Below, in pieces: positions 1-64,000 of a stretch of DNA of 64,000 nt; the first letter of the stretch is position 1; every line of letters starts with the position of its first letter. The DNA lies in the NCBI RefSeq assembly GCF_900114635.1, contig NZ_FOTQ01000006.1:186001-250000 (forward strand). Direction: 5' to 3'. Source of the stretch: Shimia aestuarii. Lineage in GTDB: Bacteria; Pseudomonadota; Alphaproteobacteria; Rhodobacterales; Rhodobacteraceae. The notes beneath the pieces were generated by a model that saw only the letters and a list, made by a program, of their open reading frames with translations, was not told the origin of the DNA and searched no databases. The position numbers were made by a program, and so were the translations under genes.

Positions 1-725
1 CACAGGTAAGCGCCGCCCTTGGCATCGCCCTTGACGATGCGTAAATAACCTTCGTCGATGAAGGGTTTCATGGCGATGCGATAGTAATCGGTCAGGTAGT
101 CATTGACCGGGTTCATCTTGAGGATCACGACCTGATTTTCGAGGATCAGCTTTTGTAGCACGTCCAGAGGCGTGATCGCCGCGACATTGCCGGCACCAAG
201 CACCAGTGCGACCTTGCCGAAACGATCCTTTTCCGGAGTGTCATAAGCAGTGGCTACGTGTTGTTTAAGATTGGAGGCGGTCACGCCGTCCTGCATCCAG
301 ACTTCCGCGGAAACACCTGATAGAAGCAGTCGATCCCACAGCGAATGGGGCAGGACCCGTACCGCCAATTGGCCGGTGGCAAGCTGCCGCGTGTGCAAGT
401 GGTCGACGAAGGATTTGCCCTGCATTTGCGACAGGGTGCTGATCAATCCATTGCATCCGGCCATGCAGGCATAAGGGCCGGCAATCCATTCTTCACCGGC
501 GACGGGGGTGCCCGGTTTCAAACCCTTCTTGCGGGCGGATTCCTCGGCCCAACCCTGGGACACGGACATGACTCCATCCTTCATTGCTGATAGAAGCCGG
601 ATGCGTTCGGGGATTGGGAGCCGTGCCCATTTGTCCTTGTTCGTATCGAGAATCGCCAGTGCGTCTTCGTATTCGTCGTAGAGAGCGTCCTGTCCCTCAA
701 GTGTTAGTTGGGCAGCATCAAGCAT
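1..725 (-). CDS. Aldehyde dehydrogenase family protein (partial, C-terminus off the window)
   Basis: The reverse strand reads an open frame from an ATG at 725-723 to the window edge, giving 241 residues that begin MLDAAQLTLEGQDALYDEYE. The segment VALVLGAGNVAAITPLDVL followed by an ENQVVILKMNPVN stretch is the Rossmann core of an aldehyde dehydrogenase or acyl-CoA reductase fold. The catalytic Cys and Glu would lie in the missing part. Its start is one base from the stop of the acyl-CoA ligase, so it is the third gene of the GMC dehydrogenase / ligase / ALDH operon. By context it oxidises an aldehyde made by the GMC enzyme. It is a divergent member, so the exact substrate is open. Confidence 0.8.
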   Translation of the reverse strand, partial: MLDAAQLTLEGQDALYDEYEDALAILDTNKDKWARLPIPERIRLLSAMKDGVMSVSQGWAEESARKKGLKPGTPVAGEEWIAGPYACMAGCNGLISTLSQMQGKSFVDHLHTRQLATGQLAVRVLPHSLWDRLLLSGVSAEVWMQDGVTASNLKQHVATAYDTPEKDRFGKVALVLGAGNVAAITPLDVLQKLILENQVVILKMNPVNDYLTDYYRIAMKPFIDEGYLRIVKGDAKGGAYL

Positions 726-726
726 G

Positions 727-2355
727 TCAGATACCTCTCTCGATCAGGATATTCGCGAATTTGTCGCGAAGTTTGTTCTTCAGCATCTTGCCTGTGGCAT
801 TGAGGGGGATTTCGTCAGTAAAGACGACGGCGTCGGGAACCTGCCAAGAGGCGACCTTGCCGTCATAAAGCGCGATGATGTCCGCCTCGGATGGGGCGGC
901 GCCTTCGGCTGGGACTGCGATTATGATCGGGCGTTCGTCCCACTTGGGATGCGCGGCGCCGATGGCAGCGGCCATGGCGATGCCCGGATGGGCCACGGCG
1001 ATGCCTTCGAGATCAACCGAGGAAATCCATTCGCCGCCCGACTTGATAATGTCCTTCGTGCGGTCGCGGATCACCATGAACCCGTCTGCGTCGATGGTCG
1101 ACACGTCGCCCGTGTCGAACCAGCCGTCTTCGGTCATTGTGCTTGTCTCCTGACCGAAATAGGTGTCGACCACCCAATGACCACGACATTGCAAAGCGCC
1201 TTCGGCCTTGCCGTCATGGGGCAGCGGGCTGCCCGCGTCATCCACGATTCGCAAATCGATGCCAAAGGGTGGACGCCCTTGGCCCAAGCGCAGAAGCCCC
1301 ATCGCATCGGCGTCTAGATCCGCATGTTTTCCCTTGGGCCGATTGGCGGTGCCAAGCGGCGAGGTCTCGGTCATGCCCCAGGCATGGATCGTGTCGCAGT
1401 CGTACTTGTCACGGAAGGTCGCGATCATCGACGGTGCCGCCGCCGACCCGCCAATCACGTTGCGGCGCAGAGTCTGCATCTTCGAGCCGCACTTTTCTGC
1501 CGCTGCCAGGAGCATCATCCAGATTGTTGGAACTCCCAGCGCCAGAGTCACCTTCTGGTCGTCGATCAACCCCAACAGGCTGTCCCCGTCAAGCATCGAC
1601 CCCGGCATCACCAGCTTGGCCCCGGTCATAGCTGCTGCATATGGGATGCCCCAAGCATTTGCATGGAACATTGGCACCACGGGGAGTATGACTTCTGCGC
1701 TCGACAGACTGAGGGCGTCGGGCAGCGAGATCGCGAAGGTGTGGATCATGGTCGAACGGTTGGAATAAAGCACACCTTTTGGGTTGCCGGTGGTGCCCGA
1801 CGTATAGCAGAGCGAGCAGGGGCTCTCTTCGTTGAACTGCGGCCACGTATAGTCGACATCACCTTTTTCGATCAGCTCGTCGAAAAAAATTACATCCGGG
1901 ATCGCCGCTACGACTTCTTCATCGCGCGGTCCCATGAAGACAAAGTGCTTGATCGTCTTGAGGTGGTCGCGCGTGCCGGTGATCAGCGGCATGAAGGTTT
2001 TGTCAAAGAAGATAGCCTTGTCGGCAGCATCGTTGCAGATGAAGATGAACTGCTGCGGTGCGAGGCGCGGGTTCAACGTGTGGCAGACCTTGCCCGATCC
2101 TGACACCGCGAACCAGATCTTGAGGTGGCGGTGGTTGTTCCAGGCCAGCGTAGCAATCCGGTCGCCTTCCTGCAGACCCAACGTGTCGAGTGCCGAAGCC
2201 AGTTTGCGCGAAGCTTCCGCCACTTCGCCCCAGTTGGTGACGTTCAGTTCGCCACTCGTCTCTCGGCTGACGATTTCGGTGTCGGTGTGATATTTGCCCG
2301 CGTGTACGACAAGGTCACTGACCAAAAGCGCGTTGCGCATCATGGAACCAAGCAT
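727..2355 (-). CDS. Acyl-CoA ligase (AMP-forming), DmdB / medium-chain fatty acid type
   Basis: This 542-residue cytoplasmic AMP-forming ligase activates a carboxylic acid to its acyl-CoA with ATP. It carries the P-loop [11 protein letters not shown] (about residues 184-194), the adenylation motif HAWGMTET, the GWFDTGD hinge, [14 protein letters not shown], and the catalytic lysine in [11 protein letters not shown] near the C-terminus. The N-terminus [19 protein letters not shown] resembles the methylmercaptopropionyl-CoA ligase (DmdB) and medium-chain ligase group. I chose the ATG at 2355 because AAGGAAAG sits just upstream; a longer frame to 2448 lacks family similarity there. It lies between the GMC dehydrogenase and the ALDH, which would supply its acid substrate. 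The exact chain is not readable from sequence. Confidence 0.88.
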
Positions 2356-2419
2356 CAGGTTCTTTCCTTTCGAGAAGTTTCTTGTCCGGCCCGCATTGGC
2401 GCGGCCCCGGAAATCGCGT

Positions 2420-4057
2420 TCACTCGGCGGCGACGGCAGCGGTAGCATGCTCGGCCTTGATCATGTCGGCGCATTTCTCGCCAATCATGATCGTCGGAGC
2501 GTTAGTATTGCCGGATACAAGCAGCGGCATCACCGAAGCGTCGGCCACGCGCAGTCCTTCCAGACCGCGCACCTTCAATTGTGGGTCGACCACCGCCATG
2601 TCATCCACGCCCATCTTGCAGGTGCCGACAGGGTGATAGACCGTGTCGGCCCGGGCGCGAATGTGGTCCTCCCATTCGGCATCAGTCATGTTGTCATGAG
2701 TGCCAAACAGTTCCTTGTGGGCATATTTTTTCATCGCAGGGGCCATGAGGATTTCGCGAGTTTTTCGTGCACCTTTGATCAGCGTCTGGAGATCGCGTTC
2801 GTCGCTCAGGAACTTGGGGTCGATGCCCGGTGCGTCCATCGGGTCAGCCGATTTCAGGAATACTTCGCCGCGTGAATGCGGGCGCAATACGCAGACATGG
2901 CAGGAGTACCCGTGACCGAGGTGCAGCTTGCGCGCGTGATCGTCGACGATTGATATCACGAAATGGGTTTGCACATCTGGTCGGTCGAGATTGGGGTCGG
3001 TTTTGAAGAACGACCCGGCTTCCGCGATAGTGGATGCAACCATCGAATTTCCGTGCTTGCGCCATTTGAAAATCTCGGAGGTGAGTTTCATCGTGGCGCG
3101 AACCCCGACGCCGATGTTGTCGGTGTCACGGGTCTTGTAGGCGAGGATGAAGTCAAGATGGTCCTGCAGGTTCTGTCCGACGCCGGAAAGTTCGTGCACC
3201 ATGTCGATCCCATGGCTCGTGATATCCTGCGGTCGACCAACCCCCGAGAGCTGTAGAAGCTGGGGCGATTGGAAAGCGCCACCGCAAAGGATGACCTCTT
3301 TGCCGGCGCGCGCTTCGAGATCCTTCTTGCCCTGCCGATACGCCACGCCCACTGCGCGCTTTCCCTCAAAGATGATGCGGGTCGCGCGCGCCTTTGTGAT
3401 CACCGTCAGGTTGGGGCGGCTTTTCATCACCGGGTGCAGATAGGCGGCGGCAGCTGAACAGCGTTCGCCATTCTTTTCCTTGCTATGAAACTGACTGCAC
3501 TGATAGAGCGCGGCGCCTTCGTTGTCGCCAGTGTTGAAGTCGGCAATCTCGCGAATCTGGACCTGGGTGTTTGCCTCGATGAAAGCGCGCGAGATCGGAC
3601 GGGGCGCCTTCTGGTCGGAGACCTGAAGTGGGCCACTATCGCCGTGATGGTCGTCCGCCCCATTTATGTTGTTCTCGGCTTTCTTGAAATAGGGCAGAAC
3701 CTCGTCCCAGCTCCAGCCGTCACAGCCTAGGCCGGCCCAGCTGTCATAGTCCTCTTTTTGACCGCGGATATAGAGCATGGCATTGATTGCAGAAGAGCCT
3801 CCTAGAGCGCGACCTCGCGGCTGGTAACCCTGCCGGCCCCTTAACCCTGGTTGAGGCACGGTCTTGAATGCCCAGTTATTTATCTTTCCATAGCCGGGCA
3901 GCATTGCGACAACCCCAATCGGCGCGCGCACGAGAATCCCGTCACCACTGCCTCCCGCTTCGAGCAGGCAGACTCGCACCTTGCGATCCTCGCTTAGCCG
4001 CGATGCAATGGTCGCCCCGGCCGATCCTCCTCCCACGATCACGAAATCAAAACTCAT
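2420..4057 (-). CDS. GMC family FAD-dependent alcohol dehydrogenase (choline dehydrogenase-like)
   Basis: This 545-residue flavoprotein oxidises an alcohol to an aldehyde. The N-terminal FAD-binding motif VIVGGGSAGATIASRL starts at about residue 5, followed by a glutamate-ending strand (LLEAGG). Both GMC signatures are present: GRALGGSSAINAMLYIRG and GGAFQSPQLLQLSGVG. The C-terminal active-site histidine is in YHPVGTCKMG and the second catalytic residue region in NTNAPTIMIGEKCADMI. The ATG at 4057 has a GGGAGGGG ribosome site, so the 326 upstream residues of the longer frame are spurious. It is the first gene of a minus-strand operon with the ligase (64-bp gap) and ALDH. Its sequence is close to choline dehydrogenase and AlkJ types; given the sulfatases across the divergent promoter, a desulfated alcohol is a plausible substrate. 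Confidence 0.88.
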   Translation of the reverse strand: MSFDFVIVGGGSAGATIASRLSEDRKVRVCLLEAGGSGDGILVRAPIGVVAMLPGYGKINNWAFKTVPQPGLRGRQGYQPRGRALGGSSAINAMLYIRGQKEDYDSWAGLGCDGWSWDEVLPYFKKAENNINGADDHHGDSGPLQVSDQKAPRPISRAFIEANTQVQIREIADFNTGDNEGAALYQCSQFHSKEKNGERCSAAAAYLHPVMKSRPNLTVITKARATRIIFEGKRAVGVAYRQGKKDLEARAGKEVILCGGAFQSPQLLQLSGVGRPQDITSHGIDMVHELSGVGQNLQDHLDFILAYKTRDTDNIGVGVRATMKLTSEIFKWRKHGNSMVASTIAEAGSFFKTDPNLDRPDVQTHFVISIVDDHARKLHLGHGYSCHVCVLRPHSRGEVFLKSADPMDAPGIDPKFLSDERDLQTLIKGARKTREILMAPAMKKYAHKELFGTHDNMTDAEWEDHIRARADTVYHPVGTCKMGVDDMAVVDPQLKVRGLEGLRVADASVMPLLVSGNTNAPTIMIGEKCADMIKAEHATAAVAAE

Positions 4058-4106
4058 TTTTCCCCTCCCTGATATCGCACTCGCGCTCGTCTGCGAGGCA
4101 TAGTGG

Positions 4107-4121
4107 CGCCAATACTTGGCG
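4107..4121. promoter_or_regulatory. Palindrome in the divergent promoter region
   Basis: A perfect inverted repeat CGCCAA-TAC-TTGGCG lies about 50 bp upstream of the GMC dehydrogenase start, in the 219-bp divergent gap that also serves the TRAP operon. The rest of the gap (about 4140-4215) is strongly AT-rich, as expected for promoters. It is a candidate operator for a regulator not encoded next to it. Confidence 0.35.
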
Positions 4122-4276
4122 AATCTCCACCCTTTCATCTTAACTTTGAGGATTAAGCAAAAAATATAGACATGTGTCCAGATTTTTAGTTTAGATAAAA
4201 TTTTCGAAAAGAATTGCGTGCGGATTCTCGGTTGGGGGGGAACCAAGTGTGCGCTCAAAAAACGGGAGGATATAGT

Positions 4277-5278
4277 ATGAAATTCAAAGTCTTGGCGAAA
4301 GCTGCGGCGATAGTCGGTTTGTTTGGTGGGGCGATTCCCGCCTCGGCCGAAACGGTTCTGAAGCTCGGTTCTGTGGCGCCTTCTGGCTCCCCTTGGGGCA
4401 AGTGGGCGGCCGGGGTTGCCGCCAAGATCGAGGAAGTTTCCGGGGGTGAAATGGAGGTCGACCTGTTGCTTGATGCACAGGCGGGTGATGAGCAGACGAT
4501 CCTGCGCCAGACCGCCAAAGGGCGGCTGGATATCGCGTTTGTTTCGAATGTGCCGATGACGCTGCTTAGTCAGGAACTGGCGATTCCGTCCTCGGCCTAT
4601 CTGTTTGACAGCGCTGAGCAGGGGACATGCGTGACGTATGAACATCTTTCCGACACCCTCGGCGAGATCATGGAAGGCGCCGGGGTTGTTCCTCTGACGT
4701 GGATGGAGGTGGGCCATTACGTACTCTTTTCGAAGGAGCCGCTGGCAACGCCCGCCGATCTCAAGGGCTTGAAGTTGCGGATCGCCCCGACGATTGCCGA
4801 TGCGGCGCTTGCCTCGGCCTGGGAGGTGCAGGGGGTGCCGATGGGGACCTCGGACACGATCCCAGCACTTCAAACCGGGACCGTTGATGCGGCCACATTT
4901 CCAACCGTTTTCGGGATCGGCATCGGAACGCATAAAGTCGCTCCTCATGTGACAGTCACGAACCATGCGCGGCTGATTGGGAGCGTTGCTGTGTCGGGCA
5001 GAACTTGGGCGCGGCTGAGCGAACAGGAAAAGCAATGGCTTGGCATCTTCACCTCAGCGGCCCCGAAGCTTACCGAAGGCATCCTCGGTGCGGAGGTCGC
5101 GCTTTTGAGCAAGCTTGAAGGTGCGGGAGTTCCCGTTAAACGGCTGAACGAGGCGGAAAATGCTGCCTGGAAAGCAGCGGCCAGCGGCGTGATGGATGCC
5201 GTGGTTGCCGAAGCCGGGGGCAAGGCTCAGGACGTGGCTGATGCTCTGGTTGCGGCCAAAGCGGCCTGCGGTTCCTGA
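4277..5278 (+). CDS. TRAP transporter substrate-binding protein (DctP family), system 1
   Basis: This 333-residue periplasmic binding protein has a cleavable signal peptide (MKFKVLAKAAAIVGLFGGA, likely cut after ASA). The mature start TVLKLGSVAPSGSPWGKWA is typical DctP. The conserved arginine that pairs with a ligand carboxylate or sulfonate in DctP proteins would be in the LKGLKLRIAPT segment. The ATG at 4277 has a GGGAGGA site. It heads an operon with the small and large TRAP membrane subunits and two sulfatases, so an organic sulfate ester is the inferred ligand. It diverges from the GMC dehydrogenase operon. Confidence 0.92.
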   Translation: MKFKVLAKAAAIVGLFGGAIPASAETVLKLGSVAPSGSPWGKWAAGVAAKIEEVSGGEMEVDLLLDAQAGDEQTILRQTAKGRLDIAFVSNVPMTLLSQELAIPSSAYLFDSAEQGTCVTYEHLSDTLGEIMEGAGVVPLTWMEVGHYVLFSKEPLATPADLKGLKLRIAPTIADAALASAWEVQGVPMGTSDTIPALQTGTVDAATFPTVFGIGIGTHKVAPHVTVTNHARLIGSVAVSGRTWARLSEQEKQWLGIFTSAAPKLTEGILGAEVALLSKLEGAGVPVKRLNEAENAAWKAAASGVMDAVVAEAGGKAQDVADALVAAKAACGS

Positions 5279-5300
5279 TCCCTAGTGCACGTCCGGGAAA

Positions 5301-5786
5301 ATGCCGATGCGACGCCTCTTTAGTAGCCTATTGAAGGTCGAGGGAGCCATTGCGGTTGCCGCGTACGCGGTGACCTGCGGCCTCTTGCTTGCGGATGTCG
5401 CGGCTCGCGAACTTGCCTCCCAATCGATTTGGGGGGCACAAAAACTGGCTGTGTTCGGAGCAATTATCGCGGGCATCCTGGGATTGAGCATCGCGGTTGG
5501 CAACAATGCCCACCTGCGTGCCAGTTTCGCGGATCGCATCCTGCCGTGGCACTGGGTGGACAGGGTTGGTGACCTGGTGTCGGCGCTGCTTTTTGCGGGT
5601 CTCTGTTGGTACGCCATCGTCTTTGTCAGTGAGAGCCTGACCTTCCGGGATCGGGCCGAGGTCATCAATATCCCGCTCTGGCCCATTCAACTGGTATTCC
5701 CATACGCATTTGGAACTGCGGCGCTCCGGCATTTCGTGTTCTTCCTGATGCCGGACGTGAAACCAGTTCCTGCTGGGGAGGGCTGA
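5301..5786 (+). CDS. TRAP transporter small permease (DctQ family), system 1
   Basis: This 161-residue membrane protein has four hydrophobic segments (about residues 10-32, 45-65, 88-108, 125-145), the usual DctQ topology. It pairs with the large permease that begins 4 bp later. The start codon is uncertain: ATG codons at 5301 and 5307 are in frame and neither has a strong ribosome site. The residues PIQLVFPYAFG near the C-terminus match the conserved DctQ end. Together with the DctP and DctM neighbours it forms a sodium-driven importer. Confidence 0.9.
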   Translation: MPMRRLFSSLLKVEGAIAVAAYAVTCGLLLADVAARELASQSIWGAQKLAVFGAIIAGILGLSIAVGNNAHLRASFADRILPWHWVDRVGDLVSALLFAGLCWYAIVFVSESLTFRDRAEVINIPLWPIQLVFPYAFGTAALRHFVFFLMPDVKPVPAGEG

Positions 5787-5789
5787 GCC

Positions 5790-7052
5790 ATGGACGTACT
5801 TGGCCTGATCACGGTTTTTGCCGGACTTCTTGTTCTGCGTCAGAGTGTCATTCTGATCCTTCTGGCGGCGACTGCCTATGTGCATCTTGTCTGGGGCGAC
5901 GGTCTGATCGTCTACCTGGTCGAGGATATTTGGACGGCGATGGACAACCCAGTTCTGTTGGCGATTCCAATGTTCATCATCGCCGGGGCGCTGATGTCGC
6001 GCGGGTCGATTGCCGCCCGGCTGATCGAGATCGTGCGGGCCGCGACGGAATGGATGCCGGGCGGGCTTGGCTTTGCCACGATCCTCAGCTGCGCGCTGTT
6101 CTCGGCAATCTCGGGCTCGTCCCCGGCAACCCTACTGGCCGTTGGCGCAATTATGTACCCCGCTCTCAAGGAGGCAGGGTATTCGCGGAGTTTCGCGCTT
6201 GGCTCGGTCACATCGGCGGGGACGCTTGGCATCATCATTCCGCCGTCGATTCCGTTGATCGTCTACGGAATTGTTACGGAAACCTCTATTGTCGATCTTT
6301 TCCTGGCCGGAGTCATTCCGGGCGTTCTTTTGACACTGGTGCTTGGCGCCTACAGCGTGATCATAAATCGACAGGTGAGGCGCACACCTTTTTCACTGGT
6401 ACGGCTGATCAAGGCCCTGCGGGCTGGGGTCTGGTCCTTGATGCTGCCGGTGATCCTATTGGGGGGCATCTATTCCGGCTTTTTCTCGCCCACCGAGGCT
6501 GCGGCAGTATCCGTCGGATATGCCATGTTGGTAGAGCTTTTTATTCACAGGGAATTGGGCGCAAAGGACTTTTTTGCCGTCGGTCTGCAAACCGCGCAAA
6601 TGCTAGGCACCTTGTTCCCCATCGTGGCTGTAGCCCTGTCGATCAAAACGGTCCTTGCAATCGAAGGCATCCCGCAGGACTTTGCAAGCTGGCTTCAGGG
6701 TGCCGTCAGCTCGAAAATTGCCTTCCTGCTGGTGGTCAATGCCGCGTTGTTGATCATCGGCTGCCTGATCGACGTGGTGTCAGCCATTCTGCTCTTGGGG
6801 CCGATCCTGTTCGTCGCCGCTCAGAGTTTTGGAATTCATCCGGTGCATTTCGGGATCATCATGGTGATCAATCTGGAGATTGGTCTCCTGACGCCGCCCG
6901 TAGGGCTGAACCTGCTAGTGGCCATGACGGCTTTTCGCGAAAAATTCCGCGATATCTGCGTTTCCGTGCTTCCTTTCATCGGGATCATGATTGCGGTGCT
7001 TTTGCTTGTCACTTTCTGGCCTGCCCTGTCCCTTGTCCTGCTCAACCCATAG
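5790..7052 (+). CDS. TRAP transporter large permease (DctM family), system 1
   Basis: This 420-residue polytopic membrane protein has about twelve hydrophobic segments. DctM hallmarks are visible: MFIIAGALMSRG, the AISGSSPATLLAVGAIMYP region, GTLGIIIPPSIPLIVYG, and the C-terminal EIGLLTPPVGLNLLV motif. Length is normal for DctM. It sits 4 bp after the small permease and 8 bp before the sulfatase, so the transporter and the sulfatases are probably co-transcribed. Confidence 0.93.
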   Translation: MDVLGLITVFAGLLVLRQSVILILLAATAYVHLVWGDGLIVYLVEDIWTAMDNPVLLAIPMFIIAGALMSRGSIAARLIEIVRAATEWMPGGLGFATILSCALFSAISGSSPATLLAVGAIMYPALKEAGYSRSFALGSVTSAGTLGIIIPPSIPLIVYGIVTETSIVDLFLAGVIPGVLLTLVLGAYSVIINRQVRRTPFSLVRLIKALRAGVWSLMLPVILLGGIYSGFFSPTEAAAVSVGYAMLVELFIHRELGAKDFFAVGLQTAQMLGTLFPIVAVALSIKTVLAIEGIPQDFASWLQGAVSSKIAFLLVVNAALLIIGCLIDVVSAILLLGPILFVAAQSFGIHPVHFGIIMVINLEIGLLTPPVGLNLLVAMTAFREKFRDICVSVLPFIGIMIAVLLLVTFWPALSLVLLNP

Positions 7053-7060
7053 GAACGTCC

Positions 7061-9316
7061 ATGACCAACGCATCAGACTTCGAGGGTTCAATCACACGTT
7101 ATGCGGCCGATTCACAGCCTTGGTGGCCGGAGCGCAAACGCCCGCGCGCGGGTTCCCCCAACATACTCGTGGTGTTGTTCGACGATGTCGGGTTTTCCGA
7201 TTTCGGATGCTACGGCTCATCCATCCGCACACCGGTGATCGACCGGTTGGCCAGCAATGGTCTGCGCTATACAGGATTTCACACGACCGCCATGTGTTCA
7301 ACCACCCGCGCCGCCATGTTGACGGGGCGCAATCACCATTCGGTGGGGATGGGGTGTCTGGCAAATTTCGACAGTGGCTATCCCGGGTATCGCGGCAAAA
7401 TCAGCCGTGAGGCGGGCACCATTGCGGAAATCTTGCGCCCCTCGGGCTATCGCAACTATATGGTGGGAAAGTGGCATGTCACGCCGCTGACCGAAAGTGG
7501 AGCAACCGGGCCTTTCGACGGCTGGCCGCTTGGGCGCGGCTTTGACCGATTTTATGGCTTTCTCGACGCCGAAACCGATCAGTATTCACCTGAGTTGGTG
7601 CGCGACAACGGCCATATTGACCCACCGGGCACCTTCGAGACCGGCTACCATCTCACGGAAGACCTGTTCGACAATGCCATCGGTTTCATCGCCAATCATA
7701 TCGCCGAATTGCCAGACACGCCCTGGATGACCTTCATCGCGCCGGGGGCGTGTCACGCGCCGCATCAAGCGCCGTTCGATTTGATCAAGAGTTATCACGA
7801 CGATTTCATTCATGGTTGGGATGTGGAGCGCGATCGGCGTCTGGCGCGGCAAAAACAGATGGGGATCGTGCCCAAGGCCACCGATTTGCCAGACCGGAAT
7901 CCCGGCGTTCAGGCGTGGCGCGCGCATAGCCCCGACGAACAGGCCGTCTTTTCTCGGCTGAACGCCGCCTATGCTGCGATGCTGGAACATACTGATCAGA
8001 ACCTTGGGCGATTAATCGATTTTCTCGAGGCCGCTGGCCAGCTTGACAACACCATCACCATTGTCCTGTCCGACAATGGCGCCAGCCAGGAAGGCGGGCC
8101 GTTGGGCTTTGTAAACGCCATGGGCCCCTATAACGGGTTGGAAGAGGACGTCGCAAAAAAACTTGCCCGCATTGACGCTATCGGCGGTCCCGACACCCAT
8201 TCGAACTTTCCCTGGGGGTGGGCCATGACCTCGAACACTCCCCTGCGCCGCTACAAGCAGAACACCCATGGCGGCGGCGTGCGTGATCCGTTGGTGGTCC
8301 ACTGGCCTGCGGGGCTGAAAGCGCGGGGCGAGTTGCGCCACCAATTCGCACATGTCAGCGATCTGGTGCCAACCTTGCTGGATGTGCTGGGCATCGAAGG
8401 CCCCAACCAGATCGGCGACGTGCCTCAGATGCCGTTCGAGGGCGAGTCATTCGCGGCCAGCTTTCACAATGCGAAGACCCCGGCACGGTCTCGCCCGCAG
8501 TATTTTGAGATGTTTGGCCATCGCGGGCTGTGGGCAGACGGATGGAAGGCGGTATCCTATCATGCGCCCGGCACACCCTTCGAAGAAGACGAATGGGAGC
8601 TTTACAACCTTGATCAGGACTTTTCGGAAGTTCACGATCTCGCTGATCAAGAGCCAGAACGGCTGAAGGCCATGATCGACCTGTGGTGGAAGGAAGCCGA
8701 GGCTTGCAAGGTGCTGCCGCTGGATGATCGCTTTGCCGAACGCTTTGCCGAGAACTCGGTGCGGTTCCAAGGTCACCGAACGGAATTTGTCTTTCATCGC
8801 GGAGTGGGGCACGTGCCGACCGATGTGGCTCCCGATGTACGTGCCCGCAACTACGCTATTGAAGCAGACGCAAGTATCCCCGAGGGCGGCGCTGAGGGCG
8901 TTCTAATTGCACACGGTGATGCAACGTCGGGCTATAGCCTTTATCTCCGTGATAGTCATCTTTGCTATTCGATCAACATTGGCGGCTCGGTGACGACGAT
9001 CAACTCGGACCGGCCTGTTCCCACCGGCGATGTCTCTTTGGGCCTGCGCGCGACGGTCGAGCCGGGTCTGCCGCATCGTGACTTTGAATTGCTGATCAAC
9101 GGTGAACCTGCGGGCGCAGGCCGCTCTCCCCGGGGATTTGCGATCCTGATTTCCTGGTCCGGGCTAGACATCGGGCGCGACAGAGGCACGACGGTTGTCG
9201 ACTACCCCGGCCCGTTCGAGTTCACGGGGTTCCTGCGCAAGGTCACGGTTCGCCTCGAAAAGCAGGACAAGATGGACAGCGCCGCGATGAGCAAGGTGGA
9301 AATCGCGCGGCAGTGA
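7061..9316 (+). CDS. Arylsulfatase-family (type I) sulfatase with variant CSTTR active-site motif
   Basis: This 751-residue PF00884 hydrolase would cleave a sulfate ester. The N-terminal metal site is ILVVLFDDVGFSDFGCYG (Asp41-Asp42). The position that becomes formylglycine lies in CSTTRAAMLTGRNHH (Cys79 to Arg83), where the usual third-position proline is threonine. A second metal cluster appears as LSDNGASQEGG, and a calcium/sulfate-site lysine is probably in VGKWHVTP. No signal peptide is seen, so it is likely cytoplasmic and acts after uptake. I chose the ATG at 7061 because it follows the TRAP permease by 8 bp; the longer frame overlaps that gene. No formylglycine-generating enzyme is in the window. 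The C-terminal 150 residues form a beta-rich extension typical of the long AtsA type. Confidence 0.88.
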   Translation: MTNASDFEGSITRYAADSQPWWPERKRPRAGSPNILVVLFDDVGFSDFGCYGSSIRTPVIDRLASNGLRYTGFHTTAMCSTTRAAMLTGRNHHSVGMGCLANFDSGYPGYRGKISREAGTIAEILRPSGYRNYMVGKWHVTPLTESGATGPFDGWPLGRGFDRFYGFLDAETDQYSPELVRDNGHIDPPGTFETGYHLTEDLFDNAIGFIANHIAELPDTPWMTFIAPGACHAPHQAPFDLIKSYHDDFIHGWDVERDRRLARQKQMGIVPKATDLPDRNPGVQAWRAHSPDEQAVFSRLNAAYAAMLEHTDQNLGRLIDFLEAAGQLDNTITIVLSDNGASQEGGPLGFVNAMGPYNGLEEDVAKKLARIDAIGGPDTHSNFPWGWAMTSNTPLRRYKQNTHGGGVRDPLVVHWPAGLKARGELRHQFAHVSDLVPTLLDVLGIEGPNQIGDVPQMPFEGESFAASFHNAKTPARSRPQYFEMFGHRGLWADGWKAVSYHAPGTPFEEDEWELYNLDQDFSEVHDLADQEPERLKAMIDLWWKEAEACKVLPLDDRFAERFAENSVRFQGHRTEFVFHRGVGHVPTDVAPDVRARNYAIEADASIPEGGAEGVLIAHGDATSGYSLYLRDSHLCYSINIGGSVTTINSDRPVPTGDVSLGLRATVEPGLPHRDFELLINGEPAGAGRSPRGFAILISWSGLDIGRDRGTTVVDYPGPFEFTGFLRKVTVRLEKQDKMDSAAMSKVEIARQ

Positions 9317-9369
9317 ATGACAATATTCGGGTTGCCCTGAGGTGATCCGTTTCAATCCAGGAGAAGTCA

Positions 9370-11256
9370 ATGTGCAACAAACCGGCAAGCAGCCATACAG
9401 CCCAGGCCAATCAAGCGCTTCTTGACCTGCTCAATTTTGGCGACCGGCAGGATTTCGAGGATGCGACGCGGGGCTTTGTTGCCACGTTCGACGCCGAGTC
9501 CATTCCCAATGACAGCGGCGGCATGGCCTTTGACCTTTCGCAATATGCGTTCATGGATGGCGACGCTCCGGAAACAGTCAATCCAAGTCTGTGGCGCCAG
9601 GGACAGCTCAACCGGATCCACGGTCTCTTCACCATTCACCCGCGCATCCATCAAGTACGCAACGCCGATATCTCCAACATGACGCTGATAGAGGGCGATA
9701 CCGGTTGGATCATCATCGATCCGCTTTTGTCGGTCGAAACCGCCCGTGCTTCGCTGGCACTGGCCAACGAACACCTTGGCCACCGCGAGGTGCGCGCGGT
9801 GATTTATACCCACAGCCACGCCGACCATTTCGGTGGTGTACGCGGCGTTGTGAATGGAGCCGATGTAGCCGCAGGAAAGGTACCGATTCTCGCGCCGGAC
9901 GGGTTCATGGACTACGCGATCTCTGAAAACGTTCTGGCTGGAAATGCAATGAACCGGCGCGCACAATACCAATTCGGGATCGGCCTTGAGGCGGGGCCAC
10001 AGGGGCATGCGAGTTGTGGTCTGGGGCCGCGAATTTCGCAAGGGGCGATCAGCCTGATCCCCCCCACCGACATCGTTCGCGAGACCGGCGAAACCCGGAT
10101 TGTGGATGGCGTCGAGATCGAATTTCAGTTGGCCAACGGATCTGAGGCCCCGTCCGAGTTCATGTTCTATTTCCCGCAACTGAAGGCGCTTTGCGCGTCG
10201 GAAGTCACAACGCATAACATGCACAATATCCTGACTCCACGCGGTGCAGAGATCCGCAATACGCTTGGTTGGGCCAAGTATATCGACGAGACGATTTCGA
10301 TATTTGCCGACCGGACAGAATTGATCTTTGCCTCGCATCACTGGCCGCAGTGGGGAAGCGAACGGATCACCCGGTTCCTGATCCGCCAACGCGATCTATA
10401 TCGATTCATCCATGACGAAACGTTGCGGCTGGCTAATCACGGGCACACGTTGCACGAGATCCCGGACATGGTGGAGTTGCCTGAAGGGTTGCGCCACGAT
10501 TTTGCCTGTCGTGGGTATTATGGAACGCTCAAACACAACATCAAGGCTGTCTACCAATTTTATCTGGGCTGGTGGGATGGCAAACCGACGACTTTTGATG
10601 CTCTGCCGCCGCAGGAAAGTGCCCGGCGCTTTGTGCGAGTGATCGGTGGGGCCGATGCTGTGTTGACGGAAGGTCGGCGAGCGGCGGAAGAAGGCGACTA
10701 TCGTTGGGCCGCCGAGATCGTGGATAAGCTCGTATTTGCCGAGCCTGACAACAATGCGGCAAAGGAGTTGCAGGCGGATATTTTGGAGCAGATGGGATAC
10801 CAAGCCGAAGCAGGGACATGGCGTAACATCTTTTTGCTAGGGGCGCAGGAACTGCGCAAAGGTATTGATCGGTCGAACGCGGTCAACACTTCCAACCCGG
10901 ACGTGCTGTTCAACATGGGGGTCGGCATGGCGCTTGATTTCCTGGGAGTGAAATTCAATCCCGCAAAGGCCGCCGGAGATTTTTCGGTTCTGCTCGAATT
11001 CCGCGATACCGGGGATAACTATATTCTGGCCGCGCAGAATGGTGTCTTGTCCAATACCAGGAACCGGCCAGAGGCCGCCGATCTGACCCTTCGTTTGAGC
11101 GAAGCCGCCTTTTTCACGCTGCTTGGTCAAATCGCCCCCGTTGAAAGCCTGATCGCGGAGGGGGAATTGCAACTGGAAGGGGACGCGTCAAAACTTGCCG
11201 CGCTTTTTGGCGCCATGGACGATTTTGACCCGTTTTTCGCCATTGTAACCCCCTGA
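9370..11256 (+). CDS. Alkyl sulfatase-like metallo-beta-lactamase fold hydrolase (SdsA1 / type III sulfatase family)
   Basis: This 628-residue protein matches the alkyl sulfatase family, which hydrolyses primary or secondary alkyl sulfates to alcohol and sulfate with two zinc ions. The zinc motif THSHADHFGG is at residues 147-156. A GNAMNRRAQYQFG region follows, then SEAPSEFMFYFP, TTHNMHNILTPRG and FASHHWPQWG, all characteristic. After the dimerisation domain (about 380-500) comes an SCP2-like C-terminal domain. The ATG at 9370 has a CAGGAGAAG site. There is no signal peptide, unlike secreted SdsA1, which suggests an internal substrate delivered by the TRAP system. Its alcohol product would feed the divergent alcohol / aldehyde / CoA-ligase operon. 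Confidence 0.9.
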   Translation: MCNKPASSHTAQANQALLDLLNFGDRQDFEDATRGFVATFDAESIPNDSGGMAFDLSQYAFMDGDAPETVNPSLWRQGQLNRIHGLFTIHPRIHQVRNADISNMTLIEGDTGWIIIDPLLSVETARASLALANEHLGHREVRAVIYTHSHADHFGGVRGVVNGADVAAGKVPILAPDGFMDYAISENVLAGNAMNRRAQYQFGIGLEAGPQGHASCGLGPRISQGAISLIPPTDIVRETGETRIVDGVEIEFQLANGSEAPSEFMFYFPQLKALCASEVTTHNMHNILTPRGAEIRNTLGWAKYIDETISIFADRTELIFASHHWPQWGSERITRFLIRQRDLYRFIHDETLRLANHGHTLHEIPDMVELPEGLRHDFACRGYYGTLKHNIKAVYQFYLGWWDGKPTTFDALPPQESARRFVRVIGGADAVLTEGRRAAEEGDYRWAAEIVDKLVFAEPDNNAAKELQADILEQMGYQAEAGTWRNIFLLGAQELRKGIDRSNAVNTSNPDVLFNMGVGMALDFLGVKFNPAKAAGDFSVLLEFRDTGDNYILAAQNGVLSNTRNRPEAADLTLRLSEAAFFTLLGQIAPVESLIAEGELQLEGDASKLAALFGAMDDFDPFFAIVTP

Positions 11257-11274
11257 TCCAAGAAAAGGAGCGTC

Positions 11275-11391
11275 TTGCCTCCCGCCGATGGCGGGAGCAG
11301 ATTACATGTGGAAGGCGGAGCGGCCAAACCTGAAAACAACGCTATTTACGCGTTCAAACCGCCAATCGATTACTCTGTGGACGTACTGTGA
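11275..11391 (+). CDS. Possible small ORF behind an orphan ribosome-binding site
   Basis: An AAAAGGAG sequence 19 bp after the alkyl sulfatase stop is followed at good spacing by a TTG codon opening a 38-codon frame (LPPADGGSRLHVEGG...) that ends with TGA at 11389-11391. The hairpin at 11279-11297 overlaps its first codons. I recognise no family. It may be a real small protein, the relic of a deleted gene, or chance. Confidence 0.2.
   Translation: MPPADGGSRLHVEGGAAKPENNAIYAFKPPIDYSVDVL
11279..11297 (+). terminator. Hairpin after the sulfatase operon, possible terminator
   Basis: CTCCCGCC-GAT-GGCGGGAG forms a perfect 8-bp GC-rich stem 22 bp after the alkyl sulfatase stop. No T-run follows, so intrinsic termination is uncertain. 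It lies between convergent genes (sulfatase and TetR regulator). Confidence 0.45.
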
Positions 11392-11417
11392 CCTCGGTCG
11401 GCACCTGTTGGGCTCTT

Positions 11418-12101
11418 TCACAGAATGAGGCGATGCATGCTCTCGGCGCTGGTTGCGGGGTCTGAGAAATGGTTGGGAAAAAGACCCGCTAGGAAGCGGC
11501 GTACCAGTTCTATGGCCCAGGGGCGTGAAAAATTCTCCATGTCGGTCAGGTAATGCACCCACATGCCTTCGAGAAGCGCCAGCGTACCATAGGTGGCATC
11601 TTCTGCGAGGGTATCCGAGCCCCCTTGTTCCCGGGCAATCTCCTCGAAGGCAAAGCGCACGTTTTGAACCAGGCGTTCGTCCTGAGTGCTGGAGTATTTA
11701 GCGATGCCGGGATGCGCGTTGGCCGCGCCGCGAAAGGCGTGCCATATCTTGGTGCTGCGGGGGTTGAGCAATGTCTCCGACAGATCGGCGACAACCACGG
11801 CCATTACACGTACCGCTGGGGGCGCGTTTCCAATGTCGATCATCCGGTCCATTTCGGAATAGTAGTGATTGCTGAATTGTTGGGCCGCGGCCGTCACGAG
11901 ATTGTCTTTGCCGCCAAAGTGCAAATGCACCATCCCGCGCGACAATTCGGCGCGTCGGATGATGTTGGTGACGGAGGCTTCGGCCAGCCCGCTTTCCGCA
12001 ATCGTGTCGAGAGTCGCGTCGATCAAGGCTTGCCGACTGGCTTCCGGGTCGCGCCTCGCAGTCCTTCGTTGGGTTGTGTCAGTCAAAGAAAAATCACTCA
12101 T
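11418..12101 (-). CDS. TetR/AcrR family transcriptional regulator, BetI-like
   Basis: This 227-residue DNA-binding repressor candidate has an N-terminal helix-turn-helix from about residue 20 to 65 (RQALIDATLDTIAESGLAEA, then FGGKDNLV at the end). The SRGMVHLHFGGKDNLV segment closely resembles BetI, the choline/betaine-sensing TetR. The C-terminal ligand domain also fits BetI-type (TGTLALLEGMW-like segment YGTLALLEGMWVHYL). The first ATG is at 12101; an in-frame TTG two codons earlier is also possible. It diverges from the ABC-transporter operon and the palindrome at 12176-12195 is its probable operator. A betaine-like or methylated amine ligand is an inference from the neighbours. Confidence 0.88.
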   Translation of the reverse strand: MSDFSLTDTTQRRTARRDPEASRQALIDATLDTIAESGLAEASVTNIIRRAELSRGMVHLHFGGKDNLVTAAAQQFSNHYYSEMDRMIDIGNAPPAVRVMAVVVADLSETLLNPRSTKIWHAFRGAANAHPGIAKYSSTQDERLVQNVRFAFEEIAREQGGSDTLAEDATYGTLALLEGMWVHYLTDMENFSRPWAIELVRRFLAGLFPNHFSDPATSAESMHRLIL

Positions 12102-12145
12102 TTTCAAGCCAATAAGAGGTTTCTAGCCAAGGATCAAAGATCAGA

Positions 12146-12175
12146 TTGACACAGGCACGGCTCTCGCACAATACT
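12146..12175 (+). promoter_or_regulatory. Sigma-70-like promoter for the ABC transporter operon
   Basis: TTGACA at 12146-12151 is a perfect -35 hexamer. AATACT at 12170-12175, 18 bp downstream, is a reasonable -10. Transcription would start inside the adjacent palindrome, which explains repression and rules out the ATG at 12178 as a start codon. Confidence 0.55.
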
Positions 12176-12195
12176 TAATGGACAATCGTCCATTA
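12176..12195. promoter_or_regulatory. Probable TetR-family operator (perfect 20-bp palindrome)
   Basis: TAATGGAC-AATC-GTCCATTA is a perfect inverted repeat directly after the -10 box. It is 75 bp from the divergent TetR gene, and size and symmetry fit a TetR dimer site. Binding here would block the ABC / TMADH-like / MttB / creatinase operon and perhaps the regulator itself. Confidence 0.65.
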
Positions 12196-12228
12196 GTGGG
12201 CGAGAGTGATCGAGAGCTGGGAGGTCCG

Positions 12229-13089
12229 GTGTTCAAGTTGAGAAGTGAAGCCGCCAAGGGGTATACCCTCAGCGCGCCCGCCACAGCCTACGTCGGCTTT
12301 CTGGTGGCGGCACCGTTGATTATCCTGATCGCCTATTCCTTCTGGTCCCAGACTTATGTCACGTTGGATAAGTCGCTGACGCTCAAGAACTACCGTGAAG
12401 CGTTGGCGGATCCTTTGGTGCATCACTTGATGCTGCGGTCGATCTGGATCGCGGGGGCCGTGACGCTGACGACGGTAGCGTTGGCTTATCCCATTGCGTA
12501 TTTCATCGCGATGAAGGCCCGGAAGAAAACGATCTGGCTTCTGTTGATCACCATTCCGTTCTGGTCAAGTTACCTGTTGCGAGTTTTTGCCTGGAAGTTG
12601 ATTCTGGGGTTCAATGGCGTGATGAACTCGGCCTTGCTTGGTATGGGTTTGATCGACGAGCCTCTGAGTTTTCTTCTTTATAACGAATTTGCCGTGGTGC
12701 TGACGCTGGCCCACGCTTGGGCCCCGTTTGCGATCCTGCCAATATATGTCAGTCTGCAGAAGATCGACCCGAGCCTTCTGGAAGCGGCAACTGATTTGGG
12801 CAATACGCCAGTACAGCGGTTCCTGCGGGTAACGTTGCCGCTGACCGTGCAAGGCATCATTGCGGCTTGCCTGATCATCTTCATTCCGACCGTGGGGGAT
12901 TACGTCACCCCGGCACTGGTGGGCGGATCTGACGGAAAGATGATTGCGAACCTGATTCAAGTTCAGTTCGGTGCGGCCAACAATTGGCCGCTGGGGGCCA
13001 CGCTGTCGCTCTTGGCGATGATGTCAGTCGGCTTTGTCGCAATAGTTTTTGTCATTGCAGGGCGTGGGGTGGGGAGGCGCATCCGATGA
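12229..13089 (+). CDS. ABC transporter permease (PotB type)
   Basis: This 286-residue inner-membrane permease has about six transmembrane segments. The EAA loop that contacts the ATPase is EAATDLGNTPVQRFLRVTLP. It belongs to the spermidine/putrescine-type (PotB) importers. I place the start at the GTG at 12229 because GGGAGG precedes it by four bases and because the in-frame ATG at 12178 lies within the operator and probably upstream of the transcript start. The next permease overlaps by 4 bp. The substrate is probably a polyamine-like or methylated cationic amine, inferred from downstream enzymes. Confidence 0.9.
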   Translation: MFKLRSEAAKGYTLSAPATAYVGFLVAAPLIILIAYSFWSQTYVTLDKSLTLKNYREALADPLVHHLMLRSIWIAGAVTLTTVALAYPIAYFIAMKARKKTIWLLLITIPFWSSYLLRVFAWKLILGFNGVMNSALLGMGLIDEPLSFLLYNEFAVVLTLAHAWAPFAILPIYVSLQKIDPSLLEAATDLGNTPVQRFLRVTLPLTVQGIIAACLIIFIPTVGDYVTPALVGGSDGKMIANLIQVQFGAANNWPLGATLSLLAMMSVGFVAIVFVIAGRGVGRRIR

Positions 13090-13874
13090 AACGCCCTTCG
13101 CTGCTCGTTGTTTACGCGTTCGCCTATCTGGTGTTTCTGTACCTGCCGGTCCTGTTTCTTCCTCTGTTTTCTTTCAACAGTGGCACGATTGTTGCCTTTC
13201 CGATCAAGGGATGGACGCTGGACTGGTACCGCAAGCTGGGCGAACAAGATACGTTGATCCAGGCGCTGTGGAATTCGCTGGGGGTCGGCGCGGTCGCGGC
13301 GTTGATGGCCACGGCATTGGGGCTTTTTGCAGCGCGCGCCTTTGTGCGTTACCGGTTTCGGGGGCAGGCAGCTGCCGAAGGATTGGTAATGCTGCCGCTG
13401 GTCATTCCCGGCATTATAGTCGCATCTTCGATGCTGGTCTTGTTCCTGTTCCTCGGGTTGAAGCCTTCGCTAATCACGGTAACGCTGGGCCACACCTTTC
13501 TGGCATTGCCCTTCGCTGTTTCTATCCTGAAATCCGCGTTTGACGATTTCGACATATCGCTTGAGGAAGCCTCTTATGACCTGGGATGCGGTGTCGGCGA
13601 AACCTTTCGCCGAGTGACCCTTCCTGTGGTTGCGCCAGGGATCGTGGCCTCGATCCTTGTCACGTTTACCGTCAGCTTTGATGAGTTTGTGCTGGCATTT
13701 TTCCTGTCGGGCAATCAGCCGACCTTACCGGTCTATATTTGGAGCCAGATCCGGTTCCCCGCCAAGCTTCCCAACGTACTGGCGCTTGGGTCTATCCTGC
13801 TATTCGTTTCGGTCATGCTTTTGGTGTTGGCCGAGTACTTCCGCCGCCGCTCTTCAACCAGAGATGTCCGATGA
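13086..13874 (+). CDS. ABC transporter permease (PotC type)
   Basis: This 262-residue permease is the partner of the preceding PotB-like protein. Six hydrophobic segments are visible, and the EAA motif is EEASYDLGCGVGETFRRVTLP-like in the last third. The start codon overlaps the stop of the upstream gene (ATGA), and its own stop overlaps the ATPase start in the same way. The segment SFDEFVLAFFLSG is typical of PotC-family proteins. Confidence 0.9.
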   Translation: MKRPSLLVVYAFAYLVFLYLPVLFLPLFSFNSGTIVAFPIKGWTLDWYRKLGEQDTLIQALWNSLGVGAVAALMATALGLFAARAFVRYRFRGQAAAEGLVMLPLVIPGIIVASSMLVLFLFLGLKPSLITVTLGHTFLALPFAVSILKSAFDDFDISLEEASYDLGCGVGETFRRVTLPVVAPGIVASILVTFTVSFDEFVLAFFLSGNQPTLPVYIWSQIRFPAKLPNVLALGSILLFVSVMLLVLAEYFRRRSSTRDVR

Positions 13875-14965
13875 CCGAAAAAAACATCATAGAAATGAAA
13901 GCCGTGGAAAAACGCTATGGTAGCTTCCGTGCAGCTTCCGACATCGATCTCGAACTTAAAGAAGGTGAGTTCTTTTCTCTGTTGGGTCCATCGGGTTGCG
14001 GCAAGACCACGGTCTTGAGAATGATCGCCGGGTTTCAAGAGCCGAGCCGTGGCAGCATCCTGATCGATGGGCAAGACATGGCAGGGGTTCCGGCCAACAA
14101 CCGCCCCACGAACATGGTTTTTCAAAGCTACGCTATTTTCCCACATCTAAACGTGGCCAATAACGTGGCCTACGGCCTTCGCGGAAAGGTGCCAAAGGCC
14201 GAAATTGATGCGCGAGTGACCGAAGTTCTGGAAATGGTGGAGCTGGGTGGATTGCACCGGCGCGGTGCAAACGAGTTGTCGGGAGGTCAGCGCCAACGGG
14301 TCGCGCTGGCGCGGGCCTTGATCATGCGTCCCAAGGTGCTGCTGCTGGATGAACCGCTGTCTGCGTTGGACAAGAAGTTGCGTGAACAAATGCAGTTCGA
14401 AATGCGCAACTTGCAGCAATCTCTGGGTATCACCTTTGTCATGGTCACGCATGACCAGTACGAGGCCATGACCATGTCCGACAGGATTGGCGTGATGTTC
14501 GATGGTCGCCTGATGCAGATCGACACGCCCGCCACTCTCTATGCTCGCCCTTGCAACCGCGCGGTTGCGAGTTTCATCGGTGAAATGAACATCCTGCCCG
14601 CCTTGTTAATGGAAGAGGGAAACAGCCTGCTTTTGATCGACGCAGCGGGTTTTGGGCGAATGCAGATCGAGCGCAACCCCAATGCAAGCGGACATGCACG
14701 CGACATCCTTGTTGGCATTCGCCCTGAGCAGTTGGAAATCAAGGCCGAGAAACCGGCCGATTATCCGGCGACGGTCCAGGGCACGGTCAGTAACGTCGCT
14801 TTTTATGGTGAGAATATCCACTACCACGTGGCAGTCGATGGCATCGACACACTGATGGCAGTTTCGGTGCCGAACTATTTTCACACGGTTGATTTCAATC
14901 GCGGGGACGCGGTTTGGCTAGGCCTTCAAGAGGCCAGCGTCATCGATCTGGGAAAAGACAAATGA
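13871..14965 (+). CDS. ABC transporter ATP-binding protein (PotA type)
   Basis: This 364-residue ATPase energises the importer. Walker A is GPSGCGKTT (about residues 38-46), the Q-loop is NMVFQSYAIFPHL, the signature is LSGGQRQRVALARAL, Walker B is VLLLDEPLSALD, and the switch histidine is in VTHDQYEAMT. A C-terminal TOBE domain (about residues 280-360) follows, usual for PotA/UgpC-type subunits. It overlaps the PotC-like gene by 4 bp and is followed, 22 bp later, by the binding protein. Confidence 0.93.
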   Translation: MTEKNIIEMKAVEKRYGSFRAASDIDLELKEGEFFSLLGPSGCGKTTVLRMIAGFQEPSRGSILIDGQDMAGVPANNRPTNMVFQSYAIFPHLNVANNVAYGLRGKVPKAEIDARVTEVLEMVELGGLHRRGANELSGGQRQRVALARALIMRPKVLLLDEPLSALDKKLREQMQFEMRNLQQSLGITFVMVTHDQYEAMTMSDRIGVMFDGRLMQIDTPATLYARPCNRAVASFIGEMNILPALLMEEGNSLLLIDAAGFGRMQIERNPNASGHARDILVGIRPEQLEIKAEKPADYPATVQGTVSNVAFYGENIHYHVAVDGIDTLMAVSVPNYFHTVDFNRGDAVWLGLQEASVIDLGKDK

Positions 14966-14987
14966 AAACAACCAACGGGAGGAAGAC

Positions 14988-16049
14988 ATGAAACTAAAGG
15001 GTGTTGCAGCATTTGCTCTGGCGACTGCGATCAGCTCAGGCGGTGTGACCGCTGGAGGTGCGGATCTCAGCGTCTTTGACTGGTCCGGCTACGAGGACCC
15101 CGGCTTTTTTGCCAGCTACATGGCAAAATACGGCGACGAGGCGCCCAGCTATTCCTATTTTGGAAGTCAGGAAGAGGCGTTTACCAAGCTGATGTCCGGC
15201 TTTACTGCCGATCTTGCGCATCCCTGTTCGGATGCGGTGCGCAAATGGGTGGCGGCGGATCTGATCCAGCCGCTGGACGAGGGAAAGTTGACTAACTGGA
15301 CGGACGTTCTTCCGGAAATCAAGGAAGTCGACGGCATCGTGCTGGATGGCAAACTTTACATGCTTCCGTTCGAATGGGGGAATACCGGTCTTATCTACCG
15401 AACCGACAAGATTTCGGGGGACGACATTTCGCTTCAGCTTCTGGCGGACCCGGCCTATGCAGGCAAGATCGCCATTCCAGACGCGGCCTCGTCGGCTTAT
15501 GCTCTGGCGTCCTTGGCGACCGGGAACGGCGCGGACTACACCAACCTGAGCGACGCGCAGTTCAAAGAAGCCTCGGATTTCCTGCGCTCGATTCATCAGA
15601 ATGTGCGGTTCTACTGGTCGGATGCTGGGCAACTGGATCAGGCCATGACCAGCGGCGAAATCGAAATGGGATGGGCCTGGAACCAATCGGAGCTGAATCT
15701 GATCTGGAACGAGGTCCCCGCCGCAATGATGCGGGACGTGGACAAGGGGATCGCAACGTGGGTTTGCGGTTACGTGCACCTGAAGTCGGCTACCACGCCG
15801 GATGAGCAGGTTTATGACCTGCTGAACGCGCTGACCGATCCTGCAAGTGGTCAATACATTATCGACAATTGGGGGTACCCGCACTCCAACGCCAAGGCGT
15901 TCGAGATCGCTGACCAGGCCAGTATCGAGGCCTACGGTTTCTCCGACCCCAAGGCCTTTTTTGAAGGCAGCCTTTTCTTTGACGCAGTGACGCCCGCGCT
16001 TGAGGCCAAGATGCTGGCTGAGTTCGAGCGGATCAAAGCCGGCTTCTAA
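14988..16049 (+). CDS. ABC transporter substrate-binding protein (PotD type)
   Basis: This 353-residue periplasmic protein has a signal peptide (MKLKGVAAFALATAISSGG, cut near GGA). The mature N-terminus DLSVFDWSGYEDPGFFASY matches the start of PotD-like proteins, and the EWGNTGLIYRTDKI and DAASSAYALASLATG segments fit that fold. The ATG follows a GGGAGGAAG site. It is the last transporter gene before the catabolic enzymes. PotD-like proteins bind cationic amines; creatine or an N-methylated amine is inferred here from the enzymes downstream. Confidence 0.9.
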   Translation: MKLKGVAAFALATAISSGGVTAGGADLSVFDWSGYEDPGFFASYMAKYGDEAPSYSYFGSQEEAFTKLMSGFTADLAHPCSDAVRKWVAADLIQPLDEGKLTNWTDVLPEIKEVDGIVLDGKLYMLPFEWGNTGLIYRTDKISGDDISLQLLADPAYAGKIAIPDAASSAYALASLATGNGADYTNLSDAQFKEASDFLRSIHQNVRFYWSDAGQLDQAMTSGEIEMGWAWNQSELNLIWNEVPAAMMRDVDKGIATWVCGYVHLKSATTPDEQVYDLLNALTDPASGQYIIDNWGYPHSNAKAFEIADQASIEAYGFSDPKAFFEGSLFFDAVTPALEAKMLAEFERIKAGF

Positions 16050-16109
16050 ACCAACCAGACTGCCGGGGATAGAAACTCCCCGGCTGCAGAACACAGGATT
16101 GCACGCGCC

Positions 16110-18176
16110 ATGCCCGACGCGAACCCATACGCTTTGCTTTTCGAACCGGTCAGGATTGGCCCAGTCACGGCCCGCAACCGCTTTTTTCAGGTGCCTCACT
16201 GCACGGGGCTTGGCCATTTGCGCCCCCGTGCCGATGCTGGTGTACGCGGCATGAAAGCCGCAGGGGGCTGGGCGGTGGTGTCGAACCAGGAAACCGAGAT
16301 TCACCCCAGTTCCGACCTAACGCCTTTTCCCGAGGGGCGGCTTTGGGATGCACGCGACATTCCAGCGTTACGTTTGATGACGGATGCCGTGCATGAACAA
16401 GGAGCATTGGCCGCAATCCAGCTGGCACATAACGGTAATCATGCGAACAACCACCTGAGCCGGGCTCCTTTGTTGGCGCCGTCCGAGATGAGCGTGGACT
16501 CGACCATGCCTAAACATGCGCGCGCCATGGACAAGGCGGATATCCGGGAGTTTCGTCGGTGGCATCGCGACGCTGCGTTGCGCGCAAAGGAGGCAGGAGC
16601 CGACATCATCTATGTTTATGCGGGCCATTCGATGTCCATCGCACAGCATTTCATGCTTCCCCACATGAATACCCGCAGCGATGAATATGGCGGTTCGCTT
16701 GAGAATCGTGTGCGGTTGGCGCGCGAATTGCTTGAGGATACGCGTGAGGCCGTCGGCGACACCTGCGCCGTGGCCTTCCGCTTTGCCATTGACGAGATGC
16801 AAGGTGCAGACGGCATGCAGGCCGCCGAAGAGGGGCGTGCGGTGGTCGAACTTCTTTCCGATCTTCCTGATTTGTGGGACGTAAACGTGTCGGGATGGGA
16901 CAATGACAGCATGACCACCCGGTTTCAATTGGAGGACGGCTATCAAAACGAGGCTCTGGCTTTCGTTAAGCAGATGACGGGGAAACCCGTGGTAGGCGTG
17001 GGCCGATTGACGTCTCCCGACCTGATGGTTTCGATGGTGAAAAAGGGTATTGTTGACCTAATCGGGGCGGCACGTCCTTCGATTGCCGACCCGTTCTTAC
17101 CAACCAAGATAAAAGAGGGTCGCATCGACGAAATCCGCGAATGTATCGGCTGCAACATCTGCGTGGCCTCGGACAATCTCGGCATCCCGATCCGGTGCAC
17201 CCAGAACCCTACTATGGGCGAGGAATGGCGACGCGGTTGGCACCCGGAAATCATCTCGGCCAAGGGCGAGGAGAACGAGGTGCTGGTAATTGGCAGCGGT
17301 CCTGCCGGTCTGGAGTGCGCGATGCAGATGGCGCGACGTGGGTACGAGGTCACGCTGGCCGAAGCATCCAGCGAATTCGGGGGGCGCGTGGCCCGCGAAA
17401 GCCGCCTGCCGGGACTATCAGCCTGGAACCGGGTTAAGGATTACCGACTGAACGACCTGTCTCAGCGGGGGAACGTGCGCATGTTCACCGACAGCCCGCT
17501 GGATGCCGCACAAGTGGCGGAACTGGGGGTGGTCAATGTCTTCGTTGCGACCGGCGCGCATTGGCGGCGTGATGGCGTTGGCCGAAATACCCAGCGCAAC
17601 GTGCCATTGATCGAGCCAGATGCACGCATCCTGACGCCTGACGATATTTTGTCAGGGCAAACGCCAGCCGCAGGGCCGGTTCTGGTTTATGATGACGATC
17701 ATATTTATTTGGCCGGTGTGATTGCCGAGCAGCTGGCCGTGTCCGGCATGCAAGTGATCCTTGTCACACCAGAAAGTCTCGTTTCGAGCTTCACTGTGAA
17801 CACGCTGGAACAGCATCGCATTCAGGCGCGGTTGATCGAGTTGGGTGTGGATATCCATTGCAACAAGACACTGGCCTCACTTGATAGCAATGGCGCCACG
17901 CTGAGTTGTGTCTTCACCGGCAAACCGATGCAGGTGAGTTGTGAATCTGCGGTGCTTGTCACCGAACGTGTGCGCGATATCGCTCTGCACGCGGCCCTAA
18001 AGCCGCTTGGACTGACCACACTCAAATTGATCGGCGACGCAGCACAACCGGGCCTGATCGTGGATGCGGTATTTTCCGGGCACCGCGCCGCCCGAGAGTT
18101 TGAACGCCCAAGGCAGGATACCGACAAGGATTGGTTTCGCCGGGAAATTATCGATCTTCGCGAGGAAACATCATGA
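16110..18176 (+). CDS. Trimethylamine/dimethylamine dehydrogenase-like iron-sulfur flavoprotein
   Basis: This 688-residue enzyme matches the TMADH/DMADH/DgcA family, which oxidatively removes an N-methyl group as formaldehyde. An FMN TIM barrel spans about residues 1-340. NRFFQVPHC places Cys31 at the TMADH position that covalently holds FMN. Cys345, Cys348, Cys351 and Cys363 form the 4Fe-4S site. A nucleotide-binding domain begins at VLVIGSGPAGLECAMQMA. The catalytic Tyr and His are in YVYAGHS, and Trp and Asp in GWDND. Of TMADH's aromatic substrate bowl, Tyr60 appears replaced by Glu61 and the Trp355 equivalent by a non-aromatic residue, so the substrate is probably not trimethylamine. It lies between the ABC importer and the MttB homologue, overlapping the latter by 4 bp. 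Confidence 0.9.
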   Translation: MPDANPYALLFEPVRIGPVTARNRFFQVPHCTGLGHLRPRADAGVRGMKAAGGWAVVSNQETEIHPSSDLTPFPEGRLWDARDIPALRLMTDAVHEQGALAAIQLAHNGNHANNHLSRAPLLAPSEMSVDSTMPKHARAMDKADIREFRRWHRDAALRAKEAGADIIYVYAGHSMSIAQHFMLPHMNTRSDEYGGSLENRVRLARELLEDTREAVGDTCAVAFRFAIDEMQGADGMQAAEEGRAVVELLSDLPDLWDVNVSGWDNDSMTTRFQLEDGYQNEALAFVKQMTGKPVVGVGRLTSPDLMVSMVKKGIVDLIGAARPSIADPFLPTKIKEGRIDEIRECIGCNICVASDNLGIPIRCTQNPTMGEEWRRGWHPEIISAKGEENEVLVIGSGPAGLECAMQMARRGYEVTLAEASSEFGGRVARESRLPGLSAWNRVKDYRLNDLSQRGNVRMFTDSPLDAAQVAELGVVNVFVATGAHWRRDGVGRNTQRNVPLIEPDARILTPDDILSGQTPAAGPVLVYDDDHIYLAGVIAEQLAVSGMQVILVTPESLVSSFTVNTLEQHRIQARLIELGVDIHCNKTLASLDSNGATLSCVFTGKPMQVSCESAVLVTERVRDIALHAALKPLGLTTLKLIGDAAQPGLIVDAVFSGHRAAREFERPRQDTDKDWFRREIIDLREETS

Positions 18177-19744
18177 GCACCAAAACTCCATCGCCCCGTT
18201 CACGCCGCCGTGGCGGCGGGCGGGCCGCCCGCATCGCTGTGCAGAAAGCTACGACTGGCAATGAAGCGGTTCAGGGTGGTTTGGCGGGCGGGCGGTACAA
18301 ACCGCTAAGCCAGCGCGACATGGAAAACATCCACAACGCCGCCTTGACGGTATTGGAAAAAACGGGTGTTTCAGATCATTTTCCCGAGTTGCTTGACTTG
18401 GTGCTTCACAAGGGGGCGGTGCTCAACGCGCATGATCGCCTCTGCTTTCCCCGCGCCCTGATGGAAGACCTTTTGTCGGTCGCGGCAAAAGAGTTCTACG
18501 TTTTTGCCCGCGGAGAGCGCGAAGGCAAGGACGACATGCATTGCACCGGCGAGAGCGTCTATTTCGCCAACTCGGGGACAGCGGTCACGACCTTTGACGC
18601 CGAGACTAGCACCTATCGCCCGTCGGTTCTGCGGGATGTCTATGATTTCACCCGGTTGGTGGATCAGCTGGAAAACATACACATGCTGGGCGACACGGTG
18701 CTGGCCACTGACGTGACCGACGACTTCGCCCATGACATGAACACGATCTACGCGATGCTGGCGGGGAGTCAGAAACCGGCCTGTTTGACCTTTCGGGATC
18801 GCAGCCACATTCCACATGCAATCCGCATGTTCGATCTGGCCTCCGCGGGCGAGGGCAGTTTCATGAAGAAACCGAGCGTGATCTTTGGTGGCTGCCCCAT
18901 GGTGTCACCACTGCGGATCGGGCGTGAAAACATGGAGATCCTGATTGACACGGCCAAGCTGGGCCTGACCGTCGATCTGGCGGTGCCGCCGCAGGCAGGG
19001 GCCACTGCGCCGGCCACGTTGGCCGGGACGCTTGTCCAGACCGTGGCCGAGACATTGGCCTGCGTGGCGATCGTCAATTTAATCATGCCGGGGTGCCCGG
19101 TCTGTTTTGCCGCTTGGCCCTTTATCACCGACCTGCGCAGCGGGTCCTTCACAGGAGGTAGTGGTGAACAGGCTCTGATCGGCGCCGCGGCGATCCAGAT
19201 GGGTAACTTCTACGGCCTTCCAACCTCTGTGGGCGCCGGTATGACCGATGCCAAGGTGCCAGACGCGCAATACGGGCTGGAGAAGGCGCTTACGTTTTCG
19301 CTTGCCGCACATGCGGGGGCCAACCGCTTGTGCGAGTTCGGGGGGATGATTGGCAGCCTCATGGGATGCAGCTTCGAAAGCATGGTCATTGACGACGAAG
19401 CCGGTGGCATGATCCTGCGCACTTTGCGCGGGATCGAGGTTTCGGACGAAACCATGGCGGTGGATGTGATCCACCAATGTGCCATAGATCCCGGCCACTT
19501 TCTGGGCAATCCACATACGCTCACCTACATGAATTCAGAGTTTGTCTATCCGCGACTCATGGACCGGGAACGCACCGATACTTGGGAGAACGAGGGTAAA
19601 ACTGATCTTCTGGAGCGGGCGCGGAACAAGGCGAACACGATCCTGGGGTCTCATTTCCCCAACTATTTTGGTGCAGCCGACGCCCAGGTGCGTGCCGAAT
19701 TTCCGATAATCTTGAGCACCGAGGAGATGGCACGCCGTGGATAA
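18173..19744 (+). CDS. MttB-family (trimethylamine methyltransferase-like) protein, non-pyrrolysine
   Basis: This 523-residue protein belongs to the MttB superfamily, whose members move a methyl group from a quaternary or tertiary amine to a corrinoid protein. Typical stretches are [38 protein letters not shown] and the glycine-rich barrel strands [14 protein letters not shown] and [15 protein letters not shown]. The frame has no internal amber codon, so it is not the pyrrolysine form and resembles the MtgB (glycine betaine) branch. The N-terminus is unusually basic ([12 protein letters not shown]). The start at 18173 overlaps the flavoenzyme stop (ATGA) and has GAGGAAA upstream. No corrinoid protein or reactivase is in the window, so the methyl acceptor is unknown. 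Confidence 0.88.
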
Positions 19745-21089
19745 CACCGACGTCAGAAGCTGGGACAACACACATTTCGTACATCCATGGGAAGGCATGT
19801 CCGCTCTGGGGCAGAACGAGCGAACGTTTGTGGAGACGGCCAGGGGAATTCACATCTTCAATGGCAACGGAGATCGATTGATCGATGGTCCGGGGGGCAT
19901 GTGGTGTACCCAGATTGGCTATGGACGTGAGGAAATGGCCGAGGCAATGGCGGAACAGGCGCGCCAGTTGGCGTATTTTTCGCCTTTCAGCAATACCAAC
20001 TCGATTGCCGCCCGGTTTGCCCGCGAACTCGCCCGCAGATCACCGGGTGATCTCAATCATGTGTTTTTTACCACCGGTGGATCGACGGCCGTGGACAGCG
20101 CTCTGCGTTTTGTCCAGTTCCGCAACAACCTGTTGGGGCGGCCCGAAAAAAAAATCGTGATCACGCGGCAGAAAGCGTATCACGGAAGCACTTATCTTGC
20201 AGCCGGTGTCAGCGGAAAGGAGCGTGATCGCCTGTGGTTGGACAAGGCCGACCAATTTGCCCATTTCCTGCCGGATGTGAACCCGCTCTATCGCGGCGAG
20301 GGACAGAGCATCGAGGAGTTTCTTGAAGAAAAGATCGTGGATCTTGAAAACGCGATCCTGACACTTGGGGCGGACCGGGTCGCGGCGTTCATTGCCGAGC
20401 CGATCCTCGCCTCCGGAGGCGTGATCGTGCCGCCAAAAGGGTACCACCGGCGCTGCCTCGAAGTTTGCCGTCGTCATGATGTGCTTTATATCTCTGATGA
20501 GGTTGTAACCGCATTTGGTCGATTGGGGCATTGGTTCGCGTCCGAGGACGTGTTTGGTATTCGGCCGGATATTATCACCTGCGCCAAAGGCTTGACCTCG
20601 GGCTATGCACCGATGGGGGCGACGCTGATTTCCGACCGGTTGATCGCGGATGTTGCAGGGCGCGATGCGACCTTTTCAAATGGCTATACCTATTCGGGAC
20701 ACCCGGTTTGCGCTGCTGCAGGGCTGACCAGCATGGAGATCATCGAGCGCGAGGGTATTCTTGAACACGTCCGCACCGTCGCGCCGGTGTTCCAAGAGCG
20801 GCTTCACGACTTGTCTCGGATCGGCATTGTCACTGACACGCGCGGCATGGGGTTGATGGGATGCGTCCAATGTTCCCTCGACGGCGACAAGCACAGCGCT
20901 CTTAAGGCCGATTATGATATTGGCGCGCGTATCGATGCCGAATGCCAGAAACGCGGGCTTTTGGTGCGTCCTATCGTCAACATGTGTGTGATGTCGCCGC
21001 CACTGATTATCACCGAAGATCAGGTACACCAGATGTTTGATATTCTTGAGGAAGGGATTCGTGCCGCGGAACAGTGTGACGGAGAGTAA
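19737..21089 (+). CDS. Class III (omega) aminotransferase, PLP-dependent
   Basis: This 450-residue aminotransferase has the fold-type I PLP pattern. The substrate entry region is [14 protein letters not shown], the phosphate-binding loop is [13 protein letters not shown], the PLP-contacting aspartate is in [14 protein letters not shown], and the Schiff-base lysine is in [14 protein letters not shown]. It starts with GTG at 19737 inside the last codons of the MttB homologue (8-bp overlap), with GAGGAG 10 bp upstream. It is probably co-transcribed with the TMADH-like and MttB genes. Which amine it transaminates is unclear; family members act on omega-amino acids and diamines with pyruvate or 2-oxoglutarate. 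Confidence 0.88.
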
Positions 21090-21311
21090 GTGGGGAAAGT
21101 GCTTGCCGGGTAGGTTTAGGCCCATGTGCGAAGTGTTTCAGGTCTAACCCTCGAAAACGACATCGCCAGGGCGCAAACGGTCTGGAAAACGCGCCTGGTG
21201 GCTGGCATTATGCGCACATGCTTTAGGCGATGGCGTCGCCACGCTTCCTTGGAACGGAAGCGCGCTTTCTTTCCAGTCCTGAACGCCGGGACCTTCTTAA
21301 CGGAGGTCGAA

Positions 21312-22520
21312 ATGACTGCACGTCCAGAATTCTATCGTTTCCACAATGGCAAAAAAGCCGGTTTGCAATTTGCCGACAGCGAGTACGAAACGCGCGTCGC
21401 GGGATTGCGCGGTATCCTTGCGCAGACCGGCACCGATGCCGCCGTGTTCACGTCCATGCACAACATTTCCTATTACTCGGGCTTCACCTATTGCGCATTC
21501 GGACGCCCCTATGCGCTTGTCGTGACGTCAACGGAATGCGTGACGATTTCGGCGGGGATTGATGCGGGACAGCCCTGGCGGCGATGCTATGGCGACAATA
21601 TTACCTATACAGACTGGCAGCGTGACAACTATTGGCGGGCCATCCTGTCGGTGACAGGTTCTGGCAAGATGATCGGGTACGAGGGCGACCATCTCACTCT
21701 GTTGCAGCAGTGCAAGATGCAGAGCTTCCTGTCGCCTGCCGGAACTGTTGATCTCTATGAGGCGACCATGCGTCAACGCATGCACAAGTCGCCGGCAGAA
21801 ATCGAGATGATCCGCGCCGGCGCCGCGGTTGCCGATGTCGGTGGCTATGCGATCCGGGATGCGGTCAAGGAAGGGGTGCGCGAAATCGACGTGGCCATGG
21901 CGGGCCGGGATGCGATGGAGCTGGAAATCGCCCGGCGGTTTCCGGATGCCGAGTATCGCGATACGTGGGTTTGGTTCCAGTCAGGCATTAACACGGATGG
22001 GGCACACAACCCGGTGACTGGTCGCGTCTTGCAGCGTGGGGATATTCTGTCCCTGAACACGTTTCCGATGATCTCGGGCTATTATACGGCGTTGGAACGC
22101 ACGATGTTCGTTGGCGAGGTCGATGACTCCAGCCTCAAGATCTGGGAAGCCAATATCGGCGCGCATGAATTGGGGATTTCGCTTCTGAAACCGGGCGCGT
22201 CCTGCGCTGAGGTGACAGATAAGATTAATGCGTTTTTTGCAGAACGTAACCTTCTGCAATACCGCACTTTTGGCTATGGTCACTCCTTTGGTGTGCTCTC
22301 GCATTATTATGGTCGCGAGGCTGGGCTGGAGCTACGTGAGGATATTGATACGGTGCTGGAACCGGGCATGGTCATTTCCATGGAGCCGATGTTGACAATC
22401 GCCGATGGGCAGCCCGGCGCGGGTGGATACCGGGAGCACGACATTCTGGTGATTACGGAAGACGGCAACGAGAACATCACGGGTTATCCCTACGGCCCTG
22501 AGTTCAACGTGGTGGGCTAA
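21312..22520 (+). CDS. Creatinase (creatine amidinohydrolase)
   Basis: This 402-residue enzyme hydrolyses creatine to sarcosine and urea. It matches the remembered Pseudomonas creatinase over long blocks: FGRPYALVVT, GQPWRR, YTDWQRDNY, WFQSGINTDGAHNPVT, FPMISGYYTALERT, FGYGHSFG.LSHYYGREAG and EPGMVISMEPM. The catalytic histidine falls exactly at residue 232, as in Pseudomonas putida, and the length (402 against 403) agrees. Its pita-bread fold is shared with prolidases, but it lacks their metal ligands. The ATG at 21312 has a CGGAGG site; a longer upstream frame shows no similarity. A 222-bp gap separates it from the aminotransferase, so it may have an additional promoter. Sarcosine would then need a demethylase. 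Confidence 0.92.
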   Translation: MTARPEFYRFHNGKKAGLQFADSEYETRVAGLRGILAQTGTDAAVFTSMHNISYYSGFTYCAFGRPYALVVTSTECVTISAGIDAGQPWRRCYGDNITYTDWQRDNYWRAILSVTGSGKMIGYEGDHLTLLQQCKMQSFLSPAGTVDLYEATMRQRMHKSPAEIEMIRAGAAVADVGGYAIRDAVKEGVREIDVAMAGRDAMELEIARRFPDAEYRDTWVWFQSGINTDGAHNPVTGRVLQRGDILSLNTFPMISGYYTALERTMFVGEVDDSSLKIWEANIGAHELGISLLKPGASCAEVTDKINAFFAERNLLQYRTFGYGHSFGVLSHYYGREAGLELREDIDTVLEPGMVISMEPMLTIADGQPGAGGYREHDILVITEDGNENITGYPYGPEFNVVG

Positions 22521-22563
22521 AGACCACCTTTTTGGCTCGTGGTGCTTTTAAGTTAATCGAGAA

Positions 22564-22589
22564 TGGTCCCGCCAAATTTGGTGGGACCA
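22564..22589 (+). terminator. Hairpin after creatinase, possible terminator
   Basis: TGGTCCCGCC-AAATTT-GGTGGGACCA forms a 10-bp stem with one G-T pair, 44 bp after the creatinase stop. No T-run follows, so it may instead act in factor-dependent termination or RNA stability. Confidence 0.4.
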
Positions 22590-23070
22590 CTATTCGGGTT
22601 TGGATGTCACGGGCAGGTTTGAAAACGTCCGAACGCGGTACTGAAACTGCGGGCTTGTAACTGTTTGTTCGATCAAAGAGCACGTGCGAAGATTTGCGAT
22701 ACGGGTTGCTTCCTGTCCGGAAGCGAAAGTGTCGAATGACCGGATGGCGTAGTGGTTGAGCCAGAGACAACCGAAGCAAAAAGGCGCACGGCGCGAGCGC
22801 ATGCTACTCGAAGGGCAGTCACATTTGGACGAGGTTCTCTGGTACGCAGGTCATTTGGCAGCGGGCATATGAAAGTGCGGAACAGTGCGACTCATTAGCT
22901 TGCGGCCTCGGTTCAACGCCCCGTGTCACCTTGCGATTTCTCCAACCCCGACGGGAACAGGTGGCAGGTGGTCGCGGCGGGACATTATTTCAGCTCGGTT
23001 AACATGCGAAGAACTGAATCTGGTCAATTTGTCCAGAAGCGCACATTGTTGGCTTTTAGTCGTTTTTTCC

Positions 23071-23114
23071 CATCGAGGACTGTGGTTCGATGCGCGATAA
23101 CGGCCAGCAGGCCG
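23071..23114 (+). promoter_or_regulatory. Two adjacent leader hairpins upstream of tupB
   Basis: CATCGA (23071-23076) pairs with TCGATG (23087-23092) around a 10-base loop, and CGGCC-AGCA-GGCCG forms a second stem at 23101-23114. The GGAGGGG ribosome site of the permease starts 8 bp later. They could influence translation of the tungstate importer, but no known riboswitch consensus is evident. Confidence 0.3.
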
Positions 23115-23139
23115 ATACCTTGGAGGGGTCAGCGGAAAT

Positions 23140-23844
23140 ATGTCCGATCTTTGGGATGGCTTGTCGCAGGCCTGGATACTCCTTTGGACCCTCGATGCCG
23201 ACCTGGTGGAGATCACCGCACGGTCGCTGCAGGTGACATTGACTGCGTTGGCTATCGCATCGGCTATTGCCCTGCCGCTTGGCGCGTTTCTCGCAGTGCG
23301 CAGGTTCCGGATGCGGCGGTTGACCATCGCGGTGTTGAATGCGTTGATGGGGTTGCCGCCGGTCGTGGTGGGGCTTGTCGTCTACGTTTTGCTGAGCCGC
23401 GCGGGCCCCTTTGGCGTTCTTGGGCTCTTGTTCACGCCGACGGCTATGATCATAGCGCAAGTCATCATTATCGTACCATTGATCGCTTCGATCGCTCACC
23501 AGGCTCTGCGCGAATTGTGGTCGGATTACCATGATCTGCTGATTTCATTAAATACCAGCCACGTACAACGGATGTCAGCACTGTTATGGGACGGGCGTAG
23601 AGCGCTTTTGACGGCGTCGCTTGCCGGATTTGGTCGGGCCATCGGTGAAGTTGGAGCCATCATGATTGTTGGGGGCAACATAGACCATCACACGCGGGTG
23701 CTCACGACAGCGATCGCGCTCGAGACAGGCAAAGGAGACTTCGCGTTGGCGCTGGCGCTTGGGTTCATCTTGATCGGTCTTGCAATAGCCGTGAACCTTG
23801 CGATCCATTGGTTGACGAGGACGGAACAGGAGGGGCGCTGGTGA
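23140..23844 (+). CDS. tupB: Tungstate ABC transporter permease TupB
   Basis: This 234-residue inner-membrane permease has five or so hydrophobic segments beginning with LQVTLTALAIASAIALPLG. The permease-ATPase coupling loop is in the WDGRRALLTASLAGFGRAIG region. GEVGAIMIVGGNIDHHTRV is a signature of TupB/WtpB-type oxyanion permeases. The ATG at 23140 has a GGAGGGG site. It forms a tight operon with the ATPase (4-bp overlap) and binding protein (4-bp overlap). Its position beside the formate dehydrogenase locus suggests that it supplies tungsten to that enzyme. Confidence 0.9.
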   Translation: MSDLWDGLSQAWILLWTLDADLVEITARSLQVTLTALAIASAIALPLGAFLAVRRFRMRRLTIAVLNALMGLPPVVVGLVVYVLLSRAGPFGVLGLLFTPTAMIIAQVIIIVPLIASIAHQALRELWSDYHDLLISLNTSHVQRMSALLWDGRRALLTASLAGFGRAIGEVGAIMIVGGNIDHHTRVLTTAIALETGKGDFALALALGFILIGLAIAVNLAIHWLTRTEQEGRW

Positions 23845-24554
23845 GTGACATGTTTCCCCTGATCGTCGAAGGCGCGCTGACACGGCGGCGTGGCAAGGTA
23901 CTGGTCGGTCCAGTCGACTTGCGGCTTGAAGCCGGAGGCGTGACAATAGTCATCGGCCCTAATGGAGCAGGCAAGACGTCGCTTCTGCGGATGCTTCATG
24001 GTATTGCGCGTTTGAACGCGGGACGCATCGAATGGGCCTGTGGGCAGGAGCGAGCACGCGAGAAACAGGCGTTTGTATTCCAGACGCCAGTAATGCTACG
24101 CCGGTCTGTGCGTGACAATCTGGCCTATCCGCTGCGCCTTGGCGGGGTAACGCGACGCGAAGCGCGCGCGCAGGCTGATGCTATGGCTGAGAAAGTCGGG
24201 CTTGGCGATGCACTTGGACGACCGGCCACTGTTTTATCAGGTGGTGAGCGTCAGAAGCTAGCGCTGGGGCGGGCGCTAATACGGTCGCCGCAGGTGCTGT
24301 TTCTGGATGAGCCCTGCGCCTCCTTGGATGGACGGGCAATGCGCGAAGTCGAAGAGATTCTGAAGACTGCTGTGCAGGATGGCGTCCGCCTGATCATGTC
24401 GACGCACAACATGGGACAAGCCCGGCGATTGGCGAGTGAGGTTCTTTTTCTTTTAGGGGGAAAGATCCATGAGCGGGGCAGTACAGTGGAGTTCTTTGAT
24501 GCACCGAAAACGGCGCAAGCGCGCGCTTTCCTGAACGGAGATATTGTAGAATGA
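23841..24554 (+). CDS. tupC: Tungstate ABC transporter ATP-binding protein TupC
   Basis: This 237-residue ATPase has Walker A GPNGAGKTS (about residues 38-46), the Q-loop in AFVFQTPVMLRRSV, signature LSGGERQKLALGRAL, Walker B VLFLDEPCASLD and the switch His in STHNMGQARRL. It is small, with no TOBE or molybdate-binding extension, as expected for TupC and unlike ModC. I set the start at the GTG at 23841, which overlaps the permease stop and follows AGGAGGGG. Confidence 0.88.
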   Translation: MSDMFPLIVEGALTRRRGKVLVGPVDLRLEAGGVTIVIGPNGAGKTSLLRMLHGIARLNAGRIEWACGQERAREKQAFVFQTPVMLRRSVRDNLAYPLRLGGVTRREARAQADAMAEKVGLGDALGRPATVLSGGERQKLALGRALIRSPQVLFLDEPCASLDGRAMREVEEILKTAVQDGVRLIMSTHNMGQARRLASEVLFLLGGKIHERGSTVEFFDAPKTAQARAFLNGDIVE

Positions 24555-25351
24555 AGACCTTTTTTGTTGCCGTTGCCGCGGTCGCAGCGATGTCCGCGGT
24601 GGCGTGGGCGGAGGACATGAAAATGGCAGTCACGACGTCGTTTCACAACTCGGGACTGTCCGACATCCTGCTGCCTGCAATCCAGGAGGATCTGGGGCTC
24701 GAGGTACAGCTTCTTGTTGTTGGAACCGGCCAGGCGCTTCGTTTGGGGGAAGCCGGGGACGTCGACGCAATCCTTGTACATTCAAAGAAAGCGGAAGAAC
24801 GGTTCCTTGCCGCGGGGCACGGCACGCACCGTCTCGAAATCATGTATAACGATTTTGTCTTTATCGGGCCCAAGGCGGATACGGCCTCCGTTGCGGATTC
24901 TGCGAATGCGGCTCAGGCACTACAGCAGATCGCCAGCACTGAATCCGTGTTTGTTAGTCGCGGTGATGACAGTGGGACCCACAAGAAAGAGCTTAGCCTT
25001 TGGGCGAGCGCGGGTCTGGATCCACAGAGCTTAGGCGATTGGTATCGCGCTGTGGGTGCAGGCATGGGAGCTGCGTTGAATACCGCGTCGGGCATGGATG
25101 CTTACATCATTTCTGACAGGGCAAGCTGGTTGAATTTTGGCAACAAAGGGGAGTTGGCATTGCTTTACTCAGGTGACCCCGTGCTGTTCAATCAATATGC
25201 CTATATCCCTGTGAATCCCGACAAACACAGGCATGTGAAAAACGATCTGGCGATGAAGCTTGAGAATTGGTTGGTGTCGGATCGGGCGAAAGACCTGATC
25301 AACACCTATAAGATCAATGGTGAAACGCTTTTTGTGTTCAACGCCAAGTGA
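24551..25351 (+). CDS. tupA: Tungstate-binding periplasmic protein TupA
   Basis: This 266-residue binding protein has a signal peptide (MKTFFVAVAAVAAMSAVAWA). The mature N-terminus has the oxyanion-binding pattern TTSFHNSGLSDILLPAIQE, followed by VGTGQALRLGEAGDVDAIL and the SRGDDSGTHKKEL segment, all typical of TupA. It overlaps the ATPase by 4 bp. TupA proteins bind tungstate with very high selectivity over molybdate. The gene ends just before a strong bidirectional hairpin. A shortened relative of this domain occurs in the cytochrome fusion at 27901-28656. Confidence 0.92.
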   Translation: MKTFFVAVAAVAAMSAVAWAEDMKMAVTTSFHNSGLSDILLPAIQEDLGLEVQLLVVGTGQALRLGEAGDVDAILVHSKKAEERFLAAGHGTHRLEIMYNDFVFIGPKADTASVADSANAAQALQQIASTESVFVSRGDDSGTHKKELSLWASAGLDPQSLGDWYRAVGAGMGAALNTASGMDAYIISDRASWLNFGNKGELALLYSGDPVLFNQYAYIPVNPDKHRHVKNDLAMKLENWLVSDRAKDLINTYKINGETLFVFNAK

Positions 25352-25370
25352 TCGCACCCACACCGAAAAA

Positions 25371-25399
25371 TTAGGCCCGGGGAGCCTCCCTGGGCCTAA
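25371..25399. terminator. Bidirectional terminator between tupA and the minus-strand operon
   Basis: TTAGGCCC (25371-25378) pairs with GGGCCTAA (25392-25399), extended by a partly paired GGGG...CTCCC core. A five-A run at 25366-25370 gives a U-tract for minus-strand transcripts, so it should terminate the operon ending at 25401 and probably also tup transcripts. Confidence 0.75.
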
Positions 25400-25400
25400 C

Positions 25401-25880
25401 TTAGTCGTCCAGAGTTCCGTGTATCGCAAACTGTTCCAGACCGGCGTCTTGCGTTTCGATCACACGATAGGACTCGCGCACGCCTCCAGGTGTCAGGTTG
25501 CGCGCGACAGTGAGGAGTGTGTTGGCGTCGTGTTCGTCGCACAGGTCAAGCATATGCCGTAGCTCTTCGGCGGCCACCGGACGGGCAGAGACGACATCCG
25601 GCGCACCGTAGTAGGTTACAAAATGCTGCGCCAGCATGTCGGTCAAGCGTTCGATTTCCGCAGCCTGGATCGGGGTGACGGCAACAAATGTTACCCGCCC
25701 GGATGTCTCGAGACCAAACCAGCCGTTTGAAAACGCCTGACGTGCCTTACCGACAAGGTCAGCTTCGGACCAGTTCGAGAATTCGAACCCACCAGAGATG
25801 CACCACTCGCCCGTGCGGGCCGCGTTGGAATAGACGCGTGTATCGCTTTCGTCAAAATGAATGGCGCGGGCCAGTTGCAT
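25401..25880 (-). CDS. Uncharacterised protein, DUF6505-like
   Basis: This 159-residue soluble protein has no signal peptide or membrane segment. I associate it by recall with DUF6505, a family found beside alphaproteobacterial formate dehydrogenases; no function is established that I know. Visible traits are a start MQLARAIHFDESDTRVY, a central AAEIERLTDMLAQHF helix and several Asp/Glu-rich stretches. The ATG at 25880 shares its A with the upstream stop (TGATG), so translation is probably coupled to the ligase-like gene. It is the last gene of a four-gene operon and ends at a strong terminator. A role in formate dehydrogenase assembly is inferred from location only. Confidence 0.7.
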   Translation of the reverse strand: MQLARAIHFDESDTRVYSNAARTGEWCISGGFEFSNWSEADLVGKARQAFSNGWFGLETSGRVTFVAVTPIQAAEIERLTDMLAQHFVTYYGAPDVVSARPVAAEELRHMLDLCDEHDANTLLTVARNLTPGGVRESYRVIETQDAGLEQFAIHGTLDD

Positions 25881-26584
25881 CAAAGGTCCTCCAGTAGCGT
25901 ATTCAATGGGAATAGGTGGGTGGTGTTTTCGTCGCGCAAGAGCATCCCGAATTGCTCATCGACCCCGACGAAAACTCCGACGACGTCGCCTTGTGCGGTT
26001 TCCTCGCCTAGGCCGTGGGCCAACCCACGCCATTCTGCATGCAGAGGTTTTGTTCCTTCCTCTTCCCACCGGTTTACCCAGTTCAGAGTATGCCGTGCCC
26101 AACTTTCAATCAGAAGTGGTGCTTCGACATCGGCGCAGCCCTCTGCGTAGAGTGCTGTTTGATCAGGAGTATTTCCCATGTCTGCGGACGCGGGCCAGAG
26201 CGGCAGCTCGAATCCAACGACCAGCCAATCCGGTATTTCTGTCGGGGTAGACGTGCTTGCCGCCGCGCGCATACGGCCACACGATGCGCCGTTTACGCGC
26301 AGCCCACCGCCCCATTCCAGATGTACCGCCACTTCTGGTGGCGCAAGCGCTCCAAGTGCATTTTGAAAGCCTACGGCGCAGACCGGCAGCATGGTCATGG
26401 CATCGGCCAAGGGCACTTCGGGGGCAAACACAAGCGCGGCTAGTAACGTGTCAGGGGCCAGATTGTAGACGATCAGCCCCGAGTCACAGCCTGCTGCGGC
26501 CTTCATACAAGCTGTGAGGAAGGGATCCTCGTCTCCGGTCACCTGATGCCCGGACATAAGCGGAGGAAACATCACGCGGTTCAT
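25880..26584 (-). CDS. Degenerate biotin/lipoate protein ligase-like protein (DUF4444 type)
   Basis: This 234-residue protein has the layout of a BirA/LplA-type ligase: an alpha/beta catalytic-like domain (about residues 20-180) and a small C-terminal beta domain (GDVVGVFVGVDEQFGML). The motif that in BirA reads WPND...NDRKLAG appears here as EWGGGLRVNGASCGRM, without the Asn-Asp pair and without the catalytic lysine. It is therefore unlikely to make biotinyl- or lipoyl-AMP in the usual way. The start at 26584 overlaps the Mrp stop (ATGA). Its constant company with formate dehydrogenase genes suggests a role in maturation, but this is inference. Confidence 0.72.
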   Translation of the reverse strand: MNRVMFPPLMSGHQVTGDEDPFLTACMKAAAGCDSGLIVYNLAPDTLLAALVFAPEVPLADAMTMLPVCAVGFQNALGALAPPEVAVHLEWGGGLRVNGASCGRMRAAASTSTPTEIPDWLVVGFELPLWPASADMGNTPDQTALYAEGCADVEAPLLIESWARHTLNWVNRWEEEGTKPLHAEWRGLAHGLGEETAQGDVVGVFVGVDEQFGMLLRDENTTHLFPLNTLLEDL

Positions 26585-27648
26585 ACGGCACCTTGCGAAA
26601 TGAGGCCGCGGGCGACCTCCTGAAAACTGGCGGCTTGTGCACTGTCGGGGGCGGACACAACGATAGGCGCGCCGCCATCGGCAGCAACCCGGATATCCAG
26701 ATGCAACGGGATTTCGGCGAGCAGCGGGACGCCGAGTTTTTCCGCTTCGTGGGCGACTCCGCCTTGCCCAAACACGTGTTCTTCGTGACCACAGGACGAA
26801 CAGATATGGGTCGACATGTTCTCGATCATACCTAGGATGGGTACGTTCAGTTGGCGGAACATATCTATGCCCTTTCGGGCATCCAGGAGCGCCACATCCT
26901 GTGGCGTGGACACGATGATCGCGCCGTCGACATGTGCTTTCTGTGCCAGTGTCATCTGCACGTCCCCGGTGCCGGGCGGCAGGTCGACAAGCAAGACATC
27001 GAGCGCCCCCCATTGCACCTGCATCATCATTTGCTGGAGGGCTCGCATCAGCATTGGCCCCCTCCAGACAACAGCCTGATCGTCGTTGGTCATCAAGCCG
27101 ATCGACATCATCGTCACGCCATGGTTGCGCATGGGAAGGATGGTCTTGCCATCGGGGCTAGAGGGACGACCGGAGACACCTAGCATCCGAGGCTGGCTAG
27201 GGCCGTAGACATCCGCGTCCAGCAGGCCGACACGTATTCCCTCAGCCGCCAATGCACAGGCAAGGTTGGCAGACAGAGTGGATTTGCCCACGCCGCCCTT
27301 GCCGCTAGCAATGGCGACAATCCGTGCCACCCCGGGGATTTTCTCAGGCCCCTGGGGTTCGGATTTTCGTGAGGGTTGGAGATCAGGCGGCGCTGATGGG
27401 TTGCTGTGGCCTGTCAAAACCACCGAAACACTCTCGACACCGCCAAGCGCGCTGATCGCGGCCTCCGCCTGCTCCCTGACAGGAACATATGCGTCCGCTC
27501 TGGCCGGGTCGATTTCCATAACGAAACGCACGGTTCCGGAATCGACATTGAGGGCGCGCACGACGCCTGCCGAGACGATATCGCCGTGTCCGGTTGGATC
27601 GGTAATCTGTTTCAGAACGCCCAGAACGGCTTCTCGTGTAATCGCCAA
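26581..27648 (-). CDS. Mrp/NBP35-family ATP-binding protein (iron-sulfur cluster carrier)
   Basis: This 355-residue cytoplasmic P-loop ATPase carries and transfers iron-sulfur clusters. An N-terminal MIP18/DUF59-like domain (about residues 1-80, LGVLKQITDPTGHGDIVSAG) precedes the deviant Walker A SGKGGVGKST. Other Mrp marks are LLDADVYGPSQPRMLG, VDLPPGTGDVQMTL and the CSSC pair near residue 280 that binds the bridging cluster. Its start is TTG at 27648 with no close ATG, 4 bp after the DUF6494 stop; a GGGGCGGGAC stretch is the only ribosome-site-like sequence. A second copy may exist elsewhere in the genome. Here it probably helps load clusters into the formate dehydrogenase or polyferredoxin. 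Confidence 0.9.
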   Translation of the reverse strand: MAITREAVLGVLKQITDPTGHGDIVSAGVVRALNVDSGTVRFVMEIDPARADAYVPVREQAEAAISALGGVESVSVVLTGHSNPSAPPDLQPSRKSEPQGPEKIPGVARIVAIASGKGGVGKSTLSANLACALAAEGIRVGLLDADVYGPSQPRMLGVSGRPSSPDGKTILPMRNHGVTMMSIGLMTNDDQAVVWRGPMLMRALQQMMMQVQWGALDVLLVDLPPGTGDVQMTLAQKAHVDGAIIVSTPQDVALLDARKGIDMFRQLNVPILGMIENMSTHICSSCGHEEHVFGQGGVAHEAEKLGVPLLAEIPLHLDIRVAADGGAPIVVSAPDSAQAASFQEVARGLISQGAV

Positions 27649-27651
27649 CGC

Positions 27652-27843
27652 TTAGTCCCGCCCCTTGATCGTTCCTGTTACGACATGTTCCAAGCCAAAC
27701 CCTTCGATGGTGATAACGGCTTTGGCCGTAAATGATTTCCCCGAAGAATCCGCATTGCGCATGGCATCTTCGATGGCCTGCTGAGAGGTCACGCCGACCT
27801 GTTTCAGAAACTTGCGCATCGACATGTTGAAGTCATCGCTCAT
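27652..27843 (-). CDS. Small uncharacterised protein, DUF6494-like
   Basis: This 63-residue acidic protein (MSDDFNMSMRKFLKQVGVTS start) has no membrane segment. I link it by recall to DUF6494. A helix-rich N-terminus with QQAIEDAMRNA is followed by a short beta-rich part (FTAKAVITIEGFGLEHVVTG). The ATG at 27843 follows AAAAGGA. It is the first gene of the minus-strand operon with Mrp, the ligase-like protein and DUF6505, and diverges from the TupA-cytochrome fusion over 57 bp. Function unknown; a formate dehydrogenase accessory role is suggested by position. Confidence 0.65.
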   Translation of the reverse strand: MSDDFNMSMRKFLKQVGVTSQQAIEDAMRNADSSGKSFTAKAVITIEGFGLEHVVTGTIKGRD

Positions 27844-27900
27844 GGTCTGTCCTTTTCCGATTGTGTTGACGAAAGAAGATGCGACTCCCTAACATCGTTT

Positions 27901-28656
27901 ATGGCCCATTGGTTTCGCATGTCCATTCTGGCGTTGATTGCCTCGTTTTCGTGGGCGGGGCAGGGCGGCACGAATGAACGCATTTTCACGATGTCTGCTG
28001 CTCCGGAGATTGTCGAGAGCGGTCTCTTGCAGTTCATTTTGCCCCGGTTCTCGCTCAAGACACAGGTGCGTATTACACTCGTTCAGGCAGGGGAGGCGGC
28101 AGATGTGCGTCTTGGAGAGCATGGAAAACCAGTGTTTTCCCGGTTTGGTCGGATTTGGCGCATGCAGGTGCACAACTCCGGGCATGGCGGCGTGCAAAAG
28201 TTCTCTGACTGGATCGCGTCCGACGTTGGTCGGAGCACGATCATAGCCTTTACTGTGGAGGGCTCCCAAGCGTTTTCTATCCCCGAGGAGGAGCAGGTTG
28301 AGGCTGTGGCCATCACGATGGACGGGAATGTCGACATGGGGCGCGAAGTCTCGCAGAGGATGTGTGGGCGCTGTCATGTAGTGGTGGCGGAGGATCGGAT
28401 GAACGCCATTGGCTCGACGCCGTCCTTTTTTGCCCTGCGCGGTCTGCCGGACTGGAACGAGAGGTTCGCAGCATTCTATGCCCTGAACCCGCATCCCGCA
28501 TTCACGCAGGTGGCCGAGGTTACACCGCCCTTCGCACAAGATCGCCCATCGCCCATCGTGCCATTGGAGATGACGCTTGAACAAGTCGAGGCGGTTCTTG
28601 CCTATGTCTCTTTGCTTAAGCCTGCCGATCTTGGGGCGCCGTTGGAACATCAGTGA
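27901..28656 (+). CDS. Periplasmic cytochrome c with shortened TupA-like N-terminal domain
   Basis: This 251-residue protein has a signal peptide (MSILALIASFSWAGQGG core) and a heme c site CGRCH at residues 155-159. Before the heme domain, residues 30-130 resemble TupA. VESGLLQFILPRF and LVQAGEAADVRLGEHG match the first TupA lobe, and GVQKFSDWIASDVGRSTI with VEGSQAFSIP matches the last 45 residues, while about 150 central residues of TupA are absent. A distal methionine may be supplied by the PLEMTLEQVEAVLAYV end. It diverges from the accessory operon and its end overlaps the convergent polyferredoxin gene by 7 bp. It may be an electron carrier for formate dehydrogenase; whether it binds an oxyanion is unknown. 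Confidence 0.8.
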   Translation: MAHWFRMSILALIASFSWAGQGGTNERIFTMSAAPEIVESGLLQFILPRFSLKTQVRITLVQAGEAADVRLGEHGKPVFSRFGRIWRMQVHNSGHGGVQKFSDWIASDVGRSTIIAFTVEGSQAFSIPEEEQVEAVAITMDGNVDMGREVSQRMCGRCHVVVAEDRMNAIGSTPSFFALRGLPDWNERFAAFYALNPHPAFTQVAEVTPPFAQDRPSPIVPLEMTLEQVEAVLAYVSLLKPADLGAPLEHQ

Positions 28657-30599
28657 TCGCGCCGTTTGCTGAGGTAGTCGTCGGTTGTGCGGGGTTTGGG
28701 GCGCTCTCCCCCGGCAAACGGGTTGTTTTGGGCGTGGTATTGCGCACTTACGCGGCAGTTGTCGCACATCTGGATCATCCTGGCGGCTTCGGGGCTCTGG
28801 AACATACCATGCTTACCCGCCAGTTTTTCTGTAATCTTGTCGATTGTGGACTTGACGCCAAACAGGGCACCGCATTCGATGCAAGCAAAGGGTTCTTCTT
28901 CGTTCAGGACCACTTGCTCCAGCGCCGAGTTTGTGAGGTTCATCCGCGGCTCGTAGGTGATTGCGTTTTCAGGACAAACCCGAGCGCAAAGGCCACATTG
29001 AAGGCATGCATCTTCTTGAAACCGCAATTGGGGCAGGTCGGGATTGTCTCCAAGAGCGCCGGAGGGACAAAGCGAAATGCAGGAGAGGCAGAGCGTGCAC
29101 GCATCGGTATCCACGAGCACCGCGCCGTAAGGTGCGCCTTGAGGCAAGGGCAGAATTTCGGCATCCGGTTGTAAGGCCTTTGTGGCAGTGCGTGCGATTT
29201 GACGTCGCGTGCCCATGGGACGCGACGGAATTTTCAGAGCATCGACACCGCTCGGTGCAAAGAGTGTCTTCGACAAAATGTCCGGATCCTGGGTGTCAAT
29301 CATGCGAATGGCTTTGCCCGAAAGGGCGGTCGCCAGATCGATCTCGGATTGCATGATGTCCCGATCGGTCTTTGGGGTTGGGTGGATGTTAATGTCTGCG
29401 AATCCGGCAGCGAGAGCGGCCAGCATTTCCGAGTGGCCGATGGTGTTGAGTGCTTCAACTTCCAGAGGAATGACATTGGCCGGCAGTCCTTGCCCGAAAC
29501 GGGCGGATACACGGATCAACTCTGCCCCGTCAGCACCAATTATCAATAGCCTCGGCTCGACGCCGCCCGCGTCGAGATACGCTTTGGCCAACGTTTGCAA
29601 GCGGCGGATGGTTTGGTCTACCGCGGGGGCATCATATGCAATCGCACCGGAAGGGCACAACGAGGAGCAGGCACCGCAGCCTGCGCAAATCATCGGGTCG
29701 ATCGAAACATGTTCGCCAGAGGGTGTGATAGCCCCTGTCGGGCATGCGTCAATGCAGCGCGTGCAGCCCGTTTGTTCGGCCCGCGAGTATGCACAAAGCA
29801 GTGGTTCGGTGCGGACATAAAGCGGCTTCTCGAAGGTACCGACCATGTGCGACGCGTCAAGAATGGCGCGCGCCACCGCAGTTGCACTTTTCGGGTCGGC
29901 CCGAAAATACCCCTCGCGTTTTTCGGGAGCTGGAAACAGGGGGGGGGTTCCGCGCAGATCTAAAATAACATCGCACTTCGATTTCGCGTTGTTCTTTGGA
30001 GATGTGAAAGCCCACTGGCCTCCGCCGTGTGTAACCATTTGGCAAAAGCCGTCAATTGTGACGTCGAAGTTCCCGAGTGCGCCTTGGGCGGTTTTTAGAT
30101 GCCCCCGAACTACGTCATAATCGCGGGTGAACGGGACAGAGGTATCGTCTTCGATTAGTACCGTTACGCTTAGGTAGTTCTTGAGTTGTTCTGCCGCCAA
30201 CATCGCAGGTTCCTCGGAACCTAGGATCAGGCATAGCCCCTCTGAAATCACGTCAACGGACTTGGCAGCAGGGATCGAGAGGGAGGCTTCGGCGACCAGT
30301 GCGGTCATTTTGGGTATTCTTGACCCGGTGTCTGCACTCCAACCCGCGCGATCTCGCAGGTCGAGGAAGGCAGGTAAGGGGGCTCCCAAACCGTCGGCCA
30401 TTTCTTCGAAAAGGGCGGTTTCCTGGCCGCAACAAAAAATTGCATCACCTGCGGACAATGCCCTTACCGCGTCTTGCTGCTGGTCCTGACAAAGGGATGT
30501 ATGGACGCGGGAGCAAGGGAGACCGGTGGCCTGTGACAGGGCGTCGGAGTCTATGGGGTTCGTGCCGCAACAGTCACATAAAATCAGTGTCTTAGTCAT
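28650..30599 (-). CDS. Polyferredoxin with four 4Fe-4S motifs, formate dehydrogenase locus
   Basis: This 649-residue cytoplasmic protein has two ferredoxin pairs. The first is CTRCIDACP (from residue 279) and CAGCGACSSLCP (about 305). The second is CTLCLSCISLCP (about 495-510) and CLQCGLCARVCP. The N-terminal 260 residues contain further cysteine clusters (LCDCCG, FCCG, a lone CDVILD), and the C-terminus carries separated pairs CIEC and CDNC that could bind zinc or another cluster. It resembles the ferredoxins annotated beside DUF3305/DUF3306 formate dehydrogenase operons. The ATG at 30599 follows GGGATAAC. It diverges from the DUF3305 operon. It probably moves electrons during assembly of, or from, the dehydrogenase; the direction is unknown. 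Confidence 0.82.
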   Translation of the reverse strand: MTKTLILCDCCGTNPIDSDALSQATGLPCSRVHTSLCQDQQQDAVRALSAGDAIFCCGQETALFEEMADGLGAPLPAFLDLRDRAGWSADTGSRIPKMTALVAEASLSIPAAKSVDVISEGLCLILGSEEPAMLAAEQLKNYLSVTVLIEDDTSVPFTRDYDVVRGHLKTAQGALGNFDVTIDGFCQMVTHGGGQWAFTSPKNNAKSKCDVILDLRGTPPLFPAPEKREGYFRADPKSATAVARAILDASHMVGTFEKPLYVRTEPLLCAYSRAEQTGCTRCIDACPTGAITPSGEHVSIDPMICAGCGACSSLCPSGAIAYDAPAVDQTIRRLQTLAKAYLDAGGVEPRLLIIGADGAELIRVSARFGQGLPANVIPLEVEALNTIGHSEMLAALAAGFADINIHPTPKTDRDIMQSEIDLATALSGKAIRMIDTQDPDILSKTLFAPSGVDALKIPSRPMGTRRQIARTATKALQPDAEILPLPQGAPYGAVLVDTDACTLCLSCISLCPSGALGDNPDLPQLRFQEDACLQCGLCARVCPENAITYEPRMNLTNSALEQVVLNEEEPFACIECGALFGVKSTIDKITEKLAGKHGMFQSPEAARMIQMCDNCRVSAQYHAQNNPFAGGERPKPRTTDDYLSKRRDH

Positions 30600-30941
30600 G
30601 TTATCCCAGCGTGTATTGTTGGTTGGTTAGACGCGAGTTTTGCGCTGAACCGACTTCAGACTAGGCATGATTCTGCGAGGCGGTAAACCAGAATTCGAAG
30701 AGGCTTTTTGGTTTAAGCAATGCGATCCGGAAGCCTGATTCGGACGATTCGAGGGGAGTATCTTTAGCTGATTGTTTTAGTCGGAATGGACAAAACGACC
30801 GCGCAACTGTCTGGCTGAATGCCATGCTGCCCAATTTGACCGGAAAGCCGTCAAAGTGCGAGTCACGCACACTTCTCGCTTTATTGAAGAGTGGCCATTG
30901 GGCAGTTTTAGAAAGACTAATAGAGCAAGGTCCTGGGGAAT
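30600..30941. promoter_or_regulatory. Divergent regulatory region: polyferredoxin and DUF3305-fdh operon
   Basis: This 342-base interval must hold the promoters of the polyferredoxin and of the long fdh operon. I find no convincing -35/-10 pair. A TGG-N10-GC pattern at 30709-30724 is the best sigma-54-like match but lacks the usual CA and TTGC bases. Frames crossing it on both strands show no protein similarity. It is the likely target of the NtrC-like regulator encoded at the end of the operon. Confidence 0.4.
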
Positions 30942-31511
30942 GTGATCTACAATTCGGGAAAGTTCGAAGCGATGCCGATGGGCATCGTGCTGCGGCGGCG
31001 GCCCGGTGCAACCCGGTGGGCGGCGTGGAGCTGGCGTGTTTCAGATGTTCTCCCGGGCGCGTCAGGTGCAGAGTGGCGTCTTTTGCGCGAAGAGGGGGGT
31101 ATCCGCGAGTTTCACGCAGCAACCCTTCCGTTGGAATTGCACAGAGCTGATACCGATTCATACTTGCACGGGCTGAACGCACAGGTGCCCTGCTTGTATG
31201 TCGTGATGCGTGAGGCCGATGAAATGCCTCATCCCTTCGAGCTGGTTTTGGTGACCGCGTCACCCTACGAAGCGCAGGACTATGCCGACAATGGCGAGGA
31301 CATTGTCGAAAAGGTCGCCATGCCTCAGAGCGTGTTTGCGTGGGTCCAAGGGTTTGTTGATCAGCATCACAGAGAAGAGGCATTCAAGAAACGCAAGCGC
31401 GACAAGAAGGACATCACGTTGACATCTGATGGCGTTGGCGATGCGCGCATCCGTCAGTTGGTCGACGTTTATCGTTCGCCGGCTCTTGCCAAAAAGGAGC
31501 GTTTACAATGA
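30942..31511 (+). CDS. DUF3305 domain protein, formate dehydrogenase accessory
   Basis: This protein of up to 189 residues matches DUF3305, a family located beside Tat-exported formate dehydrogenases. Characteristic is the start MPMGIVLRRRPGATRWAAW, then WSWRVSDVLPG and a segment DSYLHGLNAQVPCLYVVMRE. The GTG at 30942 gives the longest form; the ATG at 30972 (GGGAAAG upstream) would begin exactly at MPMGIVLRR and is about as likely. It has no signal peptide. The C-terminus (REEAFKKRKRDKKD) is very basic. It overlaps DUF3306 by 4 bp. Function unknown; it probably helps assemble FdhA. Confidence 0.8.
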   Translation: MIYNSGKFEAMPMGIVLRRRPGATRWAAWSWRVSDVLPGASGAEWRLLREEGGIREFHAATLPLELHRADTDSYLHGLNAQVPCLYVVMREADEMPHPFELVLVTASPYEAQDYADNGEDIVEKVAMPQSVFAWVQGFVDQHHREEAFKKRKRDKKDITLTSDGVGDARIRQLVDVYRSPALAKKERLQ

Positions 31512-32131
31512 GCCGTGGAGACTTCTGGTCGCGGCGCATGGCTGCTGTGGAAGCGGAGCAGCTTGCGGAAGAGCGCGCGCTTGCCGAAGAGGCCGTGGCC
31601 GAGCGGGATTTGGCGCTGGCTGAAAAGGCGGACGAAGAAATTCTCGAAGAATTGGGGCTGCCCGACCCGGACACGCTCTCGGAGGGGGATGACTTCACGG
31701 CGTTCCTGACAGAAAGAGTTCCCGCGCGATTGAAAAACCTAGCGCTGCGGCGCCTGTGGACGACAAACCCGGTATTGGCAAATGTCGACGGGTTGGTCGA
31801 CTACGGCGAAGATTTTACCGACGCGGGCAACGTTATCGAGAACCTCCAGACAGCCTATCAGGTTGGCAAGGGCATGACTGCGCATGTCGAAGCGCTGATG
31901 CGCGGGGAAGAGGTGGTGGTCGTCGCTGACGCCGAAGAGCTAGACGAAGCTCTGGAGCCTGAGGGCGAAGAGGTGCGCGCCCTTGCTTTGGCTTCAGAGG
32001 ACAGTGCGAGCGCCGCCGCGGTCGAGATGGGCGTCGCCGCCGATGAGATAGAAGACATTTCAGGCATCGCGGCGATGCGGGCGCCAAGACGGATGCGGTT
32101 TTCGTTTAACGAAACCGAGGCAAGCGCATGA
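31508..32131 (+). CDS. DUF3306 domain protein, formate dehydrogenase accessory
   Basis: This 207-residue protein matches DUF3306, always paired with DUF3305. The N-terminus SRGDFWSRRMAAVEAEQLAE is followed by a long Glu/Ala-rich helix. The conserved core is FTAFLTERVPARLKNLALRRLW and VDGLVDYGEDFTD (about residues 63-105). The remaining half is acidic and low in complexity, ending MRAPRRMRFSFNETEA. No signal peptide or cysteine motif is seen. It overlaps the genes on both sides by 4 bp, indicating translational coupling. Its role in dehydrogenase maturation is inferred. Confidence 0.82.
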   Translation: MSRGDFWSRRMAAVEAEQLAEERALAEEAVAERDLALAEKADEEILEELGLPDPDTLSEGDDFTAFLTERVPARLKNLALRRLWTTNPVLANVDGLVDYGEDFTDAGNVIENLQTAYQVGKGMTAHVEALMRGEEVVVVADAEELDEALEPEGEEVRALALASEDSASAAAVEMGVAADEIEDISGIAAMRAPRRMRFSFNETEASA

Positions 32132-32754
32132 ATGGAGAAAGCCAGATGACGGCAACCGCAATTTCAGAAAATGTGGCACAGGAAGATCGCCTTCGCGCGG
32201 ATCTTTACAATTTTCTGGGTCTGCTGCTGGCTGGACCTCCGGATGAGTTGCTGCTTGCACAAACGGCCGATTTGGCAGGCGATGAAAGCCCACTTGGGGT
32301 GGCAATCAACGCGCTTGCGAAGATTGCAAAACTGTCCAAGCCGAAGACTGTTGAGCGCGAGTTCAACAAGCTGTTCATTGGTCTGGGGCGGGGCGAGTTG
32401 CTGCCCTATGCCAGTTACTATCTCACGGGATTCCTGAACGAGAAACCGCTGGCTACCCTGCGCCAAGACATGAACGCGCGCGGATTAAACCGTGCAGAGA
32501 ATGTCTATGAGCCTGAGGACAATGTCGCTTCGCTCATGGAAATGATGGGCGCTCTGATCGTGGGGCGGTTCGGGACACCTGCACCGCTCAGCGATCAGAA
32601 GACCTTTTTCAATCGCCACATCGCCACGTGGGCGGGGCATTTCTATTCGGATCTAGAAGCTGCCGAAAACTCGGTCTTCTATGCATCGGTTGGCGCTGTC
32701 GGCCGAGTGTTCATGGAGATCGAGACCGAAGGCTTTCGGATGAGCGCGGGCTAG
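32128..32754 (+). CDS. TorD-family chaperone for formate dehydrogenase
   Basis: This 208-residue all-helical protein fits the TorD/DmsD redox-enzyme chaperones that bind the Tat signal of a molybdo- or tungstoenzyme before export. Visible traits are LRADLYNFLGLLLAGPPDELL near the N-terminus and the family core EREFNKLFIGLGRGELLPYASYYLTG (E-x2-FN-LFIG...G-PYASYY). The ATG at 32128 overlaps the DUF3306 stop; a second ATG at 32146 is also possible. It lies directly before the small Tat peptide gene and fdhA, its presumed client. Confidence 0.87.
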   Translation: MNGESQMTATAISENVAQEDRLRADLYNFLGLLLAGPPDELLLAQTADLAGDESPLGVAINALAKIAKLSKPKTVEREFNKLFIGLGRGELLPYASYYLTGFLNEKPLATLRQDMNARGLNRAENVYEPEDNVASLMEMMGALIVGRFGTPAPLSDQKTFFNRHIATWAGHFYSDLEAAENSVFYASVGAVGRVFMEIETEGFRMSAG

Positions 32755-32807
32755 TTCCGCAAACATGGCGGGCAACCGCCACCCACCAAAGAGGGGAGGA
32801 CTCTCAC

Positions 32808-32999
32808 ATGGCAAAGAAGACCGAGGATGGCACCAGCCGCCGCGATTTTCTGAAAATGGCCGCGACAACAGCGCCTGCTGCAGCAGTCGCGATTGCGGCC
32901 ACAGGGGGCACGGCGGAAGCCGCAGAACCTGACCTGTCATCGGACAAGATGCAGGATACCGCGCATACCCGCGCCTACTACGACAGCGCCCGTTTCTAA
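32808..32999 (+). CDS. Formate dehydrogenase region twin-arginine peptide
   Basis: This 63-residue protein is mostly a Tat signal: SRRDFLKMAATTAPAAAVA with an AEA cleavage-like site, followed by about 25 residues ending in HTRAYYDSARF. It matches the small Tat-target family found just upstream of formate dehydrogenase alpha genes. The ATG at 32808 has a GGGGAGGA site. It may be exported together with FdhA or may assist export; the function is unproven. Confidence 0.85.
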   Translation: MAKKTEDGTSRRDFLKMAATTAPAAAVAIAATGGTAEAAEPDLSSDKMQDTAHTRAYYDSARF

Positions 33000-33108
33000 A
33001 GATACGGACGAAGTCCCCTGCCAAAGGCGACTGGTTGCGTGACGCCCGACTGCCCAAGGTTTTCGTTAACCCAGCTACGTCCCGAATGGGACAGCAAGGG
33101 AGGATAAA

Positions 33109-36006
33109 ATGCTTAGGAAAAAGACCAACGGGGTTGCGAGACGCCCCCAGCGGACAAGTATCCTGTCTGATGTCGCGGAGAAATCCGTTGACCGCCGCGC
33201 GTTTTTGCGCGGCAGCGGTCTGGCCATTGGGGGCCTTGCCGCGATCAGCGCCACCGGAGGCACGGTGACGCAAGCCAATGCGGCCGCCAGCGCGACCGCC
33301 GGCGCGGTCAAGACTGTCAAATCGGTCTGCACCCATTGTTCGGTTGGCTGTACCGTTGTTGCCGAAGTGCAGAACGGTGTCTGGGTCGGGCAGGAGCCCG
33401 GTTGGGACAGCCCATTCAACCTTGGCGCCCATTGCGCAAAAGGAGCCGCAGTCCGCGAGCACGCCCACGGTGAACGCCGCCTCAAGTACCCGATGAAGAA
33501 AGAGGGCGGTGAGTGGAAGCGCATCAGCTGGGAACAGGCGATCAACGAGATCGGTGACGGCATGATGAAGATCCGCGAAGAGAGCGGACCTGACAGTGTC
33601 TACTGGCTCGGCTCGGCCAAGCACAACAACGAACAGGCCTATCTGTTCCGCAAGTTCGCCGCCTATTGGGGCACGAACAACGTGGATCACCAGGCCCGGA
33701 TTTGTCACTCGACCACGGTGGCAGGTGTTGCAAACACCTGGGGCTATGGTGCGATGACGAACTCGTATAACGACATCCACAATTCCAAGGCGATCTTCAT
33801 GATCGGCTCGAACGCAGCCGAAGCACATCCGGTTTCGCTCCTGCACATCCTGAAGTCCAAGGAACAGAACAACGCGCCGCTCATCGTGTGCGATCCGCGT
33901 TTCACCCGCACCGCGGCCCATGCCGACGAATATGTGCGCTTCCGTCCTGGGACGGACGTTGCGCTGGTCTGGGGCATCCTTTGGCACATCTTCGAAAACG
34001 GCTGGGAGGACAAAGAGTTTATCCGCACCCGCGTGTGGGGGATGGACCAGATCAAGGAAGAAGTGGCTAAGTGGACCCCAGAAGAGGTTGAGCGCGTGAC
34101 GGGCACTCCGGGTTCACAGCTCAAGCGTGTGGCCCGAACTATGGCCAACAACCGTCCCGGCACCGTGATCTGGTGTATGGGTGGTACGCAGCACACCAAT
34201 GGTAACAACAACACCCGCGCCTACTGCATTCTGCAGCTTGCGCTGGGCAACATGGGTACCAGTGGTGGAGGCACCAACATCTTCCGTGGCCACGACAACG
34301 TGCAGGGTGCAACCGACCTTGGCGTTCTGTCCCATACCCTGCCGGGCTACTATGGTCTGTCCAAAGGGGCTTGGGGTCATTGGGCGCGCGTCTGGAAGGA
34401 AGATCCCGAGTGGCTTGCCGGACAGTTCGACAAGATCACCGGAAAGGACGGCAAGGAAAAGTCCCTGCAGAACCTGACTGGTATCCCGGTGTCGCGCTGG
34501 ATCGATGGTATCCTTGAAGACAAGGAAAACATGGATCAGCCAAACAACGTGCGGGCCATGGTTCTCTGGGGCCACGCGCCGAACTCGCAAACCCGCGGGC
34601 CGGAGATGAAGACGGCGATGGAGAAGTTGGACATGCTGGTCGTTGTCGACCCGTTCCCGACGGTCTCCGCGGTTCTGCATGACCGCACTGATGGCTGCTA
34701 TCTGCTCCCGGCTGCGACGCAGTTCGAAACCCGTGGCTCGGTCACGGCGTCGAACCGCTCATTCCAGTGGCGGGATCAGATCATGGAACCGCTGTTCGAA
34801 TCCAAGACCGACCATGAAATCATTGGTCTGTTTGCCAACAAGTTCGGCTGGGCCGATCGTTTCTTCCGCAATATCGAGATGGAAGACGAGAATACCCCGA
34901 ACATTGAAAGCGTGACCCGCGAATTCAACAGCGGTCTTTGGACGATCGGTTACACCGGCCAAAGCCCGGAGCGGATCAAAGCGCATATGGCAAACCAGCA
35001 CACCTTTGACCGCACGACTTTGCGCGCCAATGGTGGTCCGGTGGATGGGGACTATTACGGTCTTCCCTGGCCATGCTGGGGCACGTCCGAAATGGGTCAT
35101 CCGGGGACGCCGAACCTGTACGACATGTCCAAGCCGGTCTCTGAAGGAGGTCTTACCTTCCGCGCCCGCTTTGGTGTCGAACGGGACGGCGACAACCTTC
35201 TGGCCGATGGGGTCTATAGCGCGAATTCGGAAATTCAGGATGGCTATCCCGAGTTCACGATGCAGATGCTGATGGACCTTGGCTGGGACAAGGATTTGAC
35301 CGACGAAGAGCGCGCGGCGATTGATGCCGTGGCTGGTCCCAAGACCAACTGGAAGACCGACCTTTCCGGCGGGATTCAGCGGGTGGCAATCAAGCACGAA
35401 TGTGCTCCCTTCGGCAACGCCAAGGCACGCGCCGTTGTGTGGACCTTCCCGGATCCGGTGCCGTTGCACCGGGAGCCGCTCTACACGCCACGCCGTGATC
35501 TGGTTGGGGATTATCCGACATACGAAGACCGCAAGTTCTATCGTCTGCCGACCATGTATGCCTCGATTCAGAAGAACGACTTCTCGAAGGATTATCCGAT
35601 CATCCTCACATCCGGCCGTCTGGTCGAGTACGAGGGTGGCGGTGACGAGACCCGTTCGAACCCATGGCTGGCAGAGTTGCAGCAGGACATGTTTGTCGAG
35701 ATTCACCCGAGGGACGCCAACAACCTTGGTATTCGCGACGGATCTCAGGTCTGGGTCGAAAGCCCCGAAGGCGGCAAGGTCAAGGTTATGGCAATGGTCA
35801 CAGAGCGGGTTGGTGAAGGCGTGGCCTTCATGCCTTTCCACTTTGGTGGGCATTTCCAGGGCGAGGACCTGCGGGCGAAATACCCGACAGGCGCCGACCC
35901 TTATGTGTTGGGTGAAAGCTCGAACACGGCCCAGACCTATGGCTATGACTCAGTCACGCAGATGCAGGAGACAAAATCGACTCTCTGCAAAATCAGCGCA
36001 GCATAA
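33109..36006 (+). CDS. fdhA: Formate dehydrogenase alpha subunit, Tat-exported (FdhA)
   Basis: This 965-residue molybdopterin-family oxidoreductase oxidises formate to CO2, probably in the periplasm. It has a Tat signal (DRRAFLRGSGLAIGG, residues 28-42). The 4Fe-4S site is Cys74, Cys77, Cys81 and Cys109, and Lys111 is the usual electron-relay lysine. The metal ligand and catalytic histidine are Cys199-His200 in QARICHST, where E. coli FdnG has selenocysteine. The C-terminal molybdopterin-binding domain begins near residue 830 (PIILTSGRLVEYEGGGDETR). Tungsten rather than molybdenum is suggested by the neighbouring tupBCA. It is followed 12 bp later by fdhB. Confidence 0.95.
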   Translation: MLRKKTNGVARRPQRTSILSDVAEKSVDRRAFLRGSGLAIGGLAAISATGGTVTQANAAASATAGAVKTVKSVCTHCSVGCTVVAEVQNGVWVGQEPGWDSPFNLGAHCAKGAAVREHAHGERRLKYPMKKEGGEWKRISWEQAINEIGDGMMKIREESGPDSVYWLGSAKHNNEQAYLFRKFAAYWGTNNVDHQARICHSTTVAGVANTWGYGAMTNSYNDIHNSKAIFMIGSNAAEAHPVSLLHILKSKEQNNAPLIVCDPRFTRTAAHADEYVRFRPGTDVALVWGILWHIFENGWEDKEFIRTRVWGMDQIKEEVAKWTPEEVERVTGTPGSQLKRVARTMANNRPGTVIWCMGGTQHTNGNNNTRAYCILQLALGNMGTSGGGTNIFRGHDNVQGATDLGVLSHTLPGYYGLSKGAWGHWARVWKEDPEWLAGQFDKITGKDGKEKSLQNLTGIPVSRWIDGILEDKENMDQPNNVRAMVLWGHAPNSQTRGPEMKTAMEKLDMLVVVDPFPTVSAVLHDRTDGCYLLPAATQFETRGSVTASNRSFQWRDQIMEPLFESKTDHEIIGLFANKFGWADRFFRNIEMEDENTPNIESVTREFNSGLWTIGYTGQSPERIKAHMANQHTFDRTTLRANGGPVDGDYYGLPWPCWGTSEMGHPGTPNLYDMSKPVSEGGLTFRARFGVERDGDNLLADGVYSANSEIQDGYPEFTMQMLMDLGWDKDLTDEERAAIDAVAGPKTNWKTDLSGGIQRVAIKHECAPFGNAKARAVVWTFPDPVPLHREPLYTPRRDLVGDYPTYEDRKFYRLPTMYASIQKNDFSKDYPIILTSGRLVEYEGGGDETRSNPWLAELQQDMFVEIHPRDANNLGIRDGSQVWVESPEGGKVKVMAMVTERVGEGVAFMPFHFGGHFQGEDLRAKYPTGADPYVLGESSNTAQTYGYDSVTQMQETKSTLCKISAA

Positions 36007-36018
36007 GGAGAAAGAGAA

Positions 36019-36612
36019 ATGGCAAGATCCAAGTTCCTCTGTGACGCCGAACGCTGCATTGAATGCAACGCCTGCGTCACGGCTTGCAAAAACGAACACG
36101 AGGTTCCGTGGGGGATCAACCGCCGTCGCGTGGTGACCCTGAATGACGGCAAACCCGGTGAGCGTTCGCTCTCGGTGGCCTGTATGCACTGTTCGGACGC
36201 GCCATGTATGGCCGTTTGTCCGGTGGATTGCTTCTATCAGACCGAAGAAGGTGTGGTGTTGCACTCCAAAGACCTGTGCATCGGTTGTGGCTATTGCTTC
36301 TATGCATGCCCGTTTGGCGCACCGCAATATCCGCAGGCCGGTAACTTTGGCAGCCGTGGCAAGATGGACAAATGCACCTTCTGTGCCGGTGGCCCCGAGG
36401 AGAACCACTCGACCGCCGAGTTCGCCAAATACGGGCGCAACCGGATTGCAGAAGGCAAACTGCCGATCTGCGCCGAGATGTGCTCGACCAAAGCGCTTCT
36501 TGCAGGTGACGGTGACGTCGTTTCCGCGATCTACCGCGAACGCGTCGTGGCCCGTGGCTTTGGCTCGGGCGCCTGGGGTTGGGGCACAGCCTATGACCAA
36601 AAGGGCGGCTGA
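36019..36612 (+). CDS. fdhB: Formate dehydrogenase iron-sulfur subunit (FdhB)
   Basis: This 197-residue ferredoxin-like subunit carries electrons from FdhA. Four 4Fe-4S groups are visible: CIECNACVTACKNEHEV, CMHCSDAPCMAVCPVDC, CIGCGYCFYACPFG, and a last set with CTFC and CAEMC. It has no signal of its own, so it should be exported with FdhA through the Tat signal. It lacks the C-terminal membrane helix of E. coli FdnH, so anchoring must rely on FdhC. A strong hairpin follows its stop. Confidence 0.94.
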   Translation: MARSKFLCDAERCIECNACVTACKNEHEVPWGINRRRVVTLNDGKPGERSLSVACMHCSDAPCMAVCPVDCFYQTEEGVVLHSKDLCIGCGYCFYACPFGAPQYPQAGNFGSRGKMDKCTFCAGGPEENHSTAEFAKYGRNRIAEGKLPICAEMCSTKALLAGDGDVVSAIYRERVVARGFGSGAWGWGTAYDQKGG

Positions 36613-36634
36613 CCGGCCGATTGCCTGAAAGGCT

Positions 36635-36659
36635 GGAAGGCCCCTGTGCGGGGCCTTCC
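36635..36659 (+). terminator. Strong hairpin between fdhB and fdhC (attenuator or processing site)
   Basis: GGAAGGCCCC-TGTGC-GGGGCCTTCC is a perfect 10-bp stem with a 5-base loop, 22 bp after the fdhB stop. No T-run follows, so it may stabilise the fdhAB mRNA 3' end or reduce fdhC transcription rather than stop it completely. Confidence 0.55.
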
Positions 36660-36700
36660 GACACTGGATTCACAGTTTCAAACCATTGGAGGTGGGCCCC

Positions 36701-37876
36701 ATGCTGCGCGTGGCACTCGCACTTTTCCTTCTCATAGGGATTTCGGCTCAGGCCCAGACGGCCCCTGACCGAAGCGCCACAGGAGGCGCGCAGACATTGG
36801 AAGACATCATGGCGCGACAGCGCGGTGAGCCCGTGGACGATTCTGCATGGCGAAACGATGTTGGAGACCCTAATCTGGCCGCGCCAGTTCCTCAACTTGG
36901 GCCCCTTGGTGGAACGTCGGATCCGGAACTCTGGCGTGCGATCCGGTACGGATCAGCGGAAACCTCGGTCTCTGCCGGTGGTGAGGTCGCAACCGTCCTG
37001 ATGCAGGACGGGGGAATGAAGTGGCTGGAGTGGCGGCAGGGGCGTCTGCAGATATGGGGCTTCTGGATGGTGGTCGGCACAGCGGGCGCGCTTCTGACGT
37101 TTTTCCTGCTGCGAGGACGTATTCGCATCGACGAAGAAAAGACCGGACGAACGGTTACGCGTTTCAAGGCGATTGAACGCTTCGGCCATTGGCTTCTGGG
37201 GATTTCATTTCTCGTGCTGGGCCTGACTGGGCTGTTGGTCCTTTTTGGGCGTAAGTTCATTGCGCCTCTTGTTGGCAAGGACTTCAATGCAAATCTTCTG
37301 CTCGTGTCCAAAGTCGTGCACAACAGCGTATCCTGGGCCTTCATGTTAGGACTCATCATGGTTTTCGTGATGTGGGTCATTCACAATATTCCTAACCGCA
37401 CTGACATTATCTGGTTGCGCCAGTTCGGCGGCATTATTGGAAACGCGCATCCGCCAGCAAGGAAGTTCAATGCAGGTCAGAAAATGATCTTCTGGTCTGT
37501 TATCCTCTTTGGCACGATGATTTCCGCTACAGGAATTGCGCTGCTATTTCCGTTCCAGTTCCCGATATTCGGTACGATCTTTGGGGTGATGAACGAATGG
37601 GGGTTGGGTGCTCTGGTCGGCCTTGGAGACGGATCGGCCGATATGGCGCCGCATGAGCACATGCAGATGGCCCAGGGTTGGCACGCGATTGCGGCCTTCA
37701 TTCTCATGATGATCGTCACCGCCCATGTCTATATCGGATCCATCGGTATGGAGGGTGCCTTTGACGCAATGGGCAGCGGTGAAGTGGACGAGGCTTGGGC
37801 GCATCAACACCACTCGATTTGGCTCGAGGAGGTCAAGGCGGAAGCTCAAAAAGAAAAAGCCAGCCCGGCTGAGTAA
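36701..37876 (+). CDS. fdhC: Formate dehydrogenase cytochrome b subunit (FdhC, gamma)
   Basis: This 391-residue membrane subunit carries b hemes and links the dehydrogenase to the quinone pool. A signal peptide (MLRVALALFLLIGISAQAQ) precedes a periplasmic stretch of about 90 residues. A first helix lies at residues 115-135. The cytochrome b561-type core follows, with RFKAIERFGHWLLGISFLVL and FDAMGSGEVDEAWAHQHH near the end. Heme histidines are likely in ERFGHW, KVVHNSVSW and WHAIAAFI. I use the ATG at 36701 preceded by TTGGAGGT. It starts 88 bp after fdhB with a hairpin between, and a 3-bp gap separates it from the WD40-cytochrome gene. Confidence 0.9.
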   Translation: MLRVALALFLLIGISAQAQTAPDRSATGGAQTLEDIMARQRGEPVDDSAWRNDVGDPNLAAPVPQLGPLGGTSDPELWRAIRYGSAETSVSAGGEVATVLMQDGGMKWLEWRQGRLQIWGFWMVVGTAGALLTFFLLRGRIRIDEEKTGRTVTRFKAIERFGHWLLGISFLVLGLTGLLVLFGRKFIAPLVGKDFNANLLLVSKVVHNSVSWAFMLGLIMVFVMWVIHNIPNRTDIIWLRQFGGIIGNAHPPARKFNAGQKMIFWSVILFGTMISATGIALLFPFQFPIFGTIFGVMNEWGLGALVGLGDGSADMAPHEHMQMAQGWHAIAAFILMMIVTAHVYIGSIGMEGAFDAMGSGEVDEAWAHQHHSIWLEEVKAEAQKEKASPAE

Positions 37877-37879
37877 GCC

Positions 37880-39181
37880 ATGAAACGCATTGCTTGTTTC
37901 GTGTCGTTTCTGGGCTTCTGTGCCGCGACTGTCGTGGCGCAGGAATTCGAGACTTTGAAAGGTCACGGGGGACCGATCATGGGGCTTGCCGTGTCGATAG
38001 AGGGACAGGTTGTCTCCGCCAGTTTTGACAATACTCTTGGCCTCTGGTCAGGGCGGAAAGTTGCCTGGCTGGACGCACATGATGCGGCCGTGGTGTCGGT
38101 GGCTTTTCTTGAAGACGGGCGCATTGTCTCTGGCGGAGATGATTTCACAGTGAGGATTTGGGAAGATGGCCAAGCGCGCATCTTGGGGCGTCACAAAGGC
38201 AAGGTTGCTGCACTGACCGTAGCGCCTGGTGGTCAGATGGTCGCTTCGGCCAGTTGGGACGGGACCGCTGTGCTATGGCCGTTGGGGCAGGGCGAGCCGA
38301 AAATACTCTCGCCGCGCGACAGTGGCGTAAATGACGTCGCTTTTTCGCCGGATGGAACACACGCTTTTTTGGCAACGACCAAGGGCGAAGTTTTCAGGTT
38401 TGAACTGAGCGAAGACGAAGCGGCGGAACCTTTGGTTCAGCATGGATTTGGTGTGAACCGTCTGATGATGGCGCCAAATGGGGAATGGCTTGCTTATGGC
38501 GCCGTGGACGGGGGCACCCGCGTCGTTGATCCCGCGACAGGTGATGCAATCGCCGATTTCACGCTGGATCGCAAACCCATCCTCGCGCTTGCTTTCCACG
38601 CGCAGTCCGGACTTTTGGCTGTGGGGGATGGGCATGGGTATATCATGCTTGTGGACACTCAAAGGTGGCGTATTCAAAAGGATTTTCGCGCGATGCGGCG
38701 CGGCCCGGTCTGGGCGTTGGCATTCTCGCCCGACGGCGAGATGCTCTTTGCGGGTGGGCTTGATGATGTGGTCTATGGTTGGCCGCTTGCATTGATGGAT
38801 GATTTTACGCCGGTCGGCGGACAGCCCCGCAGTTTTCTGAAGGACATTGATCTGATGAGCAATGGCGAGCGCCAATTCATGCGAAAATGCTCGATCTGTC
38901 ACGCTCTTGAAGAGCAAGGAGGGCGCAAGGCAGGCCCGTCTCTGTATGGCATTTTCGGGCGACCTGCAGGAACGATGCCAGGGTATCGTTACTCGGAAGC
39001 ACTCAAGAATTCACGTATCGTCTGGAATTCCGGCACGATCGACCAACTCTTTGATCAGGGGCCCGATCACTATATTCCTGGATCCAAGATGCCTATGCAG
39101 GTGATAGCTGGGGCCAAGGATCGAAAGGATCTCATTGCTTTTATCAAGACCAAGTCTCAAGCCACGGAGAAACAGCCATGA
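37880..39181 (+). CDS. Periplasmic WD40 repeat protein fused to cytochrome c
   Basis: This 433-residue protein has a signal peptide (MKRIACFVSFLGFCAATVVAQ) and then about seven WD40-like blades (residues 25-310; for example SASFDNTLGLWSG, SGGDDFTVRIWE, SASWDGTAVLWPL, AGGLDDVVYGWPL). A class I cytochrome c domain follows with heme site CSICH at residues 337-341, a GPSLYGIFGRPAG segment and an axial methionine likely in GSKMPMQ. It lies 3 bp after fdhC. It is probably a docking and electron-carrying partner of the formate dehydrogenase, but no such role is known to me from experiment. Confidence 0.88.
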   Translation: MKRIACFVSFLGFCAATVVAQEFETLKGHGGPIMGLAVSIEGQVVSASFDNTLGLWSGRKVAWLDAHDAAVVSVAFLEDGRIVSGGDDFTVRIWEDGQARILGRHKGKVAALTVAPGGQMVASASWDGTAVLWPLGQGEPKILSPRDSGVNDVAFSPDGTHAFLATTKGEVFRFELSEDEAAEPLVQHGFGVNRLMMAPNGEWLAYGAVDGGTRVVDPATGDAIADFTLDRKPILALAFHAQSGLLAVGDGHGYIMLVDTQRWRIQKDFRAMRRGPVWALAFSPDGEMLFAGGLDDVVYGWPLALMDDFTPVGGQPRSFLKDIDLMSNGERQFMRKCSICHALEEQGGRKAGPSLYGIFGRPAGTMPGYRYSEALKNSRIVWNSGTIDQLFDQGPDHYIPGSKMPMQVIAGAKDRKDLIAFIKTKSQATEKQP

Positions 39182-39303
39182 AAGTCATTTTGACAAGCGC
39201 CGCAGCCATCGCGGTGATCGCCGTAGCGGCCAATTTTGGATTGGATCGCGCCGGATTTTCGGCGCAAGATCAGCAATCGGGTTCCTCGGTAAGGTTGGAC
39301 TAG
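39178..39303 (+). CDS. Small secreted or membrane-anchored protein (41 residues)
   Basis: The ATG at 39178 overlaps the cytochrome stop (ATGA) and opens a 41-codon frame ending in TAG at 39301-39303. The product starts MKVILTSAAAIAVIAVAANF, a hydrophobic helix or signal peptide, followed by a polar tail GLDRAGFSAQDQQSGSSVRLD. Translational coupling and the clean helix-plus-tail layout argue that it is real. I know no family. It may be a small subunit of the formate dehydrogenase/cytochrome complex. Confidence 0.55.
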   Translation: MKVILTSAAAIAVIAVAANFGLDRAGFSAQDQQSGSSVRLD

Positions 39304-39316
39304 TCCTTTGGCAAGC

Positions 39317-40657
39317 ATGACCTCGCAAGACGAATATGGCGACAGTCTCGCCAATGCTTCGATTCTCGTGGTCGATGATGAACCGGGCATGCGGAACTTT
39401 TTGACCAAGATTTTGTCTCCGCGTTGCAAACGGGTTGAACAGGCGCAATCGGCAGCCGAAGCGACCAAGATGCTCGACCAAGCTTATTTTGACCTTGTGA
39501 TTGTTGACAATATCATGCCTGGGAAGACCGGGTTGGATTGGGTGCGCGAGCAGCGTCATGTGGGATTGTTTTCCGATACCATCCTGATCACTGCCTACGC
39601 CGACTTGGAAACGGCCATCAAGGCGCTACGTACCGGCGTCGCGGATTTTGTTCTGAAGCCGTTTCGGGCGAACCAGATCTTGAACGCTGCCGCACGGGCT
39701 CTGGACCGCCAGAACCTGCGGCGTGAAAACTTTCTTCTCAAGCACGAATTGTCTGTGGAGAGCAATGTGCTCAAAGGACGGCTGCTCGGCAAGTCGGCCG
39801 CGATTTGCGAGGTGCGGGATATCCTGAACCGCCTTGCTCCGCTTCCGACATCTGTCCTGTTCTCAGGAGCTACAGGAACGGGAAAGGAGGTTGCTGCACG
39901 CACTTTGCATTCCATGTCTGATCGGGCAGATAAGCCATTTGTCGCCGTAAATTGTGCAGCCATTTCCCCGGATCGTATTGCTCATGAATTATTTGGATTG
40001 ATTGATGAGCAGGAACGCCAGAAAGATGGCTTGTTCCTGCATGCTGAGGGGGGGACACTGTTCCTTGATGAGGTCGTACAGATGCCTGATCAGGTGCAGG
40101 CGGCCCTGCTGCGGGTACTGGAGGATCAGCGCATTCGCCCTGTGGGGGCCGAACGTGACATCCCTCTTAACCTGCGGTTTCTTTTCGCAACCAATGCCGA
40201 CCTAGAGCAGGCCGTAGCCGAACGGCGATTCCGTGCAGATCTCTATCATCGAATAAACGTTGTCAAAATCGATATGCCCCCATTAAAGGAGCGATCCGAG
40301 GACATCGTTGAATTGGCTGCGCTTTTCATACAGCAGTTTTCAACGACCCTGGGTTTGCCGGCATTGGAGCTTGACGAGGAAACCCTCTTGAAATTTGCAC
40401 GTTATGACTGGCCGGGAAATGTGCGAGAACTGCGCAACCTTATCGAAAGGTCTGTGATTCTTGGGGCTTTCCCTGATAAGTTCGCCGGAAGCGGGCAGGT
40501 GACCGGAAGCCGTGCGATCGAAACGCTTGACCTGGTCATGCAGCGCCACATCATGCACGTTCTGGACGAAAGCGGTGGGAACAGGGCCGAAGCCGCGCGC
40601 CGCTTGGGGGTGTCGCGCAAAACGATCGACAGGAAATGTGCCGCATGGGGTTTCTGA
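39317..40657 (+). CDS. NtrC-family response regulator lacking the GAFTGA loop
   Basis: This 446-residue regulator has a receiver domain (Asp20-Asp21, phospho-acceptor Asp64 in VIVDNIMPG, lysine in VLKPFRA), an AAA+ domain with Walker A GATGTGKE at residues 184-191 and Walker B GGTLFLDEV, and a Fis-type helix-turn-helix (NRAEAARRLGVSRKTIDRK). After ELFG (residues 224-227) the sequence goes to LIDEQERQKDGLFLHAEGG, without the GAFTGA motif that touches sigma-54. It should therefore act, like Rhodobacter HupR or R. capsulatus NtrC, on another sigma factor or as a repressor. An in-frame TTG at 39308 is an alternative start. It closes the fdh operon and faces the histidine kinase. Confidence 0.9.
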   Translation: MTSQDEYGDSLANASILVVDDEPGMRNFLTKILSPRCKRVEQAQSAAEATKMLDQAYFDLVIVDNIMPGKTGLDWVREQRHVGLFSDTILITAYADLETAIKALRTGVADFVLKPFRANQILNAAARALDRQNLRRENFLLKHELSVESNVLKGRLLGKSAAICEVRDILNRLAPLPTSVLFSGATGTGKEVAARTLHSMSDRADKPFVAVNCAAISPDRIAHELFGLIDEQERQKDGLFLHAEGGTLFLDEVVQMPDQVQAALLRVLEDQRIRPVGAERDIPLNLRFLFATNADLEQAVAERRFRADLYHRINVVKIDMPPLKERSEDIVELAALFIQQFSTTLGLPALELDEETLLKFARYDWPGNVRELRNLIERSVILGAFPDKFAGSGQVTGSRAIETLDLVMQRHIMHVLDESGGNRAEAARRLGVSRKTIDRKCAAWGF

Positions 40658-40664
40658 ACTCTTT

Positions 40665-42659
40665 TTAACCCAATTGAAAAGTGTCTTCCGGCAACCACAC
40701 CGTGAATTCAGCGCCCCCGCGTTCCCGGTTGCGCACATGGATAAAACCGCCCGCACGCTGTATCAGAGTCTGGCTGATTGAGAGTCCAAGACCCGTACCT
40801 TCAGCAAGTTTCGTTGTGAAGAATGGGTCAAAAAGCGTGTTAAGGTTTTCTTCGGGAATCCCCGGCCCGGTATCGGCAATGTGCAAAGAGGCTCCTGTCT
40901 TTCCGTTCTGGCTTTGGGATGTCAGGGTGAGGGAGAGCGTTCCGCATTGTCCCATCGCTTGCGCTGCGTTGACCAGTAGATTCACGACGACCTGTTGCAG
41001 TTCGCCGGGATTGATACGGACCAAGGGGGCCTGCCCAAATTCAGTCGTTACTTCGATTTCCGTCGTTGAAATGACATGCTCGACAAGAACCAGACTGTCT
41101 GCCAGCACTGCGGCTACGTCCACGCTCTCTTCGTATGTGCCGAATTCCGTTGGGCGGGCAAACTGAAGCAACTTGCCGACAATGGTTTCGATTCTGTGCA
41201 CTTGCCTGTCGATCAATCCAAGCTCGGTAGCAATCTCGTTGGCGCGACCTTCCAGCGTCTGACGAATGACATCCACATTTCCTTGTATCACGGCCACTGG
41301 GTTGTTGATCTCATGCGCGACCCCGGCAGTGATTTCGCCAATAGATGCAAGCTTTTCGCTCATGACCAATTGCTTGAACGTCTCCTCAAGCTTCTGATTG
41401 GCTTCCTTGAGTTCCGCGGTGCGTTCTTCAACACGTGCGTTGAGTTCGTCTGCCCATGCGCGGAGTGCATGGTCGCGCTCTTGGACCTGGTCCAGCAACG
41501 TATCGAGATGCAAGGCAACCTGGCCAATCTCGTCACTCGCACCTTTGGCGTGATTTCGCGCGGACAGATCCCCCTTCTCTACCTTAGTCATGGTTTGGAT
41601 CATGCGTTCCAGTGGCGCAAAAATCCCGCGTGCCATGCGCAGGAAGAATGGCACCGACAGAACGAGCAGCACGAGAAAGGCCGCGAACATCGAAAGGTTG
41701 ATGGCACGCTTGGCCGAGACGAATGGCGCTTCCAGAAAACCGACGTACAGCATACCGACCTTGTCACCGAAGCTGTCCACGACAGGTAGGTAACCCGAAA
41801 TGTACCAGTCATTGACGACAAAGGCGCGGTTCAGCCAAGTCCGTCCTTCATCCAGAACCGCTCTGCGGACAATCGCGGAGACCCGCGTGCCAAGAGCTCG
41901 GACATCCTGAAACAGGCGCACGTTCGTGGACACCCGAACATCTTCTAGGAAAAGTGTTGCGGTGCCCTGACGGTCGCCCCCTGTTGCGGCGTTCAGATAG
42001 ACAAGCTTGTTGATGGTGTCGATGAAGTCGAGGTTCCGGTTCAGGAGAATCCCGCCGACCAGAACGCCACGTTCATTTTCGAACCGCACGGGACTGGCGG
42101 TGTGTATGACCATTCCCCTGTCCTCGATGATGCGCGAAGTCGGGACGGCAGCCACCGTCTCGATCAAGGGGATACGGGCGCGTTCCGCCAGAGCGAGAGA
42201 GAGGCTGTTGAGCTTTTCGGAGGAAAATATATCGATATCTGTCGACAAGATGCCCGTGGAGGCCGCGTCGATGACGGGCCAGGTACGGGCAGGTTCCTGC
42301 ACCTCGAAGGGGGGCAGGTAGTAGAGAAAGTCTAGTTCCATTTCGGCTTGCTTGAGCGCAAGGTAATCATAAAGTTCGGCCGGACCGTTTTCGAGGTGAT
42401 CGAGAAACACGGCGGATTCGGCGACACCCTGCACATTTGCGCCAGTTCGAGCCAGAATGCGTCCAAGGTATTGTTCGGCGATCCGGAGGTCCCCTTCGAC
42501 ATTTGCAATCAGGATATTGTCATATTCCGACGACCAGCGATTGATGCCCCACATGAGCATCAGGGGCATCAGAACCACCATTGGCAAGAGCGCCAGCGTC
42601 AAGAGGCGGAGCCGGACCGATCTCAACAGTATTTTTCCAGTTTGCGTGGCATGTGGCAT
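40665..42659 (-). CDS. Membrane sensor histidine kinase with Cache-type sensor domain
   Basis: This 664-residue kinase has a transmembrane helix near residues 15-40, a periplasmic Cache-like sensor (about 45-310; GILLNRNLDFIDTINK, VGMLYVGFLEAPF), a second helix (about 318-340), a HAMP segment, a coiled coil (ARVEERTAELKEANQKLEE), the phospho-acceptor His449 in GVAHEINNPV, and an ATPase domain with N-box NLLVNAAQAMG, DTGPGIP and GTGLGLSIS. I start at the ATG at 42659; a GTG at 42689 would add ten residues. It ends 8 bp from the convergent NtrC-like regulator, its likely partner. The signal is unknown; formate or respiratory state is plausible. Confidence 0.9.
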   Translation of the reverse strand: MPHATQTGKILLRSVRLRLLTLALLPMVVLMPLMLMWGINRWSSEYDNILIANVEGDLRIAEQYLGRILARTGANVQGVAESAVFLDHLENGPAELYDYLALKQAEMELDFLYYLPPFEVQEPARTWPVIDAASTGILSTDIDIFSSEKLNSLSLALAERARIPLIETVAAVPTSRIIEDRGMVIHTASPVRFENERGVLVGGILLNRNLDFIDTINKLVYLNAATGGDRQGTATLFLEDVRVSTNVRLFQDVRALGTRVSAIVRRAVLDEGRTWLNRAFVVNDWYISGYLPVVDSFGDKVGMLYVGFLEAPFVSAKRAINLSMFAAFLVLLVLSVPFFLRMARGIFAPLERMIQTMTKVEKGDLSARNHAKGASDEIGQVALHLDTLLDQVQERDHALRAWADELNARVEERTAELKEANQKLEETFKQLVMSEKLASIGEITAGVAHEINNPVAVIQGNVDVIRQTLEGRANEIATELGLIDRQVHRIETIVGKLLQFARPTEFGTYEESVDVAAVLADSLVLVEHVISTTEIEVTTEFGQAPLVRINPGELQQVVVNLLVNAAQAMGQCGTLSLTLTSQSQNGKTGASLHIADTGPGIPEENLNTLFDPFFTTKLAEGTGLGLSISQTLIQRAGGFIHVRNRERGGAEFTVWLPEDTFQLG

Positions 42660-42758
42660 GTGCCCAATATGTAAACCCGCGTGGATCACACACTACATGG
42701 TCGTGGCAGCGCAAGCCAGATGAAGCGGATTCGTTTTCGGTGACGGTCAGCTTTTGCT

Positions 42759-43631
42759 TCAGGTAAATTTGCGGAACAGCATAGTTTGGTCGAACATATC
42801 TTCCAGCGCTTCGGCCCGATCCTTCGTGTCACCCCAGCACAGGTTCTGTACGGTCGAAATCATCGATTCAATCAGCAAAAGGGACGTGACGTTTGAGTCC
42901 CAGGCCGAGGGTACAACAATGCGTCCGCTAAAGGTGATGTCCGTGAGTCGATCGACCGGAGAGCGCCATTGGTCTGTGAACAGGATCAGTTTTGCCCCTT
43001 TCTTGTGCGCCATTTCGGCGAGCTTGAGCGTGTTGTTTTCGTAGCGGCGCAAATCGAAGATGACAAAGACGTCTCCCTCCTTGACGTCCAAGAGGTAATG
43101 CGGCCAACCGTTCGAGGTTGATTGGATATGAACCACTTCTGGCCGGATGACCTGCATGTGAAGGAACAAGTATTCGGCGAGCGTGTGGGTGATGCGACCG
43201 CCCACAATGTAAACCCGGCTGCGAGGCTCCGCGACCATCTGGCAGGCTGTGTCAAACTGGTCCGGATCAATCTGCCCAAGGGTTTGGCGGATGTTTTCGA
43301 TCACCGCATCCGTAAAACGATTCAGCATGTGCCCTGATGGTGCACCTTCCGCCCAGGCGTCGTGCTTGGCGATCGGGTTTTTTGCTTTTGCTTTCAGCTC
43401 TTCACGGAGCTCTGCCTGGAATTCCGGATAGCCTTTGTATCCCAGCTTTTGCACCATGCGGGCCACGGTCGGTGCAGAAACATTTGCGCCCTTGGCCAGC
43501 GCGGTCAGTGGGCCAAGCCCCGAGGCCGGATAATTTTCAAGAATGGAGTGCGCAAGCTGGCGTTCCGCACGAGTCAATTCGTCCAACTTTCGTTGAATGC
43601 GGTCGGAGATGGTGAGGTCTGAGCTGGACAT
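42759..43631 (-). CDS. RpiR-family transcriptional regulator (HTH + SIS domain)
   Basis: This 290-residue regulator has an N-terminal HTH_6 domain (about residues 5-80; LTRAERQLAHSILENYP and SAPTVARMVQKLGYKGYPEF) and a C-terminal SIS domain (about 115-260; VYIVGGRITHTLAEYLFLHM, FVIFDLRRYENNTLKL). I prefer the ATG at 43631, which has TGGAG at good spacing, over the one at 43643. It diverges from the amidohydrolase/TRAP operon. RpiR proteins usually sense phosphosugars through SIS, but roseobacter members also control TRAP-linked amine and amino-acid genes. It probably controls the neighbouring operon. Confidence 0.88.
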   Translation of the reverse strand: MSSSDLTISDRIQRKLDELTRAERQLAHSILENYPASGLGPLTALAKGANVSAPTVARMVQKLGYKGYPEFQAELREELKAKAKNPIAKHDAWAEGAPSGHMLNRFTDAVIENIRQTLGQIDPDQFDTACQMVAEPRSRVYIVGGRITHTLAEYLFLHMQVIRPEVVHIQSTSNGWPHYLLDVKEGDVFVIFDLRRYENNTLKLAEMAHKKGAKLILFTDQWRSPVDRLTDITFSGRIVVPSAWDSNVTSLLLIESMISTVQNLCWGDTKDRAEALEDMFDQTMLFRKFT

Positions 43632-43675
43632 GTGTGACTCCATTTTGATCGTTTATATTACAAAAATTAGGGAGG

Positions 43676-43705
43676 TGAAAAAAATCTTTCAGAATTTTGT
43701 TGACA
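43676..43705 (+). promoter_or_regulatory. Inverted repeat and -35 box before the amidohydrolase/TRAP operon
   Basis: TGAAA-N6-TTTCA at 43676-43691 lies just upstream of TTGACA at 43700-43705, a perfect -35 hexamer, in the gap between the RpiR gene and the amidohydrolase. No strong -10 is visible. The repeat is a candidate RpiR site, though its arms are short. Confidence 0.35.
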
Positions 43706-43748
43706 GACTCCTTCATGACGCAGCACGTTGGAGCCTGCGAGGGAACAA

Positions 43749-44519
43749 ATGCATCAAAGCACAGCAGAAGATTATGAGGGCGTTGCGCGCATCATTAATT
43801 CGGACGGCAGGTCTTCCGTTGTCCTGGTGTGCGAACATGCCTCCAGTTTCATTCCTGATGCGCTCGACAATCTCGGAGTGGCAGAAGAGTTCCGGCAAAG
43901 TCATGTCGCCTGGGATCCTGGTGCACTTGCTGTGGCGGAGCGCATGGCGCGCATCTTGGACGCAAAGCTAGTTGTCAGCGGGGTGTCCCGACTGGTCTAT
44001 GATTGCAACAGACCGCCTGAGGCCCCGGACGCGATGCCAGCGCGCAGTGAGATCGTGGATGTACCGGGGAATGTGGGGCTCAACGACGCCGCGCGCGCAG
44101 CTCGTGTGGCAACCTATTACGAGCCGTTTCGCACACTTCTTGCGCAGACGGTGTCACAAACCGAGGCGCCCGTGATTGTCACTGTGCACAGCTTCACGCC
44201 TGTTTACCATGGTAAAACACGAGCGGTGGAAATCGGTGTATTGCATGATGTCGACACGCGGTTGGCTGACTCTATGCTGGCAATTGCGACGGGGCACACT
44301 GAAGCGAAAGTCGAGAGAAATGATCCTTATGGGCCCGAGCATGGGGTAACGCACACCTTGCGAGAACATGCCCTGCCGGGTGCGCACCTGAATGTCATGC
44401 TGGAAATTCGCAATGACTTGATCACGGCATCTCGGCAGCAGGTCAAAATGGCGGAAATGATTTCCGGATGGGTCTCAAATGCGCTGCGGGACCTAGTCTC
44501 CAATGGAGAACCCTCATGA
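43749..44519 (+). CDS. N-formylglutamate amidohydrolase family protein
   Basis: This 256-residue soluble hydrolase matches PF05013, zinc enzymes that release glutamate from N-acylglutamates. Motifs are LVCEHASSFIPDALDNLG near the N-terminus (metal Glu/His) and VTVHSFTPVYHGKTRAVEIG in the centre, with a likely metal histidine in ALPGAHLNVMLEIRND. The ATG at 43749 follows GAGGGAAC. It opens an operon with TRAP genes, a glutamine-synthetase-like ligase and two dehydrogenases, and no histidine-utilisation genes are nearby. It may therefore cleave a gamma-glutamyl or related amide rather than N-formylglutamate. The stop overlaps the TRAP small subunit start. Confidence 0.87.
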   Translation: MHQSTAEDYEGVARIINSDGRSSVVLVCEHASSFIPDALDNLGVAEEFRQSHVAWDPGALAVAERMARILDAKLVVSGVSRLVYDCNRPPEAPDAMPARSEIVDVPGNVGLNDAARAARVATYYEPFRTLLAQTVSQTEAPVIVTVHSFTPVYHGKTRAVEIGVLHDVDTRLADSMLAIATGHTEAKVERNDPYGPEHGVTHTLREHALPGAHLNVMLEIRNDLITASRQQVKMAEMISGWVSNALRDLVSNGEPS

Positions 44520-45085
44520 TTGGATTGATGCGAGGGTATGTCGGGGTTGTCGATGCAGTGAACCTGCGTATTGGACGATTGGCGATGTATGGGATCTTCG
44601 TGCTGATGGGCATTCTTTTGTGGTCATCCATCAGCAAAACCTTCTTTTTGCCATCACTGTGGACGCTGGAAATGGCCCAGTTTGTGATGGTGGCCTATTA
44701 CATACTGGGCGGCCCGTACTCCATACAGATGGGGTCCAATGTGCGTATGGATCTGCTGTATGGCGACTGGAGCACGCGGCGCAAAGCCTGGTTCGATCTG
44801 GTGACAGTACTTTTGCTAATCTTCTATCTGTTCGTGTTGTTGTTCGGCGCTATCAGCTCCACGGCCTACAGCCTTGGCTACTGGGGGACGGAGCCGGTTT
44901 CCTATTTGGCTGGGGTGCTGTTCGGAACCGAAGAGGTTGGTCGCCTGGAGCGTTCACCAACTGCTTGGCGACCGTATCTCTGGCCCATCAAGGTCGTGAT
45001 GATCGTCGGCATGTTCCTGATGATCCTGCAGTGCGTGGCTGAATTTTTCAAGGACGTCCTGCGTCTCAAGGGTGAAGACATCTGA
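44516..45085 (+). CDS. TRAP transporter small permease (DctQ family), system 2
   Basis: This 189-residue membrane protein has four hydrophobic segments (about residues 20-42, 55-75, 93-117, 150-175). The EMAQFVMVAYYILGGPYSIQ region with MGSNVRMDLLYG (position of the conserved DctQ substrate-side motif) confirms the family. The start at 44516 overlaps the amidohydrolase stop, with TGGAG upstream. The large subunit begins on the last base of its stop codon. Confidence 0.9.
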   Translation: MIGLMRGYVGVVDAVNLRIGRLAMYGIFVLMGILLWSSISKTFFLPSLWTLEMAQFVMVAYYILGGPYSIQMGSNVRMDLLYGDWSTRRKAWFDLVTVLLLIFYLFVLLFGAISSTAYSLGYWGTEPVSYLAGVLFGTEEVGRLERSPTAWRPYLWPIKVVMIVGMFLMILQCVAEFFKDVLRLKGEDI

Positions 45086-46413
45086 TGTCCTATGAATTGA
45101 TTGCTACTTTGATGTTTTCCTCGATGATGCTGATGCTGCTGACCGGGCAGCGCGTGTTTGGCGCAATCGGGTTTATCGCCGTTGTGGCTGCCCTTTTGTT
45201 GTGGGGCGACAGGGGCGGTTTTGACATCGGTTTTTCCGCTGCGATGAAGCTCATGAAATGGTACCCGCTGCTGACATTGCCGATGTTCATCTTCATGGGA
45301 TACGTGCTGTCCGAAAGCAAAATTGCTGACGATCTTTACAAGATGTTCCATGTCTGGACGGGCGGGCTTCGGGGTGGGTTGGCGATCGGCACGATTGGGC
45401 TGATGGTTCTGATATCGGCCATGAACGGGTTGAGCGTGGCAGGGATGGCTATCGGGTCGACAATTGCGCTGCCGGAGCTGCTCAAGCGTGGCTATGACAA
45501 GAGGATGGTGACGGGGGTGATTCAGGCAGGATCAAGTCTCGGCATTCTCGTGCCGCCCTCTGTGGTGCTTGTTCTCTACGCGATGATCGCTCGACAACCC
45601 GTTGGCCAGTTGTGGCTCGCCGGTGTGTTGCCCGGCCTGATGATGGCGTCGCTTTTCATCATCTACATTGTCGTGCGCTGTCGCATTACTCCCGAACTCG
45701 GCCCGGTTCTCAAGGTGGATGAACGCGACATGCCCCGTGCAGAAAAGCTGCGGCTGCTGCGGGCCGGTCTGCTTCCTATCATCATTTTCGCGACGATGAT
45801 GATCCCTTTCGTGAATGGCTGGACCTCGCTCGTGGAAAGCTCGGCGATAGGGGCGCTGGCGGCCTTCATGGCTGCAGTGTTCAAGGGCCGCATGACGCGA
45901 GAAGTGTTCGAGAACTCGGTGCGCAATACCCTCGGGATAACCTGCATGTTCATGTGGATCATCCTCGCGGCGCTGGCTTTTGGCGCGGTGTTTGATGGGT
46001 TGGGCGCTGTCAAGGCGATTGAAAGCCTGTTCACCGACCGTCTTAACCTCAGCCCATGGATGATCCTGATCCTCATGCAGCTGAGTTTTATCCTCATGGG
46101 AACTTTTCTTGACGATACGGCAATGTTGGTGATCGTTGCACCGCTTTATGTGCCGTTGGTCGGGGAGCTTGGTTTTGACCTGATCTGGTATGGTATCCTC
46201 TACACGATCACGACCCAGATCGCCTATATGACCCCGCCATTTGGTTACAACCTTTTCCTGATGCGCGCGATGGCGCCGCCCGAGATCAGCCTGCGTGACA
46301 TCTACGCTTCAATCACACCCTTTGTGATGGTCATGGTGCTGGCGCTCATTCTGGTGATGGTCTTTCCGGGTATCGCGACCTGGTTACCGGATTACGTTTA
46401 CAACAAACCATAA
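45085..46413 (+). CDS. TRAP transporter large permease (DctM family), system 2
   Basis: This 442-residue membrane protein belongs to the DctM/Siap-M family, in the branch that imports compounds such as 2-oxo acids and amine-derived acids. Hallmarks include LTLPMFIFMGYVLSESKIADDLY, ISAMNGLSVAGMAIGSTIALPELLKRGYD, GSSLGILVPPSVVLVLY and the C-terminal TPPFGYNLFLMRA. About twelve membrane segments are present. It overlaps the small subunit by one base and is followed, 46 bp later, by the binding protein. Confidence 0.92.
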   Translation: MSYELIATLMFSSMMLMLLTGQRVFGAIGFIAVVAALLLWGDRGGFDIGFSAAMKLMKWYPLLTLPMFIFMGYVLSESKIADDLYKMFHVWTGGLRGGLAIGTIGLMVLISAMNGLSVAGMAIGSTIALPELLKRGYDKRMVTGVIQAGSSLGILVPPSVVLVLYAMIARQPVGQLWLAGVLPGLMMASLFIIYIVVRCRITPELGPVLKVDERDMPRAEKLRLLRAGLLPIIIFATMMIPFVNGWTSLVESSAIGALAAFMAAVFKGRMTREVFENSVRNTLGITCMFMWIILAALAFGAVFDGLGAVKAIESLFTDRLNLSPWMILILMQLSFILMGTFLDDTAMLVIVAPLYVPLVGELGFDLIWYGILYTITTQIAYMTPPFGYNLFLMRAMAPPEISLRDIYASITPFVMVMVLALILVMVFPGIATWLPDYVYNKP

Positions 46414-46459
46414 AGAGCCGCAGACAATGTGGCCGATTTACCAACAAAGGAGAGAAGTC

Positions 46460-47491
46460 ATGACGACAAGACGTAAGTTTATCCAGGGCGCCGCCGTTGT
46501 GCCGGCGGCGGCTCTTGCGACGCCCGCATTGGCGCAGAACACGATCAAGTGGCGGATGCAGACCTATGCCGGCGCTGCCCTGGCCGAGCATGTGATCGTG
46601 CCTGCTGTTGAAATGTTCAACAAAATCGCCGGAGATCGGATGCAGATCGAGCTTTTCTTTGCTGACCAGCTGGTGCCCACGGGCGAGTTGTTTCAGGCGA
46701 TGCAGCGCGGCACGATCGACGCCGTTCAGTCGGATGACGACTCGATGGCTTCGCCCACCGAGGTGACTGTCTTTGGCGGCTATTTCCCGTTTGCGTCTCG
46801 CTATTCGTTGGATGTGCCGGTGCTGTTCAACCAGTACGGATTGAACGAAATCTGGGACGAGGAATATTCCAAAGTCGGCGTTAAACACATCAGCGCCGGT
46901 GCATGGGATCCCTGTCACTTTGCTACCAAGGATCCGATCCGCAGCCTTGCCGACCTGAAGGGCAAACGTGTCTTTACCTTCCCGACGGCTGGCCGCTTCC
47001 TGAGTCAGTTTGGCGTGATCCCGGTCAACCTGCCATGGGAAGATATTGAGGTTGCCATGCAGACGGGCGAGCTTGACGGAATTGCATGGTCGGGCATTAC
47101 CGAAGACTATACCGTGGGTTGGGCGGATGTGACCAACTACTTCCTGACCAACAACATTTCGGGTGCCTGGGCCGGATCGTTCTTTGCCAATATGGAGCGT
47201 TGGAACGAGTTGCCGGAAGACCTGCAAACGCTGTTCCGCGTTTGCTGTGATCAGTCGCACTACTATCGTCAGTGGTGGTATTGGGGTGGCGAGGCCAATC
47301 TTCGCGTCAATGGTCCTAAGATGGAACTGACTTCGATTCCGGATGAGGAATGGGCAACGGTCGAAGCCGCCGCATTCGAATTCTGGGAAGAGATTGCTGC
47401 CGAATCCGACACCAAGCGTCGCGTGGTGGATATCATCAAGAAATACAATGCCGATATGCTCAAGGCTGGTCGGCCTTATCGCTACGGCTGA
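46460..47491 (+). CDS. TRAP transporter substrate-binding protein with Tat signal, system 2
   Basis: This 343-residue DctP-like protein has a twin-arginine signal (TTRRKFIQGAAVVPAAALA, cut after ALA), unusual since most TRAP binding proteins use Sec. The mature start NTIKWRMQTYAGAALAEH resembles the TakP/UehA-type binding proteins that dimerise. The ligand-binding region GRFLSQFGVIPVNLPWEDIEVAM and the aromatic-rich HYYRQWWYWGGEA segment are notable. The ATG at 46460 follows GGAGAGAAG; the longer frame to 46427 is not needed. It probably captures the amine or acid processed by the downstream ligase and dehydrogenases. Confidence 0.9.
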   Translation: MTTRRKFIQGAAVVPAAALATPALAQNTIKWRMQTYAGAALAEHVIVPAVEMFNKIAGDRMQIELFFADQLVPTGELFQAMQRGTIDAVQSDDDSMASPTEVTVFGGYFPFASRYSLDVPVLFNQYGLNEIWDEEYSKVGVKHISAGAWDPCHFATKDPIRSLADLKGKRVFTFPTAGRFLSQFGVIPVNLPWEDIEVAMQTGELDGIAWSGITEDYTVGWADVTNYFLTNNISGAWAGSFFANMERWNELPEDLQTLFRVCCDQSHYYRQWWYWGGEANLRVNGPKMELTSIPDEEWATVEAAAFEFWEEIAAESDTKRRVVDIIKKYNADMLKAGRPYRYG

Positions 47492-47555
47492 CAATGAAGC
47501 GGGGCGGCCTGTTGGCTGCCCCCCTCCAAACCTATAACATGCAAGTGGACAAGCC

Positions 47556-48920
47556 ATGCCTGGAACGCTGAGTTTCGATGCCCTGAAATCCCGTGTCGCA
47601 GACGGCACCATAGATACAGTATTGGTCTGCCTTGTGGACATGCAAGGCCGCCTGATGGGCAAACGGTTTCACGCGAACAATTTCGTGGAAACCTCATACA
47701 ATGAAACGCATTGCTGCAATTACCTGCTGGCAACTGATCTCGAGATGGCGACGCCCGAGGGCTATGCTTCGACCTCGTGGCGTTCGGGCTATGGCGACTA
47801 CGTAATGAAGCCGGACCTCGAGACAATCCGGCTTGTCCCCTGGCTTGAGGGCACCGCCATGGTGCTTAGCGATGTGCTGGATCACCATACGCATGAACCG
47901 GTGCCGCACTCCCCGCGCTCAATACTGAAAAAACAGATTGCACGCTTAGAGGCTCTTGGGTTCGAGGCGAAGATGGCTACGGAACTGGAGTTCTTCCTGT
48001 TCGAGAAAAGCTTTGACGAAATCCGTAAGGAAGGTTTCCGCAACCTTGAGCCGATTAGCGGGTACAATGAGGACTACCACATCCTGCAGACCACCAAGGA
48101 AGAAAGCGTGATGCGGCCCATCCGCAATCACCTATTTGACGCGGGTTTGCCCATCGAGAACACCAAGGGCGAGGCGGAAGCCGGTCAGGAAGAACTCAAC
48201 ATCCGTTATGACCATGCGTTGAACTGCGCCGACCACCACACCATCGCAAAACACGCGATCAAGGAAATTGCGTGGCAGAACGGGCATGCCGCAACCTTCC
48301 TGCCCAAGTGGCATCATGATCGCGTCGGATCATCATCGCATGTGCATCAATCCCTGTGGAAAGACGGCAATCCTGCATTCTTTGATCCCTCGGACAGGCT
48401 TGGACAGTCGGACCTGATGCGCCATTACATGGCCGGTTTGATTGCCTATGCGCCGGACTACACCTATTTTCTCGCGCCCTATGTCAACAGCTACAAACGC
48501 TTCGCCAAAGGCACGTTTGCCCCAACCAAAACGGTTTGGTCCGTGGATAACCGCACTGCCGGGTTCCGTTTGTGCGGCGATGGCACCAAGGGCGTGCGCG
48601 TGGAATGCCGGATCGGAGGGTCTGATCTCAACCCCTATCTTGCGCAGGCTGCTATGCTTGCCGCGGGGATCAAGGGGATTGAAGACAAGATGGAGCTGAC
48701 ACCCGCGACGGTTGGGGACGTGTATGAGGACGCCAAGGCGCAGGACATTCCCCAGACCCTGCGCCATGCCACCGAGACGCTGCGCAATTCGGCTTTCCTT
48801 CGCGAGGCGATGGGCGATGACGTGGTTGATCACTATACCCGCGCAGCGGAATGGGAGCAGGAAGAGTTTGATCGTATCGTGACGGATTGGGAAGTCGCGC
48901 GTGGCTTTGAAAGGGCCTGA
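47556..48920 (+). CDS. Glutamine synthetase-like gamma-glutamyl ligase
   Basis: This 454-residue enzyme has the glutamine synthetase fold: a beta-Grasp N-terminus (LVCLVDMQGRLMGKRFHANNF), metal ligands in ATELEFFLF, GEAEAGQEELNIRYDHAL and VGSSSHVHQSLW, and the glutamate site NRTAGFRLCGDG followed by RVECRIGGSDLNPYLAQAAMLA. It belongs to the PuuA/GlnA4-like branch that attaches glutamate to an amine other than ammonia, using ATP. Adjacent ALDH and iron ADH genes suggest an amino alcohol or polyamine as acceptor. It is expected in the cytoplasm. The ATG at 47556 is the family start; a 3-bp gap separates it from the ALDH. Confidence 0.87.
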   Translation: MPGTLSFDALKSRVADGTIDTVLVCLVDMQGRLMGKRFHANNFVETSYNETHCCNYLLATDLEMATPEGYASTSWRSGYGDYVMKPDLETIRLVPWLEGTAMVLSDVLDHHTHEPVPHSPRSILKKQIARLEALGFEAKMATELEFFLFEKSFDEIRKEGFRNLEPISGYNEDYHILQTTKEESVMRPIRNHLFDAGLPIENTKGEAEAGQEELNIRYDHALNCADHHTIAKHAIKEIAWQNGHAATFLPKWHHDRVGSSSHVHQSLWKDGNPAFFDPSDRLGQSDLMRHYMAGLIAYAPDYTYFLAPYVNSYKRFAKGTFAPTKTVWSVDNRTAGFRLCGDGTKGVRVECRIGGSDLNPYLAQAAMLAAGIKGIEDKMELTPATVGDVYEDAKAQDIPQTLRHATETLRNSAFLREAMGDDVVDHYTRAAEWEQEEFDRIVTDWEVARGFERA

Positions 48921-48923
48921 CAA

Positions 48924-50297
48924 ATGACCATCAGATGTATCTCGCCGATTGATGGATCGGTATACGCTGAACGTGAGACACTGAGCGCTCAGGAAGCGCG
49001 CGCGGCTGTGGCGCGCGCCACAGCTGCACAGGTAGGTTGGGCGGCTCGTCCACTGTCCGAGAGGGTAGCGCTTGTGCAGGCCGGGGTGGCACGTGTAGGC
49101 GAAATGAACGACGAAATCGTGCCGGAAATCGCCTGGCAGATGGGTCGCCCCGTTCGCTATGGCGGCGAATTCGGTGGGTTTAATGAACGCGCAAGCTACA
49201 TGGCAGAGATCGCCGAAAGCGCGTTGGCCCCAATAGAGGTTGAGGACAGCGGCGCCTTCCGGCGGGTCATCAAGCGTGTCCCGCACGGTGTGGTTTTTGT
49301 GGTGGCGCCGTGGAACTATCCCTACATGACGGCCATCAACACCGTTGCGCCTGCACTTATCGCTGGCAACACTGTTATGCTCAAACATGCGTCGCAAACG
49401 CCTTTAGTAGGTGAGCGCATGGCAGCTGCGTTCCACGCGGCCGGCATCCCAGAAGACGTGTTCCAGAACGTCTTCCTGGATCACACCACGACATCCGAGC
49501 TGATCGCGGAACGTTCCTTCGGCTATGTGAACTTCACCGGGTCGGTGAACGGGGGCAAAGCCATGGAAGCTGCTGCCAGCGGGACATTTACTGGCCTGGG
49601 GCTGGAACTTGGGGGCAAGGACCCCGGCTATGTCATGGATGACGCGGATCTGGACGCTGCTGTGGACACGCTTATTGATGGCGCCATGTTTAACTCTGGG
49701 CAGTGTTGCTGCGGGATAGAACGGATTTACGTCGCAGAATCCCTGTTCGATCGGTTCGTGGAAAAGGCCGTGGCGATAGTGAGCGCCTACAAGCTCGGTA
49801 ACCCGCTCGATCCCGTGACGACGCTTGGCCCGATGGCGCATGTACGCTTTGCCGACGAAGTACGCGGGCAGGTGGCCGATGCGGTGGCAGCAGGCGCAAA
49901 AGCGCATATCGATCAGGCACTGTTTCCGCAGGACGGCGGCGCGTACCTGATGCCGCAAATCCTGACCAACGTAACCCACGACATGCGGGTCATGCGAGAA
50001 GAGAGCTTTGGTCCGGTAGTCGGTATCATGCCGGTACGCGATGATGCCGAAGCGATTACCTTGATGAATGACAGCGATTTTGGCCTGACTGCCTCACTGT
50101 GGACCAAGGACCCCGGGCGGGCGGAAGCAATTGGCGACCAGATAGAAACTGGAACGGTCTTCCTTAACCGGGCAGACTATCTTGATCCGGGCCTGTGCTG
50201 GACTGGCTGCAAAGACACTGGGCGCGGCGGTGGCCTGTCCGTCATCGGCTATCACAATCTGACCCGACCCAAATCATACCACCTGAAAAAGGCCTGA
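48924..50297 (+). CDS. NAD(P)-dependent aldehyde dehydrogenase
   Basis: This 457-residue enzyme oxidises an aldehyde to its acid. Conserved parts are VVAPWNYPYMTAINTVAPAL, the cofactor segment VNFTGSVNGGK, the catalytic Glu in LELGGKDPGYV, the nucleophile Cys in NSGQCCCG, and EESFGPVVGI. The active-site CCC triple is uncommon. It sits 3 bp after the gamma-glutamyl ligase and 5 bp before the iron alcohol dehydrogenase, so the three are co-transcribed. By context it oxidises a gamma-glutamyl-amino-aldehyde or the aldehyde made by the ADH. Confidence 0.9.
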   Translation: MTIRCISPIDGSVYAERETLSAQEARAAVARATAAQVGWAARPLSERVALVQAGVARVGEMNDEIVPEIAWQMGRPVRYGGEFGGFNERASYMAEIAESALAPIEVEDSGAFRRVIKRVPHGVVFVVAPWNYPYMTAINTVAPALIAGNTVMLKHASQTPLVGERMAAAFHAAGIPEDVFQNVFLDHTTTSELIAERSFGYVNFTGSVNGGKAMEAAASGTFTGLGLELGGKDPGYVMDDADLDAAVDTLIDGAMFNSGQCCCGIERIYVAESLFDRFVEKAVAIVSAYKLGNPLDPVTTLGPMAHVRFADEVRGQVADAVAAGAKAHIDQALFPQDGGAYLMPQILTNVTHDMRVMREESFGPVVGIMPVRDDAEAITLMNDSDFGLTASLWTKDPGRAEAIGDQIETGTVFLNRADYLDPGLCWTGCKDTGRGGGLSVIGYHNLTRPKSYHLKKA

Positions 50298-50302
50298 AGA
50301 AC

Positions 50303-51448
50303 ATGTCACTTACTGCAAACTGGTCCTATCCGACATCGGTGCGTTTCGGCGCGGGCCGCATTTCGGAAATCGCTGATGCCTGCACGGCGGCCGGGATAAA
50401 AAAGCCGCTGCTGATCACGGATCGCGGACTGGCGAACATGGACATCACGCAACGCACGCTGGATTTGCTTGAAGAAGCCGGGTTGGGACGGGTGATCTTT
50501 GCCGATGTCGATCCTAACCCGAACGAAAAGAACGCCGAGGCAGGGGTAAAGGCGTTCAAGGACGGCGGTCACGACGGCGTTGTAGCTTTCGGCGGCGGCT
50601 CGGGGCTGGACCTTGGAAAGCTGGTGGCTTTCTGGGCAGGTCAGACCCGCCCCCTCTGGGACTTCGAGGATATCGGGGATTGGTGGACGCGCGCAGATGC
50701 GGACGCTATTGCCCCAATCGTGGCTGTGCCGACCACGGCAGGCACCGGTTCAGAAGTCGGTCGGGCCTCGGTGATCACCAATTCCGAAACCGAGGAAAAG
50801 AAGATTATCTTCCATCCGAAGTTCTTGCCGACCGTTGTGATTTGTGATCCGGAGCTCACCGTGGGAATGCCCCCGTTCATAACGGCGGGAACCGGGCTTG
50901 ATGCTTTTGCACATTGTGTCGAGGCATTCAGTTCGCCGCATTATCATCCAATGTCACAGGGGATGGCCCTGGAAGGTATGCGGCTTGTCAAGGAATACCT
51001 GCCGCGCGCCTATGCGGACGGGGCGGATATCGAGGCTCGGTCGCATATGATGTCGGCCGCCGCCATGGGGGCCACGGCATTCCAGAAAGGGCTGGGAGCC
51101 ATTCATGCGTTGTCCCATCCGATCGGGGCGATCTATCACACACATCATGGCACGACGAATGCGGTCTGTATGCCAGCCGTTCTTCAATTCAACCGACCTG
51201 CCATCGAAGGCGTTTTTTCTCAGGCGGCAAACTATTTGGGGATTGTGGGGGGCTTTGAAGGGTTCTGTGCTTATGTCGATGAACTGAACGATTCACTAGG
51301 CATTCCCAAATCACTTGCCGGTTTGGGTATCGAAAACCCTGATATCGACCGGATCGTGCAAGGTGCGTTGATTGACCCGAGCACTGGTGGCAACCCGATT
51401 GAGATGACGGCAGAGAACACACGCGAGTTGTTGCTCAAAATCGTTTGA
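50303..51448 (+). CDS. Iron-containing alcohol dehydrogenase
   Basis: This 381-residue type III alcohol dehydrogenase has the NAD-binding GGGSGLDLGK and metal ligands in GLDAFAHCVEAFSSPHYHP (Asp, His) and HALSHPIGAIYHTHHG (His, His). The N-terminal region FGAGRISEIADACTAAGIKKPLLITD is typical. The start at 50303 follows AAGGCCTGAAGAAC; a longer frame overlaps the ALDH and lacks similarity. It would oxidise a primary alcohol to the aldehyde used by the neighbouring ALDH, or reduce in the reverse direction. Confidence 0.9.
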   Translation: MSLTANWSYPTSVRFGAGRISEIADACTAAGIKKPLLITDRGLANMDITQRTLDLLEEAGLGRVIFADVDPNPNEKNAEAGVKAFKDGGHDGVVAFGGGSGLDLGKLVAFWAGQTRPLWDFEDIGDWWTRADADAIAPIVAVPTTAGTGSEVGRASVITNSETEEKKIIFHPKFLPTVVICDPELTVGMPPFITAGTGLDAFAHCVEAFSSPHYHPMSQGMALEGMRLVKEYLPRAYADGADIEARSHMMSAAAMGATAFQKGLGAIHALSHPIGAIYHTHHGTTNAVCMPAVLQFNRPAIEGVFSQAANYLGIVGGFEGFCAYVDELNDSLGIPKSLAGLGIENPDIDRIVQGALIDPSTGGNPIEMTAENTRELLLKIV

Positions 51449-51632
51449 AGGCCCTCAGCTAGAGTATCGCCGAACACGTTTCGACCTGCCTGAAAGCGCA
51501 GGGGGATGGGCGGCCTGCAAAACGGATGCGCGGATGACCTAAGGTCAGCCGCTACTGCGCACAGATTGAACGGGCGGGACTGAAATGCTAGCGCCATGGT
51601 AGAGAGAAAGCGCCGAAACAGGAGACACGCTG

Positions 51633-53018
51633 ATGACACGCCAAAACTCGACCGCGGAATTGGACAAGGCCGCGCATCTGCATCCCTACACCAACGCCCG
51701 TAAGCTCGAGGCCGTGGGGCCCCGTGTGATGGCGGAAGGGGATGGTATTTTTGTGCGCGACGAACAAGGAAACGAGTACATCGAAGGTCTCGCTGGCCTT
51801 TGGTCGGTCGCGGTCGGTTTCAATCAGAAACGCCTTGTGGATGCGGCTGCGGAGCAGATGGCCAAACTGCCCTACTACCACGTGTTCGCTCAGAAAACGC
51901 ACGGCCCGGCAGCGCGTCTTGCTGACAAGTTGGTCGAACTCACCCCCGAGCATCTGACCAAAGTGTTCTTCACCAACTCGGGCTCCGAGGCGAACGACAC
52001 TGTGATCAAGCTGATCTGGTTCCTCAACAACGCATTGGGCCGCCCGGAAAAGAAGAAGTTCATCGCCAGAACCGGTGGATATCACGGAATCACCGTGGCC
52101 TCGGGATCATTGACAGGTTTGCCGTGGAACCACGCAAGCTTTGACCTGCCCGCGATCCCGGTGCGTCATGTGACCACGCCGCACGCATATTTCTTTGCCG
52201 AGGAAGGCGAGAGCGAGGAGGCATTTGCCCAGCGTCTGGCTGATGAAATCGAAGCGACGATCCTGGAAGAAGGTCCCGAAACGGTTGCGGCCTTCATCGG
52301 CGAACCTCTGATTGGCGCGGGTGGTGTTCTGGTGCCGCCTGCGGGGTATTGGCAAAAAGTGCAGGCCGTCTGCCATAAGTACGATGTTCTACTGATTGCG
52401 GATGAAGTCATCACTGGCTTTGGTCGGACGGGCAAGATGTTCGCTTCCGACACGTTCGGCATCACTCCTGATATCATGGTGTTGTCCAAGCAGATTACAT
52501 CGTCCTACCAGCCATTGGCCGCGATCATGATGACGGATGCCATCTACCAGGCGATTGCGGATCACTCGGAAAGGCTTGGCACGCTTGGTCACGGGTTTAC
52601 CGGTACCGGGCACCCCGTTGCGACAGCCGTCGGGTTGGAGAACATCGCCATCATCGAAGAACAGGATCTTGTCGGCAACGCCGCTGCAATGGGAAAGGTT
52701 CTGCAGTCTGAACTGGCGCGTTTTGCCGATCACCCGCTTGTAGGTGAAATACGCGGCGTCGGTCTGATTGCTGCTGTTCAACTGGTCGCAGACAAGTCCA
52801 GTCGCACCCGGTTTGATCCGGAAGGCAAAGTCGGCGCGTTCTTTTTCGAACGCGCGCATGATCATGGTTTGATTATCCGCAACATCAAGGACGCGATCGC
52901 CTTTTGCCCGCCTTTGATCATCACCGAAGAACAGGTGTGCGAGATGGTCGCCCGGTTCGGGAAAACGCTCGAAGACACTCTGGCATTCGCCGAGGCCGAG
53001 GGTTTGGTGGCGCGCTGA
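51633..53018 (+). CDS. Class III aminotransferase (amine/omega-amino acid : pyruvate type)
   Basis: This 461-residue PLP enzyme resembles the (S)-selective amine transaminases and putrescine/taurine-pyruvate aminotransferases of roseobacters. Visible are HPYTNARKLEAVGPRVMAEG, the catalytic-site YEGLAGLWSVAVG-like stretch (IEGLAGLWSVAVGFNQKRL), the phosphate loop TNSGSEANDTVIK, the PLP aspartate in LIADEVITGFGRTG and the Schiff-base lysine in LSKQITSSYQPLAA. The ATG at 51633 follows CAGGAGACACG. It is 184 bp after the iron ADH and may have its own promoter. Its stop lies in the loop of a hairpin. Confidence 0.9.
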   Translation: MTRQNSTAELDKAAHLHPYTNARKLEAVGPRVMAEGDGIFVRDEQGNEYIEGLAGLWSVAVGFNQKRLVDAAAEQMAKLPYYHVFAQKTHGPAARLADKLVELTPEHLTKVFFTNSGSEANDTVIKLIWFLNNALGRPEKKKFIARTGGYHGITVASGSLTGLPWNHASFDLPAIPVRHVTTPHAYFFAEEGESEEAFAQRLADEIEATILEEGPETVAAFIGEPLIGAGGVLVPPAGYWQKVQAVCHKYDVLLIADEVITGFGRTGKMFASDTFGITPDIMVLSKQITSSYQPLAAIMMTDAIYQAIADHSERLGTLGHGFTGTGHPVATAVGLENIAIIEEQDLVGNAAAMGKVLQSELARFADHPLVGEIRGVGLIAAVQLVADKSSRTRFDPEGKVGAFFFERAHDHGLIIRNIKDAIAFCPPLIITEEQVCEMVARFGKTLEDTLAFAEAEGLVAR

Positions 53019-53027
53019 TGCGCCACC
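53006..53027 (+). terminator. Hairpin spanning the aminotransferase stop codon
   Basis: GGTGGCGC-GCTGAT-GCGCCACC is a perfect 8-bp stem whose loop contains the TGA stop. Further inverted arms follow at 53027-53072 (see findings). No T-run is present. Confidence 0.4.
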
Positions 53028-53151
53028 ATCAAGCTTGCATCAGTTTCAGGCCGTCTTGATGGTCTGAACTGACGCTATTCGGAGTATGAGGTTCTCGAAT
53101 TTCGTGTTCGCGTTCAAGGGTGGGCTTCCCGCCGCGCGATCACGGCTCCCA

Positions 53152-53553
53152 TCACGCCGGGGAGGATGGGAATGCGACCGGGCCGCCATGCTTTTCCCAG
53201 GTCGAGAACCCTTCTTTCAGGTGGGCTGCTTCGAACCCCATGTCGTTGAGCAAGGCGACCGATAACGCTGAACGCCAGCCACTTGCGCAGTGAAAGACGA
53301 ACTTCTTTGGCTCAGCGAAAATCTCTTTGAAATATGGGCTTTCAGGGTCGACCCAGAATTCGAGCATACCTCGGGGGCAATGAAAACTGCCGGGGATATA
53401 GCCTAGTTTCTGACGCTCTCGGACATCTCGCAGGTCAACGATGACAACGTTCGGATCGTTTGCCATCCTGATCAGGTCCGAAGTTTCGATTTCTTCGATC
53501 CGGTCGCGTGCTTTTTGGACCATCTCGGCGGAAGATGTCTTGAGGCGGTTCAT
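53152..53553 (-). CDS. Rhodanese-like domain protein
   Basis: This 133-residue single-domain rhodanese has the active-site loop FHCASGWRSALSVALL, where the Cys would carry a persulfide. The upstream fold includes VVIVDLRDVRERQKLGYIPG. The ATG at 53553 follows GGAGGG at ideal spacing; the longer frame to 53607 is less likely. No signal peptide is seen. It diverges from the FAD oxidoreductase. It transfers sulfane sulfur, probably for a detoxification or cysteine-related reaction; the partner is unknown. Confidence 0.88.
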   Translation of the reverse strand: MNRLKTSSAEMVQKARDRIEEIETSDLIRMANDPNVVIVDLRDVRERQKLGYIPGSFHCPRGMLEFWVDPESPYFKEIFAEPKKFVFHCASGWRSALSVALLNDMGFEAAHLKEGFSTWEKHGGPVAFPSSPA

Positions 53554-53602
53554 GACTGATCCCTCCATTGTCGCGCATGTCGTTAGCCTGCCGTCTTGTT
53601 GA

Positions 53603-53618
53603 CACACCGGAATGTGTG
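53603..53618. promoter_or_regulatory. Inverted repeat in the rhodanese/oxidase divergent region
   Basis: CACAC-CGGAAT-GTGTG at 53603-53618 overlaps the end of a TTGACA (53599-53604) candidate -35 box reading toward the oxidase. Short arms make it a weak operator candidate. Confidence 0.25.
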
Positions 53619-53689
53619 CCGCAAGTTATCCACGCCCCGCCCGGTCCGGGCGTGGTACCTCCGCATCTCAAAATATTGGATTCCGGGCT

Positions 53690-54955
53690 ATGAATGAGCC
53701 GATCTCTGTTTGGGACCTGACGGCCCGCGAACCTGCACGCACCGAAGCTCTGGACGGTGATGCCTCCTGTGATGTTGCGATCGTTGGGGGGGGCTATACT
53801 GGCCTGTCGACTGCACTGCATTGCGCCGAGGAAGGGCTGGCCTGCCATGTACTTGAAGCAAATCAGATCGGGCATGGCGGATCGGGTCGGAACGTCGGTC
53901 TGGTCAATGCTGGCCTTTGGTTGCCGCCTCAGGATATCGCCAAACATCTGGATAACAAAACGGCGCGTGGCCTAGTCGAGACGATGGGCATCATGCCGAA
54001 CTATGTGTTCGAGTTGATCGAAAAACACCAGATACGATGCGAACCGGTCCGAAATGGTACTATTCATGCGGCACATTCTCCGGGCGGGTACCGGGGATTG
54101 GAACGCCGGGCAGAAGGATGGAGACAGATAGGAGTGTCTGTTGATCTGCTGGATGCCGAAGAAACCGCCCGCAAAACTGGGTCGGATCGGTTTCACGGCA
54201 GTTTATTGGATCGCCGTGCGGGCACGTTGAACCCGATGGGGTACGTGCGCGGATTGGCCCGCGCGGCGTTGGGTGCTGGCGCAACCATCTCAACCGGAAC
54301 AAGGGCGCTTTGCCTTGAACGAGCTGGTGAGAGGTGGCGGGTCATCACCGACCGTGGTTCGGTTTCCGCCCGATATGTGGTGCTGGGAACGAACGCCTAT
54401 TCGGACGACCTTTGGCCCGGATTGCGTCAGACCTACACGATGATTCACTTCTTTCAGCTGGCAACCGAACCCTTGGGCGCGCGCGCAGCGCATATCCTGC
54501 CTGAAGGGCAGGGGCTTTGGGACACGGCACCGGTCATGTTTTCGTTGCGGCGCGATGCGGCGGGGCGCCTTGTCATAGGATCAATGGGGGCTGCATTGGG
54601 CGGTAGGTCGGGCTTGTCACAGCGGTGGGCCACCGCAACGCTGAGACGTCTCTATCCGGAATTGGGCCGTGTGAAGTTTGACAACGTTTGGCACGGCCAG
54701 ATCGCGATGACTCCGGACCACGTGTTCCGCATATTCAAACTGGCTGACGGGCTGTTTGCGCCCTGTGGTTACAACGGTCGCGGCATTACCACGGGCACCA
54801 TGTTTGGCAAAGCGCTGGCCGACCTGTTTGCAGGAAAGAAAGAGCGGCCCTTCCCCATACCGGTGACAACGCCCACACCTGTGAGATTCCGGAAAGCAAA
54901 AACTGGATTCTACAACACGGCTTTTGCTGCGTCCCAGCTTCTGAGAAGTTTCTGA
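53690..54955 (+). CDS. FAD-dependent amine/amino-acid oxidoreductase (PuuB/DadA family)
   Basis: This 421-residue flavoprotein starts MNEPISVWDLTAREPARTE, followed by the FAD motif VAIVGGGYTGLSTALHCAE (from about residue 28). The SGRNVGLVNAGLW segment and the C-terminal PCGYNGRGITTGTMFGKALADL are typical of gamma-glutamylputrescine oxidase and DadA-type enzymes. The start ATG lacks a strong ribosome site. It could oxidise a gamma-glutamyl amine made by the ligase at 47556 or an N-substituted amino acid. It diverges from the rhodanese and is followed by a TetR gene with 115 bp between. Confidence 0.88.
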   Translation: MNEPISVWDLTAREPARTEALDGDASCDVAIVGGGYTGLSTALHCAEEGLACHVLEANQIGHGGSGRNVGLVNAGLWLPPQDIAKHLDNKTARGLVETMGIMPNYVFELIEKHQIRCEPVRNGTIHAAHSPGGYRGLERRAEGWRQIGVSVDLLDAEETARKTGSDRFHGSLLDRRAGTLNPMGYVRGLARAALGAGATISTGTRALCLERAGERWRVITDRGSVSARYVVLGTNAYSDDLWPGLRQTYTMIHFFQLATEPLGARAAHILPEGQGLWDTAPVMFSLRRDAAGRLVIGSMGAALGGRSGLSQRWATATLRRLYPELGRVKFDNVWHGQIAMTPDHVFRIFKLADGLFAPCGYNGRGITTGTMFGKALADLFAGKKERPFPIPVTTPTPVRFRKAKTGFYNTAFAASQLLRSF

Positions 54956-55025
54956 GGGCGCTTTCTCAAAAGGTATGCAACCCGCTTTTAACAAAAACAT
55001 TGACTCAAGAGCTTTCTAGCGAAAA

Positions 55026-55045
55026 AACTGACTGGGCGATCAGTT
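55026..55045. promoter_or_regulatory. Inverted repeat upstream of the TetR regulator (probable autoregulatory operator)
   Basis: AACTGA-CTGGGCGA-TCAGTT at 55026-55045 is a symmetric pair of 6-bp arms about 25 bp upstream of the TetR start. A TTGACT at 55000-55005 could be the -35 box. Its spacing fits a TetR dimer. Confidence 0.5.
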
Positions 55046-55070
55046 AGGGGATTGATGGAGGTCAACCTTG

Positions 55071-55721
55071 ATGCCAGCTGCGGCAAAAATTCAAAAAGGC
55101 GGGGAAAACAGGTTCGATGCGATTCTGGATGCGGCCGAAGTCGAATTTGCCGAAAGTGGCTACGATGGCGCCTCATTGCGCGTGATTGCGCAACGGGCAA
55201 ATGTGGCCCAAGCGCTTATTCACTATCATTTTAAGAACAAGTCGCGGTTATTTGAGGCGATGGTCGCGCGGCGCGCCGAATTCATTAACGGTACGCGTGC
55301 TGCTCTGCTCGCGGCACTTTTTGACCAGCCGCAAGACCCGACGCTCGAAACCGTCGTGGATTCCTTGTTTCGCCCGACAATTGAAGTCGGTCGCGAAGAT
55401 GAAGCGGATATGGGTGCGTACGCGCGCATTCTTGCGTCTGTGGCCAACTCGGCGGATGCGCGCGATCAGGCATTGGCTGAGAAATACTATGATCCGATCG
55501 CGATCAAATACATTGACGCCCTGCAACGCGTCGTTCCCGGATTGAGCCGTCCCGATGCCGTCTGGGCATATTTGTTCGCGATTGGCGTGGGAGTGACGAT
55601 GATGGCCAAAACAGGCCGGCCTGGGCGTCTGTCAGAGGGGGCGTGTGATGATCGCGATGCTGACGCCATGATGTCCAGAATCGTGCCATTTGTATGCGGA
55701 GGCATCCGCGCGCTGGTTTGA
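55071..55721 (+). CDS. TetR/AcrR family transcriptional regulator
   Basis: This 216-residue regulator has an N-terminal helix-turn-helix (about residues 12-60; DAILDAAEVEFAESGYDGAS, then AQALIHYHFKNKSRLF) and a C-terminal ligand domain with no obvious homologue. I use the ATG at 55071 preceded by GGAGGT; a TTG one codon earlier is in frame. The TRAP operon starts 36 bp after it in the same direction, so it probably controls that operon and itself through the repeat at 55026-55045. The ligand is unknown. Confidence 0.88.
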   Translation: MPAAAKIQKGGENRFDAILDAAEVEFAESGYDGASLRVIAQRANVAQALIHYHFKNKSRLFEAMVARRAEFINGTRAALLAALFDQPQDPTLETVVDSLFRPTIEVGREDEADMGAYARILASVANSADARDQALAEKYYDPIAIKYIDALQRVVPGLSRPDAVWAYLFAIGVGVTMMAKTGRPGRLSEGACDDRDADAMMSRIVPFVCGGIRALV

Positions 55722-55757
55722 GGAGACCGGCAGAGTTAAAACTGGGAGGAGAAGAAA

Positions 55758-56831
55758 GTGAAACAGTTTCTGAGAAGTGGCGTTGTGGCCGCAACTCTGG
55801 CGGTTGCTGGGGTGAGTGGAGCAGGTGTGGCGCTGGCCGAAACGATGAACGTGACCATCGTTGCCGGGCATCCGCCCGTCTTTCGCTGGGTCAAGCATGC
55901 AAGCCAGACGTTCATACCGGCGGTGAACAAGGCGTTGGAAGGCAGCGGGACAACCATCGAATGGTCCGAACAATATGGCGGGTCGCTCGCAAAGGTCGGC
56001 GAAGAACTTGAGGCGGTGGAAGAGGGGCTGGCGGAAATTGGGCTGGTGTCGTCGTTGTTTGATCCCGCAAAGCTGGCCCCGCAGAACGTGACCTATTTCA
56101 CCCCATTTGTTGTTTCGGACAGTACGCTGGTCAGCGAATGGATGGACAAGCTGCAAAGCAGCAACGCCGACATGAAGGCCGCTTGGGAAGCGAACGGTCT
56201 CGAGTATCTCGGGGGGGCCATCGGGATTGATGACTACCTTTTGATGACCAACTTCCCCGTCAAAAGCATAGCGGATCTCGAAGGCCGCAAGATCGGCGCG
56301 CCCGGACCGGCGGTGAACTGGTTGAAGGGGACCGGCGCGGTGGGCGTGTCTGGCAATCTGACCACCTATTACAACGAGATAAAGACAGGTGTGTATGACG
56401 GTGTGATTGTGTTCGCGTCGGCGGCGTTGCCGGGCAAGCTGCACGAGGTCGCGCCCTATATCACCAAGGTCGGTTTTGGCGCGCAATATGCGGGCGGGTT
56501 TGCCGCGAACAAGGATTGGTTCGATGGTCTTGATCCGGCCGTGCAACAGGCTCTGCGCGACGCAGCCGAGGCCGACCGTATCGCCTATCATGCCGATCTG
56601 GACGCATCGGTTTCCAAGTTTCTGGAGATCATGACGTCGCAGGGGGCAACCGTGACCGAAGTTGACGAGGGTTTCCGCGCTCAGTGGGCTGCGGGTATGG
56701 ACAATGTCGCCAAGGTTTGGGCCGAAAAACTTGACGACGCCGGGGTTAACGGTTCCGCCGTTCTCAAAGACTACATGGACACGATGCGGGCCGCTGGCGC
56801 GCAGCCTGTACGCAATTGGGATCAGGAATAA
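55758..56831 (+). CDS. TRAP transporter substrate-binding protein (DctP family), system 3
   Basis: This 357-residue periplasmic protein has a signal peptide (MKQFLRSGVVAATLAVAGVS, cut after ALA). It begins with GTG at 55758 behind a GGGAGGA site. The mature part TMNVTIVAGHPPVFRWVKHA and the segment KIGAPGPAVNWLKGTGAVGV fit the C4-dicarboxylate type DctP family. The conserved arginine that usually contacts a carboxylate appears replaced by lysine in GRKIGAPG, so the ligand may differ from a typical dicarboxylate. It leads the operon with two membrane subunits. Confidence 0.9.
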   Translation: MKQFLRSGVVAATLAVAGVSGAGVALAETMNVTIVAGHPPVFRWVKHASQTFIPAVNKALEGSGTTIEWSEQYGGSLAKVGEELEAVEEGLAEIGLVSSLFDPAKLAPQNVTYFTPFVVSDSTLVSEWMDKLQSSNADMKAAWEANGLEYLGGAIGIDDYLLMTNFPVKSIADLEGRKIGAPGPAVNWLKGTGAVGVSGNLTTYYNEIKTGVYDGVIVFASAALPGKLHEVAPYITKVGFGAQYAGGFAANKDWFDGLDPAVQQALRDAAEADRIAYHADLDASVSKFLEIMTSQGATVTEVDEGFRAQWAAGMDNVAKVWAEKLDDAGVNGSAVLKDYMDTMRAAGAQPVRNWDQE

Positions 56832-56909
56832 CCTGCCCGTTTGACATTGACCAAGCGCCCAAGTGTGGGCGCTTGGTTCCAAGCCATCCAGAGAAAGAGC
56901 GGGCATTCG

Positions 56910-57482
56910 ATGACCCAGAACAAGGTGGAAGCCGAGGAGGCATCAATTGGCCCGCATTGGTTTCGTCTGCTTCAATGGACGGTAGACGGCACAACAGCGG
57001 CTCTGAACGTGACCGGCACGGTACTCATCGTGGGTATCATGTTGCTGGTCAATCTGGATGTTTTTGGGCGTAACTTCCTGGACGCGCCGATATCCGGCGT
57101 TCCGGAAATGGTGTCGATGTCCATTGTTGCCATCGTCTTCCTGCAAATCGCCCAGGCCTTTCGCAAGGGGCGTTTGACCCGAACCGAAGCTTTGCTTGGC
57201 TTTCTGGACAAGCGGGCTTCCAAGCTTCGACACGGAGTCGATTTTTTATTCGCCATCGCTTCTGTCGCCTTGGTCTGGCAACTCTATGCCGCCTCTTGGC
57301 CTCTGTTCGTGAAAAGCTGGAAGCGGGGAACCTTCGAAGGCACGGTGGGTGATTTTACTGCCCCGGTCTGGCCTGTGAAGCTCATCATCCTGATTGGGTG
57401 TATCGCCCTGATCATCCAACTGATCATGTTCGCCGCGACGGCCCTGTTCAGGCTGTTCGGCTATCAGGAGACTGATGCATGA
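56910..57482 (+). CDS. TRAP transporter small permease (DctQ family), system 3
   Basis: This 190-residue membrane protein has four hydrophobic segments (about residues 33-52, 67-87, 108-128, 150-172). The FGRNFLDAPISGVPEMVSMS segment is the conserved DctQ loop. The ATG at 56910 is chosen over a longer frame because GTG/ATG codons upstream have no similarity to the family. The large subunit overlaps by 4 bp. Confidence 0.9.
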   Translation: MTQNKVEAEEASIGPHWFRLLQWTVDGTTAALNVTGTVLIVGIMLLVNLDVFGRNFLDAPISGVPEMVSMSIVAIVFLQIAQAFRKGRLTRTEALLGFLDKRASKLRHGVDFLFAIASVALVWQLYAASWPLFVKSWKRGTFEGTVGDFTAPVWPVKLIILIGCIALIIQLIMFAATALFRLFGYQETDA

Positions 57483-58786
57483 GCCCGTTCGAAATCGGAA
57501 TGGCGTCCTTTGGCGTGATGGTTGTGCTGGTTTACTTGGGGCTCTGGGTGCCTTTCGCGCTCATGCTGTCGTCTTTTGGTGGCGTCTGGTTGATCAAGGG
57601 ATCGCCTATACTTGCGGGTAAGCTTCTCGCCCTGGCGGCTAGCAAGACCATTTCCAGCTACTTTTTCGGGGTCGTGCCCCTGTTCGTGTTGATGGGCTAT
57701 ATTGTCTCGGTGTCGGGAATGGGGCGCGACGCGTTCGATGTGGCCAATCACCTGTTTCGCCGCCTCAAGGGGGGGCTTGGAATCGGGACTGTTGGCGCGA
57801 ATGCCATTTTTGCCGCGATTACAGGAATTTCGATTGCGTCCGCTGCCGTGTTCACGCGGATCGCAGTGCCAGAGATGATGCGGCATGGCTATTCGGCGCG
57901 GTTTTCGGTCGGAGTGGTAGCAGGGTCGTCCGTGCTGGGAATGCTGATCCCGCCATCCCTGCTGTTGATCCTGTACGGGTTGCTGACGGAGCAGTCAGTC
58001 GGAGATCTGTTCATTGCGGGCGTTCTTCCGGGCGTGGTGCTGGCGCTGCTTTTTGGCGGAGGTATCTGGCTGACAGCTCATCTGAACCCGTCTGGACTTG
58101 GATCGATGCGGGATGCAGATGACATGCCCGTGCTCAGCCGGAGGGAGCTGTTGGTCAAGGGTTTGCCATTGGCGCTTTTGATCGGGCTTGTGCTCGGCGG
58201 GCTATACGCCGGGTTTTTTACGCCGATCGAAGCGGGGGCCGTCGGCTGCTTTGGGGCGATCGTCATTGGATTGGCGCGGCGTTCGCTGAGTTGGCGCGAT
58301 TTCTGGCAGGTTTTGAACGACACAGGGCTTGTCACCGCGTCCATCTGTTTCCTGATCATTGCCGCCCAGATGTATTCGCGCATGTTGGCGCTTTCCGGTG
58401 TCCCCGCAGAATTTGGAAGTTTTGTCGCGTCTGCAGATATCGGTTTCTGGGGGATAATCCTTGCCTATGTGGGGCTGGTAATCGTCATGGGAACGGTCCT
58501 GGACAGTTCTTCCATCATGCTCATTCTCGTGCCGCTCATGCTGCCGGTCCTAGCTACGATGCAAGTTGATCTGATCTGGTTCGGGATCATCACCATCATC
58601 GCGGTCGAAATCGGGTTGCTGACACCGCCATTCGGTATCTCGGTCTTTGTTATCAAGTCCGCCTTGGACGATCCCGAGATCACGTTGGGCGACATTTTCC
58701 GAGGCGCGGCACCCTTTGCCCTTCTGATGCTGGTCCTTCTGGGACTGGTTCTTGTTTTTCCACAACTCGCCACTGCGCTCATCTAG
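57479..58786 (+). CDS. TRAP transporter large permease (DctM family), system 3
   Basis: This 435-residue membrane protein has the DctM hallmarks VPLFVLMGYIVSVSGMGRDAF, NAIFAAITGISIASAAVFTRI, GSSVLGMLIPPSLLLILYG and the C-terminal EIGLLTPPFGISVFVIKSAL. About twelve membrane segments are visible. It overlaps the small subunit (ATGA) and is followed 13 bp later by the cyclase-family gene, so the transporter and the hydrolases are probably one operon. Confidence 0.92.
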   Translation: MSPFEIGMASFGVMVVLVYLGLWVPFALMLSSFGGVWLIKGSPILAGKLLALAASKTISSYFFGVVPLFVLMGYIVSVSGMGRDAFDVANHLFRRLKGGLGIGTVGANAIFAAITGISIASAAVFTRIAVPEMMRHGYSARFSVGVVAGSSVLGMLIPPSLLLILYGLLTEQSVGDLFIAGVLPGVVLALLFGGGIWLTAHLNPSGLGSMRDADDMPVLSRRELLVKGLPLALLIGLVLGGLYAGFFTPIEAGAVGCFGAIVIGLARRSLSWRDFWQVLNDTGLVTASICFLIIAAQMYSRMLALSGVPAEFGSFVASADIGFWGIILAYVGLVIVMGTVLDSSSIMLILVPLMLPVLATMQVDLIWFGIITIIAVEIGLLTPPFGISVFVIKSALDDPEITLGDIFRGAAPFALLMLVLLGLVLVFPQLATALI

Positions 58787-58799
58787 GAAAGGAGCCGTC

Positions 58800-59576
58800 A
58801 TGCCCCGCCGATACGTAGACCTGTCTGTGCCGCTCGAAGCTGGCATAGTCAGTGATCCACCGATCATGCTGCCCGAGATCACGTACATGTCCCATGAACA
58901 AACCGCCGAACAGGTGATGTCGTTCTTTCCGGGGTTGAAGAAAGAAGACCTTCCGGGTGGTGAGGGGTGGGCGGTCGAGATGCTGCAGATTGCAACGCAT
59001 AACGGCACCCATCTGGACGCGCCCTATCATCACCATTCCACCATGAACAACGGCGAGCGAGCGATCACCATCGACGAGGTGCCGTTGGAGTGGTGTTTAA
59101 ATCCCGGCGTTAAGCTTGATTTTCGCGACTTTGATGACGGTTACGTCGTGACGGCAGCGGATGTGGAAGCGGAACTTAAGCGGATTGGTCACGAGTTGCG
59201 CCCGCTGGACATCGTTGTGGTCAACACCTCGGCAGGGGCGCATTACGGCAAGCCGGATTACCTGATGAAGGGCTGCGGCATGGGGCGGGAGGCGACGATG
59301 TACCTCTTGGAGCGTGGCGTGCGTGTGACTGGGACGGATGCCTGGAGCTGGGACGCGCCCTTTGCCCTCACCGCTCAGGAATATGCCAAGACGGGTGACG
59401 CCAAGATCATCTGGGAAGGCCATCGTGCGTCGATGGAGATCGGCTATTGCCATATGGAGAAACTCACCGCGCTGGAAACGCTCCCGGCGTCCGGGTTCGA
59501 GATTTCCTGTTTCCCATACAAGATCAAGGGCGCGAGCGCGGGCTTTACCCGTGCGGTTGCGATTTTCGAGGAGTAA
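58800..59576 (+). CDS. Cyclase-family hydrolase (PF04199, kynurenine formamidase-like)
   Basis: This 258-residue soluble protein belongs to the cyclase superfamily of metal-dependent amidases. The metal motif HNGTHLDAPYHHH is at about residues 66-78, with further ligands likely in TDAWSWDAPF. Family members hydrolyse formamides or cyclic amides such as N-formylkynurenine or isatin; the substrate cannot be read here. The ATG at 58800 follows AAAGGAG. It is 5 bp upstream of the fumarylacetoacetate-hydrolase-family gene, which may use its product. Confidence 0.86.
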   Translation: MPRRYVDLSVPLEAGIVSDPPIMLPEITYMSHEQTAEQVMSFFPGLKKEDLPGGEGWAVEMLQIATHNGTHLDAPYHHHSTMNNGERAITIDEVPLEWCLNPGVKLDFRDFDDGYVVTAADVEAELKRIGHELRPLDIVVVNTSAGAHYGKPDYLMKGCGMGREATMYLLERGVRVTGTDAWSWDAPFALTAQEYAKTGDAKIIWEGHRASMEIGYCHMEKLTALETLPASGFEISCFPYKIKGASAGFTRAVAIFEE

Positions 59577-59581
59577 GCAAT

Positions 59582-60472
59582 ATGCGATTGGGAACTGTAG
59601 AGCATTTGGGGGCCAAGAAACTTGTTGCCGCAAGTGATGACGGGCTGGTGGTGCTGGGTATGTATTCCGACATGCTGGCGCTGATCGAGGCGGGGCAGAC
59701 CGGGCTGGATCAAGCCGCCGATGCATTGGCGGCACGAGGCGAAGTGATCGCGCAAACGGATGTTCGGTTCCTGCCGCCGATCATGCCGGTGCAATACCGC
59801 GATTGTCTGGTCTTTGAACAGCATCTGATCAACAGCTTTGCAGCCGCGACCAAGATGACGGGACGCCCCTTTGACATTCCCCCCGTCTGGTACAAGCAGC
59901 CGATCTATTACAAGGGCAACAGGATGTCCTTTGTCGGGCATGGCGCAGAGGTTGAATGGCCCGCTTATGCCGAGTTCCTTGATATCGAACTGGAGCTGGC
60001 CATCGTGGTTGGCAAGAAAGGACGCGATATCAAATCGGAAGACGCCGAGGATCACATCTTTGGCTATTCCATCCTCAACGATGTCTCGGCACGGGATGCG
60101 CAGATGGTCGAGATGCCCGGGCAGTTGGGGCCGGCCAAGGGCAAGGATTTCGACACCGGCAACATCCTTGGGCCCTTTATCCTGACCGCAGACGAGGTTG
60201 CGCATCCGGTGTCGCTTAACATGGAAGCGCGGGTAAATGGCGAACGCTGGGGTGGCGGGAACTCCTCGCAGATGCACCATGATTTTGGCGCGATTCTCGC
60301 CCATATCTCGGCTTCTGAGACGTTGTATCCGGGCGAGTTGATCGGGTCGGGAACCGTTGGAACGGGCTGTGGTCTGGAGATCGGCAAGAAACTTCAACCC
60401 GGTGATCTTTTTGAACTTGAGATTGAAAAGATCGGAACCCTGGCCAACCGGATCGTGAGGCAAGGCAAATGA
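59582..60472 (+). CDS. Fumarylacetoacetate hydrolase family protein
   Basis: This 296-residue enzyme has the C-terminal FAH fold. The acidic metal ligands are in EFLDIELELAIVVGKKG (E-x-E pattern) and a downstream SILNDVSARDAQM, with a closing GDLFELEIEKIGTLANRI. Family members cleave C-C bonds or hydrolyse 2-oxo acids, for example acylpyruvases and oxalacetate-type enzymes. The ATG at 59582 is close behind the cyclase stop. It overlaps the OsmC gene by 4 bp. Confidence 0.87.
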   Translation: MRLGTVEHLGAKKLVAASDDGLVVLGMYSDMLALIEAGQTGLDQAADALAARGEVIAQTDVRFLPPIMPVQYRDCLVFEQHLINSFAAATKMTGRPFDIPPVWYKQPIYYKGNRMSFVGHGAEVEWPAYAEFLDIELELAIVVGKKGRDIKSEDAEDHIFGYSILNDVSARDAQMVEMPGQLGPAKGKDFDTGNILGPFILTADEVAHPVSLNMEARVNGERWGGGNSSQMHHDFGAILAHISASETLYPGELIGSGTVGTGCGLEIGKKLQPGDLFELEIEKIGTLANRIVRQGK

Positions 60473-60978
60473 GCGATGCGGTGACACCCGAGACCATGCC
60501 GCAAAGGGCGGTGGTGCAGTTTGATTGTCACGGTCAGGCGGTTGGCAAGATGCGCAACGAACTGGTTGTGTGCATGGTGAAACCCTTTGAGGAACGTTTT
60601 GAACTTGCCACCGATGAGGGCCCGTTTCATGGCGGAGACAGTTCGGCCCCGCCGCCGCTCGCGCTGTTTGTGGGCGGGTTGACGGGGTGCATCATGACCC
60701 AGATCCGCGCCTTTGCGAAACGCCTTCGCGTGCCACTCAATGATCTCTCGGTAGATGTGCGCGTGCAATGGGATTGGGCGGCCAAGGACCGGGTGTATGA
60801 AACGGCGCCCAAGTCGTTCGAGATCGACATCGCGCTGGATAGTGACGCGCCGATGGCCGATCAACACGCGTTGATCGACGCGGCCAAGAAGGGCTGTTTC
60901 ATCGAGCAAACATTGGGCCAGTCGAACACGATCCGGCATCGCATTCGTCAGGGAGAGGATTGGATCGAGGTCGACTGA
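60469..60978 (+). CDS. OsmC/Ohr family protein
   Basis: This 169-residue protein has the OsmC layout, with the reactive cysteine pair in GLTGCIMTQIRAFAKRL and in AKKGCFIEQTLG. Such proteins reduce organic hydroperoxides with thiols. Its start overlaps the FAH-family stop (ATGA). Being in a catabolic operon rather than near oxidative-stress genes, it could have been recruited for a pathway step. A 102-bp gap precedes the next gene. Confidence 0.85.
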   Translation: MSDAVTPETMPQRAVVQFDCHGQAVGKMRNELVVCMVKPFEERFELATDEGPFHGGDSSAPPPLALFVGGLTGCIMTQIRAFAKRLRVPLNDLSVDVRVQWDWAAKDRVYETAPKSFEIDIALDSDAPMADQHALIDAAKKGCFIEQTLGQSNTIRHRIRQGEDWIEVD

Positions 60979-61080
60979 ACCCGCGGTTTCATGCTGTGCG
61001 CAAAAGGCATTGGAAGACGATCAGGGATTGCCTAGGGTGCAGCACAACAGCCTAACCCAGACGGCAGGATGGAGCCTTTG

Positions 61081-62022
61081 ATGAACACCCCCAGCCATTC
61101 CACACATGACGCCCAGGCGGATGATCGCAACGAGCATATCAAGATCTATGTGAACGGCGAGATCGTTCCCAAGCACGAGGCCGTCGTGTCGGTCTATGAC
61201 AGCGGCTTCATGCTGGGGGATGGTATGTGGGAGGGGATGCGGCTCTATGATGGCGAGTGGGCCTTTTTTGAAGAGCACATGGACCGCCTGTTCAGCTCGC
61301 TCAAGGCGGTCTCGCTGGATATCGGTCTCGGCCCTGAGGATATCCGAGACATTCTGGATCGCACTGCAGCGGCCAATGGCATGACTGACGATGGGCATTG
61401 CCGGTTGATGATCACGCGGGGGCGCAAGGCGAAGCCATTCCAGCATCCGGGGCTGTCGCGCTTTGGGCCGACGATTGTTGCGATTGTCGAGCATTCCAAA
61501 CCGGCCGAAAGCCTGCAGAAAGCGGGCATCCGGCTGGCGTCGGTGCCGCAGGTGCGGGGCTTGCCGCATAGTCAGGACGCCAAGTTCAACAGCCATTCCA
61601 AGCTGAACTGTGTGATCGCCTGTTTGCAGGCTGAGCAGGCGGGAGCGGATGAAGCGCTGATGCTGGATCCGCATGGGTTCGTGAACACGACCAACGCGTG
61701 CAATTTTTTCATCGTGCGGCGTGGTGAGGTTTGGACGTCGACCGGGGATTATTGCATGAACGGCGTGACGCGCCAGAAGGTGATCGACCTGTGCCACGAG
61801 AATGCCATGCCTGTGCGGGAAAAGAATTTTTCCCTTTATGAAGCCTACAGCGCCGATGAAGCCTTTTTGACGGGGACCTTTGGCGCGCAGACACCGGTGG
61901 CCGAGATTGACGGGCGCAAGATCGGGACCGAGGCCGGGGCGGGGCCGGTGACCAAACGCATTCGCGCGCTCTACAAGGCGCTCATTGCCGAGACGGTTGC
62001 GCGTCAGAAAGCGGCGCGATAA
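61081..62022 (+). CDS. Class IV aminotransferase (branched-chain / D-amino acid type)
   Basis: This 313-residue PLP enzyme has the fold-type IV pattern: an arginine-rich substrate region at VYDSGFMLGDGMWEGMRLYDG, the Schiff-base lysine in LPHSQDAKFNSHSKLN, and FVNTTNACNFFIV with VTRQKVIDLC in the C-terminal half. The ATG at 61081 has GGAG eight bases upstream; the ATG at 61069 is an alternative. It transaminates a branched or D-amino acid, perhaps coupled to the FAH-family enzyme. Confidence 0.88.
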   Translation: MNTPSHSTHDAQADDRNEHIKIYVNGEIVPKHEAVVSVYDSGFMLGDGMWEGMRLYDGEWAFFEEHMDRLFSSLKAVSLDIGLGPEDIRDILDRTAAANGMTDDGHCRLMITRGRKAKPFQHPGLSRFGPTIVAIVEHSKPAESLQKAGIRLASVPQVRGLPHSQDAKFNSHSKLNCVIACLQAEQAGADEALMLDPHGFVNTTNACNFFIVRRGEVWTSTGDYCMNGVTRQKVIDLCHENAMPVREKNFSLYEAYSADEAFLTGTFGAQTPVAEIDGRKIGTEAGAGPVTKRIRALYKALIAETVARQKAAR

Positions 62023-62057
62023 TCGGCCACGTCGTAGGGGAAACCGGGAGCCGTGAC

Positions 62058-62957
62058 ATGACTGCCAAGGAAAGCTGGATCGCTGTTGATATCGGGGCGT
62101 CGGTCATGCGGGCGTGGCAGATCACTGGCGACCGCGTTCCGGGCGCGGTGCGGCAGGTTGCGGCGCCGGATGGTTATACGGATGAGACATTCGAAGGCTT
62201 GTTGCTTGAACTGATCGGCGGGTGGTTTGAGAGCGGGCCAAACTGTGTTCTGGTCAGCGGATTGTCCCGTGTGCAGAGCGCGGCGCAAATGGTGCCCTTT
62301 GCCGCCGTGCCTGTGAAACCCGCGACGCTCAAACCGGTGCTGGTGCCCGTGTCCGATCCGCGCATTCGGTTGTTCGCGGTTCCGGGACTTCGGCAGGCGC
62401 GACCCGTCGACGTGACCCAAGGCGATGAGACCCGCGTGGCCGGGTTTCTGGCACGCAATCCGTCGTGGGACGGGGTGATCTGTTGTGTAGGGCGCGCAAC
62501 AACATGGGCGCATGTCAGCGCGGATGAGGTGGTCAGCTTTCAGGCGTTTCTGACCGGGGAACTTTGTGAGCAGCTTTGCAAGACCGAGGCGCTGGGCCCG
62601 TTGCCGTCTGACGGGTGGGGTGGCGACGTGTTCATCGATGCGATGGAGGCGACGCTTTCGCGCCCCGAGGCGCTGGCGAGCCGGTTGCATGGTTTGCGGG
62701 CGCAAAAGGTTTTGGGCCAGGGGGAAGACGCTGCTTTGTCCGTGAAGTTGGCGGGGTATTTTCTCGGGGCAGAGCTTGGGGCGAGTCGCCCTTATTGGCT
62801 GGGGCAGCACGTTGCGGTGATCGGTGATACGCCGCTTGCTTTGGGCTACGAAGCGGCTCTGAAACGACAGGGTGCCCCGGTTGAGAAGATGTCGGACGAG
62901 GAGGCCACGATCGCGGGATTGCGGGTTGCGTATCAGGCGTTGATGGATCTCGACTGA
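62058..62957 (+). CDS. 2-keto-3-deoxy-galactonokinase-like protein (DgoK family)
   Basis: This 299-residue kinase-like protein begins with an actin-type phosphate loop WIAVDIGASVMRAW. The downstream VTQGDETRVAGFLARNP and VICCVGRATTWAHV segments match DgoK, which phosphorylates 2-keto-3-deoxy-galactonate. The expected glycine-rich ADP region and catalytic aspartate are less clear, so activity is uncertain. No galactonate aldolase or other sugar-acid gene is adjacent. It may be part of a larger sugar-acid operon beyond the window or a divergent kinase. Confidence 0.8.
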   Translation: MTAKESWIAVDIGASVMRAWQITGDRVPGAVRQVAAPDGYTDETFEGLLLELIGGWFESGPNCVLVSGLSRVQSAAQMVPFAAVPVKPATLKPVLVPVSDPRIRLFAVPGLRQARPVDVTQGDETRVAGFLARNPSWDGVICCVGRATTWAHVSADEVVSFQAFLTGELCEQLCKTEALGPLPSDGWGGDVFIDAMEATLSRPEALASRLHGLRAQKVLGQGEDAALSVKLAGYFLGAELGASRPYWLGQHVAVIGDTPLALGYEAALKRQGAPVEKMSDEEATIAGLRVAYQALMDLD

Positions 62958-63151
62958 CCTGTCAGGTGGGCGCGTGCTGGACCTTTGCTCCCTCCGACAA
63001 GGCACTGTTGGCGCAATAAAGTGTCGCAGTTGGATAAAAAACCGACAGATTTGAAATTCTGATCTTTACAGCCCGGCATTCTCGGCGCTTTCTGTGTGTA
63101 CCGTCGTGTACCGCGCGGCGGCCCTGCCAGACCCGTGTTTTGGGTCGAGCG

Positions 63152-64000
63152 ATGGAGGACCCCTTGAAGCCGACTGATATCCAAGACCCTGAGTATTTCC
63201 ACAAAGTTGTAGATTGCCAGTTTGCCTGCCCGGCGCATACGCCGGTGCCCGAGTACATCCGGCTGATCGCTCAGGAGCGCTATACCGATGCCTATATGAT
63301 CAACTGGGAAAGCAACGTTTTCCCCGGTGTTCTTGGGCGAACCTGCGACCGACCCTGCGAACCGGCCTGCCGCCGCGGACGTGTCGAGGAAGAACCTGTG
63401 GCGATATGCCGTCTGAAACGGGTCGCCGCAGACTTCAAGGACGACGTGAAGGGTCTTTTGCCCGGTGCGGGGCCGAAGAACGGCAAGAAAGTCGCACTGA
63501 TTGGGGGCGGCCCGGCCTCTCTGACCGTGGCGCGGGACCTCGCGCCGCTTGGCTACGAGCTGCATCTCTACGATGAACATGCCAAGGCGGGCGGCTTCAT
63601 GCGGAGCCAAATCCCCGCCTTCCGTCTGCCCGACGAGGTGCTGGACGAGGAAGTGGGCTATGTGCTCGACATGGGCGTACACACCCATTTCAACAAATAC
63701 GTGGATAGCCTGCAGAGCATCCTGGATCAGGATTACGATGCGATCTTTGTCGGCTGCGGCGCACCGCGAGGCCGCGATCTGCCCAACCTGCCAGGGCGCA
63801 AGGAAGCCGACAAGAACATCCATATCGGCATCGACTGGCTGTCGAGTGTCGCGTTCGAACACACCAAGAGCATCGGCAAGCGCGTGATCGTGCTTGGCGG
63901 GGGCAACACCGCGATGGATTGCTGCCGCACCTCGCGCCGCTTGGGCGGCGAGGACGTCAAGGTGATCGTGCGCTCCCCCTTCGAGGACATGAAGGCGAGC
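63152..64000 (+). CDS. PreT-like NAD(P)-dependent dihydropyrimidine dehydrogenase small subunit (partial)
   Basis: The frame runs open to the window edge, giving 283 residues. An N-terminal iron-sulfur region (CQFACPAHTPVPEY and TCDRPCEPACRRGRV) is followed by a FAD domain VALIGGGPASLTVARDLAP and an NAD(P) domain VIVLGGGNTAMDCCR. This is the layout of PreT, the GltD-like subunit of dihydropyrimidine dehydrogenase and of glutamate synthase small chain. A GGAGGA sits four bases before an in-frame TTG at 63164, so the start may be there rather than at the ATG at 63152. The C-terminus is outside the window. Confidence 0.85.
   Translation, partial: MEDPLKPTDIQDPEYFHKVVDCQFACPAHTPVPEYIRLIAQERYTDAYMINWESNVFPGVLGRTCDRPCEPACRRGRVEEEPVAICRLKRVAADFKDDVKGLLPGAGPKNGKKVALIGGGPASLTVARDLAPLGYELHLYDEHAKAGGFMRSQIPAFRLPDEVLDEEVGYVLDMGVHTHFNKYVDSLQSILDQDYDAIFVGCGAPRGRDLPNLPGRKEADKNIHIGIDWLSSVAFEHTKSIGKRVIVLGGGNTAMDCCRTSRRLGGEDVKVIVRSPFEDMKAS

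Follow-up and report, generated by a model that had tools for sequence, protein, structure and literature searches.

A predicted TupA-type lobe fused to a c-type heme domain is encoded beside formate dehydrogenase genes in Shimia aestuarii

Here we describe a gene, found in a 64,000-nucleotide stretch of DNA (the window), whose product joins a c-type heme domain to an N-terminal domain that profile comparison and structure prediction identify as lobe A of a TupA-type protein. The domain architecture is conserved and made from known parts. We found no description of such a lobe-heme protein in titles and abstracts of the open literature, a scope outside which most subscription papers fall, and the preliminary description of this DNA had likewise known of no example. 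In our judgement the chances are evenly balanced that the protein is an accessory electron-transfer cytochrome of a periplasmic formate dehydrogenase, with the ligand-free half-fold as its docking domain. The 251-residue product has a probable signal peptide, an N-terminal domain of ~105 residues and then a C-terminal CGRCH domain, and is probably exported. The heme site that had been placed behind the N-terminal domain is present, as is its reading frame. The parts of the gene are as follows.

27901–28656, forward strand: open reading frame of the lobe-A cytochrome c gene (251 residues, ATG start)
27901–27960, forward strand: probable Sec signal peptide, residues 1–20, read from the sequence
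27919, forward strand: M7, an alternative start, from the sequence
27976–28290, forward strand: TupA lobe A domain, residues ~26–130, from TupA homology and predicted fold
28000–28008, forward strand: residues 34–36, A-P-E where TupA has its tungstate motif T-T-S, from the alignment of 62 lobes
28045–28059, forward strand: R49 to K53 (RFSLK), the near-invariant Arg/Lys of the lobe family
28186–28284, forward strand: C-terminal lobe-A segment (GVQKFSDWIASDVG...GSQAFSIP), matching the C-terminal end of TupA in profile alignments
28363–28377, forward strand: heme c site CGRCH, from the sequence, with C, C and H invariant in 74/74 heme domains
28492–28494, forward strand: His198 of PHP, candidate sixth heme ligand (H in 74/74)

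The window protein alone is insufficient proof of a relationship to TupA, since the single-sequence evidence is weak. Against Pfam the cytochrome scores 14.0 bits to Cytochrom_C, below the cut-off of 21.3, and its N-terminal part has no Pfam match; against NCBIfam the full protein gives a weak TupA match (E = 0.012). The alignments of the fusion family (A1 and A2) comprise the window protein and 61 others. The starting set had 72 homologues, 71 from loci plus the window protein, from which the window's own copy (L001), duplicates (L032–L036), heme-only proteins (L051, L052), a TupA (L053) and a truncated member (L061) were removed. The 62 lobes were compared by hhalign, in separate halves, with 16 TupAs (alignment A3, using 16 of 17 and leaving out L064). 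The N-terminal half scored 50.0 on TupA columns 2–60 and the C-terminal half 58.4 on columns 214–249 of 251, compared with a best of 17.0 and 15.9, respectively, among 40 column-shuffled controls. Thus, both the first-lobe and the C-terminal segments of TupA recognised in the preliminary description are kept. When the lobe domain was used in one piece, only the first segment was aligned (probability 98.2%). The relationship is also apparent from single lobes: in a scan of 18,950 NCBIfam models, TupA was matched at E ≤ 0.1 by 29 of the 62, with values down to 2.8e-7, and every other model by one lobe at most. In Pfam, three solute-binding families were each matched by one or two members, with a best value of 2.4e-4.

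Moreover, the five best matches of the lobe profile among 177,635 PDB sequences were 3muq (4e-7), 3cvg (1.5e-5), 5my5 (4.4e-5), 3lr1 (0.0025) and 3kn3 (0.0068), and a TupA profile searched at E ≤ 0.001 returned the identical five entries, 3cvg being the remotest (7.1e-17). In the opposite direction, 35 of 36 TupAs from the fetched loci align to the lobe profile as two colinear segments with 125–143 surplus TupA residues between them, while reversed TupAs reach at most 2.6 bits and give no two-segment match. The column-shuffled and reversed controls thus rule out chance similarity of lobe and TupA. Two short colinear matches of the same kind were found in many other genomes of a 385-genome sample of the class. 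The preliminary description had looked to fold prediction and to orthologues for a decision: the predicted lobe fold is TupA-like, corresponding to lobe A, and the similarity is kept across the family homologues. Foldseek on its own returned nothing at E ≤ 0.001, its first match being TupA 5my5 at 0.006. The model of the full protein has a pTM of 0.57, so that the mutual placement of the two domains is uncertain.

Bacterial solute-binding proteins act through two lobes that close on a ligand, and here one lobe, folded by prediction, stands alone. The hinge strand that joins the two lobes is absent, as is lobe B, which comprises residues 91–200 of 5my5 (accessible text of PMC5517513). About 150 central residues had been said to be missing. 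A large central loss is indeed seen, but the spacing between Arg and Trp, with a median of 55 in the lobes (range 51–85, n = 62) and a value of 197 in TupA (range 194–198, n = 16), puts the figure at ~142, and what has gone is lobe B together with the hinge strand, and not an arbitrary middle. Longer lobes, with an Arg-Trp spacing of 70–85 compared with the median of 55, are seen in L044, L045, L046, L048, L050, L054, L062 and L064 and are possibly intermediate deletions. The oxyanion site of TupA is made up of T9–T11, S12 and H59 in lobe A and R118, T124 and D170 in lobe B (accessible text of PMC5517513). Of the motif TT(T)S, the count covered TTS: it is intact in none of the 62 lobes, and none has as many as two of these three residues. 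A sensor of oxyanion or metal state had been suggested, whereby the mini-domain would bind tungstate, molybdate or another oxyanion and report via the heme. Its fold does descend from an oxyanion-binding protein, but with the TTTS site gone and lobe B, including its three ligand residues, absent, tungstate sensing is unlikely, and we consider a sensor of this kind hardly credible.

The lobe has also gained residues. Arg49 is present in 62/62 lobes and Lys53 in 61/62, the remaining one having Arg; at the corresponding places Arg is found in 0/16 TupAs and Lys in 2/16. The two residues are spaced by one helix turn and lie on the second helix of the lobe. Across the 62 lobes P, R, W and G never vary and F and K hardly do; of these, Gly, Pro, Trp and Phe are common to TupA and have been retained. 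TupA shows no conservation of the R and the K, which points to a new constraint rather than ancestry. Taken together, the lost motif and the new near-invariant Arg and Lys make a case for a new, non-ligand function.

For the heme domain we compared 74 sequences, from the 62 fusions and 12 stand-alone proteins. CxxCH, PSF and PH are invariant in all of them. No Met is conserved at a canonical sixth-ligand position, and the sole frequent Met (42/74) lies in the loop directly behind the heme site, 8 residues past the heme His and too close for the usual ligand. With an invariant PH histidine and no conserved axial Met, His198 is the best candidate for the sixth heme ligand. PF00034 is matched at E ≤ 0.1 by 50 of the 62 members (best 4.1e-5). 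Solved cytochromes were searched with a heme profile (A5) built from 9 of the 62 fused and the 12 stand-alone domains, and assignment of the ligand by homology was abandoned: the one full-length match, to cytochrome c549/PsbV (PDB 1f1c), is nearly complete but marginal (E = 0.01, not significant), so we can only infer the ligand.

The cytochrome gene lies between genes for tungstate uptake and those of a formate dehydrogenase.

23140–24554, forward strand: tupB and tupC (ABC permease and ATPase), from reading frames and annotation
24551–25351, forward strand: tupA, full-length and two-lobed (NCBIfam TupA 5.6e-57; score of 193 bits, where the model's cut-off is 400)
25401–26563, reverse strand: DUF6505 protein and a biotin/lipoate-ligase-like protein with DUF4444, between tupA and mrp
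26581–27648, reverse strand: Mrp/ApbC Fe-S carrier (NF008669, 4.1e-104)
27652–27843, reverse strand: 63-residue DUF6494 protein, between mrp and the cytochrome gene (PF20104, 2.7e-28)
28650–30599, reverse strand: 649-residue polyferredoxin-like protein ("FdhX"), tail-to-tail with the cytochrome gene
30942–32754, forward strand: DUF3305, DUF3306 and a TorD/NarJ-type chaperone
33109–37876, forward strand: fdhA (twin-Arg motif DRRAFLRG), fdhB and fdhC (cytochrome b561)
37880–39181, forward strand: WD40 beta-propeller protein with a cytochrome c fused at its C terminus, after fdhC

A nearby TupA had been noted previously, and its gene indeed lies 2.5 kb upstream of the cytochrome gene. The cytochrome and polyferredoxin genes are convergent with a 7-base overlap of their ends (28650–28656), and these ends likewise abut in relatives G197, G200 and G173. 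DUF6505 was found in most fdh clusters examined, and our literature search found no paper on it. The occurrence of DUF3305, DUF3306 and such chaperones at fdhGHI operons has been noted in print (accessible text of PMC4464133). Given the twin-arginine motif of FdhA, the enzyme and the cytochrome should share the periplasm.

This neighbourhood is widely conserved. When 295 genomes of the same family were searched with the whole protein, 106 gave matches, none with internal stops. One (G132) was matched by its own TupA and was removed, leaving 105 genomes with the cytochrome family. Two of these (G004, G054) have the heme domain only, and 103 of the 295 have lobe and heme, a call based on query coverage, with G168, G244 and G265 matching in two pieces. 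FdhX occurs in 103 of the 105 cytochrome genomes, including 101 of the 103 with lobe and heme, compared with 34 of the 190 without the cytochrome (Fisher p = 1.7e-46, relatedness not corrected); in the two lacking it (G008, G102) contigs are cut near the gene. A survey for the fusion beside fdh genes had been proposed for this DNA, and at the level of loci FdhX was found in 36 of 37 fusion loci longer than 6 kb, the exception (L054) stopping at a contig end. Among the matches listed for 385 genomes of the class, the full-length ones from other families all belonged to family f80 (G656, G579). In 398 phylum-sampled genomes we found none outside Alphaproteobacteria at 1e-9; the 10 matches at this threshold were all from the same class or closer, and 3 were heme-only. 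A peptide-pattern scan of genome contigs found one relative only, Marinovum algicola.

The 34 FdhX-positive genomes without the cytochrome, in 20 of whose loci, fetched for inspection, none was found, imply that the formate dehydrogenase can exist without it. Their existence also bears on another reading, that of a maturation or quality-control factor, in which the heme protein would serve assembly of the exported enzyme (for example by redox control of cofactor or Fe-S sites) and the lobe would recognise the enzyme. Absence from these genomes fits such a role, as does the position of the gene outside fdhABC, between those of the Fe-S carrier (Mrp/ApbC) and the polyferredoxin, whose type suggests maturation. 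The products of these neighbours should be cytoplasmic, however, the cytochrome looks exported, and it is difficult to think of an assembly step that a periplasmic heme would carry out; we therefore regard a maturation factor as unlikely.

In other Alphaproteobacteria (L104, L105, L106, L107, L110, L112), fdh-cluster genes are accompanied by a version of the cytochrome that has no lobe. The fetched stretch includes fdhA in L104, L107, L110 and L112, and L109 has FdhX only. The fetched stretches of stand-alone L108, L111 and L113 contain no cluster genes, and stand-alone L051 and L052 are not beside fdh genes, with FdhX elsewhere in their genomes. We built a tree of 76 heme domains over 111 columns, in which 40 of 73 inner branches are open, making it a rough guide with support that is moderate at best. 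Stand-alone L104, L051 and L052 fall inside the fused group, and two changes between fused and stand-alone states are needed. This fits one lobe fusion, then a loss covering L104, L051 and L052. The lobe might be a passive remnant, or a folding or solubility spacer, of an old fusion in which the heme domain alone is functional. The heme-only relatives and the tree agree with this, as does the greater divergence of the lobe, whose mean column identity is 35% compared with 46% for the whole protein. Retention of the lobe in 103 of the 105 cytochrome genomes argues against it, as do the residues of the lobe that are invariant or nearly so (n = 62), two of which are not conserved in TupA, and we find a passive lobe distinctly unlikely.

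The origin of the lobe was examined further by comparison with the TupAs. The genomes contain two classes of TupA (TTSTxNSG and TTSxxNSG), with L053, L105 and L110, for example, differing from the window TupA. We split the classes by our own motif patterns, and the TupA of L149 (20.2 bits) is incomplete, because its stretch ends within it. The lobe profile scores a mean of 48.0 bits against the TTSTxNSG class (n = 17, with 16 of the 17 at 40–58 bits) and a mean of 26.7 bits against the TTSxxNSG class (n = 19), to which the window neighbour belongs. The window TupA is among the weaker matches at 21.9 bits, and a search of its own genome with the lobe profile reported the cytochrome alone, suggesting that single TupAs of this class are at the edge of detection. 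The better match to the other class indicates that the lobe is probably not derived from a recent copy of the neighbouring tupA.

These comparisons are relevant to whether the lobe docks on the TupB permease as TupA does, in which case heme redox would slow or adjust the uptake of tungstate. Type II binding proteins can contact the permease through either lobe. TupA is found in 103 of the 105 cytochrome genomes compared with 91 of the 190 others (a weak TupA match in G227 not counted), and 15 of the 36 fusion loci linked to FdhX have tupA inside the flank that was fetched. However, TupA is near-universal in FdhX-positive genomes with or without the cytochrome (101/103 and 33/34, respectively), so that its co-occurrence is explained by the fdh cluster, and we rejected it as evidence for docking on TupB. 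Moreover, the lobe scores best against the TupA class other than the neighbouring one, and G227 has the fusion with only a TupA match of 1.3e-4 and a TupB-like match of 29% identity, in an assembly of ~340 contigs. Docking on TupB is thus quite improbable, and a specific form, a redox-linked brake in which the ligand-free lobe and TupA would compete for a single surface of TupB, the docking strength being set by the redox state of the heme, is in our view more improbable still. Were the brake real, tungstate uptake would track either how active formate dehydrogenase is or the periplasmic redox state. Separately, G290 appears to be free of TupA; its tupB lies near a contig start, so the absence may not be real.

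Replacement of the membrane subunit FdhC by the cytochrome was considered and rejected, the low FdhC scores having come from loci that end inside fdhC. After extension of the flanks, achieved for 24 of 26 cytochrome loci and all 16 others, FdhC was found in 22 of 23 fusion clusters (the exception being L142), in the heme-only L150 and in 16/16 clusters without the cytochrome. With fdhC present in both kinds of cluster, the cytochrome is no substitute for the quinone route. As to a possible pairing with the WD40 cytochrome, the latter occurs in 16 of 24 fusion clusters, the window included, compared with 5 of 16 without the fusion (Fisher p = 0.051, relatedness ignored).

We return to the accessory electron-transfer cytochrome. 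Here, a monoheme c-type cytochrome would be exported and serve the adjacent, periplasm-facing, tungsten- or molybdenum-dependent formate dehydrogenase. Lobe A has kept its predicted fold, lost the tungstate motif and its partner lobe, and gained the Arg/Lys pair on its second helix, and would most likely serve as a docking module that keeps the heme close to FdhABC or to a redox partner. Docking on the formate dehydrogenase had been among the preliminary suggestions and is still our preferred guess. The preliminary interpretation is thus borne out in part, as regards the TupA-derived half domain, its fusion to a c-type heme domain and the tie to formate dehydrogenase genes, but not as regards sensing. 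The cytochrome would then take electrons from the formate dehydrogenase system, or pass them within it. Given that FdhC is not replaced and that formate dehydrogenase clusters without the cytochrome exist, it would be an add-on adjusting electron flow and not a core subunit. In favour of this reading we count the domain identity, the linkage to FdhX, the lobe-free cytochromes of other fdh clusters, the motif loss with the new conserved residues, CxxCH in 74/74, the periplasm expected for both proteins and the second, WD40-linked cytochrome c of the cluster. We count against it the 34 genomes with FdhX and no such cytochrome, the presence of fdhC in both kinds of cluster, the placement of L104, L051 and L052 as if they had lost the lobe, the stand-alone proteins away from fdh genes (L051, L052) or with no cluster genes in the fetched stretch (L108, L111, L113), and the uncertain arrangement of the two domains. 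The lobe is a clean case of half-domain exaptation, its ligand motif dropped and the domain kept on a cytochrome in about one third (103/295) of the sampled family genomes. Moreover, it raises a concrete question, accessible to experiment, about the partner within a formate dehydrogenase cluster that has received little study and is common in this Roseobacter-type family, of which Marinovum algicola is a named member.

No scanned Pfam or NCBIfam model covers the lobe-heme family as a whole, and its parts can be compared with several known systems. With TupA of TupABC (PDB 5my5, 3lr1, 3muq, 3kn3; NCBIfam NF041772) it has in common the lobe A fold and the N- and C-terminal segments, whereas it lacks the hinge strand, lobe B and the tungstate motif and has the new R/K pair and a fused heme domain. 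The stand-alone monoheme cytochromes c (L104–L107, L110, L112) show the same CxxCH, PSF and PH signature and the same fdh neighbourhood, but have no TupA lobe. Class I cytochromes c (PF00034, PF13442) likewise have CxxCH and a c-type domain; unlike these, the fusion protein has no conserved axial Met and has the invariant PH histidine instead. Cytochrome c549/PsbV (1f1c) is bis-His, and such ligation would fit the missing Met of the fusion, but c549 has no His at the place aligned with the candidate ligand and there is no common gene context. Fusions of c-type cytochrome domains to molybdoenzymes (accessible text of PMC6147048) also tie such a domain to molybdoenzymes, although there the partner is the enzyme itself, and the accessible part of that account contains no fusion of a cytochrome to a binding protein. 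The WD40-cytochrome c of the same fdh cluster is another fdh-linked cytochrome c joined to a non-redox domain, a propeller taking the place of the TupA lobe.
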